NCBI RefSeq assembly: GCF_037969765.1
Contig: NZ_CP150207.1
Coordinates: 1,164,001 to 1,228,000, forward strand
DNA length: 64,000 nt
Reading direction: 5' to 3'
DNA from: Paenibacillus sp. FSL W8-0186
GTDB taxonomy: Bacteria > Bacillota > Bacilli > Paenibacillales > Paenibacillaceae
Both the position numbers and the translations under genes were made by a program. Below, in pieces: positions 1-64,000 of the stretch. The notes beneath the pieces are model-generated. The model worked only from the letters and a program-made list of their open reading frames with translations, was not told the DNA's origin and searched no databases. Position 1 is the stretch's first letter; every line of letters begins with the position of its first letter.

Positions 1-1
1 T

Positions 2-508
2 GTAGAGCAATTCGCAAAGCAAATGAAGGAATTTGAGTCGAAATGTGACGGTTTTACGCACACGATTATTGTCGAACTGAACAAAACGTTTATTACACCG
101 ATTGAACGTGATGACATCATGAACCTGACGACGACGCTCGACGATGTGATAGATGGACTGGAGGCAACGACCTCCCGCTTCTTCATGTATCATTTGAGCG
201 AGCCGGACGAGCATATTGTTCAATTTGCGGAAATACTGCGTACCTCTGCTTATGAAATTCAAAAGGCAGTACATTTGCTATCCCAGAAAAAACTGCTTGC
301 GATTCGCGAGCATACGATTCGACTGAACGATCTCGAGAACCAGGGGGACGAGCTGCTGCGTATTTGCATTAACGAGCTGTTCGCCAAGGTAACGGATCCG
401 ATCGTTCTGATCAAGAAGAAGGAAATTTATGAACGTCTCGAGACGACAACGGATGCGTGCGAGCACGTTGCCAATATGCTGGAATCCATTATCATGCGCA
501 ATTCATAA
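2..508 (+). CDS. DUF47/PhoU-like phosphate transport accessory protein, 5' partial
   Basis: The reading frame is already open at base 2 and upstream of the first ATG (base 23), so the gene starts outside the window. About 169 residues are visible against roughly 205 in the DUF47 family. The protein is all-helical with charged heptad-like stretches and ends shortly after a conserved-looking segment containing DACEHVANMLESI. DUF47 proteins are PhoU-like and are usually encoded just before a PiT transporter, whose activity they are thought to modulate. The PiT gene follows here after an 88-bp gap in the same direction, which supports the call. Function is inferred from family and context. Confidence 0.85.
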   Translation, partial: VEQFAKQMKEFESKCDGFTHTIIVELNKTFITPIERDDIMNLTTTLDDVIDGLEATTSRFFMYHLSEPDEHIVQFAEILRTSAYEIQKAVHLLSQKKLLAIREHTIRLNDLENQGDELLRICINELFAKVTDPIVLIKKKEIYERLETTTDACEHVANMLESIIMRNS

Positions 509-596
509 GAAACTTCGCTTTATCATTCAATTTTCCGGGAGGTTGGAATTGCGCGGATAATATACAAATACAACGATCTGTGCAATAAATGAGACT

Positions 597-1586
597 ATGG
601 ATACGAGTTTAATCATCATACTGATTGTCATCTTTCTGGCGCTGGCCTTCGACTTCATCAACGGCTTTCATGATACTGCCAATGCGATTGCGACCTCGGT
701 ATCGACGCGCGCGTTAAAGCCGCGTACCGCGATCATGCTTGCCGCTGTCATGAACTTTGTCGGAGCCATGATGTTCACGGGCGTCGCGAAGACGATCGGC
801 GGCAGTGTAGCCGACCCAGCCAAGCTGGATAACGGTCTGGAGATCCTTGTCGCAACATTGCTCGCCGCGATTATATGGAATTTGGTTACCTGGTGGTTCG
901 GTATCCCTTCCTCATCTTCGCATGCTTTGATCGGTGCCCTGGCCGGGGCGGTATTTGTCGGCGCCGGCTCCGAGAACCTGAACTGGAGCGGGTTTACGAC
1001 AATTATTGAAGGACTTATATTTTCTCCGCTGATTGCCTTTGCTATCGGTTATGTCGTGATGATGGTCCTGAAATGGGTGTTTGCAAAGCGCAGCCCGCAT
1101 ACGGTCAATAAGGGGTTCCGCTCGATGCAGGTCATTACGGCGGCCATTCAAGCGTTCACACATGGTACCAACGACGCTCAGAAGGCGATGGGGATTATCA
1201 CCTTCGCCCTTGTCACAGCCAATTATCAGGATAATATGGACGTTCCTTTATGGGTTAAGATCGCGGCAGCAACAGCGATGGCACTAGGCACTTCGATCGG
1301 CGGCTGGAAGATCATCAAGACGATGGGGACAAAAATATTCAAAATCGAGCCTATCAACGGGTTCGCGGCCGATCTGTCGGCGGCATCGGTTATTTTTGGC
1401 GCCACGTTATTCCATTTGCCGGTGAGTACAACGCATGCCATCACGTCCGCGATCCTTGGCGTAGGATCGGCCAAACGCTTCTCCGCCGTCAAATGGGGAG
1501 TTGCCGGACGAATCGTCGTCGCTTGGGTGATTACGATTCCGATTGTAGCCGTCCTGGCCGGATTAATATATATCATACTGTTCTAG
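597..1586 (+). CDS. pit: PiT-family inorganic phosphate transporter
   Basis: A 329-residue polytopic membrane protein of the PiT (low-affinity phosphate:cation symporter) family. Both inverted signature repeats are visible: GFHDTANAIA near residue 23 and GTNDAQKAMG near residue 190. A PSSSSHAL segment follows the first and PVSTTHA the second. About ten hydrophobic segments span the chain. No strong Shine-Dalgarno precedes the ATG at 597, which fits translational dependence on the upstream DUF47 gene. The two genes form a common phosphate-uptake pair, and an intrinsic terminator follows directly. Confidence 0.93.
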   Translation: MDTSLIIILIVIFLALAFDFINGFHDTANAIATSVSTRALKPRTAIMLAAVMNFVGAMMFTGVAKTIGGSVADPAKLDNGLEILVATLLAAIIWNLVTWWFGIPSSSSHALIGALAGAVFVGAGSENLNWSGFTTIIEGLIFSPLIAFAIGYVVMMVLKWVFAKRSPHTVNKGFRSMQVITAAIQAFTHGTNDAQKAMGIITFALVTANYQDNMDVPLWVKIAAATAMALGTSIGGWKIIKTMGTKIFKIEPINGFAADLSAASVIFGATLFHLPVSTTHAITSAILGVGSAKRFSAVKWGVAGRIVVAWVITIPIVAVLAGLIYIILF

Positions 1587-1595
1587 CCTGTAACG

Positions 1596-1639
1596 AAAAA
1601 GCCAATCACTTAGGATTTATGCCAAGGGTTGGCTTTTTT
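1596..1639 (+). terminator. Rho-independent terminator after pit
   Basis: Inverted repeat AAAAAGCCAA (1596-1605) and TTGGCTTTTT (1629-1638) ending in a T run. It closes the DUF47-pit operon and lies just before corA. Confidence 0.8.
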
Positions 1640-1694
1640 AGATATGTGTGGTGTCTATGAGAATAAATATGGAAGCGGGCAAGGAGGCTGGAGC

Positions 1695-2654
1695 ATGCTG
1701 CGAATTATGGGCGTTACGCGGGATCATAAAGTAAAGGCGGATCTATCGCTGGAAGATGTCCGCATAGGACACTATATTTGGTGCTGGGTGGATTTCAATG
1801 AACCGTCGGAAGAGGAGTCAGAGCTGCTTGCTTCCTTCTTTGAATTCCATCCTCTGGCTATTGAAGATTGCCTGCACGTCCTGCAGCGGCCGAAGCTGGA
1901 TTATTATGAGGATTATCAATTTCTCGTTCTGCACGCGATGAATCCGGACACCTTGAGCACGGTAGAGGTCGATTTGTTCATCGGCAGCAGCTACCTCGTG
2001 TCTTACCACAAGAAGCCGCTAAACGAGGTAGATCAGGCGTGGGAGAACATGCTGAACGGGACGCGTAACCGCAAAATCTGGTCCCAGGGGCCTTATGCCG
2101 CCGCTTACATGATCATCGACAGCCTGGTGGATAATTATTTTCCGTGTGTATATTCCATTGAGGACGATCTGGATGAACTGGAAAAGCTGGGGGGGCGTGA
2201 ATCGGTGGAGGTTCTGCTGAATCAAGTGTTTGCGCTGCGGAGCCGTCTGCTCAAGCTGCGGCGCACGATCGTACCGATGCGGGATTTGATGTACCGCGTT
2301 CTGAACTCCCAGCATATCCAGGGGGAGAAGGAGCCGAGAGTGCACTTCTCGGATATCTATGATCATCTGCTGAAGCTGTCGGAAATGATTGACAGCAACC
2401 GTGAGATGACGGCTGATTTGAGGGATTCCTATATTTCGCTCAATTCCAACCGGATGAACGGCATCATGAAGACGCTGACGGTTATTACGACTGTGTTCAT
2501 GCCGCTTACGCTGATAGCGGGGATTTACGGGATGAACTTCGTGAACATGCCTGAGCTGGAGTGGGACTATGGCTATTATGGCGTGCTTACCCTAATGGGC
2601 GTACTCAGCATCTGGATGATTCTAAGCTTCATGCGGCGGGGCTGGTTCAAGTGA
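1695..2654 (+). CDS. corA: CorA-type magnesium/divalent cation channel
   Basis: A 319-residue CorA-family protein. The large acidic N-terminal domain is followed by a long helix and two C-terminal membrane helices, with the family-defining YGMN selectivity motif between them and MPELEW after it. CorA forms pentameric Mg2+/Co2+ channels in the cytoplasmic membrane. The start is set at the ATG at 1695 because AAGGAGG lies eight to nine bases upstream. An in-frame TTG at 1629 would place the start inside the preceding terminator and is rejected. The gene is monocistronic and followed by its own terminator. Confidence 0.92.
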   Translation: MLRIMGVTRDHKVKADLSLEDVRIGHYIWCWVDFNEPSEEESELLASFFEFHPLAIEDCLHVLQRPKLDYYEDYQFLVLHAMNPDTLSTVEVDLFIGSSYLVSYHKKPLNEVDQAWENMLNGTRNRKIWSQGPYAAAYMIIDSLVDNYFPCVYSIEDDLDELEKLGGRESVEVLLNQVFALRSRLLKLRRTIVPMRDLMYRVLNSQHIQGEKEPRVHFSDIYDHLLKLSEMIDSNREMTADLRDSYISLNSNRMNGIMKTLTVITTVFMPLTLIAGIYGMNFVNMPELEWDYGYYGVLTLMGVLSIWMILSFMRRGWFK

Positions 2655-2708
2655 TAGAGGAAGTTCTGAAGCTTTTATGAACATCAATTATAGTTCAGTT
2701 CCAAAGAC

Positions 2709-2746
2709 GGTCATTTCCCATTTTAAGGCGGGAAATGACCGCTTTT
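2709..2746 (+). terminator. Rho-independent terminator after corA
   Basis: Perfect 11-bp inverted repeat GGTCATTTCCC / GGGAAATGACC (2709-2719 and 2730-2740) followed by GCTTTTT. Confidence 0.85.
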
Positions 2747-2869
2747 TGTTGTTGCGCTGGACGGGCATTCAATTATTTTTTGCCGGATTAGATAGATGTC
2801 CACTATACAATTGCTTTTCTGGCATACGATGAGATCATATACAACTGCACTATAAAGGAGGAGGACCAC

Positions 2870-3763
2870 TTGAAGATTCGTAAGGCGATCATACCAGCAG
2901 CAGGCTTCGGAACACGGCTTCTTCCAGTAACCAAAGCAATCCCCAAGGAAATGCTTCCGATTATTGATAAACCAACGATTCAATTTATTATCGAGGAAAC
3001 GGCAGCGGCTGGAATCGAGGAGATTCTGATTGTCACCGGCAAAGGGAAGAAGGTTATCGAGGATCATTTTGATTCCGCACATGAGCTTGAATACTTCCTG
3101 GAACAGAAGGGAAAGTTCGAAGAGCTTCGCAAGGTGAGAGAGTTTGCTGGTCTTGCAGACATTCATTATATCCGCCAATCCGAGCCGAAAGGGCTGGGCC
3201 ACGCGATTCATGTGGGCAGAAAGTTTGTTGGGAGAGAGCCCTTTGCTGTTCTGCTTGGAGATACCTTCTTCGAGTCAGAGCCTCCGGCACTGAAGCAGTT
3301 GATCGAAGGCTTCGACAGATTCCAGACTTCCATTCTGGGGGTTCAGACGGTTCCCGAAGATAAAGTATCCAAATACGGGATTGTAGATGCCAAGCCATTA
3401 ATGGATGCTTTCGCCTATGTTACTCAATTAATCGAGAAGCCCCAGACAGGTGCGGCGCCTTCGCGTCTGGCGATGGTAGGGCGTTATATTCTTACGCCAT
3501 CGATCTTTGATATTCTGGAAAATCAGCCACCCGGCGTAGGAGGTGAAATTCAGCTCACCGACGCGTTGAACAGGCTCCTGACCAAGGAAGCAGTCTATAC
3601 TTGCGAGATCAATGGCCGCTGGCATGATGTTGGAGATCCGCTTGGCTATCTTAAGGCTATTCTCGCTATTACAAGGCATCGTGGAGATCTGAAGAATGAT
3701 CTGCAAGAGGAGATAAACAGACTGCTGCAGGTTGACAATGATATCCCTAGTTCCGAACAATAG
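2870..3763 (+). CDS. gtaB: UTP-glucose-1-phosphate uridylyltransferase
   Basis: A 297-residue GalU/GtaB enzyme making UDP-glucose from UTP and glucose-1-phosphate in the cytoplasm. The nucleotide-binding segment AGFGTRLLP is at residues 10-19, followed by the KEMLPI motif. LLGDTFF and GVGGEIQLTDAL mark the catalytic core. Translation starts at a TTG preceded by AAAGGAGGAGG, so the SD decides the start. Length is normal for the family. The next gene is a GT8 glycosyltransferase, so the UDP-glucose may feed surface glycan synthesis, but the two genes are separated by 112 bp and co-transcription is not proven. Confidence 0.95.
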   Translation: MKIRKAIIPAAGFGTRLLPVTKAIPKEMLPIIDKPTIQFIIEETAAAGIEEILIVTGKGKKVIEDHFDSAHELEYFLEQKGKFEELRKVREFAGLADIHYIRQSEPKGLGHAIHVGRKFVGREPFAVLLGDTFFESEPPALKQLIEGFDRFQTSILGVQTVPEDKVSKYGIVDAKPLMDAFAYVTQLIEKPQTGAAPSRLAMVGRYILTPSIFDILENQPPGVGGEIQLTDALNRLLTKEAVYTCEINGRWHDVGDPLGYLKAILAITRHRGDLKNDLQEEINRLLQVDNDIPSSEQ

Positions 3764-3875
3764 CTATCTACGTATAGTCACTAAGCATGAAGGGGCCAAG
3801 AGGCCTGAGAATAACGAGTACGGCAATCGTAAACTGCGTTATTGTCTAAAAACCAGGGAGAGGTGTTAAATGTAA

Positions 3876-5126
3876 ATGGTTGAATTGGCTTTAGCATTTA
3901 CGGATAAGGATGGAAGTTATGCAGAACATGCCGCTGTCGTTCTTACATCGGTCTTCCTCCATACAGGTTCACAAGTAAACGTTCATATTCTTCATGACGA
4001 GTCGTTGACCGAAGAGAACAAGCTAAGAATTAAACAACTGGTTTCGCATTATAATCATACGGTCAATTTCTACTCTGTCGTCTTTCCTCCCGATTTGGCT
4101 GAAGTTGTTGAGGGAGCTCAATCGGTTAATACATGGACCCGGGGGAGCATGTACCGTCTGCTCTTGCCTTTTCTCCCCAATATCGGGAAAGTTATTTACC
4201 TGGACTGCGATGTGCTGGTAAATCTGGATATTCAAGAGTTGTGGAATATCGATTTAAACGGTTACTATTTGGCTGCGGCTCGAGATCCAGGCGTCGCAGG
4301 ACTCACCGACATACTTCTGCCCTTAGGTTTAAATCCGGATAATTACTTCAATTCGGGTGTTATCGTATTTGGACTGGACAATATTCGCCACAACCCGGAA
4401 TGGTATGACAAGATGAAGGATTTCCTCCGGCAGCATCCCAGCACAACCCTGCCGGACCAGGATATACTCAATCACGTTTTCGGCAGCAACTATTTACAGC
4501 TTGGCGGGGAGTTTAACACCTTTAGCTTCAGTAATCCGGATCAAGATTTCAATCATAAAATCGTGCATTTTGCCGGCGAGACAAAGTGGTGGGATCCAGC
4601 GTCCCCAGGCTACGCCCTGTATGAAGAATATCTTAATCTGACACCGTGGAGATTACCTGAATCGCACTTTGCAGCGCCGCTTGAGAAAAAGGCGGATCCG
4701 TGGCCGTCCTTGCCTCGATTGGAACATGAAGAGCCAGCTCAGCCCGAGGGTTCTGCGCAGCTGCCTCTGCAGCATGCCGGGAAGCAGCAGCCCGTGCATA
4801 AAGTGAATCCGCCAAGGCATCGGCGTATTTACGGTATGAAGAAAACGCGGATGAAGCGGCAATCCAGACTGAAGAAGTTCAGGAGATTAACGAAGCGGAA
4901 GTTATTGAAAAGACCTGTAAGGCAGGCCGGCTTCGGAACGCTCAAGCCCTCTCGGCCATATCAGGCAGCACCGCTGCAGCGGAATTACCGATTGAAACCT
5001 AAAAGAAGAACGCAGAATTTCTATCCAGGTATAGTTACGACTCCGGGAAGGGGTCGGCGGGTCGCAGCACCTCGGCGAAGAATGATTACAGAACTGGTTG
5101 GAAGACGGTACACGCCCGAACCTTAA
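3876..5126 (+). CDS. GT8-family glycosyltransferase with long basic C-terminal tail
   Basis: Residues 1-265 are a glycosyltransferase family 8 (LPS galactosyl/glucosyltransferase, GspA-like) domain. The metal- and nucleotide-sugar-binding DCD lies at 110-112 in YLDCDVLV, an N-Y-F-NSG segment near 157-161, DQDILN near 194-199, and the C-terminal HFAGETK motif at 231-237. Residues from about 270 to 416 are not part of GT8. They are rich in Lys, Arg, Pro and Gln, with many RR/KR pairs, and strongly cationic. An ATG-TAA pair overlaps the SD region just upstream, leaving ATG 3876 as start, about 12 bases after GGAGAGG. It may glycosylate a surface or spore component using product of the upstream gtaB (inference). 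Confidence 0.85.
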   Translation: MVELALAFTDKDGSYAEHAAVVLTSVFLHTGSQVNVHILHDESLTEENKLRIKQLVSHYNHTVNFYSVVFPPDLAEVVEGAQSVNTWTRGSMYRLLLPFLPNIGKVIYLDCDVLVNLDIQELWNIDLNGYYLAAARDPGVAGLTDILLPLGLNPDNYFNSGVIVFGLDNIRHNPEWYDKMKDFLRQHPSTTLPDQDILNHVFGSNYLQLGGEFNTFSFSNPDQDFNHKIVHFAGETKWWDPASPGYALYEEYLNLTPWRLPESHFAAPLEKKADPWPSLPRLEHEEPAQPEGSAQLPLQHAGKQQPVHKVNPPRHRRIYGMKKTRMKRQSRLKKFRRLTKRKLLKRPVRQAGFGTLKPSRPYQAAPLQRNYRLKPKRRTQNFYPGIVTTPGRGRRVAAPRRRMITELVGRRYTPEP

Positions 5127-5212
5127 GCGGGCGGAGAAGGACCAGGGCACATATGGAAACGTGCAGAAATTGCCGCAGATTACCGGCAATATCGCGAACA
5201 CCGAATTCATAA

Positions 5213-5261
5213 GCACCCTTCGGTCTTTATTAGCCTGAAGGCGAGAAAGAAAGAAGGGTGC
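5213..5261 (+). terminator. Hairpin between convergent genes, weak terminator
   Basis: GCACCCTT (5213-5220) can pair with AAGGGTGC (5254-5261), with a smaller CTTCGG/CCTGAAG pairing inside. No clear T run follows, so termination of the GT8 transcript here is only plausible. Confidence 0.35.
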
Positions 5262-5285
5262 CGCTATTATATAGCTATGCATGGG

Positions 5286-5321
5286 ATAAGAAAAAATAGC
5301 TGCCGAGACTTCTCGACAGCT
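5286..5321 (-). terminator. Rho-independent terminator for the minus-strand gene
   Basis: An AGCTGcCGAGA / TCTCGaCAGCT stem (5298-5321) followed on the minus strand by a T run (the A run at 5290-5296). It lies just past the stop of the minus-strand gene ending at 5361. Confidence 0.7.
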
Positions 5322-5360
5322 CTGCGGCCCCGAATATAATCTAGTGCGGAGTTTGTAGCA

Positions 5361-5897
5361 TTAGCGGCGGCGTTTCGCTTTTCCGTTGCGTGCACGGGAG
5401 GAGGAGCGCTTATTGCCTTTTCTGCTGCTCTTCCTGGCGCTTCCTCTGCTCTGCCGGCGGCGTCGCGGCCTGTATTCGTCCAGCTTGTAGCCGGCTCCTT
5501 TGGGCCGCGCTCCTTTGCCGCCGGGGAGCAGACCCGTGATCAGCTTAGCCATCGGCGCAAACTGCTGAACGGTTTGCATGACCTTCTGCACTTTCCCCAC
5601 CGTAGCAATTATGCCGTCGATCCCGCCGAGCCTGTCGATCATGCCTTTGAGATCGCCCAAGTTCGGGAGAGAGAAGCCTCCGGTGGACTTGGCAGCTCCG
5701 GCGGCTGCGGCTGGCAGTATAGCGGTCTCGCCCGCGGCTGCTCCCGCTCCCGCTGCGGCTTGTGGTGGTGAATAAGGAACAAGCGCAGAAGCTTCCGCTG
5801 TATTCGTAAGCGACGGCTCATACGGAATAACCCCGGGATAGTAGTCTGTATAGGTAGAGGGCGTTACGCTTCGATGGGGAGGATAGTAATGAGGCAT
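5361..5897 (-). CDS. Hypothetical protein with basic C-terminal tail, resembles YqfQ/VrrA type
   Basis: About 178 residues. The N-terminus is rich in Tyr/Pro/His (MPHYYPPHRS), followed by an Ala/Gly/Pro low-complexity stretch. A central conserved-looking helix region contains LGDLKGMIDRLGG and VQKVMQTVQQFAP. A strongly basic Arg/Lys/Ser tail covers roughly the last 45 residues. The central part resembles the Bacillus YqfQ/VrrA family, whose function I do not know; the assignment is tentative. The start is placed at ATG 5897, with AAAGGAAAG upstream, rather than the TTG at 5918. It is convergent with the GT8 gene, which also has a basic tail. Such tails occur in spore coat proteins, but a coat role is inference only. 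Confidence 0.65.
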   Translation of the reverse strand: MPHYYPPHRSVTPSTYTDYYPGVIPYEPSLTNTAEASALVPYSPPQAAAGAGAAAGETAILPAAAAGAAKSTGGFSLPNLGDLKGMIDRLGGIDGIIATVGKVQKVMQTVQQFAPMAKLITGLLPGGKGARPKGAGYKLDEYRPRRRRQSRGSARKSSRKGNKRSSSRARNGKAKRRR

Positions 5898-6055
5898 AAT
5901 ATCACTTTCCTTTTTCAATATTTAGGGTGGAGATAGGCGTTTGTATATTACACTGTATGTGTATCGCACAACGTGTGTATAGACGAATGTCCCGGGTGTG
6001 ATGGGCTTTTGTGTATTTTGGGCGTTATTTCTGTGATGCGTGAAATCGTTAACGC

Positions 6056-6085
6056 TTGAAAAGCAGGCCATTGCTCAGGTACAAT
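6056..6085 (+). promoter_or_regulatory. Sigma-A-type promoter of the yerC operon
   Basis: TTGAAA (6056-6061), an 18-bp spacer, and TACAAT (6080-6085) lie 40 bp upstream of the GTG start of yerC. Confidence 0.6.
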
Positions 6086-6124
6086 GTAGGTGTGTTTATA
6101 GTAACCGTAGGGGATGATTAATCA

Positions 6125-6415
6125 GTGCAACTTAAGAAGTTGAATGATAAAACGATCGACCAATTATTCGAAGCGATTCTTACATTGAAGAATATCGAGG
6201 AATGCTACGTCTTTTTCGATGATTTATGTACAGTTAACGAAATACAATCTTTGTCCCAGCGCCTGGAAGTGGCGCGCATGCTCGGCAAAGGAAATACTTA
6301 TAATCAAATCGAGGCGGAGACCGGAGCCAGCACGGCGACGATTTCCCGCGTCAAGCGCTGCTTGAATTACGGCAACGACGGGTACAAGATGACGCTTGAC
6401 CGCCTGGGGCGATAA
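6125..6415 (+). CDS. yerC: YerC/YecD family TrpR-like regulator
   Basis: A 96-residue protein of the TrpR-related YerC/YecD family, small DNA-binding proteins with a Trp-repressor-like helix-turn-helix. The segment LSQRLEVARMLGKG and the recognition-helix region GASTATISRVKRC are typical. The start is a GTG, about 12 bases after AGGGG. In Bacillus this gene lies near pcrB/pcrA. Here it heads a run with a CbiX-like gene beginning three bases after its stop and then dagK. Its target genes are not known from the sequence. Confidence 0.9.
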   Translation: MQLKKLNDKTIDQLFEAILTLKNIEECYVFFDDLCTVNEIQSLSQRLEVARMLGKGNTYNQIEAETGASTATISRVKRCLNYGNDGYKMTLDRLGR

Positions 6416-6417
6416 GG

Positions 6418-7314
6418 ATGAAGGAAAGCTTGGATATGCTGCAGGGTGGAAGCGGAGCTTCGGGGCAGGATCATGGGCTGCGACAAGGGCTGGTTAGCGA
6501 GGAGGCGGAATTTACACGAGAGCCGCTTTCGGCGGACGGCCCGCGGCGGCCCGGTGTGCTCGTGATCAGCCACGGTTCTCCGGACGGCCACTGGGTAAAG
6601 CTGGTGGATGAGGCGATCGCAGCAGTCAAAGCAGGATTACCGGGGGGGCTTCCAGTGGAAGCCTCTTTCCTTGAAATTGTAGATGGCCGCCTCATTCAGG
6701 ACGGGATCGACCGGCTGGAGCTCGAGGGCGTCACCGATATGATTGTCATTCCTTTATTTATGTCCTCGGGCAGCACGCATGTGGATGAGATTGCGTATGC
6801 GCTTGGGGTTAAGGACACGCCGGAGAAGGAGACGGATTTAGAGCATTTTCGCCTCTCTGCGCGCGTGTTCTTTGGCGAGCCCGTAGACGATCACCCGCTG
6901 GTTGCCCAAATGATCTGGGATAAGGTCAAGCCATTGTCCCGCGAGCCGGAGCGGGAGGCGCTGCTGCTGGTCGGCCATGGCAGCAGGCATGACGGCTTCC
7001 GCCAGCGTTGGGAGCAAGGCATCTCCTCCCTGGCGACACGGGTGAAAGTCATCAGCGGCCTTGCCGAGACGGACTTTGCGCTTCTAAATCCAGATAGCGT
7101 GCATAAGAAGGTCAGTTATTGGCAAGAACGGGGATATGAGGTGGCTATCGCCCCGTTATTCCTAAGCGCAGGTTATTTCACGAAGAAAGAAATCCCTTCC
7201 AGACTGGAAGGATTGACATATCGCTACTCGGGAGAAGCGCTGCTTCCCCATCCGCTTTTGCCTCACTGGATGTTGGATCAAATATTGCATATAATGAGGT
7301 CAATGAAATTATGA
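6418..7314 (+). CDS. CbiX/SirB-type chelatase-like protein
   Basis: A 298-residue protein with two CbiX-like half-domains. The first opens with VISHGSPDGHW around residue 49 and the second with LLVGHGSRHDGF around residue 183. The His residues in these SHG/GHG motifs are the expected metal-handling positions. CbiX/SirB proteins insert Co2+ or Fe2+ into sirohydrochlorin, but no other tetrapyrrole genes are present, so the substrate is uncertain. The first 43 residues are low-complexity and lie before the domain, so a later start is possible. The ATG at 6418 almost overlaps the end of yerC, suggesting translational coupling. Confidence 0.8.
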   Translation: MKESLDMLQGGSGASGQDHGLRQGLVSEEAEFTREPLSADGPRRPGVLVISHGSPDGHWVKLVDEAIAAVKAGLPGGLPVEASFLEIVDGRLIQDGIDRLELEGVTDMIVIPLFMSSGSTHVDEIAYALGVKDTPEKETDLEHFRLSARVFFGEPVDDHPLVAQMIWDKVKPLSREPEREALLLVGHGSRHDGFRQRWEQGISSLATRVKVISGLAETDFALLNPDSVHKKVSYWQERGYEVAIAPLFLSAGYFTKKEIPSRLEGLTYRYSGEALLPHPLLPHWMLDQILHIMRSMKL

Positions 7315-7335
7315 TAAACGGGTGGCGTTCATATC

Positions 7336-8217
7336 ATGAAGAGAGCTAGGTTGATTTATAATCCGTCCTCCGGACGAGAGGAAATGCGGCGCTTGCTTCC
7401 CGATGTGCTGGATCGCTTGGATCTTGCCGGCATTGAGACTTCATGCCATGCTACGACAGGCGAGGGCGATGCTACGCGGGAAGCGGCGGAAGCGGTGCGG
7501 CGCGGCTACGATATCATTATTGCGGCCGGCGGCGACGGCACGTTAAATGAAGTGGTGAACGGCATGGCAGGACTTGAGCATTTGCCGCCGCTCGGCATCT
7601 TTCCGATGGGAACGACAAACGACTTCGCCCGGGCTATGGGAATTCCCAAGCGCTGGGAGGATTATTGCGATTTAGTGATTGAGAACAAGACGCGGCCGAT
7701 TGACATCGGCAAGGTGAATGGCCGCCACTTTATTAATATCGCCGGCGGCGGCTCGCTGACGGAGTTGACGTATGAGGTGCCCAGCAAGCTCAAGACGATG
7801 ATCGGCCAGTTGGCTTATTATATGAAGGGCATCGAGAAGGTTGCCAGTCTGTCGCCGACGGAGCTGATCATTCGTGCTGATGGGCACGGGGTGCTGGAAG
7901 GCGAGTTCATGCTGTTCCTGATTGCGAACAGCAACTCTGTCGGCGGCTTTGAGAAGCTGGCGCCGGATGCGCGAATCGATGACGGCCTGCTGGACGTGAT
8001 CGCGGTGCGTAAATGCAATCTGGCGGAATTCATCCGCCTGCTGACGATGGCGCTGCGCGGCGATCATTTCAGTGATCCTCGTGTCGTCTATTTCAAGACG
8101 ACACGGATGGAGGTCACTTCGCCGGGCCTGGTTCAGTTGAACCTGGACGGCGAATTGGGCGGGGAGCTGCCCGGCGTGTTCGAGATTTTGCCGTCGCATT
8201 TGCGGATTTTTGCGTAA
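7336..8217 (+). CDS. dagK: Diacylglycerol kinase, YegS/DagK lipid kinase family
   Basis: A 293-residue soluble lipid kinase of the DAGK catalytic family. The nucleotide-binding motif GGDGTLNEVVNG is at residues 66-77 and the substrate-loop-like FPMGTTNDFAR follows. NPSSGR near the N-terminus and the late GELGGELP segment are also typical. DagK/DgkB phosphorylates diacylglycerol released during lipoteichoic acid synthesis, returning it to phospholipid metabolism. The order dagK then rlmCD matches yerQ-yefA in Bacillus. The start follows GGGTGG. It is probably co-transcribed with the cbiX-like gene 21 bp upstream. Confidence 0.92.
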   Translation: MKRARLIYNPSSGREEMRRLLPDVLDRLDLAGIETSCHATTGEGDATREAAEAVRRGYDIIIAAGGDGTLNEVVNGMAGLEHLPPLGIFPMGTTNDFARAMGIPKRWEDYCDLVIENKTRPIDIGKVNGRHFINIAGGGSLTELTYEVPSKLKTMIGQLAYYMKGIEKVASLSPTELIIRADGHGVLEGEFMLFLIANSNSVGGFEKLAPDARIDDGLLDVIAVRKCNLAEFIRLLTMALRGDHFSDPRVVYFKTTRMEVTSPGLVQLNLDGELGGELPGVFEILPSHLRIFA

Positions 8218-8815
8218 ATACGAGAGTTAGCGGGTTAGGGGATTGGCTGGGCAAGAGGCCAGTGGCAGATGGGGGTGTACGCTGGGGAGACCCTTGGCTG
8301 GGTCAAGAGCGTTCGCGCCGGGCTGGCTATATCGGACTGGGCGGAATGAAGGTAATAGGATAGTGAAGAGTCGATATTTGGATGGATATAGAGGGGCTGT
8401 TTCCGAAGCATGCAGGATGCGGGGAACAGCCCCGGCTTCATGAAGGTGGCATGATGGAGCCCCGGCTGGCTGCTATCTTAGTGGGCCGGGGTGGGCTAGA
8501 AGAGCGTAGAGTAGGCAGGGCAAGAAGGGTAAGAAGACCTGAAGACCCAAGACCTGATGAGAGAAGATTAAGATCAGGATAAGTGGAGAACCGGATGGCC
8601 TGGAGACCTAAGAGGCTCAGTAGGCCGACAGACTGGACAAACCTGACAAGCCTGGCAAGCCCGGCAGAACTGGTAAGCCCGGGAAACCTGACAAACCCGG
8701 CAGACCAGGCAGAAGTGGAAGCCATTAAAGCCGGGAATCGTGGGGAAATGGAAATCCTGGCGGATTTTCTAAATATGAGGGAATAACCTTACAAGAAAGA
8801 AGTGAAGTACCAGTA
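8218..8815 (+). other. Repeat-rich gap between dagK and rlmCD
   Basis: About 600 bp without a convincing gene. Several short overlapping frames exist on both strands but lack a Shine-Dalgarno and domain-like sequence. From 8624 to 8728 the sequence is a degenerate 9-bp tandem repeat of the CCTGACAAG/CCTGGCAAG type. In one 35-codon frame bounded by TAG and TAA it reads as collagen-like G-K-P/G-R-P triplets. It may be a decayed collagen-like gene or simply expanded purine-rich intergenic DNA. Confidence 0.5.
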
Positions 8816-10423
8816 ATGAAGAAACAGCGAAGTAATGGGGCAGCGGGCAGGAGGGAATCGGCTGGCCGTGCCTATGGATCGGCGGAACGCGAGACAGGTA
8901 TGCGCAGCTCTAATAAACGGAGCAGAAATGGAAGTCCCGGTAATTTGCATGGCGCTAGAAAGCAGGAGGCTCCAGAAATCGCCGGATTGCCTGTCAGCAA
9001 AAACGATGAAGTTGTTATCGATATCATCGGTATGAACCACGACGGCGAGGGCGTGGGCCGGGCAGATGGGTACACGCTGTTTGTAGCTGGAGCGCTTCCG
9101 GGCGAGAAGGCGCTCGTGAAGGTGTTGAAGACGAAGAAGCAGTACGGCTATGCCAAACTGCTTGAGCTGCGTGAAGCCAGCCCGGATCGTATAGCCGCGC
9201 CGTGCGGCATTTACGACAAGTGCGGCGGCTGCCAGCTGCAGCACTGGAGCTACGCGGGCCAGCTAGCTTGGAAGCGCCAGCACGTGGTCGATGCGCTGGA
9301 GCGCATCGGCAAGCTGCGCGTGGCGGCGGGGGACGCTGCTGGTGCGGTGAGCGAAGGCACCGGGGTGCTTGAAGCAGCGCTTGGCGACGAGGGCATTGTC
9401 GTGCTGCCGACGCTCGGCATGGCGGAGCCTTGGCGCTACCGCAACAAGGCTCAGGTACCGATTGGCGTGACCGACGGCGGCCTGGTGGGCGGCTTCTATG
9501 CCCGCGGCAGCCACCGCATCGTCGACATGGAGACGTGCCTGATCCAGCATGAGCATAACGATGATGTCGTCACTCGTGTGAAGGCGATCGGGGGCGAGCT
9601 CTGCATCACGGCCTACGACGAAGAGACGGGGCGAGGCCTCTTGCGCCATGTCGTCGTGAAGAAGGCTTTTCGCACCGGGGAAATGATGCTTGTCCTCGTC
9701 ACCAATGGGCAGGACATTCCGCATGTCGAGGCCTGGATCAACCTGATCCGGGAACAGCTCCCGCAGGTGGTCAGTATTTGCCAGAACATTAATACGAAGC
9801 AGACCAACGTCATCTTTGGCGACGAAACCCGCGTCCTCTGGGGACGAGACGTCATTTATGACTATATTGGTGACGTGCAGTTTGCGATCTCGGCGCGCTC
9901 TTTTTACCAAGTGAATCCGGTGCAGACTGAAGTATTGTACAGCAAGACGGTGGAATATGCAGGGCTGACCGGAAGAGAGACCGTCATCGACGCCTACTGC
10001 GGCATCGGGACGATTTCCTTGTTCCTGGCGCAGCACGCTGAACGCGTATATGGGGTAGAAATCGTCAAGGAAGCGATCGAAGACGCCCGCAGCAACGCCG
10101 AGTTGAACGGGATGAAGCATGTGACGTTTGAGGTGGGAGCTTCGGAGGATGTTATTCCACGCTGGAAGGACCAAGGCATCGAAGCCGATGTGATCGTGGT
10201 CGACCCACCGCGCAAAGGCTGCGATTCCCGCTTGCTGGAGACGATCCTGGAGATGAAGCCGGAGCGTGTCGTATATGTAAGCTGTAATCCGTCGACATTG
10301 GCCAGGGATCTGCGGATTCTGGAGGACGGCAGCTACCGGACGGTGAAGGTGCAGCCTGTGGATATGTTCCCGCATACCGTTCACGTTGAATGCTGTGCGT
10401 TGATAGTTAGAAGTAAAGAATAA
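8816..10423 (+). CDS. rlmD: 23S rRNA (uracil-5-)-methyltransferase RlmCD/RumA family
   Basis: A 535-residue S-adenosylmethionine-dependent enzyme of the TrmA/RumA group that forms 5-methyluridine in 23S rRNA. A TRAM domain covers about residues 61-120. Iron-sulfur-type cysteines are at C130, C136 and C139 (CGIYDKCGGC). The SAM-binding DAYCGIGTISLF, the VDPPRKGCD loop and the catalytic-cysteine region VSCNPSTLARDL follow in order. The first 60 residues are a basic low-complexity extension, and an insertion of about 30 residues lies after the cysteine cluster. The last 14 codons are overlapped antisense by the serine recombinase gene, marking the insertion point of the island. Confidence 0.93.
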   Translation: MKKQRSNGAAGRRESAGRAYGSAERETGMRSSNKRSRNGSPGNLHGARKQEAPEIAGLPVSKNDEVVIDIIGMNHDGEGVGRADGYTLFVAGALPGEKALVKVLKTKKQYGYAKLLELREASPDRIAAPCGIYDKCGGCQLQHWSYAGQLAWKRQHVVDALERIGKLRVAAGDAAGAVSEGTGVLEAALGDEGIVVLPTLGMAEPWRYRNKAQVPIGVTDGGLVGGFYARGSHRIVDMETCLIQHEHNDDVVTRVKAIGGELCITAYDEETGRGLLRHVVVKKAFRTGEMMLVLVTNGQDIPHVEAWINLIREQLPQVVSICQNINTKQTNVIFGDETRVLWGRDVIYDYIGDVQFAISARSFYQVNPVQTEVLYSKTVEYAGLTGRETVIDAYCGIGTISLFLAQHAERVYGVEIVKEAIEDARSNAELNGMKHVTFEVGASEDVIPRWKDQGIEADVIVVDPPRKGCDSRLLETILEMKPERVVYVSCNPSTLARDLRILEDGSYRTVKVQPVDMFPHTVHVECCALIVRSKE

Positions 10424-11871
10424 GCAGAGGGGTTCGAGAATCTGTAAAAGATTCTCGGACTCCCATCTGCTTTAATCTCGATGCGATCAATTAGTCTGTG
10501 AAGGATTTCGGGCGTTAGCTCGTCGAATAACAGTTGGGAAAATGCTAAAGTATCGTCTTGGATTTGAAGCGATTCATCGTACTGTCGCTTTTTGGACTTC
10601 AGCTCGTCTAACTCCTGATTGATCGAAGCAACATACTCATCATACTCGCTTTTTGGCATGTCTCCGTCAAAGTGCTTATCGTGTGCTTGCTTCTTTCGAT
10701 GCTTCAATTTGTCCATTTGAGAATCCAAGGCTTTGATGGCTTTTTCATTTTGTTGCTTTTGTTTCTTTAGCTGGTTTTCAAGCTTCTTAATTACCGCTTC
10801 ATTATTCAAGTTGGAAACAAGCAAACGAATATCTTGAAGAATAACGGATACCAAGTCAGCTTCACGTACAAGATGATCAGTGCATTTTTTTATTCCATGT
10901 TTATTGTAGCTACCGCACAAATAGCCTTTAACATTTTTCTTATAGTGCATTCCTCGTCCACAATCGGCACAATACGCTGTATTCGTGAACAAATGTACTT
11001 CCGATTGAGGTCTTGTACGCTTTCTACTTTCAAGCAGTTGTTGAACGACTTCAAAGTCTTTTCGTGTAATTATGGGTTCATGGGTATCCTGTACAACGAT
11101 GAAGTCTTTTGATTCCTTATAGTTTCTTTTTTTATTCGTTACACTTTTTGTTGTAGATCGGCATTGAACAAGATCGCCAACGTAATAAGGATTCGTAAGA
11201 ATTTCTCGAACTGTTGAACCTCCCCACAAATCAGAAGCATTTTTCTTTCCAGCGATTTGAGAAGGTGTAGGAATACCCTCCTCGTACAATTCACGTGCTA
11301 TACGATCATGTCCTTTTCCTGCCAAATACCCTCTAAAAATTCTTCTAACAATATCGGGTGTCGCATCATTTCTTACAAATAGCTGACCGTCTTTTACTTC
11401 ATAACCGAGTGGTGGAATCGACCCTTTAAACTCACCACGTTGAGCTTTAAGCTTAAAGGTCGTCTTCACACGATCACTAATACGCTGGGATTCCTGTTCA
11501 TACATCCAAGCATAAAGCCCGAACATATGAACATTTCTTTCCAGTGTATTAATAGCGTTGTCTAACGTAATAATCTCAAGGTTGTTATTCTGAACAACAT
11601 CTCTAATCTCGTAAGACAATCCGCCGTTTCTTGCAAGCCTCGAAAGTTCCTTAGCCAAAATCATATCGAACTTTTTGGCTTTTGCATCGGCTATAAGGCG
11701 TTGCAATACTGGACGTTTCGAAGTTGTTCCTGTTTCGATTCCGACGTAAAAGTCGAACACCGTCCACCCTCTTTCAGATACATATTTCAGAAACAGATTT
11801 CGCTGATTTTCCAACGAAGTTTTTTGTTCTTCTTTGTCGGTTGAAACTCGAACATATATTGCACATCTCAT
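10381..11871 (-). CDS. Large serine recombinase (island integrase)
   Basis: A 496-residue large serine recombinase. The resolvase catalytic domain covers residues 1-150 with nucleophile Ser10 in YVRVSTDKEE and an ELSRLAR segment. The recombinase domain is around 160-270 (IPPLGYEV, WGGSTVREILTNPYYVGD). A zinc ribbon uses C301, C304, C319 and C330, and a long charged coiled coil covers about 355-450. Its last codons lie antisense over the end of rlmCD, so the left attachment site is there. B. subtilis likewise has recombinase genes (yefB, yefC) next to yefA, the rlmCD homologue, by established gene order. Its start overlaps the upstream small gene by ATGA, implying translational coupling. Confidence 0.92.
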   Translation of the reverse strand: MRCAIYVRVSTDKEEQKTSLENQRNLFLKYVSERGWTVFDFYVGIETGTTSKRPVLQRLIADAKAKKFDMILAKELSRLARNGGLSYEIRDVVQNNNLEIITLDNAINTLERNVHMFGLYAWMYEQESQRISDRVKTTFKLKAQRGEFKGSIPPLGYEVKDGQLFVRNDATPDIVRRIFRGYLAGKGHDRIARELYEEGIPTPSQIAGKKNASDLWGGSTVREILTNPYYVGDLVQCRSTTKSVTNKKRNYKESKDFIVVQDTHEPIITRKDFEVVQQLLESRKRTRPQSEVHLFTNTAYCADCGRGMHYKKNVKGYLCGSYNKHGIKKCTDHLVREADLVSVILQDIRLLVSNLNNEAVIKKLENQLKKQKQQNEKAIKALDSQMDKLKHRKKQAHDKHFDGDMPKSEYDEYVASINQELDELKSKKRQYDESLQIQDDTLAFSQLLFDELTPEILHRLIDRIEIKADGSPRIFYRFSNPSAYSLLLTINAQHST

Positions 11872-12029
11872 GCGGCATTCTTCCCTTCGTCATGAGATGT
11901 GACTGTATTCACCTGAGTACGATCGTAATAGGACCCGATCAGGTTGTCAATTTTTTCGTCAATCAATGTTTGGATGATGTCTTCGAAAGTCAAATTGTAT
12001 TCGTTATTGAAAATTCTTTCAACTTGCAT
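11868..12029 (-). CDS. Small hypothetical protein coupled to the recombinase
   Basis: A 53-residue acidic protein beginning MQVERIFNNEYNLTFED. The start is chosen at 12029 because GGAGGAGG lies just upstream; an in-frame ATG at 12104 has no SD. Its stop overlaps the recombinase start by four bases, so the two are likely translated in sequence. No domain is recognised. Small proteins beside large serine recombinases sometimes act as directionality or accessory factors, but that role is speculative here. Confidence 0.6.
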   Translation of the reverse strand: MQVERIFNNEYNLTFEDIIQTLIDEKIDNLIGSYYDRTQVNTVTSHDEGKNAA

Positions 12030-12133
12030 TGTTATTCCTCCTCCGATTATTAAGTTTGAGTGCATGTTGGATAGTCGGAAGGATTCAATACACATTTCTT
12101 CCACAAACGAGTATGAACCGTATTTCTATCACT

Positions 12134-12168
12134 TCACCGAAGAAATCTGCAGTATTTCTTTTCGGTGA
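12134..12168. promoter_or_regulatory. Inverted repeat upstream of the recombinase operon
   Basis: TCACCGAA (12134-12141) pairs with TTCGGTGA (12161-12168), and the inner GAAAT/ATTTC arms extend the stem with a two-base bulge. It lies about 105 bp upstream of the small gene's start and could be an operator or att-proximal binding site. Confidence 0.4.
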
Positions 12169-12273
12169 TATGAGTATATGAAAAAAACAAGTCTTTGAGT
12201 TTGAAAAACGGTTCTACCCGTGTCGGAGGTTTCTTGCTTTAAAGTATTAAAGTGATATTTTGTGGTGGGATGT

Positions 12274-12305
12274 GGCTCCTATGCTTAATGCAGGGAGCCT
12301 TTTTT
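12274..12305 (+). terminator. Rho-independent terminator with no obvious upstream gene
   Basis: GGCTCC (12274-12279) and GGAGCC (12294-12299) followed by six T residues, oriented rightward. The plus-strand transcript it would end has no recognised ORF, so it may end a short RNA or be a relic. Confidence 0.55.
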
Positions 12306-12360
12306 GGCTATTTTCAACTATCTCAGTTATATCGCCATGTAGGAAATCTATAATGCAATA

Positions 12361-12570
12361 AGCGGGATGAGGGGCTTCGCTCGTCGGGAGACTTCCAACT
12401 TCACCTTCTCCCTACGGGAGTAACGGTTCAGTAGGAATCTCCATCAATTCGTTGCATTCGCCTGCGGCGACCGTTCACCTTTCGGGATTCACTATGAAAC
12501 GAATTGCGACTCGCTCGACCCTTGGGAAAGCAGTTGCCCATTCTGGGCAAGCGTCTCATTCGAGACGCAC
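12361..12570 (+). other. Hairpin-dense untranslated block, possible structured leader RNA
   Basis: A run of compact inverted repeats precedes the gene at 12616. They are CTCCC-TAC-GGGAG (12408-12420), CAATTCGTT (12445-12453) pairing with AACGAATTG (12498-12506) and enclosing TCGCC-TGC-GGCGA (12458-12470), TTGCCC/GGGCAA (12534-12550), and GCGTCTC-ATTC-GAGACGC (12551-12568). AACGGT (12422) could alternatively pair with ACCGTT (12470). The density and nesting suggest RNA structure, either a leader of the 12616 operon or a separate RNA. No known RNA family was recognised. Confidence 0.4.
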
Positions 12571-12615
12571 AAAAGCCCAAATAAACCCCATCAACTATTA
12601 AAGGAGGTAACTGTC

Positions 12616-13218
12616 ATGCCGAGAAGAAACAAGCCTTACATTACGCAATATTTTGAGCGTGACCGTAATGCATTCACCGCACTATTTCGTACTGGACATG
12701 TTAGATACGAGCATTTACTTCAATGTGGATCAACAGATTCCAGAATCAAAAATTTAATGCGAGATGGTCATTTCGAGAAGGTGTTTTACAAGCAAACTAG
12801 TGAGATCAAGGAATGTTACAAACTAACTAAATCTGGACGAGCTTTAGCATATCAGCTTTGGGGATTAGACAAGCAGTACCATGCACAAAACCCGTTGCAT
12901 GATACTGTGATTGCAGACAAGTATTTTAGCATCCCACGGGAATCTCGTGATCAGTGGGTTACGGAAAGTCAAATACGTGATAAGTTTCTGGAACGATTAG
13001 ATGAATTGAGGAATCAGGGAAAGTTAGAGGAAGCAAGGATTTATGAGGATATGCATAACAAAGGGTTAATATTGATGTCAGATGCCGTATATGTCGATGA
13101 AAACGGAACAGAAATTGCTTTCGAAGTGGTCACGAACACATACGGTCAAGAAGAAATACATGCCAAAGAAACACTTGTGAAATTAATGAATTATGGATAC
13201 GAAACATCCAAAGCGTAG
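12616..13218 (+). CDS. Hypothetical protein, winged-helix/replication-relaxation-like
   Basis: A 200-residue protein with a perfect start signal (AAAGGAGG then ATG). The N-terminal part (about 20-95) looks like a winged helix that reads a cassette such as RYEHLLQCGSTDSRIKNL. The central and C-terminal part holds YEDMHNKGLILMSDAVY and EIAFEVVTNTYGQEEI. This arrangement resembles replication-relaxation family proteins of mobile elements, where the C-terminal part is nuclease-like, but I cannot confirm catalytic residues. It forms an operon with the next gene (11-bp gap). It is AT-rich compared with the chromosome core. Confidence 0.65.
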   Translation: MPRRNKPYITQYFERDRNAFTALFRTGHVRYEHLLQCGSTDSRIKNLMRDGHFEKVFYKQTSEIKECYKLTKSGRALAYQLWGLDKQYHAQNPLHDTVIADKYFSIPRESRDQWVTESQIRDKFLERLDELRNQGKLEEARIYEDMHNKGLILMSDAVYVDENGTEIAFEVVTNTYGQEEIHAKETLVKLMNYGYETSKA

Positions 13219-13228
13219 GAGGTGAAAA

Positions 13229-14320
13229 ATGAGCAATATCAACGAAAAGAAACAACGAGTAAGTGAACGGTATCATGAGTATTTGTTTATTATCTATCAT
13301 TTTGGCAACAAGGTAATCCTCATGAAACAGCTATTCCGATACGCCCGAATTCTTGGCTTAGCTCAAAGTTATTCAGTTTTTTACAGACAAATTAAGGAAT
13401 TAGCTGAAGCCGAGATTATACGCAGAGAACCATTTACTGCTTATGGGAAAAAGACACAGCTCCATATGCTCACATTAAAGAAATTCGGAATCCGATTCAT
13501 TGAGGGTAAAGGAAGCAGTCAAAGTGTAGCGGCAGTCCCGAAATCAAATACAAATGAACGTATTCCCGTCTCGATATTCAAAAATTGTTACATCTTGAAT
13601 AAGTTAATCCCTCGAATACAACAAAAATGCCCCAATATCACCGTTGAGACAGTCATCGAATTGATTAATAAAGATCATAGTAACATTCTGGAATCAAAAA
13701 ATCAGGGCGTTGTGTTCTTGCATAATATCCTTGATTGTTCAACACTTCATCCCTACTTGAACTCTGACGAGATCAATTATGAAATCAATCGGTTAACTGA
13801 CATTAAGCAAAAACGTTTAACGGGTTTAGTGGGAGGTGCTTCGCCATCGGAATGTAAAGATCAAATATCCATGTCTCCGAAGCTTACAAAACAGGATTCT
13901 TATTCAATAGACAGTTTGATAAATGCACATGTGTATATCGCTCAAGTAAAGATCGTCCAAAACAAACCGTTAATTACTTTATTGCTGTTTGATGTTTATA
14001 ACAAGCAGGCTATTTACCGAATGACAACTCAAATCGCCTGTGCCTTTCATATGTTCGGACGTTACTTTAACGATTTTTCACTGAGAGTAGGGATTGTCGG
14101 TATCGACGAAGTTGCGTGTAGAATATTGGAATCGAAAGCAGAAACAGTAGTAAGTGATTTCTTTACAAAAGAAATAAGGGGTTCAAGATTGTCTCGTATT
14201 TTAGCAGATTGGAGAGTTAGTTCCATTGAACAGGAGCTAATTCAAATCCGATTTACGCATTATGATATAACCAACCAGTATTTGGAGGGCACTAAGCATT
14301 CCAATTTAATAAGAAAATGA
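13229..14320 (+). CDS. Hypothetical island protein, second gene of two-gene operon
   Basis: A 363-residue protein of unknown function following GTAGGAGG. Residues about 15-95 look like a winged helix (LMKQLFRYARILGLAQSYSVFYRQIKELAEAE). The middle is variable, and the C-terminal 130 residues have alternating strands and helices (HVYIAQVKIVQ, LITLLLFDVY, LRVGIVGIDE) that recall nuclease-like folds without a motif I can name. Together with the preceding gene it may be a mobilisation, replication-control or defence pair. A strong terminator follows directly. Confidence 0.6.
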   Translation: MSNINEKKQRVSERYHEYLFIIYHFGNKVILMKQLFRYARILGLAQSYSVFYRQIKELAEAEIIRREPFTAYGKKTQLHMLTLKKFGIRFIEGKGSSQSVAAVPKSNTNERIPVSIFKNCYILNKLIPRIQQKCPNITVETVIELINKDHSNILESKNQGVVFLHNILDCSTLHPYLNSDEINYEINRLTDIKQKRLTGLVGGASPSECKDQISMSPKLTKQDSYSIDSLINAHVYIAQVKIVQNKPLITLLLFDVYNKQAIYRMTTQIACAFHMFGRYFNDFSLRVGIVGIDEVACRILESKAETVVSDFFTKEIRGSRLSRILADWRVSSIEQELIQIRFTHYDITNQYLEGTKHSNLIRK

Positions 14321-14325
14321 ATCGA

Positions 14326-14360
14326 GGCAAGTCCATCATTAGAGGTGGATTTGTCTTTTT
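14326..14360 (+). terminator. Rho-independent terminator of the two-gene operon
   Basis: A 12-bp stem GGCAAGTCCATC (14326-14337) / GGTGGATTTGTC (14344-14355) with three G-T wobbles and a six-base loop, followed by a T run. Confidence 0.85.
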
Positions 14361-14428
14361 CATTTGTCAGTTATCAACTCGATTCGACTTGTATATGATA
14401 TGAGATCTTTCAAAGGAAGTGAAAAGCA

Positions 14429-14512
14429 ATGTCATACCAACTTGCAAAATCGAATAACAAAATAGTCCGTTTAAGAGATTTCGGATGTGAAAATAAAAAG
14501 CATCGGCGTTGA
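14429..14512 (+). CDS. Possible 27-codon small ORF
   Basis: ATG at 14429 preceded by AAAGGAAG at good spacing; the peptide starts MSYQLAKSNNKIV and is basic. A weak promoter (TTATCA, 17 bp, TATGAT; 14371-14399) lies upstream. It leads directly into the hairpin-rich block that follows. It could be a leader peptide or a degraded gene start; no homology is recognised. Confidence 0.25.
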   Translation: MSYQLAKSNNKIVRLRDFGCENKKHRR

Positions 14513-14529
14513 AGGTATGATCGCCTAAA

Positions 14530-14975
14530 AAGTTAACCGAGGAACTAACTCTTCCTGGCAGTGCCGTTGACGGTGGGCGTGTTTGCCTTGCAAGTTCGGT
14601 GAGGCATAGCCTGCCATAGCCGAACTTATAAAGATTTCCTTCTTTCTCATGAAGGATGTGACTGTCCTAGTTCCCGAAAGGGATAGGGGGGCAAGCAATA
14701 ATCGTGGTGATTACGGAGCGTTTGATACCAGACCTTGGCTCCGCTGAGCTTGTCGCTATTTGCGAGGCTGATGATACGGATACCTCGGCGGATTATACGC
14801 CATATTACTATCACAGCTCACCCTTGCTACGCTTAAATTAACCATTTTGGCGTAGCAGGGGGGGCATCGAGCCGTTTGCCTAACTCAAACCGCCATATTA
14901 AAAAACAACCCGATGCTGATGCATCAACTCAGCGGTTGCGTAGATAAACATTAGAAGGCGAGATGGTCGGGGAGG
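14530..14975 (+). other. GC-richer hairpin-dense block, possible structured RNA
   Basis: About 450 bp with no ORF of 60 codons, GC-richer than the flanks, holding strong stems. They are AAGTTCGG/CCGAACTT (14592-14627), CCTTC/GAAGG (14638-14655), CCTA plus TCCC-GAAA-GGGA plus TAGG with a GNRA loop (14666-14687), and a 12-bp stem CCCTTGCTACGC with GCGTAGCAGGGG (14821-14861). A 46-codon frame (14698-14838) ending in YYYHSSPLLRLN overlaps it but has a poorly spaced SD. No Rfam-type family was recognised by eye. Confidence 0.4.
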
Positions 14976-15185
14976 CAAAAAGAAATACATAATATGAATA
15001 TATCAGAGTGAATTGCATATAACATAAAATCAATAAATCAGGTGTGCTCTTTAGCACAGTTTCAAAGTTACGACGATCAACAGTATAAGCATATTATCGA
15101 GGTGTTGAGTATTCGTCATGATAGTGATCATTGCACTGTCATGGCGAATATGATTATATGTATTCTGAGGCGATTCTGGGAACTC

Positions 15186-15214
15186 TTTACAAATAGTGGT
15201 TTACAATTTATAAT
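15186..15214 (+). promoter_or_regulatory. Sigma-A promoter of the hisD leader
   Basis: TTTACA (15186-15191), a 17-bp spacer and a perfect TATAAT (15209-15214). Transcription would start near 15221, about 26 nt before the leader-peptide ATG. Confidence 0.75.
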
Positions 15215-15246
15215 ATGTCCAAGTGTGGTTAAGGGGGATATCAAAA

Positions 15247-15300
15247 ATGAACCGTTTTATATCTGTGTTAACAAAATCCTATAACCATCATCATAGTTAG
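15247..15300 (+). CDS. His-rich leader peptide of a putative histidine attenuator
   Basis: A 17-residue ORF, MNRFISVLTKSYNHHHS, with AAGGGGG nine bases before the ATG. Codons 14-16 are three successive CAT (His) codons, four codons from the stop. The ORF lies between a good promoter and alternative hairpins ending in an intrinsic terminator, directly upstream of a hisD-family gene. This is the layout of an amino-acid attenuation leader such as the enterobacterial his leader. An overlapping longer frame (15042-15284) is not favoured because it lacks an SD and any domain. Confidence 0.7.
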   Translation: MNRFISVLTKSYNHHHS

Positions 15301-15412
15301 GCGTTTGTATTACGGAATTTTTTCCGTAGGTACAAACGCTTATTGGCGTTATACCTACGGACTTGAAGCATAAGAGTCATGTAGGTATTTTTTATCCTAC
15401 ATGGCTCTTTTT
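15301..15412 (+). terminator. Attenuator region with mutually exclusive hairpins
   Basis: Segment A (15301-15317) pairs with B (15322-15339) through GCGTTTGTA/TACAAACGC and TACGGAA/TTCCGTA. B can instead pair with C through CCGTAGGTA (15324-15332) / TACCTACGG (15352-15360). C can also pair with D through ATACCTAC (15351-15358) / GTAGGTAT (15381-15388). D with E forms the terminator, a 13-bp stem (15373-15385 / 15396-15408) followed by T residues. A ribosome at the leader stop would mask A, giving B:C and the terminator. A ribosome stalled on the His codons would leave A free, giving A:B and C:D antitermination. The switching logic is inference. Confidence 0.65.
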
Positions 15413-15440
15413 GTTTATAAAAAATTGGAGGTAGAAAGAA

Positions 15441-16757
15441 ATGCAAAATTCAAGCATTATATTCGAGGTCCCAGAACAGAATGAACTACTTACAGAGCGT
15501 TTCAAAACACATAAAACGCTATTCAACAGAGATGTACTTTATGGAGTATTATCAATTTTCGATGAGGTGGCCAATAAGGGCGATGAAGGAATCAGAAGTA
15601 TGACAACGAAGTATGATGAAGTTGATTTGGATGAGCTGGTTCTTTCAAATGATTATGTTGAAGGATGCATATCTTCGCTGTCGCCGTCATTACGCTCAGC
15701 TGTAGAACAAGCAATTAGAAATGTGCGAGATGCTAATTTAGCTATGTTACCGCAAACGTGGGAAAAGCAAATTAGACCTGGAACAGTAATCGGTGAAAAT
15801 GTGGTTCCCTTAGATTCGGTAGGTATATGGATACCAGCAAGGAAAGGACCATTAATTTCTACTGCAATAATGCTGGTTGTAGCGGCAAAAACAGCAGGTG
15901 TTAAGAAAATCGTTGTGGGTATGCCCCCATTAAAAAATGGACTTGGAGACCAAGGAACGGTAGCGGCGGCAAAGCTTGCGGGAGCGGATCAATTTGTGAT
16001 CGGCAACGGAGTATCAATAATTTCTGGGTTTGCACAAGGTACAAATTCCATTCCAGAAGTTGATGGGATTTATGGACCAGGACCAGGTGGAATTGCGGCG
16101 GCAATGAGTGTAGCAATGACATATGGTAAAAAGAGTGTATTAGGCATCGGTCCAACCGAATGTGTAATATTTGCAGACGAAACTGCCGATCCGCTAAAAA
16201 TAGCTTATGATTTAATCAATGAAGGGGAGCATGGTCCCGATTCTTCTTCTATTCTGGTCACAACTTCTATAAACCTTGCCTGTAAAGTAGAAACTCTCCT
16301 TTGGAAATGTATTGGCGAGGTCGAAGAAAAACGGAGACAATACTTAAATAATGTCTTTGGTTCTAACGGTAAGGGAGCAATCGTTGTTGCATCAGAAATT
16401 GACGAAGCTTTTGATTTTATTAATTGGTTTGCACCAGAACATTTGATGATTGTTTGTGATAAAGAAACTGAGAATCGTGCTTTGACCAGTATAAACAACG
16501 CAGGTGAAATTCTTATCGGCGAATACACACCTTTTTCGGCGGCTAACTACGGGATAGGAATTACAGCAGTATTGCCGACTAACCATTTTGCAAGAGCCTT
16601 TTCTGGTGTAACATCTAAGGATATGGTGAAGTATTCAACAATCGGAAGACTGAGTAAGGATGCTTTACAAGAAATATATCCGATAATTAAAGAGATGGGG
16701 AATTACGAACAATTACCTTGTCACGTAAAAGCGGCTGATATAAGATTGCTTGAATAG
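15441..16757 (+). CDS. hisD: Histidinol dehydrogenase family protein
   Basis: A 438-residue HisD-family NAD-dependent dehydrogenase, standalone, with SD GGAGG. The catalytic Glu-His pair is present (E333, H334 in APEHL). Of the four zinc-ligand positions, two are kept (H264 in EGEHGPD, H428 in PCHVKAAD) and two are changed: Glu261 for the usual Gln and Asn369 for the usual Asp. The GPGN-Y-AK cofactor segment reads GPGPGGIAAAM. These changes suggest an altered metal site or substrate, as in HisD paralogues acting on other alcohols. The His leader upstream argues for a link to histidine. No other his genes are nearby and the gene is AT-rich, consistent with horizontal acquisition. Confidence 0.8.
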   Translation: MQNSSIIFEVPEQNELLTERFKTHKTLFNRDVLYGVLSIFDEVANKGDEGIRSMTTKYDEVDLDELVLSNDYVEGCISSLSPSLRSAVEQAIRNVRDANLAMLPQTWEKQIRPGTVIGENVVPLDSVGIWIPARKGPLISTAIMLVVAAKTAGVKKIVVGMPPLKNGLGDQGTVAAAKLAGADQFVIGNGVSIISGFAQGTNSIPEVDGIYGPGPGGIAAAMSVAMTYGKKSVLGIGPTECVIFADETADPLKIAYDLINEGEHGPDSSSILVTTSINLACKVETLLWKCIGEVEEKRRQYLNNVFGSNGKGAIVVASEIDEAFDFINWFAPEHLMIVCDKETENRALTSINNAGEILIGEYTPFSAANYGIGITAVLPTNHFARAFSGVTSKDMVKYSTIGRLSKDALQEIYPIIKEMGNYEQLPCHVKAADIRLLE

Positions 16758-17111
16758 GTGAATACAGCTACATCGTATTAGGTTATTCTACCATCAGCAC
16801 TCATCCCACGTAGAATCGGTGGCTTTGTTGGTGAGGGATGATACAGATCGCTGAGAGTGCAGTGGAGCGGGTTTGGAGAGTAGTACAGGTGAGAAGAAAA
16901 TGTGAAACAGAGGCGGTAAAATAGTAGAATTGACTGATCGTTGACGAAATCAATAGGTTAGTTTGAATACATTTAACGTTAAGTCCGTTTGCTAAAGGGA
17001 AGGTACACTCCTCGGAAAAATGAGGGGGGTACCTTTTTCTTGTATACTTAAAATATCATGAGGACACGTCCGCTTGATTGGAATGTGAAGAATGCAAGGT
17101 CAATATCATGA
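16758..17111 (+). other. Gap after hisD with one terminator
   Basis: No gene seen. An intrinsic terminator at 17000-17038 (AAGGTAC arms, inner CTC/GAGG, T run) is the only clear signal and could end the hisD transcript about 240 bp after its stop. The stretch around 16850-16900 has a coding-like look but no usable frame. Confidence 0.5.
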
Positions 17112-17213
17112 AATAAGCGCGAACTAAGGTTCAACAGCAGAATTTTTCATGCAGGAGAATTATCTAGGCTAATAGAACTAATTAAGAAAAATGATATACC
17201 TAAAAGAAAATAA
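17112..17213 (+). pseudogene. C-terminal gene fragment
   Basis: A 33-codon open stretch preceded directly by TGA and ending in TAA. It reads NKRELRFNSRIFHAGELSRL and continues to a Lys/Arg-rich end. The helical, charged character and lack of any start codon suggest the surviving C-terminus of a deleted gene. The parent family is not recognised. It lies between hisD and the ATPase remnant, in a zone of rearrangement. Confidence 0.4.
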
Positions 17214-17366
17214 TAAATAAAATATATAGTATAGATGTAACCTATTTGACGCTAACATCAAAGTAAATTAATTTTGCTTCAGTACTGGATAATTTAATGA
17301 TTGTGTAAGTTAATTTTAAAAGTTGATAGGACATTACAAATCCTTACTAGAGGGGAAAGTACGGAT

Positions 17367-17684
17367 ATGAGCAGTTGGAGGACAGTTGATGAATTACGGT
17401 AATATTTTATTGAGAAATACACTAATTCAAAATTAAGCAACGAACTTGAAAAAGCCTGCAGCGAAGAATATGAACTGATGCGAGATTATAATGGTAGACA
17501 AATCTTGGAATTACTTCAAAACGTGGATGATGCATACGGTGATAAAAAAAAAAGTGAAAATCTTGATGGTTACGAAGAAGTAGAGGTCAAGATTACCTAT
17601 AAAGACAACGTTTTGGAAGTTGGTAATACAGGAACTACCTTTACAAAAACTAAAAGTGTAAGCGTTGAGGAACGATCTGCATAG
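17367..17684 (+). pseudogene. Remnant of a sacsin-type GHKL ATPase (defence-like) gene
   Basis: A good SD (AGGGGAAAG) and ATG at 17367 start MSSWRTVDELR, then an in-frame TAA at 17400 interrupts. The same frame continues through YFIEKYTNSKL and the ATPase signature LELLQNVDDAYGD to VLEVGNTGTTFTK. After that it diverges and stops at 17684, far short of a full protein. This N-terminal GHKL fold matches sacsin-like ATPase domains, often fused to DUF3883 and found in defence islands. One nonsense codon and a 3' truncation show it is not functional. Confidence 0.7.
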
Positions 17685-17704
17685 TATTCTTCACTAAAAT
17701 GGGT

Positions 17705-17747
17705 GGAACAGAATAGAGATTCGATTTACTCTATTCTGTTCCTTTTT
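17705..17747 (+). terminator. Rho-independent terminator
   Basis: A 14-bp perfect stem GGAACAGAATAGAG / CTCTATTCTGTTCC (17705-17718, 17729-17742) followed by five T residues. It closes the island-like region; chromosome-like base composition resumes downstream. Confidence 0.9.
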
Positions 17748-17853
17748 CCTCTTCCAAATTAATAACCTTATCCACTATACTTTAAAGCGATATTCGTACA
17801 ATTGACTCGCTTTTGACTCAAGTGCAAGTATTAGGCTTGCAACTCTAGACCGA

Positions 17854-17872
17854 TTGGTTTATTATAAACCAA
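17854..17872. promoter_or_regulatory. Palindromic operator before the DUF1348-TetR operon
   Basis: TTGGTTTAT-T-ATAAACCAA (9-1-9 perfect inverted repeat), 25 bp before the ATG at 17898, in the promoter zone. It is the likely binding site of the TetR-type regulator encoded as second gene. TAGACCG just upstream recalls LmrA/YxaF-type sites. Confidence 0.6.
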
Positions 17873-17897
17873 AGAGTACAGAAATGAGGAGATAAAA

Positions 17898-18359
17898 ATG
17901 AGTTTGCTCGTCCCTCCATTTACACGGGAAACGGCCCTTCAAAAAGTCCGTCAGGCAGAGGACGGCTGGAACAGCCGCGACCCTCAACAGGTATCACTTG
18001 TCTATACAGAAGACAGCCAATGGCGAAACCGCGCGGAATTTCCAGTCGGTCGAGCGGAAATCCAGGCATTTCTTGCTAGGAAATGGGCTAAGGAGCTGGA
18101 CTATCGGCTGATAAAGGAGCTTTGGTCGTTTACCGAAAACCGAATCGCAGTACGGTTTGCCTACGAATGGCACGATGATAGCGGGCATTGGTTTCGATCC
18201 TATGGAAACGAGAATTGGGAGTTTGCCGCAGATGGCTTGATGCAACGCCGGTTTGCGTCGATTAACGATATGCCGATTAGCGAAGCCGATCGGAAATTTC
18301 ATTGGCTGCTCGGCCGGCGCCCCGATGACCATCCGGGTCTTAGTGAGTTGGGCCTGTGA
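17898..18359 (+). CDS. DUF1348 family NTF2-like protein
   Basis: A 153-residue protein of DUF1348, an NTF2-like alpha+beta fold. The segments [28 protein letters not shown] and [21 protein letters not shown] are family-typical. The biochemical role is unknown; NTF2-like folds often bind small hydrophobic ligands. SD GAGGAG precedes the ATG. It overlaps the following TetR gene by GTGA and shares its promoter with a palindromic operator, so it is probably repressed by that regulator. Confidence 0.85.
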
Positions 18360-18931
18360 CACGTACCGTTTTTGAAAAAGCCGATGTTGTTCCGAGGGTT
18401 GCCGAGGTTTTTCGCGAGCTCGGTTATGAAGGCGCGTCTCTGAGCCAGATTACGGCTCGAACCGGCCTCTCCAAAGGCAGTATTTACCATTTCTTTCCCG
18501 GAGGGAAAGAGGAGATGGCCGCTGAAATACTCGCCCATATTGATGCTTGGTTTGTAAGCCATATTTTTGAGCCGCTTGAAAAGAACGAACCCCTTGCCGC
18601 TATTCAAAAAATGTGGCGAGAGATCGATGCCTATTTTCAATCGGGCCGGCGGGTTTGTCTTGTAGGCGCTTTTGCGCTGGATGAAACAAGGGATCGTTTC
18701 GCGGCAATGGTTCATCAATATTTTAGAAGATGGATGGATAGCTTATGTGGCGCGCTTGTTCGAGCAGGGGCAGACAAGGAAGCCTCCAAAGCGGTATCGG
18801 AGGAAGTGGTTGCCGGTATTCAAGGGGGATTGATTCTCGCCAGAGCGCTCCAAGATGAAGCTATTTTCGAGCGTACGCTTGCAGGTCTTTCCGAACGAGT
18901 GACCCGGTTCCTTAAGACAGCAGTTCCTTAG
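18356..18931 (+). CDS. TetR/AcrR family regulator (LmrA/YxaF-like)
   Basis: A 191-residue TetR-type repressor. The helix-turn-helix is at residues 8-50 ([30 protein letters not shown]). The C-terminal ligand domain resembles the LmrA/YxaF group ([16 protein letters not shown]). Translation starts at GTG overlapping the DUF1348 stop (GTGA), so the genes are coupled. It most likely autoregulates the operon through the palindrome at 17854; the inducer is unknown. Confidence 0.88.
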
Positions 18932-18940
18932 TTAGCTATG

Positions 18941-18985
18941 CAAAAGGGGTCCCCGTCATTTTATGACATGGGGGACACCCCTTTG
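18941..18985. terminator. Hairpin after the TetR gene
   Basis: CAAAAGGGGT-CCCC-GTCAT and its complement ATGAC-GGGG-ACCCCTTTG form a long imperfect stem just after the stop. No long T run follows on either strand, so its strength as a terminator is uncertain. Confidence 0.4.
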
Positions 18986-19049
18986 TACCTCTATCAACAG
19001 AGTAGACATATAAAGCTGTTGCTTCACTCCATATCTAAGTAATGGATCG

Positions 19050-19074
19050 GCCTTCCCTTTGGGAAGGCTTTTTT
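19050..19074 (+). terminator. Rho-independent terminator
   Basis: GCCTTCCC-TTT-GGGAAGGC (19050-19068) followed by six T residues. Confidence 0.85.
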
Positions 19075-19211
19075 ATGGTGTGATCCAAATCGAACCTACT
19101 GACAAAAATAATTTACATAACATATTCCTGTACTTAATTTTAAGAAAATGAAACAAGTGTATCATTTTTTGTTGTGATGGGCTTATAACAACAACGAAGG
19201 AGCGTATGATA

Positions 19212-21230
19212 GTGAAAAAAAACTTGCTTAAGCTCGGCTTAGCTGCAACGATGATATGTTCATTCATCACCCCGGCAACTGCACTTGCTGCTGAACCTTT
19301 TCAATTAACCATTCTGCACTTAAATGATCACCATTCCCACTTGGAGAGTCAAACCATTGATCTTAGCTTAAACTATGATGACACCTCGGAAGGAGAAAAG
19401 GTACGCTTACAATTAGGCGGAATGTCTTACATATCCTCATTAATTAACGATAATAAAAATGACCACACCTTATATTTGCAAAGCGGGGAATTGAACGGAA
19501 CCCTATATTACAGCCTCTATCAGGGCGAAGCGGACATCAAGGTGCTAAACGCCTTACAGCCTGATGTTTACATGGTGGGCAATCATGAGTTTGACGAAGG
19601 CGACCAACATCTTGCGGATTTATATGACATGGCAGCATTCCCGATATTATCCGGAAACATTAAACCTACTGTTAAATCCCCTCTCTATGGCAAACTGGAC
19701 AAGCCTTACATGATTAAAGATGTCAAAGGGGAGAAGATAGCCATTATCGGTGTTGTAAAAATAGAAAAAACGAAGGAGTCCTCTCTTGTCAGCGAGGATG
19801 TAGACTTTATTAACGAAATCGAGTTTGTAAAGTCTATGGTTGAAGAAGTACAGGAGCAAAATATTAATAAAATCATCGTACTGAGCCATTTGGGCTATGA
19901 TTTCGACCAAGTTTTGGCAGCTGAAACCAAAGACATCGACTTAATTATTGGCGGGGACACACATAATTTGCTTGATTCCTCAGGTGAAATGAGAGCTCTG
20001 GGCTTGCCGGTGTCCGGTGAATATCCAACGGTTGTTAAAAATGCAGAAGGCAAAGACACTTACATTGTACAAGCATGGGAATACGCAAAGGTGATGGGTA
20101 AAATTGATTTAACCTTTGATGAGCAAGGCGACATCATCAGCGCAGCAGGAAACCCAATTGCTCCGGTCGGCGGCTCATACCAGGTTAACATCGACAACAA
20201 ATGGGTGGATGCGGATGAGACTGCATTAGACAAAATAAAACGGACGATAGCAGCCAGCCATGTTCTCGTAGAGGGCAGTACAGATCCTGTGGTAGAGGGA
20301 ATTATTAATCCTTACCGGGAAGCAATAGAGACCCAAATGAAGTCCGTAATCGGCTCTGTTCAAGACACTCTGTCTAACGATCGGGTCCCTAAACCTTTTA
20401 TAGATGTGAAAGATGCCAATGGAAGCTTTGCAGCACAAGTGGTTGCCGATTCTTTCTTATACAGCATACCGCATGCTGACCTGGCCATTCAAAATGCCGG
20501 CGGTGTAAGGGAAAGCTTTTTGCAGGGTGAAATAACAATGGCAGATGCCTACACCATGCTGCCGTTTTCGAATACCGTTACCACCCTTAAAGTTACCGGC
20601 CAAGAAATAATCGATGTTTTAGATGAAGCTATTCGCTATTCCCAAGGCATTACCCAGTCAACAGGTGCGTTTCCTTATGCATCGCACTTGAGATATGACG
20701 TTTATTTAAATGCAAGCGATGACGTTAAGAGCGTATACAATGTTGAAGTAAAAGATAGAGAAACAGGCGTATGGTCTCCAATAGACATGGATAAGACATA
20801 TGTAGTAGTGACAAACTCCTTCACAGCACTTGGCAAGGACGGCTATGTCACGTTTGAAAAAGCCATTGAAAGAGATCCTAGTGTGAAAGAAGAAACTCAC
20901 CTTCAATATGCCGTACCGCTTGTTGAGTTATTTACAAAGCATCTTAACGGCGGGGAGCTTGTTAAACCGAATGCGGATAGCTACTCCATAAAGTCGGTAA
21001 AGGATTGGCCAACCGAAAAATCGCAAATCATCGAAACGCCTGCCGTCGATACCTCAGTCAAATCTGAACCTGTAAAGACTTATACAGTCGTAAAAGGAGA
21101 TACCCTTTTCCAAATTGCGAAGAAAACGTTACAAGACGGAACACGTTGGAAACAAATTTATGAGTTAAACAAGGATACGATTAAAAATCCTAACTTCATT
21201 TATCTCGGACAAAAAATTGTTCTGCCGTAA
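19212..21230 (+). CDS. Secreted 5'-nucleotidase with C-terminal LysM domain
   Basis: About 672 residues. A signal peptide (KKNLLKLGLAATMICSF to ALAA) is followed by a UshA-type metallophosphoesterase domain with metal motifs LHLNDHHSH, GNHEFDEG, SHLGYD and GGDTHN. The 5'-nucleotidase C-terminal domain spans about 360-580 (NAGGVRESF, LPFSNTV). One LysM peptidoglycan-binding domain (YTVVKGDTLFQIAKK to YLGQKIVLP) closes the protein. It hydrolyses extracellular nucleotides and is probably held to the wall by LysM. GTG 19212 is preferred because AAGGAG is ideally spaced to it and too close to the ATG at 19206. Confidence 0.92.
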   Translation: MKKNLLKLGLAATMICSFITPATALAAEPFQLTILHLNDHHSHLESQTIDLSLNYDDTSEGEKVRLQLGGMSYISSLINDNKNDHTLYLQSGELNGTLYYSLYQGEADIKVLNALQPDVYMVGNHEFDEGDQHLADLYDMAAFPILSGNIKPTVKSPLYGKLDKPYMIKDVKGEKIAIIGVVKIEKTKESSLVSEDVDFINEIEFVKSMVEEVQEQNINKIIVLSHLGYDFDQVLAAETKDIDLIIGGDTHNLLDSSGEMRALGLPVSGEYPTVVKNAEGKDTYIVQAWEYAKVMGKIDLTFDEQGDIISAAGNPIAPVGGSYQVNIDNKWVDADETALDKIKRTIAASHVLVEGSTDPVVEGIINPYREAIETQMKSVIGSVQDTLSNDRVPKPFIDVKDANGSFAAQVVADSFLYSIPHADLAIQNAGGVRESFLQGEITMADAYTMLPFSNTVTTLKVTGQEIIDVLDEAIRYSQGITQSTGAFPYASHLRYDVYLNASDDVKSVYNVEVKDRETGVWSPIDMDKTYVVVTNSFTALGKDGYVTFEKAIERDPSVKEETHLQYAVPLVELFTKHLNGGELVKPNADSYSIKSVKDWPTEKSQIIETPAVDTSVKSEPVKTYTVVKGDTLFQIAKKTLQDGTRWKQIYELNKDTIKNPNFIYLGQKIVLP

Positions 21231-21234
21231 ATAA

Positions 21235-21274
21235 AAAAAGCTGCTTCTCGGTAATTGGAGAAGCAGCTTTTTTT
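21235..21274 (+). terminator. Rho-independent terminator after the nucleotidase
   Basis: AAAGCTGCTTCTC / GAGAAGCAGCTTT with an eight-base loop and a seven-T run. Confidence 0.92.
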
Positions 21275-21349
21275 GTGTTTTGACTAGAAAACCACGTGTA
21301 TTAGTGTAATTTTAAAAAGCTACGGCAATATGTGCTTTTTTGATTGGAT

Positions 21350-22438
21350 TTAATAATGATCAAGAAATACAGGGGTCATGTACCAGTCTTTAGATCCGTA
21401 ATTATTGTCATATATACTTCTTACATCCCTGGTTACTCCATGTTCTAAGAGTAATTTCCTGAAGCGTTGACTTATAAACAGGGGGTGGTAGACGGAGCTT
21501 CCATTGCTAACCCATTCACTTAACAAATATAGGTCATCTGTATGAGTTTTGGTAATGGTTTTGTCAAACAGATAAGGGTAGTTGATTTTTCCTTTTACAT
21601 CACAAACATAACATCTTTCTTTTGGTTCTGATACAAAATAATAATATTTCATATCTGAACTTAAAGGGAGAAGGGTGTTTTCTACAACAAGCTGATATGC
21701 TGGTAAGGAATTCTCTGGTTTGCCTTTATGTATTACTTTCTCAAAATGGAACCCAGATATATTCCACTTTTCCATAAGTTCAGCCATTTTTTCAGAAACT
21801 ACCCAAAACATTCCCTCTATATTAATCATGTAACGATTTTTAAAGTTAGACGTATCTAAAATTAAGCTTGATTCCAATGTCTTAGTTTTTAAACCACAGG
21901 CCTCACAAAAAATATTACTTTTAAGGACTGAATGCTTATTAACTAAATTCGCTTGGGTTGAGTTTCCAGTTGAATATAAATTTAAAAACGGTGCTTTCTC
22001 ATATTCATCGTCATTGTAACTAAATAGAGTTTCTTCACCTATTTCATCAATAGGGAACAGATGAAGTAAACGAAGTCTAATCTCTTCCATTTTCTCAATC
22101 GTGTTTTCTTCCGGGCCAAAAGGGATTGGAATAAGGTATCTTATTTCTGATGAGCGAGCTCCTTTCTCTGGGGAAAAGACCTCAATATCATATTCTCTAA
22201 AAAAATTTTCAATTTGTTTTGTGTAGGAATAATCAATAAAAAATCCGATTTTATTTGTTATTATCATTTTCCTACCAACTCCTTGATGTTTAGGGTGAAG
22301 CATCGAGCCCCACCCTTTATACTTAACTATTTGAACTGTCTGCTTTTTTGCAAACTCATAGAGGAATTCCCATACTTCGTCACCAGTGTCATCCTTACTC
22401 GGTTCTGCGAAAGCAATCATATTAATGGAAGTAAACAC
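21350..22438 (-). CDS. Hypothetical CxxCG protein, probably with a disrupted signal peptide
   Basis: A 362-residue protein with a CEACG motif (near residue 178) and a later CYVC pair that could bind zinc. WVVSEKMAELMEKWNISGFHFE resembles Imm11/DUF1629 or double-CxxCG immunity-type proteins; the family call is tentative. The N-terminus continues upstream in frame as a hydrophobic segment ending IAFAE that looks like a secretion signal. However, an excellent SD and ATG at 22490 are out of frame with it and a TAG interrupts. Removing one A from the ATGAAAA run and reverting the TAG would restore a normal signal peptide. The current start may be GTG 22438, giving a leaderless product. Confidence 0.55.
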   Translation of the reverse strand: MFTSINMIAFAEPSKDDTGDEVWEFLYEFAKKQTVQIVKYKGWGSMLHPKHQGVGRKMIITNKIGFFIDYSYTKQIENFFREYDIEVFSPEKGARSSEIRYLIPIPFGPEENTIEKMEEIRLRLLHLFPIDEIGEETLFSYNDDEYEKAPFLNLYSTGNSTQANLVNKHSVLKSNIFCEACGLKTKTLESSLILDTSNFKNRYMINIEGMFWVVSEKMAELMEKWNISGFHFEKVIHKGKPENSLPAYQLVVENTLLPLSSDMKYYYFVSEPKERCYVCDVKGKINYPYLFDKTITKTHTDDLYLLSEWVSNGSSVYHPLFISQRFRKLLLEHGVTRDVRSIYDNNYGSKDWYMTPVFLDHY

Positions 22439-22490
22439 TAAGGCAAAAGCTAAAAAACGATAAACAATCTAGAATTTATAGAATTTTCAT

Positions 22491-23041
22491 AATGAGATCA
22501 CCTCCTTATTTTGATTTTTTTCTGCTAAATTCCATTTTGTTAACTAGTGATATCTCCATGATCTTATAACAGCTGCTCATTCCCCATAATACAATTCCAT
22601 CCTTCATCCTTTGTAATTACATCATATAACATAATAAATTATAAAAATGTGTAAAATACTTTTAGTCTTTTAGTGCTGAAAATTCGACAATTTTTATAAG
22701 AGTGATTGAGTAGAAATTAAACCTGGAAAGCAGGTTTCTTGGATCTAATTACTAAAGGGAAGCAATTGTAGCGTTTGAGCCGATACATCGCACATATGTG
22801 GAGTGTCTAATATTGATGGTACTGAGTAAAGATAAAAAAGAAAATTGATATTTTATGGAAGTTTATTTATTCTAAAAAAATGAATACACTCAAAAAATGA
22901 ATTAGATAAAGGTCAATCATAGACAGCATGCGAAAATAAAGGAAGAGACTAACAAAACGTTGACCAGACCCAACTTATATTAAAGGGCCATATGTCAGAA
23001 TGATCTTGTATGAATACAACCGTAAGAGAGGTAGATGTATC
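22491..23041. other. AT-rich gap
   Basis: About 550 bp of AT-rich sequence containing only the SD of the minus-strand gene (22494-22505). No ORF, repeat or convincing promoter was seen. Confidence 0.5.
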
Positions 23042-23563
23042 ATGAACTTTGACATGAATGAAGCGATTCAAGTTTTAAAAAGTACCCCAGGTACGTTGAC
23101 TAGTCTTTTAGCCGGCTTGTCTGACAATTGGTTGCATACCAATGAAGGCGAGGAAACTTGGACTCCAATTCAGGTTATCGGACACCTCATAGAAGGTGAG
23201 AAATACAATTGGATACCAAGACTTGAATTGATCATTCAACAAGGGGCTACTGTATCGTTTCCGCCATTTGACAGGTACGCCCATTTAACTAAAGAATCAG
23301 AATCGTCTTTGGATAATAAACTGTCGGAATTTCAGAAACTCAGAATGCAAAACTTAATCCGGTTGCAAGCATTAGTCCATACGGAGGAGCAACTGGAGTT
23401 AAAGGGGAATCACCCTCAATTTGGCACAGTAAAGATAAGAGAATTACTATCAACCTGGGTTGTCCATGATCTTACGCATATGTCGCAAATTCTGCGGATC
23501 ATGGCTAAAAGATACAATCAAGATGTCGGCCCATGGATCGAATTTTTGAGGATACTGAAATAA
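23042..23563 (+). CDS. DinB-family protein
   Basis: A 173-residue DinB/DUF664-type four-helix protein. Metal-ligand histidines are in VIGHLIEGEKYNW (about residue 47) and in VVHDLTHMSQILRIM (about residues 142-146), the usual H...H-x3-H triad. Many family members are metal-dependent thiol transferases, for example with bacillithiol, but the substrate is unknown. The start at 23042 follows GAGAGG; the in-frame ATG at 23000 lacks an SD. Confidence 0.85.
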   Translation: MNFDMNEAIQVLKSTPGTLTSLLAGLSDNWLHTNEGEETWTPIQVIGHLIEGEKYNWIPRLELIIQQGATVSFPPFDRYAHLTKESESSLDNKLSEFQKLRMQNLIRLQALVHTEEQLELKGNHPQFGTVKIRELLSTWVVHDLTHMSQILRIMAKRYNQDVGPWIEFLRILK

Positions 23564-23638
23564 CTCAGCATAGGAAAGAATTTTTATTAAGATAATGAAT
23601 ACTCATCTATTGATCTCTGATTTAAGGGAGTAGAAGCT

Positions 23639-23857
23639 ATGGGAAAAAAACCAATTCGAATAGAATGGAATTACAAAGGAAAGCCCGACTTTTCGTCAGG
23701 GACAGGGGCCTATCCAGCCGAGAAGATACTGGGCCTTGCTTCGGCTTTTGTCATTCCTATATTTCTGCTAATTCAAGCTGTATTTACCTATTCATTGATC
23801 TCCCCTGTCTCAGCCAGGTCAGGATGTTTTGGCGTTGAGTCATCATTGCTTTTTTAA
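23639..23857 (+). CDS. Small hypothetical membrane protein, possibly truncated
   Basis: A 72-residue ORF after AAGGGAG at good spacing. Residues 1-30 are polar (IRIEWNYKGKPDFSSGTG) and 33-57 form one hydrophobic helix. The last dozen residues look random, so the gene may be a truncated remnant of a longer membrane protein. No family recognised. Confidence 0.4.
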   Translation: MGKKPIRIEWNYKGKPDFSSGTGAYPAEKILGLASAFVIPIFLLIQAVFTYSLISPVSARSGCFGVESSLLF

Positions 23858-23886
23858 AAGCGATATGTTATATTCGATACAAATAA

Positions 23887-23900
23887 TTAAACATTTAAAT
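23887..23900 (+). promoter_or_regulatory. Putative ArsR-family operator, copy 1
   Basis: TTAAACATTTAAAT, 25 bp before the ArsR gene. The same 14 bases occur inverted at 24351-24364 before the SDR gene, suggesting that the regulator binds both promoters. Confidence 0.5.
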
Positions 23901-23924
23901 ATTTGATTTTGTGGTGGTGTTGGA

Positions 23925-24293
23925 TTGAAGGAACAAGAGCGAAACCTACTATTGGAAAAGAAGCAGGCACTTCTTCATGAGATTCGTCAGTCTACAGATA
24001 TTTTCAAAGCACTTGCTGATCCCGTAAGGCAAGATATCCTAATGATGTTTATGATAGCTAAACGAATGAATGTCGCACAAGTTGTGGAGCAATCGCATTT
24101 ATCCAGACCGGCAATCTCTCATCATCTAAAAATACTTAAACAAGCAGGCATCCTAGACTCCTTGAAGGAGAAGACGGAAATTTACTACAGTTTAACCCTT
24201 GAGAGCTCGGTTATAGACCAGCTTAAAGCAATCATTCGTGCTGCCGAAGACATATCAAATGACCCTGCTAAAGCGTTTGAAGAACATGCATGA
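23925..24293 (+). CDS. ArsR-family winged-helix regulator
   Basis: A 122-residue ArsR/SmtB-fold protein starting at TTG. The DNA-binding region is IFKALADPVRQDILMMF and LSRPAISHHLKILKQAGIL (about residues 27-83). The metal-binding cysteines of classical ArsR/SmtB are absent, so it is probably not a metal sensor. A shared 14-bp motif precedes it and, inverted, the SDR gene downstream, which is likely its regulon. Confidence 0.87.
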   Translation: MKEQERNLLLEKKQALLHEIRQSTDIFKALADPVRQDILMMFMIAKRMNVAQVVEQSHLSRPAISHHLKILKQAGILDSLKEKTEIYYSLTLESSVIDQLKAIIRAAEDISNDPAKAFEEHA

Positions 24294-24337
24294 CTTTCTC
24301 ACAAAAAATGAAGAAAGTTTTTTTTGCACAAAATGTT

Positions 24338-24364
24338 CAAATGTTTAATCATTTAAATGTTTAA
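24338..24364 (-). promoter_or_regulatory. Putative ArsR-family operator, copy 2
   Basis: Repeated AAATGTTTAA units around 24340-24364; the right part is the exact reverse complement of the 14-bp motif at 23887. It abuts the SD of the SDR gene, a position suited to repression. Confidence 0.5.
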
Positions 24365-24378
24365 TGGAGGTTACACAA

Positions 24379-25167
24379 ATGAACTTTTCGAAGAAAACAG
24401 CTTTGGTAACAGGCGCATCATCTGGAATAGGGAAGGTATTCGCAACCGAACTTGCCAAAAAAGGATGTAACTTAATATTGGTTGCCCGATCGGAGGATAA
24501 ACTCGAACAAATTGCAAAAGAACTTCAAAAAACGTACTTAATCCATGCGGTACCTCTTTCGGTTGATCTATCTTCAGTTAACGCTGCAGAGAAAGTGGCC
24601 ATGGAAGTTGAAAGCCTCGGGTTAACCGTTGATATACTTATTAATAATGCTGGGTTTGGGACTATGGGAGTTTTCAATCAAATCTCGTCAACCCGTGTTC
24701 ATCAAGAGATTCAGCTCAATGTCATGTCCTTGACTGAATTAACTCATCTATTCATTGGTTCCATGATTGAGAGGAAGGAAGGCATTATTATTAATGTTGC
24801 TTCAATGACAGCGTTTCAGCCGGCACCGTACATGGCTGTATATGGTGCCACGAAAGCTTATGTTCTCTCTTTCACGGAAGCATTATGGGCCGAAAATAGA
24901 GATAGCGGTGTTCAAATCGTTGCGTTATGCCCAGGAGAAACGAAGAGCTCATTTCATACTGCATCCGGTACGGAAAGCTTGCAAGGTAAGCGCATGGAGC
25001 CGATTGATGTCGTGAACGCGGCATTTAAGGGTGTAAAAAAAGATCGTAGCCACATAATAGTTGGACGGAATAATTATATTATGGCTCAATTGCCGCGTTT
25101 ACTGCCTCGGAGTATGGTCGTAAAATTCGCTAAAGGTGTATTTCAATCAGCTTTGTCAAACCAGTAA
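24379..25167 (+). CDS. Short-chain dehydrogenase/reductase
   Basis: A 262-residue classical SDR. The cofactor motif TGASSGIGK is at residues 12-20, NNAGFG near 92, the catalytic Ser in NVASMT, and the YGATKAY (YxxxK) motif near 156. The substrate is unknown. The start at 24379 has GGAGG at proper spacing; the ATG at 24364 lies before that SD and is rejected. An ArsR-type regulator and shared operator motif upstream suggest induced expression. Confidence 0.88.
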   Translation: MNFSKKTALVTGASSGIGKVFATELAKKGCNLILVARSEDKLEQIAKELQKTYLIHAVPLSVDLSSVNAAEKVAMEVESLGLTVDILINNAGFGTMGVFNQISSTRVHQEIQLNVMSLTELTHLFIGSMIERKEGIIINVASMTAFQPAPYMAVYGATKAYVLSFTEALWAENRDSGVQIVALCPGETKSSFHTASGTESLQGKRMEPIDVVNAAFKGVKKDRSHIIVGRNNYIMAQLPRLLPRSMVVKFAKGVFQSALSNQ

Positions 25168-25637
25168 CTTTGCTAAAGGGGAATTTCCCTGCTAAGGATT
25201 CCGGCAGTATAACGATATAATTCGAACGGGAGATTTTGAGTTTTGTGCAGTCGAACCCTATATTTATCGAACCCGAAAGAGTTCACGCTGTGATAGCGTG
25301 AGCTTTTTCCTGTTAATCAGGTTGTTAAACGCAATGGTTGTTTTTCTTATTTTATGTGAACGGGCGGTAACATGCTTTATTAGGCTCAGTACCCCAGTAA
25401 TACTCTTGTGTCTACAGATTTACCGACGTTTATTCAAATATGTGACATTATCTACTGTACAACACGAGATTTTTTACCCCCTGACATTTCCATGTCGGGA
25501 AGTTTTTTATTATCATTAGTTAGCAGGATTTAGTTGGATATCGACGAAGACACAGGAAGTGGGAATTATTTTCGAGATTAAAAAATTCATTACAAAGAAC
25601 ATATTGGAGCGACGGAATTCTTTAAAAGGAGCAGATA
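25168..25637 (+). other. Gap with two intrinsic terminators
   Basis: No convincing gene in about 470 bp. TCACGCT/AGCGTGA (25283-25301) with a T run to 25308, and CCTGACAT/ATGTCGGG (25480-25499) with a T run to 25508, are two rightward terminators. The first probably ends the SDR transcript; the second ends an unrecognised transcript or is a relic. Confidence 0.55.
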
Positions 25638-26709
25638 ATGAAAAGCGTATTTTCACGACTATTTCGAGTGTTAAATAACAGCAAGGGCCATCCTCACGAG
25701 GATTTTTTGACTGAAGTGTTCGCCGAACTTCTCTGTGATCAGGAGGATGATCGATTTTCTTGGAAAAGTATTAGAAATACCGGTGCAGGAAGCGGAGCAT
25801 TCATCTATTACAACACAAGTTACTTTTCCGGCTTTGCCCCATCATCAAATGGATAGCCGTCCGGATATGGTGATACGATTTTATGAAGGATATAAACCAT
25901 ATGTTTTGTTCGTCGAAAGCAAGCTAGGCTCTCCGGAAGGAACAGATCAGCTGTCTAGATATGCCGACCACCTCGGCGTACTCACTAATCAAGGAATGAA
26001 ATGTTATCTAATTTACTTAACTCAACATTCTGATGAAAAGGATGCTTCGCTCGTATTAGCGAATCACAACAACATAGTTTTCAGGCAGCTGCGGTGGTTT
26101 CAAATTTTCAAGTGGATGAAGCAGTTGGAATCGAAGAATTTCTATGCGTCCAAAGTATTGGATTATATGGAGGAGATCGGATTGGAAGATAATCGGCAGT
26201 TCACACCAGTTGACGTATATGCTATTCAAAATATGAATCGGCTACAACGCATGATGGACGAGTGTATGGATGGAGTAGTAGACGGTGTGATGACCAAATA
26301 TTTCGGTAAGGCAATTCAGCAAAGCAACCGTCATACTCAGTTAAAGTACATGGAACGGTACGTTAAAGCTAGCGAGCAGGAGGGTCGAGCCACCGAGGTG
26401 GTTGTTGGTTTTTACTTAACAGATGACGATTACCCCATTGTTTCCGTTGCTTATGAATTCTGTGAAGGACGCTGCCCAAACTTTCCTAAAGTTGTGGCTG
26501 CCATGCACAATTTTATTGCTACACATTCGGACTGGAAGACTTTCGATCTGAACACTGATGTAGAATGGAAAGGGATCTCCTGTGACCGTAGGCTAGTCGA
26601 TTTTCTTCATCATGAGGATCACATCAACGAAATTCAAAAGTTTTTCCTGGAGAAATTAAATGAGCTTCATGATATCAAAGTTAAAAATCCAGACTTACAC
26701 TGGAAATAA
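25638..26709 (+). pseudogene. PD-(D/E)XK nuclease family gene with frameshift
   Basis: Frame one, from ATG 25638 (SD AAAGGAG), gives MKSVFSRLFRVLNNSKGHPH and EDFLTEVFAELLCDQED. The natural continuation lies in the +1 frame from about 25747 as MIDFLGKVLEIPVQEAEHSS and runs to 26709. The nuclease core is in the second part: RPDMVI then VLFVESKLGS, fitting D...ExK. The junction GATCAGGAGGATGATC has an AGGAGG but no slippery codon, so a mutation is likelier than programmed shifting. The rest (to LHDIKVKNPDLHWK) is intact, so the lesion may be recent or a sequencing error. Nucleases of this type often sit in defence loci. Confidence 0.7.
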
Positions 26710-26747
26710 CTGTTTGAAAAGAAGAGTTAAAGGACTTGGAGGAAAAT

Positions 26748-26999
26748 ATGAACATTACCACAATTGAAGAAGCCTTGAATATTCCCGGAACATCGCTGCG
26801 TTGTCAACTTGTGCTTGATGAAGTCCAACCCGTGCTTCTTCAACTTATGGATGAGTTCAAAAACAAATATGCTAACGCCGCCCCGGAATTGCTCAATTAC
26901 CACGTGCACACATATGAAGCTTCGCTTCGTACAACGATGCATGATGCTCGGAATCCGAAATATGCGAATAAGAAGCAAGATTCACAGTCAGGGCTTTAA
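26748..26999 (+). CDS. Small hypothetical protein downstream of the nuclease
   Basis: An 83-residue mostly helical protein starting MNITTIEEALNIPG, with GGAGGA five bases before the ATG at 26748. It lies 38 bp after the nuclease frame, so it is probably co-transcribed and could be its partner. No domain recognised. Confidence 0.55.
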   Translation: MNITTIEEALNIPGTSLRCQLVLDEVQPVLLQLMDEFKNKYANAAPELLNYHVHTYEASLRTTMHDARNPKYANKKQDSQSGL

Positions 27000-27032
27000 A
27001 TAGGTAGGGGTTCATCGTATACCGACCTAGCA

Positions 27033-27908
27033 TTAAGCTATGGAGGTAATTGGGTGTTTTACGTGTACAGGATAGAGGTTTTCACCAGTTGTTCTTACAA
27101 ATAAACTACCATGAGAGATATCGCTTTTTAAATCGATACCTTTATAATCTGGAGTGAAATGGAAAGTTATTTTTTCAGTATCTCTACCTGCAATCTTAGT
27201 CAAAATATCTTGAATTTTGACTTCCTTTATGTTGATAATATCGAAGATGTCCATGTGATTGTTTTCCTTCTTATAAATAGCAATAGCGTTCTCTTTTTCC
27301 AAGTAATAAATATCATTACAAAAAACGTTCAGGCAATAATACATTAAAATTCCTTGAGTGCAATCAGTTCCAAAACGTTGAGATACGGGCAATCTTTCTG
27401 CTGCAAATTTGTAAATAACACGTAAATCATCTGCTTGACTTACATTTAGTTTTCTTATGCCCGTATAATCAAATTGGCTTGGTGTAAAGTCCATTGAAAA
27501 TTGATGCTCTTCTACTGCTTTAAATCCAAACTTGGGATAAAAATCAAGAACCGTATCATTGGCAAAGAGATACATGAAATCATACTTGTTCTCATATTCC
27601 ATCAAAACCTTGTTCATTAAACTTGTAGACAATCCTCTACTTCGATATTCAGGATGTGTCATTACTGTTCCAATTTGTATAGCTTTTTTCTTCTCTCCAT
27701 TAATAATTAACTCAAGAATGTTTACTGAAACATTTGCAATAACCTTCTCTCCCTCAACAAATGAAAAAGGAATGTAACGTTCGCTCCAACCCCCTTTTTG
27801 ATACCAATTTTCAAAACTTAAATCAAAAGTGTTGGCAGCAAGTTCGAAAAAACTCTTTCTAAGTGGTTCATTGTGTTTATAATCCTTCGTAAATATAAAT
27901 TCCTGCAT
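27033..27908 (-). CDS. GNAT-family N-acetyltransferase, Eis-like architecture
   Basis: A 291-residue protein. The N-terminal GNAT domain carries the acetyl-CoA loop HPEYRSRGLSTSLMNKV near residue 87 and FYPKFGFKAVEEHQF near residue 125. About 130 further residues (DILTKIAGRDTEKITFHFTP) resemble the second domain of Eis/SCP2-linked acetyltransferases. The acceptor substrate is unknown. The gene is convergent with the small gene at 26748. AT-rich composition fits an accessory gene. Confidence 0.82.
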   Translation of the reverse strand: MQEFIFTKDYKHNEPLRKSFFELAANTFDLSFENWYQKGGWSERYIPFSFVEGEKVIANVSVNILELIINGEKKKAIQIGTVMTHPEYRSRGLSTSLMNKVLMEYENKYDFMYLFANDTVLDFYPKFGFKAVEEHQFSMDFTPSQFDYTGIRKLNVSQADDLRVIYKFAAERLPVSQRFGTDCTQGILMYYCLNVFCNDIYYLEKENAIAIYKKENNHMDIFDIINIKEVKIQDILTKIAGRDTEKITFHFTPDYKGIDLKSDISHGSLFVRTTGENLYPVHVKHPITSIA

Positions 27909-28204
27909 TGTATTCTTCCCCCCTTAATTCTCAAAAGTGACTGTCTGTATATTAATCGTATTATTCCGTATTTACTAGGTAGAATATGATTATATTTAAC
28001 AATTCTGCTTTCCAACTATTCGTATCTCGATCAGAGTCATACTATTCGCTATAGATTAGGCTGGATTTAATTATTGATTTTCCTTAAATTAGCAGGATAA
28101 TTAAAATCAATTCACGAATAATTCAGTTATTGGGCTTTTACGATGTTTGTAAAAAAAGTCGTTATCTGAAAGATACGCAAATCTTATATGTGAGGGTGAT
28201 TCGT

Positions 28205-28801
28205 TTGAAGCAAGGAATCATTGTGTTGATGAACGGAACTTCAAGCTCAGGAAAGACTAGTATTTCTGCTGAATTGGTAAATCAGAAAGAGATTCTTTTT
28301 CATCATTTATCCATAGATGACTTTTTTTATAATTTCAATGAATTTATTGATAATAAATTTCCAGATATTAAACCTACAAGAGAAGTAGATGATCAAGTTG
28401 TCGCACAAATCATTTTTGATCCCTTAGCCTCAATGTACTATGCGATAATTAAATTGTTTTCGGAAATGGGTTTGAATGTGATAGTAGATACTGTAATCGA
28501 CAATGACAGGCGGTTTAATGAGTGTCTTGATATATTTTCTGATCAGCCTACATTGTTTGTAGGTGTAATATGCTCGAAAGAAGAACTCATAAGAAGAGAG
28601 CAAATAAGAGGAGATCGACAGATTGGACTAGTAAGTTCCCAATTCGACAAAATATATTGCTTTGATGAATATGACCTTGAAGTAAATACGGAAGAGTTGA
28701 GTCCAATAGAATGCGCCGAAAAGATATTAAACTTTATTAAGTCCAATAAGGATTACTCCGTATTTAAGAACTTAAGTAAAAGAAATGTTAGTGTTTCATA
28801 G
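28205..28801 (+). CDS. Chloramphenicol phosphotransferase-like P-loop kinase
   Basis: About 198 residues. The Walker A motif GTSSSGKTS is at residues 11-19, followed by LSIDDFFYNF and NVIVDTVIDNDRRF. The segment SKEELIRREQIRGDRQIGL is characteristic of CPT-like phosphotransferases. The family includes a chloramphenicol 3-O-phosphotransferase, but most members have unknown substrates, so resistance should not be assumed. TTG 28205 is preferred since AGGGTGA lies upstream of it; the ATG at 28130 has no SD. Confidence 0.75.
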   Translation: MKQGIIVLMNGTSSSGKTSISAELVNQKEILFHHLSIDDFFYNFNEFIDNKFPDIKPTREVDDQVVAQIIFDPLASMYYAIIKLFSEMGLNVIVDTVIDNDRRFNECLDIFSDQPTLFVGVICSKEELIRREQIRGDRQIGLVSSQFDKIYCFDEYDLEVNTEELSPIECAEKILNFIKSNKDYSVFKNLSKRNVSVS

Positions 28802-28858
28802 AAGGCGTGTCCATCAAGCGGCAAAGTTCATTACACCGGATCATATTATCACAAGCTT

Positions 28859-28897
28859 AAAAGCATCTACAGCCACCGCCGCTGTAGATGCTTTTTT
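28859..28897. terminator. Bidirectional terminator
   Basis: A 15-bp perfect stem AAAAGCATCTACAGC / GCTGTAGATGCTTTT with T residues on both strands, between the convergent kinase and TetR genes. Confidence 0.9.
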
Positions 28898-28926
28898 CAT
28901 GCTAATTTACGTTTTCTTCATCCGCG

Positions 28927-29478
28927 TTATTCTAGTTTTATGTTATGCAATATTTGCTTTACGTAATCTTCTGGTTTTGTCGTGCGATTTTGCATCCAAT
29001 ACATTGCAGCCCCATAGAGTGACCAGCTTAACATCACCGCAAAAGTCTCGATTTCTAATCGATTTTGGTTAGACCATTGTCTTTGTGCCCACGCTGAAAA
29101 AAAGGCTTGGAGCTCCTTTTTAAAGATCGTTTCTATTTGGGGTGTAAAAGCTTCATAACTTCGCTGGCACTGGTTACCAACCGATGTGTGGAACTTAATA
29201 ATCGAGATAAAAATCGATTTTATTGTCTCTTCGTTAATGACCTCATGCATACTTACATCTTGAAGGACTTCTCTCATCACGCTTTCACTTAACACTTTTT
29301 CAAGCAAGTCGTATTTGTCAATGAAATGATTATAAAAGGTTGCGCGATTGACCGTTGCAGCAGATGTAATATCCCCGATTGTGATGTCATTAAAATCTTT
29401 TTTCTTAGTTAACTCGATAAATGCGTCCATAATGAGCTTGCGGGTGCGAAGAACACGGGGATCGATTTGTTTTGCCAT
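28927..29478 (-). CDS. TetR/AcrR family regulator
   Basis: A 183-residue TetR-type repressor. The helix-turn-helix is ITIGDITSAATVNRATFYNHF (residues about 32-52) and the C-terminal part resembles TetR_C domains of YfiR type (FEAFTPQIETIFKKEL-like stretch). It is divergent from the LLM oxidoreductase/DoxX operon with a 206-bp intergenic region, its most likely target. Confidence 0.88.
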   Translation of the reverse strand: MAKQIDPRVLRTRKLIMDAFIELTKKKDFNDITIGDITSAATVNRATFYNHFIDKYDLLEKVLSESVMREVLQDVSMHEVINEETIKSIFISIIKFHTSVGNQCQRSYEAFTPQIETIFKKELQAFFSAWAQRQWSNQNRLEIETFAVMLSWSLYGAAMYWMQNRTTKPEDYVKQILHNIKLE

Positions 29479-29684
29479 AACATTCTCACCTGCCTTTTAG
29501 ACATTTTTACCATTATGTTGGTTAAGCGATAGATCTGAAATACTGTCGATTGCTTACAGTTATTCAAGTTGTTATATTGATTTTACTACAAGTGTTGCAT
29601 AAGCGAAAGTTGTTGAGCTAGGAAAATCATGATTCGGGAGCACATTATAAAAAATGTAGTCTTAGGTGACTAGGAGGTAAGAGA

Positions 29685-30728
29685 ATGGTCGAATTTGAAT
29701 TCGGAGTATATTCATTAGGAGAACGAATACCTGATGCAAGTGGAAATAGCTCTAACGCACAAACCAGAGTCGAAGCTATTATTCAGATGGCTAAAATGGC
29801 GGATGAAGCAGGCCTCGATATATTTGGTGTTGGCGAACATCATCGTCAGGATTTTGTAACATCTTCCTATGCCATGCTGCTCGCAGCGATTGCGCGCGAG
29901 ACGAAAAATATTAAACTAACCAGTACCCTATCCGTTATTAGCACAGCGGATCCAGTACGTGTCTATGAGGATTTTGCAACGCTTGATTTATTATCTAACG
30001 GACGAACTGAAATTATTGTAGGACGGGGGGCATTTTTAGAATCATTCTCTCTCTTTGGAGAAAGTCTAGATGACTATGATGAATTGTTTGATGAAAAGCT
30101 GCATCTGTTTATGAAATTGCAAGAACAGGAAGTGATTAGCTGGCAAGGAAAGTTTCGTTCTTCTCTTCAAAATGCACAAATAGCACCTAGACCCGTTCAG
30201 AAGAAACTCCCCCTTTGGATTGGGGTGGGAGGCACACCTGCAAGTGCCGTTCGTGCAGGAAGACTTGGAGTAAATATGGCACTTGCCTTGCTAAGCGGTC
30301 GTCCAGAATCCAGCAAGCCATTAGTAGACCTTTATTGGCAAGCTGCAAGAGAAGCAGGTCATGATTTAAGCAAGCTAAGGGTTTCAGTGACGGGGCATTC
30401 GTATATCGCGGAAACTGGAGAACAAGCGATTGCCGAATTTGTTTCGCACTATAATCAATATTTCGGATACTTTTTAAAGGAGCGTGGTCAACACTTTGTA
30501 ACGACGGAAGAGCAATTGATGCCTCAGAGAGCAGCAGGACAAATATTGGCAGTCGGCAGTGCAGAAGAATTAGCAGAGAAGATCTTGCATCAGCATGAGC
30601 TATTCGGGCATTCACGCTTCATGGGACAATTCGATCTGGGTGGTCAGCCATTATCTCGGGTAGAAAAAGCAATGGATCTACTGGCGAACAGAGTAGCACC
30701 GATGGTACGCAGGGCTTTAGCTAAGTAA
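29685..30728 (+). CDS. LLM-class flavin-dependent oxidoreductase
   Basis: A 347-residue luciferase-like monooxygenase family protein (TIM barrel binding FMN/F420). GVGEHHRQDFVTSS near residue 49, LTSTLSVISTADPVRVYEDFATLDLLSNGRTEIIVGRG, and LPLWIGVGGTPASAVRAG are family signatures. TAGGAGG precedes the ATG. Substrate unknown. It is followed after 41 bp by a DoxX-like gene and regulated, probably, by the divergent TetR gene. Confidence 0.9.
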   Translation: MVEFEFGVYSLGERIPDASGNSSNAQTRVEAIIQMAKMADEAGLDIFGVGEHHRQDFVTSSYAMLLAAIARETKNIKLTSTLSVISTADPVRVYEDFATLDLLSNGRTEIIVGRGAFLESFSLFGESLDDYDELFDEKLHLFMKLQEQEVISWQGKFRSSLQNAQIAPRPVQKKLPLWIGVGGTPASAVRAGRLGVNMALALLSGRPESSKPLVDLYWQAAREAGHDLSKLRVSVTGHSYIAETGEQAIAEFVSHYNQYFGYFLKERGQHFVTTEEQLMPQRAAGQILAVGSAEELAEKILHQHELFGHSRFMGQFDLGGQPLSRVEKAMDLLANRVAPMVRRALAK

Positions 30729-30769
30729 AGTATAGTAACACGAATTAGAAGAAGGACGTGAGACGTGTC

Positions 30770-31117
30770 GTGGAAATATTAACTTATATCTTACAAGGAA
30801 TCCTTGCAATCATGTTTCTATTTGCAGGATTCGGAAAAGTTACGGGTATCCAAATGCATGTGGAAGCATTTAATCATTTGAGATTGCCCCAATGGTTTCG
30901 ATTTGTAACTGGGATTGTTGAATTAGCAGGGGCAGCACTTTTAATTGTTGGATATTGGGCTTCAACTTTTGCAACGGCAGGTGCGCTTATATTTGCTATT
31001 ACAGGTGTGGGCGGCATCCTTTCACATATTCGCGTTAAAGATTCTTTTAAAGATACAGCAATGATTATTTTCTTAACCATTCTATCGTTCGTTGTATTGA
31101 TTCATCATTTTATCTAA
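30770..31117 (+). CDS. DoxX-family membrane protein
   Basis: About 115 residues with four hydrophobic segments and the DoxX-typical MFLFAGFGKVTG and GIVELAGAALLIVG. DoxX-like proteins are small membrane proteins linked to redox or thiol stress. The start is uncertain: GTG 30758 is only one base from GAAGGA, and GTG 30770 is about 13 bases from it; the latter is used. Probably in an operon with the LLM oxidoreductase. Confidence 0.82.
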   Translation: MEILTYILQGILAIMFLFAGFGKVTGIQMHVEAFNHLRLPQWFRFVTGIVELAGAALLIVGYWASTFATAGALIFAITGVGGILSHIRVKDSFKDTAMIIFLTILSFVVLIHHFI

Positions 31118-31441
31118 ATAATTTCGAAAGTCTTCAACATATGTTCTGGGCTCGATGATTCTTAAATTCGTACCTAGACAAATTTATAACAAACACGAGA
31201 GACAACAAAATGTATGGTCAATGGAATGATAATGGACGTCTACTGGATTATTAAGATGATTTGGGGCTAACAACAGTTTTAAATCGGAGATGTATTGGCG
31301 GAAATAGCAAAGAGGGGTGGAGAACCCCTCTTTTTTGTTGAATTAATGTTGCTTCATGAATATAACTATGACCGCAATAAGGCGGTCAGGTGATTATAAG
31401 TATGTCCTTTTTAAATAATAATGTGTATGCCTGCCTGCATT
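31118..31441 (+). other. Gap with one terminator
   Basis: No gene seen. An AGAGGGG/CCCCTCT hairpin with a six-T run (31311-31336) is a rightward terminator that probably ends the LLM-DoxX operon. Confidence 0.6.
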
Positions 31442-32353
31442 TTAACCTAACGAGCGACCGGTATGAGTCATAACGCTCTGAAGGAAAGACTGCAATTCTT
31501 GAATAAACAACTTCGCTGCCTGCCCCATGAATTTGTCCGTACGATATATGATACATATGTCTTGACTAGGTGTAGGATTAAGCAGCTTTACGGCAACGAT
31601 ATTCTCTGGGTTCATATAATCTAGCAGCATTCGGGGAAGAATAGAAGCTCCTATTCCTTGATTGACCAGAGACAGAAGCGTCGATAAGGTTGAAGTTACA
31701 ATCGGCGTGTCAATTACAATTCCTCTCTCATGACAGTACGATTGAATGACCTTCGTCATCTGATGTTCAGCCCCGAACATGACCATCCTTAGCTGCTGCA
31801 GCTGATCGAACGGAATCGTCTTTGACTTCGCAAGAGGGTGATCCGATCGGATCGCCAAAGCAAATTCCTCGTGAAACAAGGGAATAATTGAAATGCGCTC
31901 ATCAGGCTTAACTGGCACCGTAGTAACTCCGAGATCTCTTATGCCGTTAAGAACCTGTTCGTAGACATCCATGGTCTCCGTTACGCTTATCGATAGCCTA
32001 GGATAATTTTTATGGAAATCGATAAGTAAAGCGTCAAACAGCAAATCCCCGTCTCCCGGCAAAATGCCGATATCCAGCATACCGCCTTCCATCTTCTTTA
32101 AATCCGATATTGCTCTTTTCGCATAGTCAACGTGTTCAAAGATGCTCTGACTATGCTCAAGCAGGATTTTTCCTGCATCGGTTAACGCAATCCGCTTTCC
32201 GATACGATCGAATAGTGGGAGCCCAAGCTCGCTCTCCAAAAACTTGATCTGCTGACTCAGATTCGACTGTGTGGTACAGAGATTTTCGGCCGCCCTGGAG
32301 AAATGCATCTCCTTACAAATCGCAGCAAAGTATTCAAGCTGTCGCAGTTCCAA
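31442..32353 (-). CDS. LysR-family transcriptional regulator
   Basis: A 303-residue LysR-type regulator. The N-terminal helix-turn-helix reads FSRAAENLCTTQSNLSQQIKFLE and LFDRIGKRIALTDAGK. The effector-binding domain follows (GMLDIGILPGDG, LVNQGIGASILPRMLL). TTG 32353 (MELRQLEYF) is preferred because AAAGGGG precedes it at good spacing and it matches the usual family N-terminus; an ORF start at 32389 is further upstream. It is divergent from a DinB gene, which may be its target. Confidence 0.88.
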   Translation of the reverse strand: MELRQLEYFAAICKEMHFSRAAENLCTTQSNLSQQIKFLESELGLPLFDRIGKRIALTDAGKILLEHSQSIFEHVDYAKRAISDLKKMEGGMLDIGILPGDGDLLFDALLIDFHKNYPRLSISVTETMDVYEQVLNGIRDLGVTTVPVKPDERISIIPLFHEEFALAIRSDHPLAKSKTIPFDQLQQLRMVMFGAEHQMTKVIQSYCHERGIVIDTPIVTSTLSTLLSLVNQGIGASILPRMLLDYMNPENIVAVKLLNPTPSQDICIIYRTDKFMGQAAKLFIQELQSFLQSVMTHTGRSLG

Positions 32354-32542
32354 CGCTCGATGCCCCTTTCGATGATCGATCTCACTCAATCATTATAACA
32401 ACCAGCCAGAATTCCAACAATTTCTAATTTATCATTACTCAAACCGATCAATTATATCGGAATCTCGTGATTGTTGCATTAAGTATCTAAAGGTAAGATT
32501 TGGGTATGAAAAGAATAAATCAAATATGAGGAGGATTCAAGA

Positions 32543-33007
32543 ATGACACAATCCATTATCAATACGGGGAAAGTGCTGCGTCAGATCGTCATCGGCCGGC
32601 TTCAGGACGTATCGGAGTCACAGATGGATATCCAGCCGGAGGGCTTCCACAATACGGTTCGCTGGAATGTCGGTCATATGGTTTATTGGTTGGATAAATT
32701 CGCTTCGCTTAGCTTCAGTTCGCAATCGGCCATTCCGGCTCAATACGAGATACTGTTCAACTCCGGAACAAAACCTTCGAATTGGACGTTAGCGCCTCCA
32801 ACGAAGGACGAATTGATCGCAATGTTAACAGAGCAGCTTTCCCGTTTTTCAGAACTGACATCCGAAATGCTCGAACAGAGGCTGATATCGCCGTTTGAAA
32901 TGGGGCCGTTCCAATTCGTTACAGCCGGCGAATTATTTAATTTCGCATTGATTCATGAAGCGCTTCACCTTGGAGTTATATCAAGCCAGCTCAAGCTCAC
33001 CAAATAA
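32543..33007 (+). CDS. DinB-family protein
   Basis: A 154-residue DinB-like four-helix protein. Candidate metal-ligand histidines are in RWNVGHMVYWLDKF (near residue 46) and in IHEALHLGVISSQLK (near residues 138-142). GAGGAGG-type SD precedes the ATG. Substrate unknown. It lies divergent from the LysR gene and 47 bp before an NTF2-like gene, likely an operon. Confidence 0.85.
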   Translation: MTQSIINTGKVLRQIVIGRLQDVSESQMDIQPEGFHNTVRWNVGHMVYWLDKFASLSFSSQSAIPAQYEILFNSGTKPSNWTLAPPTKDELIAMLTEQLSRFSELTSEMLEQRLISPFEMGPFQFVTAGELFNFALIHEALHLGVISSQLKLTK

Positions 33008-33054
33008 AGCACTCGGGTGCATAAAGCAGGAAAAAATTAGGGGGGCATGTTATC

Positions 33055-33435
33055 ATGACGAATAATCACGAAGCGTTTGATGCTTTTCGGCGTGCTTTAG
33101 AAACTGGGCATACGGCTGATTTTCTTAAAAAGGTGACGGACGATTTTCATTTCTTCGTTCCGCTCCCGCTGGAAGGGTGGAATCAGAAGCAGCAAGGCGG
33201 CGAACGGTTCGAGGAGTTAATCAGGTTTGAGCGATCCTTATTTCAGATGCGCCTCACTCCGCTGATCGAGCTGGAGAATGAGAGCTACGGAATGGTCGTT
33301 TTTCGCGCAGAAGGATTGCTGAACGGCAGACCTCACCACAATGAGCTTTCCATCGTCTTCGAGTTCGAAGAGGATCGGATCCGTTCCTTCCGAGAGTATG
33401 TAGGAATGCCGTTGAAAAACTACGAGAACCCTTAA
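33055..33435 (+). CDS. NTF2-like/SnoaL-type protein
   Basis: A 126-residue NTF2-fold protein: helical N-terminus (AFDAFRRALETGHTADFLKKV), an FHFFVPLPLEGW strand, and ELSIVFEFEEDRIRSFREYVG at the end, typical of SnoaL/ketosteroid-isomerase-like proteins. Function unknown. GGGGG-type SD upstream. Probably co-transcribed with the DinB gene. Confidence 0.78.
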   Translation: MTNNHEAFDAFRRALETGHTADFLKKVTDDFHFFVPLPLEGWNQKQQGGERFEELIRFERSLFQMRLTPLIELENESYGMVVFRAEGLLNGRPHHNELSIVFEFEEDRIRSFREYVGMPLKNYENP

Positions 33436-33627
33436 AAGTTACCAAAAACGGGATAGAGCAAAGAGTGGTCGACTCCTCGCGGGGGACTACATAGACATTA
33501 CAATTAGATCCTAGGCTAAAGGCGGGGTTAAGACACTTCCTAAGACGGTTATGACAGGCGAATAAGGCGGTTATAATAGGATTCGTAACTTAGAACGTGA
33601 ACTTATGAATCAAAGGAAGTGTTTGAT

Positions 33628-34425
33628 ATGAAGGCAACCGAAGTGAATGCCAAAACGCCGACAGGTAAAGTGAATTGGGTGCTTTTTAATCCAAAAACCT
33701 ATGCAACGATCCTCTATTTATTGTTATCTCTCCCGTTAGGAATTATCTATTTTACAGTAGCGATAACGGGGCTCGCTCTTTCAATTGCTTTAATTCCAAT
33801 ATTTATCGGAATACCCTTATTTTTTGGAGTAGCTAAGCTGTTGGATGGGATTGTGAAATTTGAACAAAGCATGATTAGACAAATTTTAGGTTTACCGGCT
33901 GCTCCTGCTTCATATACCTACAATCCACAGTCTGATGCTGGTCAGAACTGGTTTATGCGAATGGTGAGAGGTTTTGACGGTGGGCTATTTATTCGAAATC
34001 TGCTGCTCGTAATCATGAGATTTGTAACAGGCATTGTATTCTTTGTTATTATGGTAACTGTGATTTCACTAGGACTTGGATTGATTGCCCTTCCCGTCGT
34101 GCATATCATTTTGATGAATGAAATGCAGCTGGATATTTTGGAACATAGTTTGTTCAGTTATTTCCATATCGATTGGACCTATAATCAGCAATATATGTTT
34201 TACGTAGGCGTAGGAGTTGTACTTTTTTGGATCGCGCTTCGCGTCGTGAATGGGCTCATGCAAATTCAGCGCAGAATCATGTTTGTAGATGAGCCCTATC
34301 AGCAAGCACAGCCGAAAATGCCACTGTACGATCAAACCCAAGCGTCAGTTCAGTCGCCATATGTTGAACCCCCGGTGGATCAACCCGCTCCGGAGTTCAT
34401 GCAGCCAGCCTATAGAGAGCTTTAA
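33628..34425 (+). CDS. Sensor-domain (PF13796-like) membrane protein
   Basis: About 265 residues with two pairs of hydrophobic segments (TYATILYLLLSLPLGIIYF, IALIPIFIGIPLFF, then two later pairs) and a Pro/Gln-rich cytoplasmic tail (YVEPPVDQPAPEF). This matches the putative sensor domain found at the N-terminus of some histidine kinases, here without a kinase. ATG 33628 is used because AAGGAAG is well spaced; GTG 33619 is too close. A 16-bp-stem bidirectional terminator follows. Confidence 0.75.
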   Translation: MKATEVNAKTPTGKVNWVLFNPKTYATILYLLLSLPLGIIYFTVAITGLALSIALIPIFIGIPLFFGVAKLLDGIVKFEQSMIRQILGLPAAPASYTYNPQSDAGQNWFMRMVRGFDGGLFIRNLLLVIMRFVTGIVFFVIMVTVISLGLGLIALPVVHIILMNEMQLDILEHSLFSYFHIDWTYNQQYMFYVGVGVVLFWIALRVVNGLMQIQRRIMFVDEPYQQAQPKMPLYDQTQASVQSPYVEPPVDQPAPEFMQPAYREL

Positions 34426-34473
34426 ATCAGGCATTGTGGGAGTGAATACCTGAACAGAAGGACAATTAAATCA

Positions 34474-34520
34474 GTAAAAAGAAAGAGGGGCTTATGATTA
34501 AGCACCCTCTTTCTTTTTAC
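34474..34520. terminator. Bidirectional terminator
   Basis: Stem GTAAAAAGAAAGAGGG / CCCTCTTTCTTTTTAC with inner GCTTA/TAAGC pairing; T-rich on both strands, between the convergent sensor-domain and nhaC genes. Confidence 0.88.
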
Positions 34521-34550
34521 TCTGCTCCAGTCGGGGCAGTTTTACTGGTA

Positions 34551-35927
34551 TTACTTACTTGTTCCCAGCGAGTTTCGCTGTAATTGCGGAATCAAGGCAA
34601 AGCCGAAAGTGAATATCGGACTTAACCATAGGAATGCAGCGAATGGGGCATATTCAAGAACCGGAACTCCAAGGGTCGCAGCGAAAAAAGCTCCGCTGAC
34701 GCCCCATGGAATCAGAGGGTTGACGAGTGTTCCGCAATCCTCCAAGGTTCGTGACAGGGTTTTGGCCGGAATTTGTCTACGGGTGTACTCACCCTTAAAC
34801 ATTTGGCCCGGCAGCAAAATAGATAAATACTGCTCCCCTGTCATGCCGTTAACGGCGATCGATGATGCGCCGGTCATGAGAACAATGCTGCTGCGCCGTT
34901 TTAGCGGCTCAATCCATTTACGGAACAAGGCTTCGATGACTCCGCAGTGCTGCAGCAATCCGCCTAATGATAAAGCAATCAGGATCAGAGACACCGACCA
35001 CATCATCGATTGCAGGCCGCCTCGGTTCACGATCTCAGCTACAGTCTTATTCACGATGGTACTGTTGTAACCGCCCTGCATCACACTGAACCAGCTGCCT
35101 ATCGAGGCTTGCTGTTGAACAAATGCCGTTATCAAAAGTCCAGTAACAATGCCTACTATTAATGTAGGAAGGATCGGTATACGCTTTGCGGAACATGCAA
35201 TGACCGCAAGGGGGGACAGCAGCGTTAACCAGTGAAGATGAAACCCATTTTGCAATGATTCCTTGATGGACTGAATAGAGCTCAAATCAATAGACCCGGT
35301 TGTCGGGATCAGAAGAAATAATATCGTTGTGATAATTAACGCAGGCACCGTTGTATACATCATATTACGAATATGTGTAAATATAGAGATGCCGGCCACT
35401 GCAGGTGCGAAATTCGTCGTATCGGACAGCGGAGACATTTTATCCCCAAAACAGGCGCCTGAGACAATGGCCCCCGCTGCCAGAGGAAGTGAAATTCCCG
35501 TTGTCACGGCAATTCCCATTAAGGCGACACCGACCGTGCTGACTGTAGTGAACGAGCTGCCGGTGAACATCGATACAATGACGGTGACATATAACGCGCT
35601 CACAGCAAAATAATGCGGTTCAATATAATCCAGTCCATAATACAGTATGGTCGGCACGGTTCCACTCATCATCCAAACGGCAATTAATATTCCAATAAGC
35701 GAAAGAATCAAGATTGGCATAATAGCGGATTGTATGCCTTCAATGATAGAGGATTCAAGCTTCCTCCAGGAAACTCCGTATAAGTGTAATATGGCGGCAG
35801 TGCCGATCGTTGCGCCCAGAAGCGGGATATGAGGCTCTGCCTTGAATATAAAGATCGAAACAAACAGAAATGTAAGATTGAAAACGATAAGAATCATACT
35901 TTGTAAAAAACTAAGCTGTCGATCCAT
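34551..35927 (-). CDS. nhaC: NhaC-family Na+/H+ antiporter
   Basis: A 458-residue protein with about twelve membrane segments. The conserved NhaC block FTGSSFTTVSTVGVALMGIA is followed by ACFGDKMSPLSDTTNFAPAVAG, which holds the charged residues expected in the ion path. Length is normal for the family. Exchanges Na+ for H+ (or malate/lactate in relatives) at the cytoplasmic membrane. Monocistronic, convergent with the sensor-domain gene. Confidence 0.92.
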   Translation of the reverse strand: MDRQLSFLQSMILIVFNLTFLFVSIFIFKAEPHIPLLGATIGTAAILHLYGVSWRKLESSIIEGIQSAIMPILILSLIGILIAVWMMSGTVPTILYYGLDYIEPHYFAVSALYVTVIVSMFTGSSFTTVSTVGVALMGIAVTTGISLPLAAGAIVSGACFGDKMSPLSDTTNFAPAVAGISIFTHIRNMMYTTVPALIITTILFLLIPTTGSIDLSSIQSIKESLQNGFHLHWLTLLSPLAVIACSAKRIPILPTLIVGIVTGLLITAFVQQQASIGSWFSVMQGGYNSTIVNKTVAEIVNRGGLQSMMWSVSLILIALSLGGLLQHCGVIEALFRKWIEPLKRRSSIVLMTGASSIAVNGMTGEQYLSILLPGQMFKGEYTRRQIPAKTLSRTLEDCGTLVNPLIPWGVSGAFFAATLGVPVLEYAPFAAFLWLSPIFTFGFALIPQLQRNSLGTSK

Positions 35928-36262
35928 AATGCTGGAGCTCCTTATATATGAGGATAGCGGTTGAAGATATGTGTCCCCATCCGTCCTTTACTTTTATGCT
36001 TTTAGGCTTTTTCGCATTGAAGCACGTAGGTACTATAAACGATAAGTTGAGATCGAGTCAATGTTAAAAAATACATTCCATAAGAAACAATCCGCCGGCA
36101 TCACATAAATTTTTATCATTTGTAATATCCCTGAGCACTTATGGTTGATCATAAGTGATGAGGCATGTTATAAGTGTAAAAGATGCGGAGCATTTGACTT
36201 AAGAATAATGGACGAGAGTTTGATGTCGTTTCTATATAATGAAAGGATTTGAGTTTGATTTG
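35928..36262. other. Divergent intergenic region nhaC/dus
   Basis: About 330 bp. The only clear structure is a perfect inverted repeat CACTTATG-6 bp-CATAAGTG at 36136-36157, about 105 bp upstream of the dus start. It may be an operator; a TATAAG element is repeated at 36169. Confidence 0.45.
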
Positions 36263-37237
36263 ATGAAAAATTTTTGGAGTAATCTGCCACGGCCCTTTTT
36301 TGTGCTTGCTCCAATGGAAGATGTGACCGATGTTGTGTTTCGTCATGTGGTGAGCAAAGCAGGCAGACCTGATGTTTTTTTTACAGAGTTTACAAACACG
36401 GAAAGTTATTGTCACCCCGATGGGCACAAAAGTGTACGTGGACGTTTGATGTTTACAGCAGATGAACAGCCTATTGTTGCCCATATTTGGGGAGATAAGC
36501 CCGAATATTTCCGTGAAATGAGTATCGGGATGGCAGAGCTCGGATTTAAAGGGATAGATATCAATATGGGCTGCCCTGTTCCCAATGTGGCATCGAGAGG
36601 CAAGGGGAGCGGCCTTATTCTTCGTCCTGATGTGGCAGCAGAAATTATCCAAGCCGCCAAAGCAGGAGGACTGCCTGTAAGTGTAAAAACAAGACTTGGA
36701 TACGAGGAGATCGACGAGTGGCAGGGGTGGCTAACGCATATATTAAAACAGGATATTGCTAACCTTTCTATTCATTTGCGAACAAGGAAGGAAATGAGCC
36801 AAGTGAATGCGCATTGGGAGCTGATTCCGGAAATTAAAGCATTACGCGATGAAGTGGCGCCAAACACGCTTCTAACCATCAACGGAGATATTCCTGATCG
36901 TGAAACAGGGCTGAAGCTTGCGGAGCAATACGGTGTAGATGGCATAATGATTGGGCGGGGAATATTCAGCAATCCGTTTGCTTTTGAAAAAGAACCCAAA
37001 GAGCATAGCCCGAAAGAATACCTGAACCTTCTAAAGCTGCATCTTGATCTTCATGATCAATATACCGAAGAGCTGCCACGTGCAATGTCAGGGCTTCAGC
37101 GCTTCTTCAAAGTATATGTCAAAGGTTTCCGCGGGGCTAGTGAATTAAGACACCAAATGATGAGCACCAAGTCAACGGATGAAGTGCGGGCACTGCTCGA
37201 TAACTTTGAAAAGAATGTGGAAGTGAATACTGATTAG
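36263..37237 (+). CDS. tRNA-dihydrouridine synthase family protein
   Basis: A 324-residue Dus-family FMN enzyme. [14 protein letters not shown] near the N-terminus, [20 protein letters not shown] with the catalytic Cys, [17 protein letters not shown] and [13 protein letters not shown] follow the family order. It reduces uridine to dihydrouridine in tRNA. The position specificity is not determinable here. ATG 36263 matches the usual family N-terminus; ATG 36239 is an alternative, and neither has a strong SD. Followed closely by the UvrA-like gene. Confidence 0.85.
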
Positions 37238-37281
37238 AAGGACAATTGGTGAAGTATATACGGCATAGAAGGGATGGTAAA

Positions 37282-39555
37282 ATGTCAGAAGCAAAAGATG
37301 AGATCATTTTAAGAGGACTTAAAGAAAATAATCTTAAAAATGTGGATTTAAACATACCCAAAGAAAAAATCATCGTATTTACGGGTCTTTCAGGCTCAGG
37401 CAAGAGCTCTGTTGTTTTCGATACATTAGCAACGGAAAGCAGAAGACAAATGACCTTGAACTATCCCCTCTATGTTAGAAATCAAATGCCAAGATATGAA
37501 AGGCCCCATGCCGATCTGATGCAAAACTTAAGCCCGGTTGTAGTTGTGGAACAAAGGCCTATAGGGGGCAATTCCCGCTCAACCGTTGGCACTTTTATGG
37601 ATATCCATCCGTTGATTAGACTTTTGTTCTCAAGAATAGGAGAGCCAGCCATAGGTTCTGCTAGTGATTTTTCGAGTCAGAGCTCCTTTGGCAGATGTCC
37701 GCAATGTAGTGGATTTGGGGAGGTCATTACACCCGACATCAATAAAATGATCGATTACGATAAGTCGCTTCGAGATTATGCCGTGAAATTTAAGCCATTA
37801 TCACCGTCCGGTTGGCAGGGCAGATGGATGATGACCGGCGGATTATTCGATCCGGATAAACCCATTAAGGACTACTCCGAAGAAGAGCGTCGTCTGCTGC
37901 TGTATGGTCCCCCGGAAGGTGAAAAAGTCTTTGCGCCGTTCCACACGAAGAACGGGCCTCAACCCCATGAATGGGACGGGCTATTGCCCAGATTTACGCG
38001 GCTCTATATCAATAGAGATGTCACTAAGCTCAAAGAAGTATCCCAAGATGACGTCTTGGCTGTATCCACACATGCATTGTGTCCAACCTGCCAAGGTTCC
38101 GGCCTGAACCCCAAGGTGTTGGAATGTAAAATAAACGGTGTAAATATAGCAGAATACGATCAATTAGAGCTGACAGAATTACTTGAGGAACTAAAGAACA
38201 TCAAGGGACCTATGGGGGAATCGATCGCGCTCCAAGCGATACCACTGATCCAACAACTCGTGGACATGGGATTAGGTTATTTGAGCCTTTCCAGAAGAAT
38301 GGGCACACTGTCCGGGGGCGAAGCGCAAAGAGTCAAAATCGCTCGTCATTTAGGGAGCAGTCTGAACAATATCACATACATATTCGACGAACCCAGTGCA
38401 GGACTTCATCCAGAAGAAGTGGACATGTTAATACAGATGCTGCAAAGCATTAAAGAACAACATAATACGGTCATCGTTATTGAGCACGATCTGTCCGTCA
38501 TTAAAGCAGCGGATGAAATTATTGAGATGGGGCCAGGAGCAGGGGTACATGGAGGAGAAGTGGTCTATCAAGGAAAATTAGAAGGACTACACAACTCTCC
38601 AACTGCAACCATCCTAAACTACAGCCTCAACATAAACAAAAATCCAAGAGATATCAAAGGTCATTTTACAATAAAAAATGCAAGTCACAATAACTTAAAA
38701 AATATAAGCGTAAACATTCCTAAAAATGTCTTGGTCGCTATATGTGGGGTATCTGGATCAGGCAAAAGCTCCTTAATGCTGGAAGCATTCGCGGAAAGTT
38801 ATCCAGAAACGATCATGGTAGGGCAAGGCAGTATAGGAATTTCTAGCCGCTCGACACTAGCTACCTATATGGGAATCATGGATGATATTCGCTCCATATT
38901 TTCGAAGGAAACAGGACAACCAGCAGGTTTGTTCAGCTTTAATTCCTTAGGAGCATGTCCTGCCTGCGAAGGAAAAGGAGTGATCACGCCAGATGTTGCA
39001 TTTGCAGATCCGGTGACCATCCCTTGTGAAGCATGTGCCGGTACAAGATATTCAGACGAGGCGCTGGCATACCGGTATCAAGATAAAAATATTGTAGAAA
39101 TTTTAGATTTAACGATCGATGAGGTTTTGACCTATTTTCAAATGCCAAAGATCATCAAAAGAGTGATCACGCTAAAAGATGTAGGATTAGGGTATTTAAC
39201 CTTAGGACAGACGACAAGCTCGCTAAGCGGAGGGGAAATCCAACGTCTGAAGCTTGCCAGCCACTTGCAAAAAGAAGGCCAGATCTACCTGCTGGACGAG
39301 CCATCCTTAGGACTGCATGTGAAAGATAATGGAAAACTCCTAGACGTTTTTCAAACGCTTGTAAACAGAGGCAATTCCGTGATCATCATCGAACATAATC
39401 TAGATTTTATAGCGGCGAGCGACTGGGTCATCGAACTGGGTCCAGGAGGAGGAAAACAAGGCGGACATATTATATTCGAAGGCGTACCAGAAGAGATGCT
39501 GCATGCAGAAACATGGACAGCGAAATGGTTAAAGTTGACCTGTGCGGAGACGTAG
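37282..39555 (+). CDS. UvrA-like ABC ATPase (short form)
   Basis: A 757-residue tandem-ABC protein related to UvrA but about 190 residues shorter than the repair subunit. Walker A motifs are GLSGSGKSS and GVSGSGKSS, signature motifs LSGGEAQR and LSGGEIQR, with FDEPSAGLH and LDEPSLGLH. Zinc-type CxxC pairs occur in CPQCSGFG, CPTCQGSG, CPACEGKG and CEACAGTR. Short UvrA paralogues include drug-resistance and class II UvrA proteins; a role in nucleotide excision repair is not assured. ATG 37282 has AAGGGATGG upstream, so the earlier TTG is rejected. No uvrB/uvrC nearby. Confidence 0.85.
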   Translation: MSEAKDEIILRGLKENNLKNVDLNIPKEKIIVFTGLSGSGKSSVVFDTLATESRRQMTLNYPLYVRNQMPRYERPHADLMQNLSPVVVVEQRPIGGNSRSTVGTFMDIHPLIRLLFSRIGEPAIGSASDFSSQSSFGRCPQCSGFGEVITPDINKMIDYDKSLRDYAVKFKPLSPSGWQGRWMMTGGLFDPDKPIKDYSEEERRLLLYGPPEGEKVFAPFHTKNGPQPHEWDGLLPRFTRLYINRDVTKLKEVSQDDVLAVSTHALCPTCQGSGLNPKVLECKINGVNIAEYDQLELTELLEELKNIKGPMGESIALQAIPLIQQLVDMGLGYLSLSRRMGTLSGGEAQRVKIARHLGSSLNNITYIFDEPSAGLHPEEVDMLIQMLQSIKEQHNTVIVIEHDLSVIKAADEIIEMGPGAGVHGGEVVYQGKLEGLHNSPTATILNYSLNINKNPRDIKGHFTIKNASHNNLKNISVNIPKNVLVAICGVSGSGKSSLMLEAFAESYPETIMVGQGSIGISSRSTLATYMGIMDDIRSIFSKETGQPAGLFSFNSLGACPACEGKGVITPDVAFADPVTIPCEACAGTRYSDEALAYRYQDKNIVEILDLTIDEVLTYFQMPKIIKRVITLKDVGLGYLTLGQTTSSLSGGEIQRLKLASHLQKEGQIYLLDEPSLGLHVKDNGKLLDVFQTLVNRGNSVIIIEHNLDFIAASDWVIELGPGGGKQGGHIIFEGVPEEMLHAETWTAKWLKLTCAET

Positions 39556-39570
39556 GCGAATAGCTATAAC

Positions 39571-39691
39571 TTCAACTTCCTGGGCAGAAGCTTGATGATG
39601 CCTGCAACTTCTTGAACTCTGTCTTCGTTCCTCCAAGCCATACGATCAGAACATCGATGCCCTCATGTTTCAAGTCATACGACAGATGCTC
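39571..39691 (-). pseudogene. Remnant of an SDR gene
   Basis: The minus strand reads EHLSYDLKHEGIDVLIVW followed by LGGTKTEFKK, typical of the region after the YxxxK motif in SDR proteins, and then drifts out of frame. No start or N-terminal part remains. It lies between the UvrA-like gene and the secreted-protein pair. Confidence 0.5.
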
Positions 39692-39809
39692 TCCAAACAA
39701 ATCAAATTATTCTAATATATGGTAGTTTTGTCGCATCCATTTACAGTTAGCAAGCGATATAATAGAGTCGAATCTCGTAATCTGAATAAATTGTAAAGGA
39801 TGGATGAAC

Positions 39810-40259
39810 ATGAAGCTTAAAAAGATGTTAACCGTTCTATTTACATCCGTGCTATTACTTACATTTTCGTCGCCCGTTGGTGCCGTAACAGGGATCGGTG
39901 ATACGAAAGAAACAGCTATTGCACTTATCCCTGATACAACCTATAGTCTGTTTCTATCTAACAGCAGTGATGAAGACTGGTTTAAGTGGACAAATACAAC
40001 TGGAGATTTTAAATTTATAGGTGGTTATTTTTCTCCAAGTAATGACGTTGCAGAATATCGTTTAGGTATCCACATTGTTTATGGTCCAAGTCAAAGTTCA
40101 TATATTTTGTATGCTGACAACTACGGTCCAGGAAATTCGCAAGTAATAGATAATATTCTCATTCCGCCTGGAGCAACAGTGTATTTTAAAGTAGATTCAA
40201 TTAATTATGCTATGATGCAATACGACTTTGAGTTTGAAGTGTATAATTACAACTTGTAA
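39810..40259 (+). CDS. Secreted PPC-domain-like protein, paralogue A
   Basis: About 149 residues. A signal peptide (KKMLTVLFTSVLLLTF to VGA) precedes a single domain with GDTKETAIALIPD, SDEDWFKWT and IPPGATVYFKV, resembling bacterial pre-peptidase C-terminal (PPC) domains. The protein is secreted and probably adhesive or a stand-alone PPC module. The start at 39810 suits AAAGGA spacing. It shares promoter sequence and fold with the next gene. A terminator follows. Confidence 0.7.
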   Translation: MKLKKMLTVLFTSVLLLTFSSPVGAVTGIGDTKETAIALIPDTTYSLFLSNSSDEDWFKWTNTTGDFKFIGGYFSPSNDVAEYRLGIHIVYGPSQSSYILYADNYGPGNSQVIDNILIPPGATVYFKVDSINYAMMQYDFEFEVYNYNL

Positions 40260-40271
40260 TTCATAAGTTTA

Positions 40272-40294
40272 AGCACCCTCCGGGTGCTTTTTTT
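40272..40294 (+). terminator. Rho-independent terminator
   Basis: AGCACCC-TCC-GGGTGCT and a seven-T run. Confidence 0.9.
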
Positions 40295-40492
40295 ATGGCC
40301 ACTAAGTTGATCAGGGAGTTATTTATATTGGATTGGAAGGAAGGACACGGATGTTGCGGTAATTGTGACGAAGTTCCAAATAAAACTAATTATATAATTA
40401 TATGGTATATTCGTCGCATTCATTTTAAGTTAGCAAGCGATATAATAGAGTTGAATCGGCCGATTTAAAATTGTTGAAGGGTGGAAGGAAAA

Positions 40493-40942
40493 TTGAAATT
40501 TAAAAAGATGTTTTCAGTCATCCTTGCTGTTGCCTTGATGCTCACTGTCTCGCAAAGCGCTTTTGCTATTAAAGGTGAAAATGATACGAGAGAAACTGCG
40601 ATGTGGGCTCACAGTGGTTTTGCATATAGTTCATACACAAATCGCTTTGATGATGAAGATTGGTTTAAAATTTATAACGACAGTGACTACTCAAGGCTTG
40701 TAATACTAACCCTAGAAAATGATATTTATATAAACTATGACATTGCGGCCTTCTATACCAGGTCCAATGGAGTGGAAACTAGTATAGAAGCGATCGATCA
40801 AGGACAAGGGAAAACAGATATGTGTGGTTTTTGGATACAGCCAGGAACAACTGCATATATCAGAGTAAAGGGGCATAACGGAAGTTTCGGCTGGCCGGGA
40901 TTAGAGACTACTTACAGGTTGTTTATTAATTATCAAAATTAA
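40493..40942 (+). CDS. Secreted PPC-domain-like protein, paralogue B
   Basis: About 149 residues starting at TTG after AAGGA. Signal peptide (KFKKMFSVILAVALMLT to AFA), then GENDTRETAMWAHSG, FDDEDWFKIYND and IQPGTTAYIRVKG in the same order as paralogue A. Divergence is high, so the duplication is old or the pair came from elsewhere. Upstream, the segment around the -10 element (GTTAGCAAGCGATATAAT-like, 40430-40446) is nearly identical to that before paralogue A, implying common regulation. Confidence 0.7.
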   Translation: MKFKKMFSVILAVALMLTVSQSAFAIKGENDTRETAMWAHSGFAYSSYTNRFDDEDWFKIYNDSDYSRLVILTLENDIYINYDIAAFYTRSNGVETSIEAIDQGQGKTDMCGFWIQPGTTAYIRVKGHNGSFGWPGLETTYRLFINYQN

Positions 40943-40962
40943 AAAGATACATGAAATGAGAG

Positions 40963-40983
40963 GCACCCGAATGGGTGCTTTTT
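40963..40983 (+). terminator. Rho-independent terminator
   Basis: GCACCC-GAAT-GGGTGC followed by five T residues. Confidence 0.88.
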
Positions 40984-41015
40984 CATGCTTCGCAAATGCC
41001 TGTGTACCTTATTCT

Positions 41016-41205
41016 ATTCGAATATTCAGATATAAACTCGCTCAAGAAGAGAAAATCTGTAAATATATATGCATATTCATACTTGTTCGATCGTTTAGCG
41101 GTAATTAGGCTTATTATGTTCGAAAAATTGAGTACATTTTCACGAGAGCAACGAAAAAACTGCATAGTCAGTAGAATGATCTATCTGGATGTGAACGGGG
41201 GGATT
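41016..41205 (+). repeat. Dispersed intergenic repeat, copy 1
   Basis: About 190 bp closely matching 47032-47218 in the same orientation. It includes the identical cores CTCGCTCAAGAAGAGAAAAT and CTGTAAATATATATG and the later AGAATGATCTAT. It has no coding potential in common frames and no clear terminal inverted repeats. Confidence 0.75.
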
Positions 41206-41281
41206 CATATTTTCAGAGTGCATATAATAGGTTGCAAGGAGGGAGTACAGCCGACCATGGTGCGAGACCTCATCGCTGGGT

Positions 41282-41311
41282 GAAGAGGGGGCAGAGAACC
41301 CCTCTTCTTTT
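41282..41311 (+). terminator. Rho-independent terminator
   Basis: GAAGAGGGG / CCCCTCTTC (41282-41290, 41299-41307) then TTTT; oriented rightward although the only adjacent gene is on the minus strand, so it may end a transcript across the repeat. Confidence 0.6.
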
Positions 41312-41316
41312 GCTGC

Positions 41317-42240
41317 CTATTTTAGCTTGATAAAGTACCTTACTTCTTCTTTATCCGCACAGAAGCCAACCGATTCGTATAAAGCCAAGGCGGATTTGTT
41401 TGTAGTTAATACCATGAGGCTGGCGGATTGCAACTGATTGGCTTTGAGATATTTCAAAGCCTGTGTAAGCAAATACTTGGCAATGCCCCGCTTTCTCCAG
41501 GGTTCGCGGACAAAAACATCCTCTATCACACCGTGATCTTCTTCTTGCCATGTCATCAGCCCGCCAACAATTGCGTCTGATTGACGTATGACCATGGACG
41601 TCCATAACTTGTTATTTTTGTTTTCAGATAGCCGATTAAGACCTATTGGAGTGTCAGGCCAAATTTCAGCATCGATATCAAGGTAATCTTTTTCTTCGTC
41701 AGATGTCTCCATCTTCCAGTGTAAAAATTGAAGCTCCCCTTGCAGCTTTAACTCAGGAATCGGTTCATTCAAATCTCGATTCATGCCATATAAACTATTC
41801 AGATGAAGGTATCCTTTTTGAATAAAATACTGATTGTTTGCTGTTTCTGTTGAATCATTACCAACACAAAGTATTGTTCCATATTCCCTAGGCAATGCTT
41901 CCTTTAATTGATTTGCTCTTATGAAAAGATATTGATAGACGTTGTCGAGCAAAGTAATGTCATTTTCTCTTTCGGGAATGGTTTTCAGATTGATGTATAT
42001 GGAGTGATTATTCTCTTTTGAACGACCGGGAGGTACAACGTTAATAATGCTAACTTGCCCCTTAGCAACCATTTTCCCATTTTCAAATGCACAGTAAACA
42101 TTTCCCCAATTATCTTCGTCCCCAACCCACCAAAATATTGCGTTTTCTTTTGCTATTACGGATTGGTACAACTCGCCAAGCAAAGGCATATCTCGATTTT
42201 CGAAATTACGAATGAGAATTTCTGTTGATGATTGGCTCAA
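41317..42240 (-). CDS. GNAT-family N-acetyltransferase
   Basis: A 307-residue protein with a C-terminal GNAT domain. EDVFVREPWRKRGIAKYLLTQAL is the acetyl-CoA-binding region and NKSALALYESVGFCADKEEVRYF the following conserved end. The N-terminal half is a second, degenerate GNAT-like domain (IRNFENRDMPLLGELY). Substrate unknown. Preceded by an SD-like GAGAGGGG on the minus strand. Confidence 0.85.
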   Translation of the reverse strand: MSQSSTEILIRNFENRDMPLLGELYQSVIAKENAIFWWVGDEDNWGNVYCAFENGKMVAKGQVSIINVVPPGRSKENNHSIYINLKTIPERENDITLLDNVYQYLFIRANQLKEALPREYGTILCVGNDSTETANNQYFIQKGYLHLNSLYGMNRDLNEPIPELKLQGELQFLHWKMETSDEEKDYLDIDAEIWPDTPIGLNRLSENKNNKLWTSMVIRQSDAIVGGLMTWQEEDHGVIEDVFVREPWRKRGIAKYLLTQALKYLKANQLQSASLMVLTTNKSALALYESVGFCADKEEVRYFIKLK

Positions 42241-42689
42241 ATAAATACCCCTCTCAGAGTAGGGAATTTCGCAGTTTAATGGGCTAGATATGCAAGTTCC
42301 CCTTCATAAATTTGCCCTTTGCCATCATTAGTTTACTCATAACAAGCGCCCCCTTGGATTTTATTACCATTCACATTAACATACCTTCAATGTGTATCAA
42401 ACATAATTTTTAAATATAATGATTTTTTCCTATATGTTGTTATGAATTTCTGGGCTGATGATAGCCTCTCTTTCATTCATCTTAAAATATGTAAAAAAAG
42501 TAAGGATAAACCTTTAATTTCATGGTAGTTATGTATACGCTTACATTCTATAATTTACTAAGTTGGGAGGTGATAGTAAGAAGTTTAGCAGAATTGGGGA
42601 CACAGACAAGTGATGTTCGGCAAGGAGAAACAACGCACAAGTAGTATGTAGGTAAGTAGTGACAAAAAATATTTTGGGAGGTAGGTATG

Positions 42690-43325
42690 ATGTTTAAGTT
42701 CAAGAAGAAAATGCTGACGGCTATTCTTGCAGCATCTATGAGCTTTGGGATGTTTGCAGCAATCTCGAACGCAGCGACGGACTATTGGCAAAATTGGACC
42801 GATGGCGGCGGAACAGTGAACGCGGTCAATGGCTCTGGCGGAAATTACAGTGTCACATGGTATAACACCGGGAATTTTGTTGTCGGCAAAGGCTGGAATA
42901 CGGGATCGCCGAACAGGGTAATCAACTACAATGCCGGTGTCTGGGCACCTTCTGGCAATGGCTATTTGACGCTGTATGGATGGACAAGAAACGCGCTCAT
43001 CGAATACTACGTTGTGGATAGCTGGGGAACTTATCGGCCTACCGGAACGTATAAAGGCACCGTGACCAGCGATGGGGGCACATATGATGTATACACGACT
43101 ATGCGATACAACGCCCCTTCCATTGATGGTACGCAAACCTTCCAGCAATTCTGGAGCGTCAGACAGTCGAAGAGACCGACCGGAAGCAACGTTTCTATTA
43201 CTTTTAGCAACCATGTTAACGCATGGAGAAATTACGGAATGAATCTGGGCAGCAACTGGTCTTACCAGGTTCTAGCGACAGAAGGATATCAAAGCAGCGG
43301 AAGCTCTAACGTAACAGTGTGGTAA
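42690..43325 (+). CDS. xynA: Secreted GH11 endo-1,4-beta-xylanase
   Basis: A 211-residue glycoside hydrolase family 11 enzyme, close in length to B. subtilis XynA (213). Signal peptide [18 protein letters not shown] to SNA, then the beta-jelly-roll with [14 protein letters not shown] and [18 protein letters not shown]. The nucleophile Glu lies in [12 protein letters not shown] and the acid/base Glu in [11 protein letters not shown]. It cleaves xylan outside the cell. ATG 42690 has the better spacing to GGGAGG than the ATG three bases earlier. Complete and apparently functional. Confidence 0.95.
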
Positions 43326-43410
43326 TGCCGGTATAGTCACCAATTAAAAAAATTGTAAGCGCCTAATTTCCAGAATATTGAGAAAGTCTTCTTATCATTG
43401 ATATTGTTAA

Positions 43411-43437
43411 GGACCGCCGGACCCTCAACCGGCGGCC
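43411..43437 (+). terminator. Hairpin after xynA, probable terminator
   Basis: CCGCCGG/CCGGCGG stem with an eight-base loop, followed by a T/A-rich rather than pure T tract. Confidence 0.55.
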
Positions 43438-43527
43438 TTATATATTTCAACACAGGATACTTACCTACGTACTGCTGAAACATGACCTTTCTAGAACTAA
43501 CATACGTACTTTGAAGGAGATATATTC

Positions 43528-44388
43528 ATGAGAAAACTATTAATATTTCTATTAATGGCCAATATATTTGTTGTCAGCGCATGTTCACAGGAAAAATCGG
43601 TACAAAACGGAACGCCCGTAAAGAATGATAACCTTGTGTTCGTCCAGGGTGGAACGATCATGAATAAAAAATCCAACTATTACGGAAAAAATATCACCCT
43701 CTCGAACTTTTATATTAGTAAATATGAGGTAACTCAGAAAGAGTGGATAGAGGTTATGGGAAGCAATCCCTCAGGATTCCAGGGCGATGATTTGCCGGTA
43801 GAGACCGTAAGCTGGTACGACGCTGTCGAGTACTGCAATCAGCGTAGTATCAAAGAAGGCTTAAAGCCATACTACAATATCAACAAGAATAAAAAAGACC
43901 GGAATAATGAGAGCGAGCACGATAATTTAAAATGGACAGTAACAATCAATGAGGGAGCCAATGGATACCGATTGCCGACAGAAGCTGAGTGGGAATACGC
44001 AGCAAGCGGGGGCCAGGAAAGCAAGGGCTACACCTACAGCGGAAACAATGATGCAGATGAAGTAGCATGGTATTGGAAGAACGCCGGGGATGAATACTTA
44101 ACCGGAGATTGGAACTGGCCTAAGATTGAGAGCAACCGTAATACAACAAAGTCCGTCGGTGCCAAGAAACCCAACGAGCTAGGGCTTTTTGATATGTCAG
44201 GTAATGTAAGGGAATGGTGCTGGGATTGGTACGGCGAAGAGTTGGATAGTAAAAGCGGCGCTTTTCGGGTCGTGAAGGGCGGCGGCTGGATCGGCGATGT
44301 CAGGAACAATGAGATATCTTTCCGGGGCAAATTTGAGGCCAATGGCATCGGCCCGGATCAGGGCTTCCGCGTAGTCCGCAGCGAGTAA
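43528..44388 (+). CDS. FGE/sulfatase-modifying-factor-like lipoprotein, copy A
   Basis: A 286-residue lipoprotein: signal ending in the lipobox VSAC near residue 19. The formylglycine-generating-enzyme/SUMF1 fold covers the rest: FYISKYEVTQKEWIEVM, VETVSWYDAVEYCNQRS, GYRLPTEAEWEYAASGG, ELGLFDMSGNVREWCWDW, VVKGGGWIGD and GFRVVRSE. True FGEs need two active-site cysteines in the C-terminal part; that arrangement is not evident, so this is probably a non-catalytic or ergothioneine-type relative of unknown role. A decayed second copy lies at 54366-54906. Confidence 0.85.
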   Translation: MRKLLIFLLMANIFVVSACSQEKSVQNGTPVKNDNLVFVQGGTIMNKKSNYYGKNITLSNFYISKYEVTQKEWIEVMGSNPSGFQGDDLPVETVSWYDAVEYCNQRSIKEGLKPYYNINKNKKDRNNESEHDNLKWTVTINEGANGYRLPTEAEWEYAASGGQESKGYTYSGNNDADEVAWYWKNAGDEYLTGDWNWPKIESNRNTTKSVGAKKPNELGLFDMSGNVREWCWDWYGEELDSKSGAFRVVKGGGWIGDVRNNEISFRGKFEANGIGPDQGFRVVRSE

Positions 44389-44424
44389 CGAGAAAACAAT
44401 ATAATTGATATCCAAAAAAACAAT

Positions 44425-44456
44425 AAAGGCGCTCGGCAGCGAATCTGAGCGTCTTT
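44425..44456 (+). terminator. Rho-independent terminator
   Basis: AAAGGCGCTC / GAGCGTCTTT (one G-T pair). The equivalent structure follows the second copy at 54943-54975. Confidence 0.75.
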
Positions 44457-44530
44457 AGATCGTTTTTAAGAGTTTATACCAATTGCTCAACTATAATCAT
44501 CGTCTTGATTTAAATTAAGGAGATGAATGG

Positions 44531-44713
44531 ATGAAAGAGTGGACTGAATTATTTGAAGTGGAAAAACAGAAGTTAAATCAGCTAGGGAACGAATCTTTGG
44601 CGGATGGAATTCCGTTCCACGAAAACGACGCGCTGCAAGATCAGAGCAGAAGAGTGGATGAGCTGATTATCCAGTTGCACAAACGGGCTGGATTCAAACG
44701 GCGTTCAAGATAA
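44531..44713 (+). CDS. Spo0E-like small protein, copy A
   Basis: A 60-residue protein, MKEWTELFEVEKQKLNQLG then LQDQSRRVDELIIQLHKR. Two helices and the SRRVDELI segment recall Spo0E-family aspartyl-phosphate phosphatases (consensus SQELD), but the Gln-Glu of the signature is replaced, so phosphatase activity is doubtful. AAGGAG precedes the ATG. The paralogue at 55596 is about 70% identical by eye, including upstream sequence. Confidence 0.6.
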   Translation: MKEWTELFEVEKQKLNQLGNESLADGIPFHENDALQDQSRRVDELIIQLHKRAGFKRRSR

Positions 44714-45288
44714 CGCTCAAATGTTAATGCTCGGCTTTTAAGGCGAGTTTTCCAGCGTGGATCGAACGAAAATTCCGGGGTTCAGCTTGTTTTTGCATGG
44801 CTTTTGATCGTATTGGACATAAATTTATTCGGCAAGGTACTTATTTATATAGTGAATATAGTGAATTTTGGGGCGCCTTTAGCTTGGCGTTCTTTTTATT
44901 TTTTGAGTAAAGGAAATCAATGTATGATCCATTCTGCATTTTGACATATTAACTGTCTGAGTAGGTACGGGGAAGGGTAATGGTTTTTATATTTGGGGTG
45001 GGGATTATTTCGGGAAAATCCACATAAGATTATTAAAATGAATAATCGCATTCCGGTAGGAGCGGGGGGAGAAATGGATGACGGCTATGGTCTAGGCGAA
45101 TTTGACTGATCGAATATGGATAAAATGGACAAGCTAGTTGTAACGGTGGAGAACATGACCGCAGATTTTTGCTGCTGCCCCATGGCACTAGCATCCTTAA
45201 TATGCTGTAAGCGTATTTGATACGGGTATCTTTCAATGAGTTAGCAAGCATACGAAAGGGCTCAGAAGCAGAGTAAGGAGGACTTGGA
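44714..45288 (+). other. Gap holding a remnant of the module's third gene
   Basis: Bases about 44735-44790 match the coding sequence near 55908-55965 (shared GGATCGAAC and ATTCCGGGG blocks), showing that a copy of the 55805 gene once followed copy A and was deleted. The rest shows no gene. No purine-riboswitch consensus was found before nupC. Confidence 0.5.
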
Positions 45289-46479
45289 ATGAAATATATA
45301 ATTGCTATTGCCGGTCTGGTGGCCGTATTCGCAATGACCTATTTTGCGAGTAATGACCGGAGCCGTATCCGCTATCGGCCGCTGGCGCAAATGATTATTT
45401 TACAGATTGTCCTGGCGTTTTTATTGTTGAACACGACGCTGGGCGAGACTTTGATCCGGGGATTTACTTCTGTGTTCGAAGCGCTGCTGGCCTACGCGGC
45501 AGAAGGGGTTAATTTTGTATTTGGCGGAATCATGAATGAGGGCACGACCTCGCAGTTTTTTCTGATGGTTCTGATGCCGATTGTGGTTATTTCAGCGCTG
45601 ATAGGCATTTTGCAATATCTGAAGATCTTACCGTTTATTATCAGATATATCGGACTTGCGCTTAGCAAGGTAAACGGCATGGGCAAGCTGGAATCATATA
45701 ATGCGGTTGCTTCCGCAATTTTGGGGCAATCTGAAGTATTTATTTCTGTGAAAAAACAGATTGGGATGCTGCCGGAGCGTCGTCTGTATACGCTGTGCGC
45801 TTCCGCTATGTCGACGGTCTCCATGTCCATCGTTGGGGCGTACATGACGATGATCGAGCCGAGATATGTCGTCACGGCGCTTGTACTGAACCTGTTTGGC
45901 GGTTTTATTATCGCATCGATTCTGAATCCGTATAGAGTATCGAAGGAAGAGGACATTCTTGAGGTTCAGAAAGAGCGTAAGCAATCGTTCTTCGAGATGT
46001 TGGGCGAATATATTATGGATGGGTTCAGGGTGGCGATTACGGTCGCCGCGATGCTAATCGGCTTTGTCGCCCTGATTGCCTTGATTAACGGCTTGTTCGG
46101 GAGTTTGTTCGGTATTACGTTCCAGCAAATACTGGGTTATATTTTTTCACCGTTTGCCTTCCTTATGGGCGTGCCTTGGAAGGAAGCCGTCGAAGCCGGC
46201 AACATTATGGCAACGAAAATGGTGGCCAATGAATTCGTGGCGATGCTTGATCTGTCGACCATGACAAAGGAAGGCGCATTATCTGCACGGACGATTGGTA
46301 TCGTATCCGTCTTCTTGGTCTCGTTCGCGAACTTTTCGTCGATCGGCATCATTTCCGGGGCTGTGAAGGGGCTGCATGAAGAGCAGGGGAACACGGTCGC
46401 CCGCTTCGGTCTCCGCTTGCTGTACGGGGCCACGTTGGTCAGCGTGCTGTCGGCTACGGTCGCTGGTCTGTTCCTGTAA
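45289..46479 (+). CDS. nupC: NupC-family concentrative nucleoside transporter
   Basis: A 396-residue CNT-family symporter. Membrane segments with the conserved blocks [34 protein letters not shown], and NEFVAMLDL, then [18 protein letters not shown] near the end. Imports nucleosides with Na+ or H+. GGAGG precedes the ATG. No nucleoside-catabolic genes adjoin it in this window. Confidence 0.93.
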
Positions 46480-47031
46480 GGAATCGTAACTTTTAAGTGG
46501 AACTCTAACGACGAATTATGCTGCTTCATCGGCCTGACCGAAATTGCATTCCCGCTTCTTACTCCAGAGGAAAGACGATTCGTTCAATTGCAATCTCAAG
46601 ATCATCTGGATTCTCTGTCGCTATAGATCCCTTGGGATTATCCCGCACGCTTTTTTCTTATTCCAAAGAAGATGCCATTGCGCATCTTTTTTGGTTCGCA
46701 GAAATGAATGCAGGATAAAACCTAGCCTCTATTGTAGAGGGCTTGGACTTCGCCCCATTTACACAAAGGGAAGAATGCCTCTCCAACAAATTGGAAAACA
46801 TAATCTTGTTACCAGCAGAACTAGAGTGAATGACAGTGGGATGGCAACTAGGGAAAACGATCCCGATGATAATAAAATGAACCACAAGTTTTGGAAATAG
46901 AAGCATCCATTCTTTCCCCTTACTCTATTTCAAACGGAGAAAATCCACAATAAAATAAACATAACTAATGGAGGGATTTTGTATTTACTTTATTAGAAAT
47001 ACTCCGATTGAAATTGAAGGTAAATGAAAGT
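46480..47031 (+). other. Gap without recognised genes
   Basis: Several 60-118-codon frames overlap on both strands from 46518 to 46906 but none has an SD plus domain-like sequence. A direct-coding look around 46600-46720 may reflect a decayed gene. Confidence 0.4.
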
Positions 47032-47218
47032 ACTCGAATATTCATATATAAACTCGCTCAAGAAGAGAAAATCTGTAAATATATATGAAAATTCATATTT
47101 ATTTTATCATCTAGCGGTAAATCGGCTTATTATATTCGAAATATCGAATACATTTTAAGAATAGCAATGAGAACAGAGCAGAGTCAGCAGAATGATCTAT
47201 TTGGACATGAACGAGGGT
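47032..47218 (+). repeat. Dispersed intergenic repeat, copy 2
   Basis: Second copy of the 41016-41205 repeat, same orientation, with scattered substitutions and small indels. Confidence 0.75.
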
Positions 47219-48130
47219 TTGGAAGACGGGTAATAATTGTTGAAAATTCTTCTTTCATGTTGAGTGATTGCATATCGTTATCAGTTATCGAACCTGCATT
47301 TGCGTCGTAAATAACTTGCTTAACAAGAGGTGCAAATTCAAATTATGGATGCGTTTTCACAACGGTGGAGCTAGAAACGCGCTTGTGGGACAAGGTGCGT
47401 GCCCGTAGCTGGAGAAATTTGAGTGTCGAATCTCCGGATACTAGGCACCATTATAAAGAGCACTGGAACCATTAGGTTGTGGCGCATTTTTGAATACATT
47501 AAGGGGCGAAACCTCTAATTTAATTTTTACACTATGTTCTTACGGTCAACTACAGCGCTTATTGTTCCCATTCACGACTAAAAGTTGATATTTTCACCGA
47601 ATAGTAGTATTCTTTACGTTTTTGGAGATCGATTAGGCAGCCAAGGCGAGCTCCGAGGCCAGATCGCACGCAGAATGACAAAGTGGACATGACCTTTTAG
47701 TTCTAACGTTTGCCATCGCGGTTAATTCGCGGATTAATTGCATTTTGAAATTCTAACGTTTGTATATGCGGCTATTCTAACGTTTTGAGTATGTTGCGAC
47801 GAATTCGGCATAAATAACGTAGATTACAACCGTTAGAACATAGAAGTGCTCATTTTCGACTGATTAACCGCTGTGGCAACCGTTAGAAATATGGAAAGGC
47901 TTGTAGGCTTTCTGGATCGTATTTTAGTTTTATCGTTTCTTACTGTAATTATTTGTTGTGGGGCAAGTTTAGACATATATGGGCCATAGTACGGTTGTGT
48001 CGTAAATTACTTTTTAGTAAGAAAATACAACATATTAAAACACCCTCGCACTGAATGAGCAGGTAGGTCATCCCTGGTATTCAACAGAAGGTGTTTACAT
48101 TGATTGCTCTGATTGCTCCAAATTATACTA
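47219..48130. other. Gene-free AT-rich region
   Basis: About 900 bp with no supported ORF. It contains the nested inverted-repeat element at 47701-47888, listed separately; the rest has no clear structure. Confidence 0.5.
47701..47888. repeat. Nested inverted-repeat element (MITE- or REP-like)
   Basis: A 188-bp element with 26-bp terminal inverted repeats: TTCTAACGTTTGCCA... at 47701-47726 against ...TGGCAACCGTTAGAA at 47863-47888, three mismatches. An inner pair starts TTCTAACG at 47751 and ends CGTTAGAA at 47838. A fifth unpaired TTCTAACG is at 47775. It has no ORF. Confidence 0.65.
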
Positions 48131-48652
48131 CTATGCTGGAACTAAATCGTAGGCTAACTTCATGATAATATCTTGATGCTGCGGGTATTTAGCCAATAGT
48201 TCATCCTGTGTAAACAATTCAAAATCCTGAAATTCAAAACCAGGCGAAACCATGCATCCTACCAGAGAGAATGTATCTTCATCCTTGACCGATGAACCAA
48301 AGATCGAGTTTTTTGGAACGAGTACTTGAGGAACCTCTCCATTCTCCAAGTCTATTCCTAATTTATACTCCTTATATACTCCATCTTCATCAATAACATG
48401 AACGGTTAAAGGACTTCCCGCGTGATAATACCATAATTCATCGGATTTCAAACGATGGAAATGAGAAATGTCATCTGAGCCTAATAAAAAGTAGATGCTC
48501 GTATAAAGCTTTCTTTTACCTTCAAATTCGACGGATAATTCTTGATCTGAAGTTTGTTCTTCGGATTCAAATGTTCTTTTATAATACCCTCCCTCTGGAT
48601 GAGGAAGCAGCCCAAGTTTAGATATGTAATATTGTGCATTATGTTTGTTCAA
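48131..48652 (-). CDS. DUF985/cupin-fold protein
   Basis: A 173-residue cupin of the DUF985 family. ISKLGLLPHPEGGYYKRTFES, TSIYFLLGSDDISHFHRLKSDELWYYHAGSPL and VGCMVSPGFEFQDFEL are family-typical, with the HFHRLKSDE metal-like site. Function unknown. It starts at TTG after GGAGG. Monocistronic. Confidence 0.88.
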   Translation of the reverse strand: MNKHNAQYYISKLGLLPHPEGGYYKRTFESEEQTSDQELSVEFEGKRKLYTSIYFLLGSDDISHFHRLKSDELWYYHAGSPLTVHVIDEDGVYKEYKLGIDLENGEVPQVLVPKNSIFGSSVKDEDTFSLVGCMVSPGFEFQDFELFTQDELLAKYPQHQDIIMKLAYDLVPA

Positions 48653-49139
48653 CGTTGTATACCTCCAATAATTCGGAATTCTATGTCTAACTCAAGACAT
48701 AATAATCATTGTAACAGTTAACAACCGCTTGTCACTCATTTTTTCATTGATCCTGACAATGAGGCTCGTTTGGGATAGCAGGTGTACGTAAAATGTACTA
48801 AGATTAATCTAGCTTCATTACTTGCCAATCTATCACATCCAGATCTAACTTAAGAAAAGAAAATCCATAATTAATTGATCCACCGTGACATTGATAAAAT
48901 TTATGAACAACAAGCAATACAATATTATATAGCATATCGAGTGAATTTTATGAAAAGGAGTTTTTCGGCTATCATTTACCTAGAGTTTATGATTACTTAG
49001 AAAGAGTAACTCAGTCTGTCGATTATTAAATGTATTTAGAAGGCAGCCTTCGAGTAACTTAAAAGCATTCTAGCGAAGGGTTTCTATATCGTTTATACTG
49101 ATAAGATCAATTTACTTCTTAGGGAGTTGTCTAACAACC
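48653..49139. other. Divergent intergenic region
   Basis: About 490 AT-rich bases between the cupin and DUF4317 genes. No ORF or repeat stands out. Confidence 0.45.
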
Positions 49140-50309
49140 ATGATAAAGAAAGAAATCTTACATATACGCAAGCAATTTAAGCTGGATCACGATTTGCTGA
49201 ACATTCACGACATTCTCAACGTGTATATTATGAAGGAAAGCAACGAAATCTATCATTGGGAGCGGCAGGCGTTCGCCTTATTGGACAGAGAGAAGCAAGA
49301 GTTGTATATGGGTAATTTCAAGAAACTGCTGACGGGTGAATTCGATCAAAAGTTGTTCGAGTTGAAGTTTCAGGAGGAAGAAGTGGAGGAGCCGACGCGG
49401 TTACTGCTTCACCAGGCTTTGGTGACTGGTGATCCGGAGGAATGGCAGGACCTGCTGCTGCTGTTGGTGGACAAAATGCTAGTGGATGTCAAATATGAAC
49501 GGGATACGGTGGTCACGTTCGTTCGCGGACAATACTATCAGCCGACCAAGGGCAGAAATGAAGAGACCGAGGAGAGCGAGAAAAATGAAGTATTCGCGCA
49601 TCCGTTCATTCTGTGCAGCGTGAATTCCACGGAGCAGCAACGGAAAACTCTTTTGTTTGATTATGTAGAAAGAGAATTTAAATACAACGTCAATGTAGAC
49701 CCGATCATCAAGCTCAGTTCGCCGGAGCAAGGGTTCTTCTATCCCAGTGTGACGGACAACTATTCCGATGTAAACCGCATTCTGTATTGTACGGGGAAAG
49801 CGAATGAACCGAACTCGCATTTCATCGAACAGGTCTTGAATGCCGAAAGATCCGTGACGGCACGGGAAGAGAGAGCGATCTTCGAAGATATCGTGAAGGA
49901 AGTGACGGGTGAACAACTGGACGCGACTACCCTTGCAAATGTGTATGAGGAAATTCATCGAGTGATTGAAACTAACGAGGAGGAGGAAGAGCCTCCGAAG
50001 CTGGATTATAAAGATGTGGAGCAAGTGCTAACGGTAAGTGGTGTAAAGAACGTGACGACTGAAAAAGTGGAACGGGCGTTTGAAACGATCGTCGATGATA
50101 GGAACTATGAATTGAAGGCGAGCAGCGTTATGCCAAAATTTACGTCAAAGTCTATTAAGATCGATACTAAGGTTGCCATGATTTCGGTTAGCCCGCAGGA
50201 TTTAAAGTATGTGAAGCAGGTGAATTATCAAGGAAAACGATGTATCCTGATTGAGGTTGACGAAGATGCCGTCATCGAAGGATTTACGCTCAGTACAGAG
50301 ACGATATAG
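49140..50309 (+). CDS. DUF4317 family protein
   Basis: A 389-residue acidic cytoplasmic protein matching DUF4317. It has IRKQFKLDHDLLNIHDILNVYI near the start, LCSVNSTEQQRKTLLFDY in the middle, and two internal domains ending RCILIEVDEDAVIEGF. Function unknown; the family is widespread in Firmicutes. No good SD before ATG 49140 (TAGGGAG about ten bases upstream). Followed by a hairpin terminator. Confidence 0.85.
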   Translation: MIKKEILHIRKQFKLDHDLLNIHDILNVYIMKESNEIYHWERQAFALLDREKQELYMGNFKKLLTGEFDQKLFELKFQEEEVEEPTRLLLHQALVTGDPEEWQDLLLLLVDKMLVDVKYERDTVVTFVRGQYYQPTKGRNEETEESEKNEVFAHPFILCSVNSTEQQRKTLLFDYVEREFKYNVNVDPIIKLSSPEQGFFYPSVTDNYSDVNRILYCTGKANEPNSHFIEQVLNAERSVTAREERAIFEDIVKEVTGEQLDATTLANVYEEIHRVIETNEEEEEPPKLDYKDVEQVLTVSGVKNVTTEKVERAFETIVDDRNYELKASSVMPKFTSKSIKIDTKVAMISVSPQDLKYVKQVNYQGKRCILIEVDEDAVIEGFTLSTETI

Positions 50310-50398
50310 AATCGTTTGACAGTTTGCAGGCGCATGAATCAACGAATGACAAAATGGGCCGATAATCGCTTGATATAAGGTGTTAATACCATTTTAAA

Positions 50399-50446
50399 GA
50401 GGGCCGTCTCCTAGTCATACGTCGATGACTGTGGGGATGGCCCTTT
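50399..50446 (+). terminator. Terminator after the DUF4317 gene
   Basis: Outer GGGCC/GGCCC and inner AGTCAT/ATGACT pairing, followed by TTT. Confidence 0.6.
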
Positions 50447-50907
50447 GTGGTGAAGTGTCCAAATGTTTCTAAAGCACATTCTTGATAAAATAAATGTCGG
50501 GGCTTTTCTTAACTTGGCTGGCAAACTAAAATATCGGATAATCGCAAACGATGCCGCCCCCAAGAGTGCAGCTAAGGGTGGCATATACATTGGAATAGGA
50601 TGTGGTTTACAGTTCAAGACTATAACCCACAGTAACCAACGCCACGATATCTTCGACTTGATCGGGCTGTGGCACAACTTGAGTAAGTTCCCTGAGAAGA
50701 AGTTTACGTATACTGTCAAAAAGATAGACCAACAGTTTAAAGTAATGGAAGTGCCTCCCTACCAGCCTTAAACCGAGTATTTGGTGAACAGCGCTATACA
50801 TTATTCCAGACCTCATCGTCTATTGATCCGTGTCTTACGCTCAATGAATGTTGCAGCTCAGGCGCGACTATTCCCCCGACTGGGGACCACTATATCAGTT
50901 TCCATGC
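50447..50907. other. Gap with one doubtful ORF
   Basis: A 102-codon frame at 50463-50771 (IGIGCGLQFKTITHSNQRHD inside) has a protein-like composition but no SD and no recognised domain. It may be a gene fragment. Nothing else is supported. Confidence 0.4.
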
Positions 50908-51564
50908 TCAAGTCGGATTGGCTGGTTGCTGCAATTTGTTCATAAAGGCACTGTGCAATAGTTCGTAAACATACGAGGAAAACTGCTTCTGCTGCAACCC
51001 GTAGCGCTCGGTGTACGTATTTCCGCTGGACGTGAGTTCCTGAAAAAAACCAGACAGTAGAAAAATGAGTGAGTAAGTGAACATTTCCGCATCTACCTCC
51101 GGTTGAATACTTCCGTCCATTTTCCCATTTTCAATGATTTGCATAAATTTAATCAAACCCTCCCTCTTGAAGCGTACTAATTGATCGTAAATCGGGCTCT
51201 CCTTTTTATCGCTCCGGATATGTCCGAGATAATTCATCAGTAAAAAGGTATCCCGATGATCCTCATAAAATCGATAAAATGATTCAATTGCAGCCTGCAC
51301 GTTTTCGAACCCATTCTTGGAGGAATCCACCACGCTTTCCATCGCTGCAAACAAGTTCTGAAATCCTTCCAGTACAACGGCATAATATAAATCTTCTTTG
51401 CTCGAAAAATAATTATAAATGGTCCTTTTTGTAAAGCCTGATTGTTTCGCAATATCGTCCATTGTCGTTCTCTCGAACCCATGAAGGTGAAAACTCGCTT
51501 CTGCTGCTCGAAGCATTTCTTCCTTATACATTTGCTTTTCTTTTTCTCGTCTATTTTGTCGAAT
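50908..51564 (-). CDS. TetR/AcrR family regulator, unusual start
   Basis: About 218 residues. HTH region HGFERTTMDDIAKQSGFTKRTIYNYFSSKEDLYYAV is followed by a TetR-type ligand domain. The best SD on the minus strand (AAAGGGGG) lies eight bases before an ATT codon at 51564, which is in frame, so an ATT start is possible. ATG 51531 (weak SD) and TTG 51624 are alternatives. Divergent from two SDR genes and beside a double palindrome at 51633-51660, its likely operator. Confidence 0.82.
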   Translation of the reverse strand: MRQNRREKEKQMYKEEMLRAAEASFHLHGFERTTMDDIAKQSGFTKRTIYNYFSSKEDLYYAVVLEGFQNLFAAMESVVDSSKNGFENVQAAIESFYRFYEDHRDTFLLMNYLGHIRSDKKESPIYDQLVRFKREGLIKFMQIIENGKMDGSIQPEVDAEMFTYSLIFLLSGFFQELTSSGNTYTERYGLQQKQFSSYVYELLHSAFMNKLQQPANPT

Positions 51565-51632
51565 CGTTAGTTCCCCCTTTGATGATGTAATTTTTTTTGA
51601 AAAAAAGCTTGCATTCGCACACAACCATTAAT

Positions 51633-51660
51633 ATACTGACAGTATATTAGTATACTAATA
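51633..51660. promoter_or_regulatory. Double palindromic operator between TetR and SDR genes
   Basis: ATACTG-A-CAGTAT (51633-51645) abuts a perfect 16-bp palindrome TATTAGTATACTAATA (51645-51660), in the divergent promoter region. Confidence 0.65.
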
Positions 51661-51766
51661 GTGAAATTACTTTACTTCTAGTTTATTACTGCAAGTATAT
51701 GGGTATTTCGATCTTTCGTCAATGGAGGGTACCGATTCGTTCAATTTAAAAGGAGGATGATCAAAG

Positions 51767-52666
51767 ATGGCTATAGTTGTCATGACAGGTGGAACTTCAG
51801 GTTTCGGCTTGAAATGTGCTCACCAGCTCTTAGGCAAGAATGGAACGCGACTAATCATGGGGGGACGCAGTAGTGGTCCTATAGGTGCAATGATGTTTCC
51901 GCTCGATCTGACCCGACTTGCGGATGTACGATCATTTGCAACCCAGGTCATAGAAGCATTAGGCGAGTCAAAAATCGATGCCCTGATAATGAACGCAGGT
52001 ATATCGCTGTCCACAACGAAAGAGCGTAGTGCTGATGGATTCGAGTTGACATTTGCCGTTAATCACTTGGCGCATTATTTACTCTTACGCCTGTTGCTTC
52101 CTTATTTGGCGGAAGGTGCGGTGGTCGAGTTGACGACTAGCGGCACTCACGATCCAGCAGAAAAAACGATGCTTCCCGTGCCGCGGCACGTAGATGCCCG
52201 CTTACTGGCACATCCCGAGCTGGATCGTGAGCGCGACAGCGAGCCACGCATCGCCGGCGGTCGCGCGTACTCTACTTCGAAGCTGTGTAATCTGTTGACC
52301 GCCCGCGCTTTGGCTGCTAGTCCGGTGGCGGCGGCGAAGCGATTGAGGGTCGTCTCCTATAGTCCAGGGCCGACCCCTGGGACTGGCCTGTTGCGCGATT
52401 CACCGCCCTTGGTCCGTGCCATGTGGTCTGCCATGGGATGGCCCGTTATCCGGCATCTCTTCCCGCGCTTCAGCAGCAGTCACACAGCTGCCAAGGAGTT
52501 GGCGAATCTAGTACTTGGTGTTACCGAAATCCCGCAAGGACGTATCTATTCCGTCCTGCATAGAAACCGACTTGATTGGCCGCAGCTATCCGAGTTGGCC
52601 CGCCGTGACGACTTGATGACAGCGCTGTGGAGAGACAGCGCAATACTGGTCGGTTTGTCGGAATAG
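51767..52666 (+). CDS. Short-chain dehydrogenase/reductase
   Basis: A 299-residue SDR with TGGTSGFG cofactor loop at residues 7-14, NAGIS near 76, and a YSTSKLCN (YxxxK) catalytic motif near 168. The middle of the gene is GC-richer than its surroundings, hinting at separate origin. AAAGGAGG precedes the ATG. First of two SDR genes divergent from the TetR gene; a detoxification role is plausible but unproven. Confidence 0.87.
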   Translation: MAIVVMTGGTSGFGLKCAHQLLGKNGTRLIMGGRSSGPIGAMMFPLDLTRLADVRSFATQVIEALGESKIDALIMNAGISLSTTKERSADGFELTFAVNHLAHYLLLRLLLPYLAEGAVVELTTSGTHDPAEKTMLPVPRHVDARLLAHPELDRERDSEPRIAGGRAYSTSKLCNLLTARALAASPVAAAKRLRVVSYSPGPTPGTGLLRDSPPLVRAMWSAMGWPVIRHLFPRFSSSHTAAKELANLVLGVTEIPQGRIYSVLHRNRLDWPQLSELARRDDLMTALWRDSAILVGLSE

Positions 52667-52686
52667 AATGCAAGGAGTTGATATCA

Positions 52687-53550
52687 ATGAAAAATGTTCT
52701 TATAACTGGTGGTACTGACGGTATTGGCAAAGGTATAGCATTAGATTATTTTAGAAAAGGGCATCGAGTTTTTGTAATTGGAAGTTCATCCGCTAAGGGC
52801 GAAACACTTTATAATGAAGCTGAACGAATAAAGGGGGAAGGGAAAATCACCTTTATGCAAGCGGATTTAAGTCTTATACATGAAAATGAAAGAATAATAA
52901 AGAAATTAAATAGTGAGATTGACATGTTGGATCACGTTATTTTATGTGCTACAAGCTATAAATCCCAAAAAAATCTATTTACAACTGAAGAAGGTTATGA
53001 ATTTAATTTTGCATTGAGCTATTTGAGTAGATTCATTCTAAGCTATGGTTTAACTCATTTATTGGAGCGTTCAAGTGAACCGATCATACTGAATGTATGT
53101 GCACCGGGCATGAAAGGTAAAGTTAACTTCGATGATGTACAACATCCAACGACAAGAATATTGTTCCATAATAGCCGTTTAAATGATTTATTGGGGGTTT
53201 CATTCGAACAAAGAAACAAGGGCAGTCGAATTAAATATATTCTATATAACCCCTGGGCCGTACAAACGACTGGATGGTATGAAGCGATAGAAAATCCTAT
53301 TAAGAAAAAAGTAATGAAGCTCGTTTATGGAATCGTTGGAAAATCAGTCGAAGAAGGGGTTAAACCGATTATCTATTTATTAGAGCACCCACCTAAAGAT
53401 TATTTAACTGCATTCAAGTTGGAAAAAAGGGTCCATTTGACGATGGAAACATTCGATCCTGCAAAAGCAGAGAGACTTCATAAAATTACTGAGCAACTGT
53501 TGGGCGAAATCTTCAATTCAACTCAAATTGCGCTTGCTGATCAAGTTTGA
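52687..53550 (+). CDS. SDR-like protein with altered active site
   Basis: A 287-residue SDR: ITGGTDGIGKGIAL cofactor loop at residues 6-19. Where YxxxK is expected the sequence reads LFHNSRLNDLL, with Phe for Tyr and Arg for Lys, so classical catalysis is doubtful unless the alignment is shifted. AAGGAG precedes ATG 52687. AT-rich, unlike the preceding SDR, although probably in one transcript. Confidence 0.8.
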   Translation: MKNVLITGGTDGIGKGIALDYFRKGHRVFVIGSSSAKGETLYNEAERIKGEGKITFMQADLSLIHENERIIKKLNSEIDMLDHVILCATSYKSQKNLFTTEEGYEFNFALSYLSRFILSYGLTHLLERSSEPIILNVCAPGMKGKVNFDDVQHPTTRILFHNSRLNDLLGVSFEQRNKGSRIKYILYNPWAVQTTGWYEAIENPIKKKVMKLVYGIVGKSVEEGVKPIIYLLEHPPKDYLTAFKLEKRVHLTMETFDPAKAERLHKITEQLLGEIFNSTQIALADQV

Positions 53551-53661
53551 AGTGAATGCGGAAACGACAAGATCGGACTGGGATTTGTTAAATGGAGTGC
53601 TTCGTATCGGGGATGTTAACCATGGAAATTAAACCATGAGCAGCGATTAGAAATAACTACA

Positions 53662-54262
53662 ATGAAATATCAATGTTGTATTAGTTTTCTATGTTCTTCA
53701 TTTGGTAAATGGCTTTCGCCAATTTGTGCGAAGACGTTCATAGAACGTGTTGCCGCGGTAGATCAGGATAAATACGTCAAGAAGCTTACCACACTTTCCT
53801 ATTTCAAGCTGTTCTTACATGCGCAGCTCCATCAGCGTGACGGATTGCGTGAAATTGCAGACGACGTGCTGTCTAAAGGCTTTCAAAAGGAACTGGGTAT
53901 CACATCCATCTCCGCTTCCACAGCTTTGCCGTAAACATAATCAGGTCGATCCAGCCCTTTTGGAGCAGGTGTTTATGGATCTTGTGCATCGGATTCGTCA
54001 AAGCATAGAGCCATCTTTGTTACGTAGGGATTTTCGGATCATCGATTCCACCACCATTGGACTTTGCCTACAGAAGTTCAAGTGGGCCCAGTTCCGAAAG
54101 ACGAAAGCTGGTGTCAAGCTGCATTTCCGTCTGGCCTACATAGACGATAAAATGACGATTCCTGATAAAGTCTGGATGACACCAGCCAAGAAGATTGATC
54201 GTAGCCAAATGGACGACTTGATTGATGAAGAAGGCATGGCCTATTTCCAACAAGCTCGTTAA
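53662..54262 (+). pseudogene. Broken IS4-type transposase
   Basis: Frame one gives SSFGKWLSPICAKTF, KKLTTLSYFKLFLHAQLHQR and ends ITSISASTALP. The +1 frame continues QLCRKHNQVDPALLEQVF, FRIIDSTTIGL (first catalytic Asp) and VKLHFRLAY to YFQQAR, where it stops before the C-terminal catalytic part. One extra A near 53918 explains the frameshift. The 3' part is deleted, so it cannot transpose. It adjoins the truncated FGE copy B. Confidence 0.8.
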
Positions 54263-54365
54263 TTTTCCTGTCCACAACTGATGTAAGAACTATAAAGTTG
54301 GTTTTGTTTAGCCTTTTTTTGTCTAAGCTTCGTCCCTGAGGATTTATTCGTCTTTGTCTTAGAAT

Positions 54366-54906
54366 AAAGCCGAGGGCTTAAAACCGTATTACAGTATAAA
54401 CAAGAATAAAAAGGATCCGAATAATAAGAGCGATCACGATAATATAAAATGGACAATAACGATCAATAAGGGAGCTAATGGTTACCGGTTGCCGACGGAA
54501 GCCGAGTGGGAATATGCTGCGGGCGGAGGTCAGGTGAGCGAGAGTTACACATACAGCGGAAACAATAAAGCAGATGAAGTAGCATGGTATTGGAAAAACG
54601 CTGGAGATAAATACTTATCCGGAGATTGGAATTGGCCTAAGATAGAAAGCAACAAAAATAAAACAAAATCTGTTGGGTAGCAAGCAACCCAACGAGTTAG
54701 GACTCTACGATATGTCAGGTAACGTAAGAGAATGGTGCTGGAACTGGTACGCAGAAGATTTGGATAGTAAAAACGGCGCTTTTCGGGTCGTGAAGGGCGG
54801 CGGTTGGATCGGCGACGTCAGGAACAACGAGATATCTTTTCAGGGCAAGTTCGAGGGGAATGGCTTTGGCCCCGATCAAGGTTTCAGCGTGGTTCGAGGC
54901 GAGTAA
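54366..54906 (+). pseudogene. FGE-like lipoprotein gene, copy B, truncated and frameshifted
   Basis: Homologous to residues about 115-286 of copy A (43528): EGLKPYYSINKNKKDP, GYRLPTEAEWEYAAGGG, then a frameshift at about 54675 (an extra G in TTGGGTAGC), then ELGLYDMSGNVREWCWNW to FSVVRGE. The lipobox and N-terminal half are missing, replaced by the transposase fragment. Downstream terminator and Spo0E-like gene parallel copy A. Confidence 0.85.
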
Positions 54907-54942
54907 AGGGGAATGAAATATGTTGATATTCATAAAACAATG

Positions 54943-54975
54943 AAGACGCTCGGATTCGTTAGCCGAGCGTCTTTA
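54943..54975 (+). terminator. Rho-independent terminator
   Basis: AAGACGCTCGG / CCGAGCGTCTT stem with T residues, equivalent to that at 44425. Confidence 0.85.
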
Positions 54976-55057
54976 GGCCGTGCTTTTTTACAATGACAAC
55001 GACTCCTAAATCAAATAAGAGAATTCTGGGATAGGTTGTCTGCTGTAAGGATTTTGT

Positions 55058-55393
55058 CTAACGAATAGCGGTAAGAAAGAGTCTCAATAGGGCATAAGCA
55101 TCTTTACGCTGCTTCTCCGTACACTGATTGAGAGCATTGACAATCAGTTCGGTTTCATCATAATGCTTGGTTTTATCCGAACTGCCTAAAAGAAGTTGAT
55201 TGGGAGACATCTTTAATAGGGAACAGATACTAAGCATGGTCTCAATCGACATTCCGGTTTGGCCACGTTCTATATCAGCGCAAAATTTGGGAACACGGCC
55301 TACTCTTTCGGCAAAATCCTCTTGAGAAATCCCCAGAGCCTTTCGCCGAGATCGGATACGTTCACCTACAGCTTTTTTATCGTAATCACTCAT
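55058..55393 (-). CDS. XRE-family helix-turn-helix regulator
   Basis: A 111-residue protein with a Cro/C1-type HTH (ERIRSRRKALGISQEDFAERV to MLSICSLLKMSPNQLLLG) in residues 10-70 and a helical tail. It sits between the two parts of module copy B and has no counterpart in copy A. Target unknown; it may be an insertion or regulate the neighbouring small genes. Confidence 0.85.
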   Translation of the reverse strand: MSDYDKKAVGERIRSRRKALGISQEDFAERVGRVPKFCADIERGQTGMSIETMLSICSLLKMSPNQLLLGSSDKTKHYDETELIVNALNQCTEKQRKDAYALLRLFLTAIR

Positions 55394-55595
55394 ATTTAAT
55401 CCTTTCTGAATCGGAGCTATTAGTTCCTATTATGGAGGAGTTTATAATTGACTTTAATGAGTTTTAAGGGTATTATTTTTAGTGGTTTTAGGGGTAGTTA
55501 TTCTAGTGTTTCCAAATATACTTGGACAAATACGTATTTTTGCTACAAATTGTTCAATTATAATCATCATCTTTTTTGGATAAGGAGATGAATGG

Positions 55596-55760
55596 ATGCA
55601 AGAGTGGATAGAGCTATTTGAAATTGAAAAACAAAAGTTAAATGAACTTGGTAACGAATCTTTTGTGAGTGGAATTCCGCTGCACGAAAATAAAGCGCTC
55701 CAAGCCCAGAGCAGGAAATTGGATGAACTGGTTATCCAGTTCCACAAACGAGTGATTTAA
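55596..55760 (+). CDS. Spo0E-like small protein, copy B
   Basis: A 54-residue protein, MQEWIELFEIEKQKLNELG, ending LQAQSRKLDELVIQFHKRVI, paralogous to the protein at 44531. SRKLDELV is closer to the Spo0E signature SQELD than copy A. The upstream sequence ATAAGGAGATGAATGGATG is shared with copy A. It is followed by the hypothetical gene at 55805. Confidence 0.6.
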   Translation: MQEWIELFEIEKQKLNELGNESFVSGIPLHENKALQAQSRKLDELVIQFHKRVI

Positions 55761-55804
55761 ACGGTGTTCAAGCTAAAGCCAAATATCAGAGGGGGGAATA
55801 AACG

Positions 55805-56101
55805 GTGGATATACCATTATGGCTTCAAAGTGCGATTCAGGAAAGGCTGGAACGTGTTATGTCTGGAATCGAACGTCGTCCTGAACTGCGCAAGCTTCGC
55901 TCTGAAGAAGGCTCGGCATTTGAGGCTATGTTTTCTGGCACGGATCGAACAAAGATTCCGGGGGTTATGAATTGGGAGGACAAGCATCATCACAAACGGG
56001 GAGTAGAAAATGAGCACTTATACATACATGGGCTGAGAGACGGAGTACAGCTTTTTTTTACATTGTTAGACGATCCGCTTTCCGTTTCCGACAAACGTTG
56101 A
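55805..56101 (+). CDS. Hypothetical protein, third gene of the module
   Basis: A 98-residue helical protein starting at GTG after AGGGGGG. MDIPLWLQSAIQERLERVM, AFEAMFSGTDRTKIPG and LYIHGLRDGVQLFFTLLDD can be seen. The pattern recalls DUF6809-type small Firmicutes proteins, tentatively. A decayed fragment of a paralogue lies after copy A near 44735-44790. Confidence 0.6.
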   Translation: MDIPLWLQSAIQERLERVMSGIERRPELRKLRSEEGSAFEAMFSGTDRTKIPGVMNWEDKHHHKRGVENEHLYIHGLRDGVQLFFTLLDDPLSVSDKR

Positions 56102-56225
56102 TAGAGAGACTATGATTTACCATATACTCAATTCATGATCTGCATGATAGAATCAGGTAATGTATAACCTGTTGATATGATAATACAGCATGGTTGATTC
56201 TTAGAGAGATTGGACGGAGTAATGG

Positions 56226-57062
56226 ATGAAACAAAGAATTATTGACATGTCCTCACTTATTGTGGGGGCTTTCTTGTTTGCACTGGCAGTGAATTTATTT
56301 GTCATCCCCAATGATCTGGGCGAAGGCGGGGTTACGGGGCTTACGATTATTTTCTACTATTTGTTTGGCTGGTCGCCAGGGCTGATGAACCTGATTCTGA
56401 ACGGGATTCTGCTCGTTGTTGGCTACAAGTTCCTGGATAAGAAAACAATGGGCTACACGATTATTGCTGTGATGCTTAATTCGATTTTTCTGCATTTGAC
56501 GGAGAGTTGGAACATTAATTCCAATGAATTATGGATCAACACGATCTTCGGCGGTGTATTTGCCGGGGCTGGGATCGGCATGATTGTTCGCGTGGGCGGT
56601 ACAACGGCGGGGAGCGTCATTCTGGCCCGGATCACTAATAAATATCTGGATTGGAACATCAGCTACGGGCTGTTGTTTTTTGACCTGATTGTAGCCTGTT
56701 CGTCTTTTTTCATTATTGGGGCCAAAGGTTTGATGTGTACGATTGTATTGCTATTTACCGCCACCAAAGTAATGGAATTTATCATTGAAGGACTCAATCC
56801 GAAAAAGGCAGTTACCATCATTTCTACCAAGCAGGATCATATTGCGCGCCATGTGGTTGAGAAGATGGATCGCGGGGTAACCGTGCTGTCCGGCTACGGG
56901 TATTATACGAAGGATTCCAAAGAAATTCTGTATATCATTATCAGCAAGAAGGAAGTTTCTATGCTCAAAGAAATCGTACACACCGAGGATATGAATGCAT
57001 TTATTACCATCCAGGATGTTCGCGATGTCTTTGGGGAAGGCTTCCTTGAGCTATCCAAGTAA
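56226..57062 (+). CDS. YitT family membrane protein
   Basis: A 278-residue YitT/DUF161 protein with five to six membrane segments (LIVGAFLFALAVNLFVIP, GEGGVTGLTIIFYYLF, AGIGMIVRVGGTTAGS) and a C-terminal DUF2179 domain (GVTVLSGYGYYTKDSKEILYI). Function unknown; widespread in Bacillales with many paralogues. GGAG-type SD weak. Monocistronic with a terminator. Confidence 0.9.
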   Translation: MKQRIIDMSSLIVGAFLFALAVNLFVIPNDLGEGGVTGLTIIFYYLFGWSPGLMNLILNGILLVVGYKFLDKKTMGYTIIAVMLNSIFLHLTESWNINSNELWINTIFGGVFAGAGIGMIVRVGGTTAGSVILARITNKYLDWNISYGLLFFDLIVACSSFFIIGAKGLMCTIVLLFTATKVMEFIIEGLNPKKAVTIISTKQDHIARHVVEKMDRGVTVLSGYGYYTKDSKEILYIIISKKEVSMLKEIVHTEDMNAFITIQDVRDVFGEGFLELSK

Positions 57063-57091
57063 CCGTTACAAAACGGATTTGTACAACACGT

Positions 57092-57132
57092 AAAAAGCCG
57101 CTTCCCCTCTGCAAGAGCGCGAAAGCGGCTTT
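57092..57132. terminator. Bidirectional terminator
   Basis: AAAGCCGCTT / AAGCGGCTTT stem; the minus strand gives a T5 run, serving the converging sbnB operon. Confidence 0.75.
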
Positions 57133-57156
57133 AAGTTTTACTCTCATGATGCGGTT

Positions 57157-58146
57157 TTAGGCGATCCCCAAATCCAATCCGATCCCTAGCGACTGCGCTT
57201 TCTCCACCCAGTAGGCTGCTGTTGCTATATCGAACACGGCCATCCCCATCGGGCAAAATAAAATAGACTCATCCTCTGTATACTTTCCCAGAGCATCCCG
57301 GCAGACGACATCGGCCAGCGAACATGTACCGTCCTTCGCAAGTCCCCGCTCCAGGTGCAGCAGCTCGATATCGGTGTTTTCACGGCATACCTCATCCCAA
57401 TCATCGACGACGATGCCCTGTATTTGCTCCAGAGCCGATACTTTATAGTCGCGCAGGGACACATCAAGCAGCAGGCTGCCGGCAAGCGGCGGCTGGTCGA
57501 TGTAACGGTGATCGCTAACGGTACACGTTATGATGACATTGCAGCTGCTGTACAGCTCCTGCCAGCTCTCAGCGAACCGTGTACGGCCGCGATAGTCTGC
57601 ATCTGCTTCGTCTATAACATGGGTCCCCAGCTTGGCTCCTCTAATATCGTAGATAAGAACCTCGTCAATACATTCCCCGAACAGCTTGCCGCACATGTCA
57701 TAATGATGCTGTCCAACCGGTCCAAAACCAATGATGCCAACCCGTACCCGCCCTGCGCCAGGGCGCGCCTGCAAATAATGGCGCAGCATGACCGCACTTA
57801 CGGCAACCGTCCTGGCCACACTCGGCAGTGGTGAGTTCAGAATGGCGTAAGGCACGCCTGTATCGACCTTATTAAGCAGTAGCACGCTATGCGCTCTCGG
57901 CAGTCCGCTTAACGTATTACCGGGAAAACTGGCGATCCATTTCAGGCCCGCCGCTTGCACGGTTCCCCCGACATAAGCGGGCATCGCGATAATGCGGTTA
58001 GCCGGATTGCCGTAGCGGAGGTAAGGCTTGATGGGCTGCGCATAATCGCCTGAATCTATGAGCCGCAGCGCCTCTACGATGCGAATCTCCAGCTCCTTCC
58101 AGCACAACCCGATAGTCTGCAGATGATTATTGTCCAAATAAAGCAT
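57157..58146 (-). CDS. sbnB: 2,3-diaminopropionate biosynthesis protein SbnB
   Basis: A 329-residue ornithine-cyclodeaminase-fold NAD-dependent dehydrogenase. Rossmann motif GIIGFGPVGQHHYD is near residue 137, with AAGLKWIASFPGN and SLADVVCRDALGKYTEDE. SbnB oxidatively cleaves N-(1-amino-1-carboxyl-2-ethyl)-glutamate to L-2,3-diaminopropionate and 2-oxoglutarate. It lies 32 bp after sbnA, and its product would be used by the adenylate-forming enzyme of the operon or elsewhere. Confidence 0.9.
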   Translation of the reverse strand: MLYLDNNHLQTIGLCWKELEIRIVEALRLIDSGDYAQPIKPYLRYGNPANRIIAMPAYVGGTVQAAGLKWIASFPGNTLSGLPRAHSVLLLNKVDTGVPYAILNSPLPSVARTVAVSAVMLRHYLQARPGAGRVRVGIIGFGPVGQHHYDMCGKLFGECIDEVLIYDIRGAKLGTHVIDEADADYRGRTRFAESWQELYSSCNVIITCTVSDHRYIDQPPLAGSLLLDVSLRDYKVSALEQIQGIVVDDWDEVCRENTDIELLHLERGLAKDGTCSLADVVCRDALGKYTEDESILFCPMGMAVFDIATAAYWVEKAQSLGIGLDLGIA

Positions 58147-58178
58147 GGACCTGCCCCTTTCTATTTTTAGAGATCATT

Positions 58179-59150
58179 TTACAGAGAACCGGCGTTCAGA
58201 TGTTGCGCCACCCATTCATCGTTGTACACCGTATCCATATAACGCTCACCGCGATCATGGAGGATCACGACGCATACCGAATTATCCGGTATTTCATGGA
58301 ATAGAGCTTCTTTAAGGGCATAAACGACTGCACCTGAAGAAGGACCAGCGAGGATGGCTTCATGCTGCACCAGCATGCGGCAGCCCGTTACCATATCGGC
58401 TTCTTTGACCTGAATGGTATTGTCCGTAAATTTGCTTTGGTTAAATGGGGGAACGATGCCGGCGCCAAGGCCGGGAAAGAAGCGCTTGCCTTTCGTTCCG
58501 CCAAGAATGACGCTGCCAACGGCGTCGACAGCGACGATTGTAGTATCCAGCTGCTGCTCCTTGACGAAGGTGGCGCAGCCCAGCATCGTCCCGCAGGTGC
58601 TGACGCCGCCTATAACGTAGTCGACTTGACCCAGCTCGGCAATAATTTCCCGCATTGTCCCATCTTTATGAGACAGATAGTTGTTTTCATTCGCATACTG
58701 GTTGGGCCAGAAGCTGTTCGGGATACTCTGGACGAGCTGTTTGACCCTGTTCAATCTGGCCGGAAGGAACTCGCCGGTTTCAGGGTCAGGCTGCTCCACA
58801 AGCTCGACATCGGCCCCATAAGCACGCATGATGCGGATATTTTGGGGCGCTGTTTTTGGATCTACAACGCTAATGAAGCGCATACCCAGCCGGGAGCAGA
58901 TGGCAGCCAGACTGATCGCCATATTGCCCGAGCTGGATTCGACAATGACCGAGCCGGGACCGATTAAGCCTAGTTCCAATGCTGCCGAAATAATACGCAC
59001 AGCGGGGCGATCCTTGGCGCTTCCGTTCGGATTCAGCATTTCAAGTTTGGCGTGGACGGTAATGCCGCGATCGTTGGCGAAGAGGCGGGAGAGCTGAACA
59101 AGCGGGGTGTTACCGATACAAGAAAGCCAATCTTTGGCCATGAATGACAT
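58179..59150 (-). CDS. sbnA: 2,3-diaminopropionate biosynthesis protein SbnA
   Basis: A 323-residue PLP enzyme of the cysteine-synthase family. IGNTPLVQL, the lysine segment LNPNGSAKDRPA, ESSSGNMAIS and the phosphate-binding GGVSTCGTMLG are visible. SbnA joins O-phosphoserine with glutamate to form the SbnB substrate. AGGAGG precedes the ATG at 59150, eight bases after the stop of the upstream ligase gene, so translation is coupled. The SbnA-SbnB pair defines diaminopropionate synthesis. Confidence 0.9.
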   Translation of the reverse strand: MSFMAKDWLSCIGNTPLVQLSRLFANDRGITVHAKLEMLNPNGSAKDRPAVRIISAALELGLIGPGSVIVESSSGNMAISLAAICSRLGMRFISVVDPKTAPQNIRIMRAYGADVELVEQPDPETGEFLPARLNRVKQLVQSIPNSFWPNQYANENNYLSHKDGTMREIIAELGQVDYVIGGVSTCGTMLGCATFVKEQQLDTTIVAVDAVGSVILGGTKGKRFFPGLGAGIVPPFNQSKFTDNTIQVKEADMVTGCRMLVQHEAILAGPSSGAVVYALKEALFHEIPDNSVCVVILHDRGERYMDTVYNDEWVAQHLNAGSL

Positions 59151-59158
59151 TACGCCTC

Positions 59159-60385
59159 CTAGTTATACAGTTTTTTGGACTTCACGGAGCCTTGCCCTTG
59201 GTGAAAAGGCTCACTTTCTTTCAGATGAATAACCTCAATATGATCGAGCATACGGTTGTCAATCATCTGTCCGATCGCTTCAATCGTATGCTCGATCGCA
59301 TACCGGATGGAGCTCAGCAGCTCGTTATTGAGCGACTCGCTGCGAATGCGGACGGTTAGCTTGTTGTCGTCTACGCTGACGCGCAGCTCGGCATCCTTGA
59401 CGAAGGTATGCACAACATTCTCAATGTCGTACAAGCTGATTTTCTCGCCATGCTTGAGTTCGCTGCCGATTCGCTTGGAGATGCAAGTGAACGCCTGCCG
59501 CATCGTCCCGTCAATCTCTACGGTGCGGAAATCTCGCACTACATCGTAGGTAACATAACGGATGACAGGGAACAGGCTGCGTTTGCTGGAGGTTAGTACA
59601 AGCACTCCCTCGTTGTCTGCCAGCGGCTCGAAGCGAGGATCAAGCTGCTCGGCGCGGACTGTCTCTGCGTGGATCCCGTCAGCAAACAGATAGACGCCAT
59701 GCTGGTGAGAATAGGAGGCAATCGCGCCTATCTCGATGGAGCCGACTGTATCGAGAATATCGTGTGCACCTATGCCGAATCGCGCTGCCATATTGGCCTG
59801 CCAGGCGGGTGAAGCCAATTCTCCGACGAGAATGATTCTACGGACGCCAAGTGACGCGGGATCCCCGGCGGCTCGGGCAATGGCTTCCAGAATGGAAGGC
59901 ATCGTGAATAGCAGCTCGGGTTTGAATGCCTTAATTCGGTCGATATGCTCTTCAATCGGCCTGGAGAAAGAAATAGACTCTGTCTGCAGACCCAGCTCGT
60001 GGAAAATCGTATTGGCGGTGCTTGCTGCATGACCAGTGCCGACATCTGCAAAAGCTCTGCGGATCTGCAAGGGGCTGGATGCAAGCCACGTACGGTAGCA
60101 GGTCATTTTGGCAATCCGGTAATGCTCTTCGTCTTCTGGTGAATAATAGATCGATTTACGTATGCCGGTTGAAGTTCCAGATGTCCGATAGACGGTAAGG
60201 CCAGTCTCTGTGCGCGGCTCCTGCTTGTAATAGATCGTATTCAGAAGTTCCTCGGTAAGGAGGGGGAGTTCGGACAAAACTGCAGTATGAGGCTGGATGC
60301 CCAGCTCTGCAAGCAGATCGCCATAGGCCGGATGCAACTGAATGATGCGAGCCAGATGCTGTTGAAGCGAAGGGGTAAGCGCCAT
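59159..60385 (-). CDS. PaaK/CoF-synthetase-like adenylate-forming enzyme
   Basis: A 408-residue adenylate-forming ligase related to phenylacetate-CoA ligase. VYRTSGTSTGIRKSIYYS is the P-loop region, VGELASPAWQ and DTVGSIEIGAIA the acyl/adenylate-binding region, and YVTYDVVRD with the mini C-domain follows. It presumably activates a carboxylate, perhaps diaminopropionate or its acyl partner. ATG 60385 is chosen over 60409 because AGGAGG lies between them. First gene of the Dap operon; no carrier-protein or NRPS gene is adjacent. Confidence 0.82.
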   Translation of the reverse strand: MALTPSLQQHLARIIQLHPAYGDLLAELGIQPHTAVLSELPLLTEELLNTIYYKQEPRTETGLTVYRTSGTSTGIRKSIYYSPEDEEHYRIAKMTCYRTWLASSPLQIRRAFADVGTGHAASTANTIFHELGLQTESISFSRPIEEHIDRIKAFKPELLFTMPSILEAIARAAGDPASLGVRRIILVGELASPAWQANMAARFGIGAHDILDTVGSIEIGAIASYSHQHGVYLFADGIHAETVRAEQLDPRFEPLADNEGVLVLTSSKRSLFPVIRYVTYDVVRDFRTVEIDGTMRQAFTCISKRIGSELKHGEKISLYDIENVVHTFVKDAELRVSVDDNKLTVRIRSESLNNELLSSIRYAIEHTIEAIGQMIDNRMLDHIEVIHLKESEPFHQGQGSVKSKKLYN

Positions 60386-60544
60386 ATCGCTATTAAGCCT
60401 CCTAAACATAGTAGTGGACGCAGCTCTTCCAACTGCTAGTCAATTAAGCATATGGCAAATCCTTTCATCCCGTGCCGACAGCGGCCTACACCATTTTTTT
60501 TGTTTGGAACGTATGCTGGAGTAAAAGGGAAATGGAGGGATAGC

Positions 60545-61330
60545 ATGAGGTTTCGTAAGAAGGATAAATGGACCAAGGATCTGATTATGCGAAAGGAGAA
60601 AATGCTGCGGAAGCATATGCCGCCGACAAGAATCGCCACGAAGGAGCAACTGCATGACATGCTTTTGAAGTACGGAATGGTCTACGTGAAGCCAGATGGC
60701 GGGACGCAGGGAAAGGGCGTCATGAGGGTGGAGCTGAGCAAAGTCGGAAAGCGGAGATATATATACCAGGTTGGCGAGCGCAGGCGGGAATTCGCAACCT
60801 ATGACAGGGCCTATGAAGCTATAAGCAAGGAGATGAAGGGCAAGCGGCATGTCGTTCAGAAGGGGATTTGGCTGCTTAAGCATAAAGGGCGTCCATTCGA
60901 TATCAGGCTCATGATTCAACGGCGGCCTAGGGGCGGCTTTGAAACAACCGGTACTTTCACCAGAGTGGCACATCCCCGCAAAATCGTGACGAATGGAAGC
61001 CAGGGAGGCACGATTTATGCAACCGATGACGTATTGCGCCAATTTGCTGGAACCGCAAAGCGTAAGGAATTGTATCGCCGCATGAACGATCTTGCGCAAC
61101 GGACCATAAAACGGCTGCGGGGCAGATTCACTGAAATTAAGGAGCTTGGCCTCGATTATGCTATCGACAGCAGCCTGAAGCCATGGATTCTTGAGGTGAA
61201 CACGTTACCGGATGCGGCTCCGTTTACGCTCCTGAAGGATAAGAGCATCGTCCGGCGGATCGTCCGATATGGCAAAGCGTATGGTAAAACTTATAAACTG
61301 GTCTGCAAAAAAGCCAAGCGCGGCATATAG
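60545..61330 (+). CDS. YheC/YheD-type ATP-grasp protein
   Basis: A 261-residue ATP-grasp-fold protein as in endospore-coat-associated YheC/YheD. YVKPDGGTQGKGVMRVE, HVVQKGIWLLKHKGRPFDIR and the late WILEVNTLPDAAPF give the nucleotide- and metal-binding pattern. Such enzymes ligate amino acids or peptides. ATG 60545 has GGAGGG at proper spacing, so the earlier ATG is rejected. Divergent from the Dap operon, hinting at a shared pathway (inference). Confidence 0.85.
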   Translation: MRFRKKDKWTKDLIMRKEKMLRKHMPPTRIATKEQLHDMLLKYGMVYVKPDGGTQGKGVMRVELSKVGKRRYIYQVGERRREFATYDRAYEAISKEMKGKRHVVQKGIWLLKHKGRPFDIRLMIQRRPRGGFETTGTFTRVAHPRKIVTNGSQGGTIYATDDVLRQFAGTAKRKELYRRMNDLAQRTIKRLRGRFTEIKELGLDYAIDSSLKPWILEVNTLPDAAPFTLLKDKSIVRRIVRYGKAYGKTYKLVCKKAKRGI

Positions 61331-61379
61331 ATGCCAAAATTATGGCGTTAGAACTAAAGTAACAACAGCCGATTAACCT

Positions 61380-61405
61380 AACCTCGCCATTGGCGAGGTT
61401 TTATA
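61380..61405 (+). terminator. Rho-independent terminator
   Basis: AACCTCGCC-ATT-GGCGAGGTT followed by TTATAT. Confidence 0.75.
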
Positions 61406-61470
61406 TGTTTTTTGCCCCGATATTGATCCAAATTTATAAACAATCCGAGAGATGCTGCTCTTAAATGATA

Positions 61471-62913
61471 TTATTTTTTTACCAAGTGGAACGAAATGTC
61501 TTTCACCCCGGGCGTGGGTTCTAATGGCATGTTTAAATAATCGCATTTTCCATCTTCATTGACGTTAAATTCGATCAGAAACTGGGCATCATTGCGTTCG
61601 TCGACTACTTTGAATATGTTATGATTATAGTGATATAACGGCAATTCGGCATCTTTATAATTTAAGAATAATGAGCCTTCCCGCTCGCAAACCACGGCAC
61701 TTCCGTAAGCTGGATGGTTAAACTCCCCTAAGTAACTGGATATGGGATATGAAGGTTCCGGATCATCAATATCGGTGATGGAGTAATCGGAATTACGCAT
61801 GCTGGCCAGAGCTTGGCGGAGCTGCTCGTTCTTAACCTTGAATCTGGTATTCCAGTCAATCGGTCCTAGGCCTAAAATTTGATCATACATATGATAGGCG
61901 ATGCATTCTGGAAGCTGGGTTACTTCCATGTTAGCTAAAATTACGATACCGATATCGTCGTCTGGCATAAATGAGATATGAGTGCTAAAACCGGTTGTAT
62001 TCCCTCCGTGACTAATCAGTTTACGGCCACGGTATACTTCAACGAACCACCCTAAACCGTAAAAAGTATAGGGAATCTCCGGGAATTCCCCAGGGCCGAC
62101 CACAATTTGAGGAAATAGCATTTCATTGAGCTGCGCTTCTGAAATAACCGAATTTCCGTGGGTTTGTCCATGATTTAATAGTAGAGAAAGCCAGGCAGAT
62201 AAATCAGTTACATTGGAAATAATAGATCCGGCAGGACCTTGGATATCTAAATTGGTGAGTGGGATCTCGATGATTCCATCACCAACGGCAGTGTAGGGCA
62301 TCGCGTAATTGTCCAAATGCTGCAAACTCTCGGCGGAGAAGAGAGTGGAGGACATTTCAAGCGGTTCAAAGATCTTGTTCTTTACCCATTCTTCCCAGGT
62401 CATTCCTGTTTGCTGTTCGATAAAAAAGCCTATTAATATATACATAATGTTGGAGTACTGCCACACATAACGGACAGGGAGACTGGGATCGAGAAATCGA
62501 AGACTTTCGGAAATTTCTTCTCGCGTGAGGGTTGTATTGTGGAGGACCATATCATGCCTCGGCAGTCCGGATCGATGACAGGCAATATCGCGTAAAGTTA
62601 AATGATCTGTAGCATAAGGATCTTGCATTTGAAATGAAGGCCAGTACTGCTTAATGGGGGTGTCCCAATCCATATTCTGTTCATTTAACAAAATGGAGAG
62701 AGCCATGGCTGTGAATGGTTTTGTTGAAGAAGCAATGGGAAATAAAGTTTCTGTATTTACAGGAAGCTTCTCCTTCATGTTTCTTTCCCCAAAACCTGAG
62801 GAAAACAGAACCTGATTTTTTTGCACCACGGATATGGCGATCCCTGGGATGTTCCATTCTTTTCGCAATTTTTCGATCCAAAAGCTAATCAATTTGAACA
62901 CAGCGGAATTCAT
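61471..62913 (-). CDS. Serine hydrolase, beta-lactamase/PBP-like family
   Basis: A 480-residue class-C beta-lactamase-related serine hydrolase. SSTKP (SxxK nucleophile) near residue 63, YSN near 151 and HGG near 316 are the three active-site motifs. About 130 C-terminal residues form a DUF3471-like domain. No signal peptide, so it is probably cytoplasmic; esterase or D-peptidase activity is more likely than resistance. ATG 62913 has GGGAGAGG upstream. Confidence 0.88.
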   Translation of the reverse strand: MNSAVFKLISFWIEKLRKEWNIPGIAISVVQKNQVLFSSGFGERNMKEKLPVNTETLFPIASSTKPFTAMALSILLNEQNMDWDTPIKQYWPSFQMQDPYATDHLTLRDIACHRSGLPRHDMVLHNTTLTREEISESLRFLDPSLPVRYVWQYSNIMYILIGFFIEQQTGMTWEEWVKNKIFEPLEMSSTLFSAESLQHLDNYAMPYTAVGDGIIEIPLTNLDIQGPAGSIISNVTDLSAWLSLLLNHGQTHGNSVISEAQLNEMLFPQIVVGPGEFPEIPYTFYGLGWFVEVYRGRKLISHGGNTTGFSTHISFMPDDDIGIVILANMEVTQLPECIAYHMYDQILGLGPIDWNTRFKVKNEQLRQALASMRNSDYSITDIDDPEPSYPISSYLGEFNHPAYGSAVVCEREGSLFLNYKDAELPLYHYNHNIFKVVDERNDAQFLIEFNVNEDGKCDYLNMPLEPTPGVKDISFHLVKK

Positions 62914-63035
62914 CTGCACCTCTCCCATCACAAAATGCTCTTTATTATAAAAATATACATCCATTTATAAATGTCAAAATCTGATATTTGAGGTTAATGC
63001 TGTGATACATACTTCAATATCCCTGAGTTTCACCC

Positions 63036-64000
63036 CTAACGCGAATGCACCCTCTTACCCTGCACCCACACCTCGCGGATATGCTCAGGCCTAACCAGAT
63101 ACATTATTTTCTGGAACACGTCGTCCAAGTTTTCATCTTCATTAAAAATCGGCAATTTGGCGGATGGCAGCTTGGTATCGATCACTTGTACGTCCCAGGC
63201 ATTATTTTCTTCAATCCGGCCGATGGGAAGGCTTAAGCTCTCACCGCCGCCAGCAGTGGCCAGGTAGAATGCCTCATGGATCGTAATTCGCGATCCGGGT
63301 ACGCCTCGTTCGCTGGCCGGAAGGGAGGTATTCACGCCGTCCTCCAGCATTCTCGAAGAGATGACCGCTTGTCTGATGTTATCGTACAGGCTAGGCGAGA
63401 AGCCTCCCGAAATATCCGAGCCGAGTCCGATCTCGACGTTTTTGGAATGAAGATGAGCGATCGGGATGACGCTATTGGCAAAATAGGCGTTTGAGATGGG
63501 ACAATGGGCAATGGCTGTTCCTGTCTCGGCAAATAAATCTGCATCATGATCATCGAGGAAATTGCAATGAGCCATGACGGATTTGTCACGCAAAAGGCCA
63601 AAATCATTCAGGGCAAAGGCATCGTTCTTCTGGAATCGATCTTGTACATAACCGTGCGCCCAGTCGCTCTCGCTGCAGTGTGATTGAACATACGCATCAT
63701 ATTTGGCGGCCAGCTCTCCGAGGCCCTTCAAAGCTTCGTCCGTACAGCTTGGAATAAACCGCGGCGTTACTACCGGGTAGACGCCTTGCTTCGTGGATTT
63801 GGCTAATTCTTGCACAGCTATAATGAATTCTTCCGTATCTACGAGTGCCGTATGTGTATCCGCGTCGCGATAAAATTCCGGATTTTGCCCGGGATCATCC
63901 ATGACGACCTTGCCGACGAGTCCGCGCTGGCCTTTACCGGCACAGATTTCAGCCAGCAGCAAGCTGGCTTCTTTATGAACCGTTGCAAAATAAAGCGCCG
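63036..64000 (-). CDS. guaD: Guanine deaminase (amidohydrolase), 5' partial
   Basis: The frame is open to the window edge (YFATVHKEASLLL upstream of the first in-frame start), so the N-terminus lies outside. Visible are KVVMDDPGQNPEFY, SHCSESDWAH, SVMAHCNFL and GLGSDISGGFSPSL, with metal-binding His and Asp positions of the amidohydrolase family guanine deaminases. It converts guanine to xanthine and ammonia. Minus-strand gene; the metal-ligand HxH of the N-terminus is beyond the edge. Confidence 0.9.
   Translation of the reverse strand, partial: ALYFATVHKEASLLLAEICAGKGQRGLVGKVVMDDPGQNPEFYRDADTHTALVDTEEFIIAVQELAKSTKQGVYPVVTPRFIPSCTDEALKGLGELAAKYDAYVQSHCSESDWAHGYVQDRFQKNDAFALNDFGLLRDKSVMAHCNFLDDHDADLFAETGTAIAHCPISNAYFANSVIPIAHLHSKNVEIGLGSDISGGFSPSLYDNIRQAVISSRMLEDGVNTSLPASERGVPGSRITIHEAFYLATAGGGESLSLPIGRIEENNAWDVQVIDTKLPSAKLPIFNEDENLDDVFQKIMYLVRPEHIREVWVQGKRVHSR

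Follow-up and report, generated by a model that had tools for sequence, protein, structure and literature searches.

In the his attenuator of enteric bacteria (Rfam family RF00514), a ribosome that stalls at tandem His codons selects between a terminator and an antiterminator; the segments of this leader are even in number, and transcription terminates if the leader is left untranslated. Amino-acid attenuators are also known for spare, drug-resistant synthetases, e.g. an indolmycin-resistant TrpRS of Streptomyces. Closer to the present case, a His leader peptide was predicted in 2010 before hisS* and hisZ in Bacilli (Naville and Gautheret, PMC2965389), and in 2022 candidate attenuators of his operons were reported for the B. 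cereus group, the Peptostreptococcaceae with Lutispora and the Erysipelotrichales (PMC9413887). As far as its accessible text goes, the latter study puts Paenibacillus under HisR regulons and contains no stand-alone hisD paralog; the terms 'hisD' and 'histidinol' are absent from the main text of the former. Among the PMC literature matches listed, no paper connects a hisD paralog with a His leader.

The locus described here is a putative attenuator that precedes hisD2, a stand-alone gene of the HisD family in Paenibacillus sp. FSL W8-0186. Judged by its sequence, the hisD2 leader appears to belong to the hisS*/hisZ type of Bacilli, as it has tandem His codons, a terminator with a mutually exclusive antiterminator, and homology to such leaders. 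With the leaders of PMC2965389, which according to the accessible text are common to two hisS paralogs, it shares the short ORF containing consecutive His codons, the terminator and the occurrence in Bacilli, and a model (R1, see below) links the leaders of hisD2 to those of hisS and hisZ by sequence and structure. In contrast, the gene that it would control is of the HisD family and is carried by a mobile element in Paenibacillus and relatives. The attenuators of PMC9413887 likewise have a His-codon run (three to five codons in their case) and a terminator with an antiterminator, but in the accessible text they control his operons. As in the enteric system, stalling at tandem His codons would select between terminator and antiterminator; however, the hisD2 leader has five segments, its His codons adjoin the stop codon, and a stalled ribosome would leave the first segment free instead of covering it. 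Like the attenuators of spare synthetases, the leader would sense uncharged tRNA and induce a rescue gene, although the gene encodes a dehydrogenase in our case. Since a His leader before hisS*/hisZ was predicted in 2010, the attenuator class is already known. The preliminary description of this DNA had considered such control of a lone hisD to be novel, and this claim has to be narrowed in view of the Firmicutes His leader peptides predicted in 2010 and 2022 (PMC2965389 and PMC9413887, accessible text): what is new is that the target is hisD2, that this gene is carried on a 6.4-kb serine-recombinase element, and that the leader has five-segment parity.

The window, i.e. the whole 64,000-nucleotide stretch of DNA that was analysed, contains the following parts of the putative attenuator:

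15186..15214, + strand: promoter TTTACA-17-TATAAT (-35 TTTACA at 15186-15191, 17-bp spacer, -10 TATAAT at 15209-15214)
15231..15237, + strand: Shine-Dalgarno sequence AAGGGGG of the leader ORF, by direct reading
15247..15300, + strand: leader peptide ORF of 17 codons, MNRFISVLTKSYNHHHS (ATG at 15247, stop TAG at 15298-15300)
15286..15294, + strand: His codons CAT CAT CAT, the proposed sensor; the peptide ends His-His-His-Ser-stop
15298..15317, + strand: segment A, which begins within the leader stop codon; partner of B
15322..15342, + strand: segment B, partner of A or C
15345..15364, + strand: segment C, partner of B or D
15372..15388, + strand: segment D, partner of C or E
15393..15409, + strand: segment E, 3' arm of the predicted intrinsic terminator, with a T-rich tract directly after it
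15441..16757, + strand: hisD2, stand-alone HisD-family dehydrogenase of 438 aa with a divergent zinc site

The promoter, the Shine-Dalgarno sequence and the 17-codon leader with three CAT codons near its stop, all named in the preliminary description, can be read directly in 15186-15440. Local folding gives -26.0 kcal/mol for the A:B stem (15298-15317/15322-15342), -23.3 kcal/mol for B:C (15323-15340/15345-15361), -15.7 kcal/mol for C:D (15351-15364/15374-15388) and -20.9 kcal/mol for the terminator D:E (15372-15387/15393-15409). Neighbouring helices use common strands, so A:B and C:D are incompatible with B:C and D:E. The mutually exclusive stems A:B, B:C and C:D proposed earlier are thus borne out by folding as well as by the alignment of 26 leaders discussed below. 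The terminator stem with its T residues is also present; it has 14 contiguous pairs plus 2, not the 13 bp given before. The region 15225-15440 folds with z = -6.15, and none of 200 dinucleotide shuffles was equally stable. An Rfam scan of the window found no family at gathering score, the enteric His_leader RF00514 included, and T-box control was set aside, as no T-box matched at gathering score in the window or in seven further loci, including the regions upstream of hisS and hisZ in genome G000. An imperfect palindrome round CATGATAGTGATCATTGCACTGTCATG lies just 5' of the -35 box (window ~15112-15151) and may be an operator or a terminator remnant. Loci L004, L014 and L019 have it 5' of the promoter as well. 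Its 15-nt arms are 93% complementary in L004; in the window, L014 and L019 it escaped the repeat finder.

Very probably, this leader acts by ribosome-mediated transcription attenuation: it would gauge how much charged tRNA-His is available and thereby control one mobile gene only, hisD2. If tRNA-His is charged, the ribosome would reach the leader stop and cover segment A; B:C would form, D would be left free for E, and transcription would end before hisD2. If charged tRNA-His is short, the ribosome would stall once His codon 1 occupies the A site, leaving segment A free. A:B and C:D would then form, the terminator would come too late and hisD2 would be transcribed. With no ribosome on the five-segment leader, readthrough would be the default. 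This follows from the number of segments: five segments would make a ribosome necessary for switching hisD2 off.

Masked folding of the RNA up to 15362 gave P(A:B) = 0.96 without a ribosome and 0.92 with His codon 1 in the A site (edge at 15298), while a ribosome at least one codon beyond His1 reduced P(A:B) to 0.00 and gave P(B:C) = 0.96-0.97. With the RNA extended to 15390, A:B was partly back at His2 (0.74) and His3 (0.82). For a ribosome positioned at the stop, the equilibrium favoured C:D (0.95) over B:C (0.36). Passing from B:C to this C:D fold requires a barrier of only 4.7-6.1 kcal/mol to be crossed; for the step from A:B + C:D to A:B + D:E it is 13.3 kcal/mol. In the full-length RNA with segment E, D:E is favoured at equilibrium under every mask, and antitermination must therefore be kinetic. 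A coarse helix-level co-transcriptional model was used (40 nt/s, k0 of 1e6, downstream edge of the ribosome at +15, +18 or +21 from the P-site codon). Over 26 leaders, the mean terminator probability in these coarse kinetics was 0.01, 0.05 and 0.44 for the three edges with the ribosome stalled at His codon 1, and 0.53, 0.64 and 0.96 with the ribosome at the stop. The window's own leader, with the ribosome at the stop, gave 0.17, 0.17 and 1.00; in a finer kinetic run, the value was 0.00 with the mask ending at 15310, 0.12 at 15313 and 0.95 at 15316. Strong termination of this leader is thus predicted only with a generous ribosome footprint, and the direction fits the proposed logic. It is also the direction foreseen in the preliminary description, where stalling on His leads through A:B + C:D to readthrough and a ribosome at the stop leads to termination. 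Without a ribosome, the window leader reads through in the kinetic model.

A search for homologs of HisD2 gave hits in 10 of 195 relatives (E<=1e-100) and, within the order, in 21 of 392 genomes (E<=1e-130), the window's own genome being counted in both cases, and on 7 named genome contigs besides the genome searches. We compared 30 hisD2 loci, which comprise 28 distinct ones with the window included, as two are duplicates (L020 = L014, L022 = L018). The leader is directly 5' of hisD2 in 27 of the 28 distinct loci of Paenibacillus and relatives and so is not a chance feature of the window. Twenty-six of these leaders form the alignment A2, from which L007, L012 and the two duplicates were left out; L012 is a partial hisD2 with the leader directly upstream. 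The exception is L007 (genome G163), where the adjacent leader is absent and a hisS2-type leader, MNTIVLNQLHHHHKQR, is found ~660 nt 5' of hisD2 and is separated from it by an ORF on the opposite strand. This orphan His leader might point to the replacement of a hisS2 unit.

Three consecutive His codons, one Ser, Thr or Arg codon and then the stop are found in 25 of the 26 aligned leaders; L010 has two His codons only, and its peptide ends in HHDRPGV. HHH-(S/T/R)-stop is therefore the constant part of the peptide (25/26), the N-terminal part drifts, and the His codons themselves vary between CAT and CAC. A strict promoter pattern occurs in 24 of the 30 loci (the two duplicates included), 23 times with a 17-bp spacer. 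Homologous leaders lacking the His codons or the alternative stems had been named as the case against attenuation, and none was seen among the hisD2 leaders, save L010 with its two His codons and L007.

The stems are conserved as well: the proportion of paired cells in A2 is 88.0% for A:B, 94.5% for B:C, 92.5% for C:D and 94.2% for D:E, as compared to 30-61% in a control with slid versions of the stems. The comparison of homologous leaders proposed at the outset thus shows 26 leaders that keep His codons, with compensatory changes in each stem (5, 3, 3 and 6 pairs with two-sided change in A:B, B:C, C:D and D:E, respectively). The covariation score was matched by 0 (A:B), 3 (B:C), 0 (C:D) and 0 (D:E) of 500 shuffles, which ignore relatedness. 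By the count of two-sided changes, which shuffles matched in 60/500 (A:B), 45/500 (B:C), 80/500 (C:D) and 0/500 (D:E) cases, only D:E is exceptional and the other three stems are not.

The same leader is found before hisS- and hisZ-like genes. The model R1, built from the hisD2 leaders with A:B and D:E only, had matches in 54 of the 392 genomes searched in the order and in 35 of the 398 searched in the class (E<=0.01). In the order search it matched at hisD2 in 20 of the 21 hisD2 genomes; G163 was absent from the matches. There were 79 matches outside hisD2 (E<=0.01, an antisense match of the window's leader excluded), of which 49 were inspected; the remaining 30 all score <=32 bits. A His-run leader was present in 30 of the 49, and all 30 lie directly 5' of an ORF that is hisS-like (28 loci: L050, L053-L058, L060, L101, L063-L080, L082) or hisZ-like (L081 and L083), with R1 scores of 37.5-99.1 bits. 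Ten of the 30 downstream ORFs were tested against NCBIfam: seven score above the hisS cut-off; L053, a partial frame, stays below it, and the best match of both L081 and L083 is hisZ, below the hisZ cut-off. B:C and C:D, which are outside R1, fold in the 28 hisS-type leaders as judged by eye from per-leader folds, C:D being short (~six pairs) in several of them; the same folds are not clear in the two hisZ leaders.

A search with TIGR00442 in 16 genomes with a leader-hisS2 unit found the main HisS, HisS2 and HisZ each in one piece in 14, and split pieces in G294 and G032; the main HisS scores ~490-530 bits and HisS2 ~305-370 bits. The window genome has HisS and HisZ only. Four hisS2 genes of hisD2-bearing genomes (L114-L117), not listed by R1, also have a leader of the form ..QLHH(H/Y)KxR, which is HHY in L114. 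The 19 inspected matches that lack a His-run leader (L059, L061, L062, L084-L091, L102-L109) were set aside as terminators or chance; L084 among them has a broken hisS2-like gene behind it. Four of these (L059, L103, L104 and L107) have terminators much like D:E (AAGAGTCATGTAGG...) and no His codons, and are perhaps another attenuator family; in L059, L103 and L104 an ABC-transporter ATPase-like ORF follows the terminator.

These leaders bear on a second reading, in which hisD2 answers to translation stress in general. The leader reads through in the model when no ribosome is present, so hisD2 would be induced by any drug or shortage that slows leader translation, and the His codons would merely set the stall position. 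We regard this as improbable, since the peptide is constant in its His codons, which undergo synonymous changes, and since the same type of leader precedes HisRS- and HisZ-like genes.

The preliminary description had assigned the downstream gene to the hisD family. The assignment itself stands, as the product scores 315.3 bits against TIGR00069 (cut-off 243.8) and 316.6 bits against PF00815, but by its sequence it appears to be a divergent HisD paralog rather than a plain HisD. The AlphaFold model has a pLDDT of 87.3, with low confidence for residues 371-390 (including A376), and the best PDB matches of the predicted structure are HisD proteins, so the predicted fold is that of HisD. We take the zinc ligands of E. 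coli HisD to be Gln259, His262, Asp360 and His419, and by alignment their equivalents in HisD2 are E261, H264, N369 and H428; the canonical set is thus altered by Q259 to E and D360 to N. The ligand types Gln, His, Asp and His are those given for HisD in the accessible text of PMC11382572. The 8000 best candidates were scored against HisD2, giving 3418 protein hits; among the best 120 of these, E is found at the Q259 site in 120/120 and N at the D360 site in 118/120, the other 2 being gapped. Further changes, constant in the aligned subfamily, are H367 to A (A376) and G134/S135 to R/K, while E326/H327, H262, E414 and H419 are kept as E333/H334, H264, E423 and H428. In addition, hisD2 differs from canonical hisD in not being part of a his operon. 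HisD2 is also unlike HpsN, a DHPS-3-dehydrogenase with the motif G-R-Y-A/S-H (PMC11382572, accessible text): it lacks this motif, has A-R-K-G-P-L at 133-138 instead, and has the altered Gln/Asp zinc pair. As both zinc and substrate residues differ from those of HisD, histidinol may not be the substrate of HisD2.

The main rival reading of its role is that of a spare histidinol dehydrogenase, induced by histidine starvation as a back-up for the final pathway step. The predicted HisD fold, a score above the TIGR00069 cut-off and the conservation of E333/H334, H264, E423 and H428 would all suit such a role. The residue changes that are constant in the aligned subfamily (Q259E, D360N, H367A and R/K at 134/135) speak against it, and so does the presence of a canonical hisD in all 10 genomes searched (unbroken in 9) and in the his operon of the window genome itself; moreover, a lone enzyme without its pathway would hardly relieve starvation. 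The broken copy is that of G049, a single-contig genome in whose his operon (L112) hisD is split between two frames, while the homologs of the other tested his-operon genes are each matched in one piece and hisD2 is open and has its leader. The split gene fits a spare HisD, an auxotroph or a sequence error. Taken together, we find the back-up role rather unlikely.

The unit of leader and gene is carried on what appears to be a serine-recombinase integrative element, as indicated by its recombinase, its repeats and its presence at the same site in a second host:

10382..16806, no strand assigned: putative integrative element of 6425 bp with flanking repeats and the attenuator-hisD2 unit as cargo
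10382-10392 and 16807-16817, no strand assigned: flanking repeats, CACGTTGAATG and CACGTAGAATC, respectively
10381..11871, - strand: serine recombinase of the element, 496 aa, with Resolvase, Recombinase and Zn_ribbon_recom domains over cut-off

The recombinase also has matches below cut-off to the XisF and CcrA/B/C models (Ccr = SCCmec), and two further ORFs of the element (12616-13218 and 13229-14320) had no match in Pfam or NCBIfam. The element sits in the 3' end of gene 8816-10423, which from its sequence is presumably an RNA (uracil) methyltransferase-like gene. The displaced 3' end of this gene seems to follow the right repeat, and the 3' end of the same methyltransferase-like gene is followed by hisS2 in G191 (L114) and by hisD2 in G049 (L004). 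A genome of the same species, G343, has no hisD2 match, and its homology to the window stops at 10374. In P. contaminans (G281, L014) the element is at the identical site with 90% DNA identity over 6.3 kb, and in six other loci homology to the window runs from 15112-15186 to 16744-16808, indicating that promoter, leader and hisD2 travel as one unit. HisD2 of the window genome is 94-95% identical to that of G281 or G049; the canonical HisD is 72% identical in G281 and 65-78% in two pieces in G049.

With such mobility, the conservation of the leader might reflect the recent horizontal spread of one cassette and not selection on regulation. Close copies do occur across genera (92-95% protein identity), and the whole element is common to the window and P. 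contaminans at 90% DNA identity. We nevertheless judge this very improbable: leaders before HisD2 proteins of only 60-63% identity have retained both the His codons and the stems, the latter showing compensatory changes, and a deep set of leaders with intact promoter and terminator but no His codons was not seen.

Returning to attenuation by tRNA-His supply, its combination with the sharing of the leader with spare HisRS genes, single-gene mobile carriage and the altered substrate site suggests rescue from a block in histidine charging. L-histidinol is a classical inhibitor of HisRS, and HisD2 perhaps oxidises a histidinol-like inhibitor. That HisD2 serves as a rescue when tRNA-His charging is blocked, by acting on a histidinol-like or histidine-derived compound, is the purpose that we favour over the others; it is plausible, though we stop just short of calling it probable. 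If HisD2 removes a poison of HisRS, the cassettes would mark a class of natural inhibitors yet to be found. A known, little-studied attenuator of Bacilli is now tied to mobile hisD2, and the theme in common with hisS2 would be lost tRNA-His charging. More tentatively, and with some doubt, we speculate that the five-segment, default-on His-codon attenuator might be a portable sensor of blocked HisRS, shuffled between single-gene rescue units, i.e. either an additional HisRS or HisD2, a new dehydrogenase that would destroy a natural, histidinol-like poison of HisRS. This would predict an undescribed natural inhibitor of HisRS. It should be possible now to address directly both the function of a five-segment leader with terminal His codons as a default-on switch and the question of what HisD2 oxidises.

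As regards the spread of hisD2, carriage by plasmids or viruses was considered and set aside, given a single plasmid hit at just 35% identity and no viral locus. A search beyond the order was equally unproductive, as the only HisD2 in 299 phylum genomes (E<=1e-100) was the window's own; two records named Deltaproteobacteria MAG (53-55% identity) are among the best 120 of the 3418 protein hits. Ten flanking proteins from the seven named loci belong to different families. A WYL-type regulator lies 0.7-2.3 kb 3' of hisD2 in three of these seven loci (L014:7012-7998, L019:8340-9299 and L018:8680-9666), the regulators being 51-78% identical, and near it L014 and L019 have a further 1.7 kb in common at 81% DNA identity.
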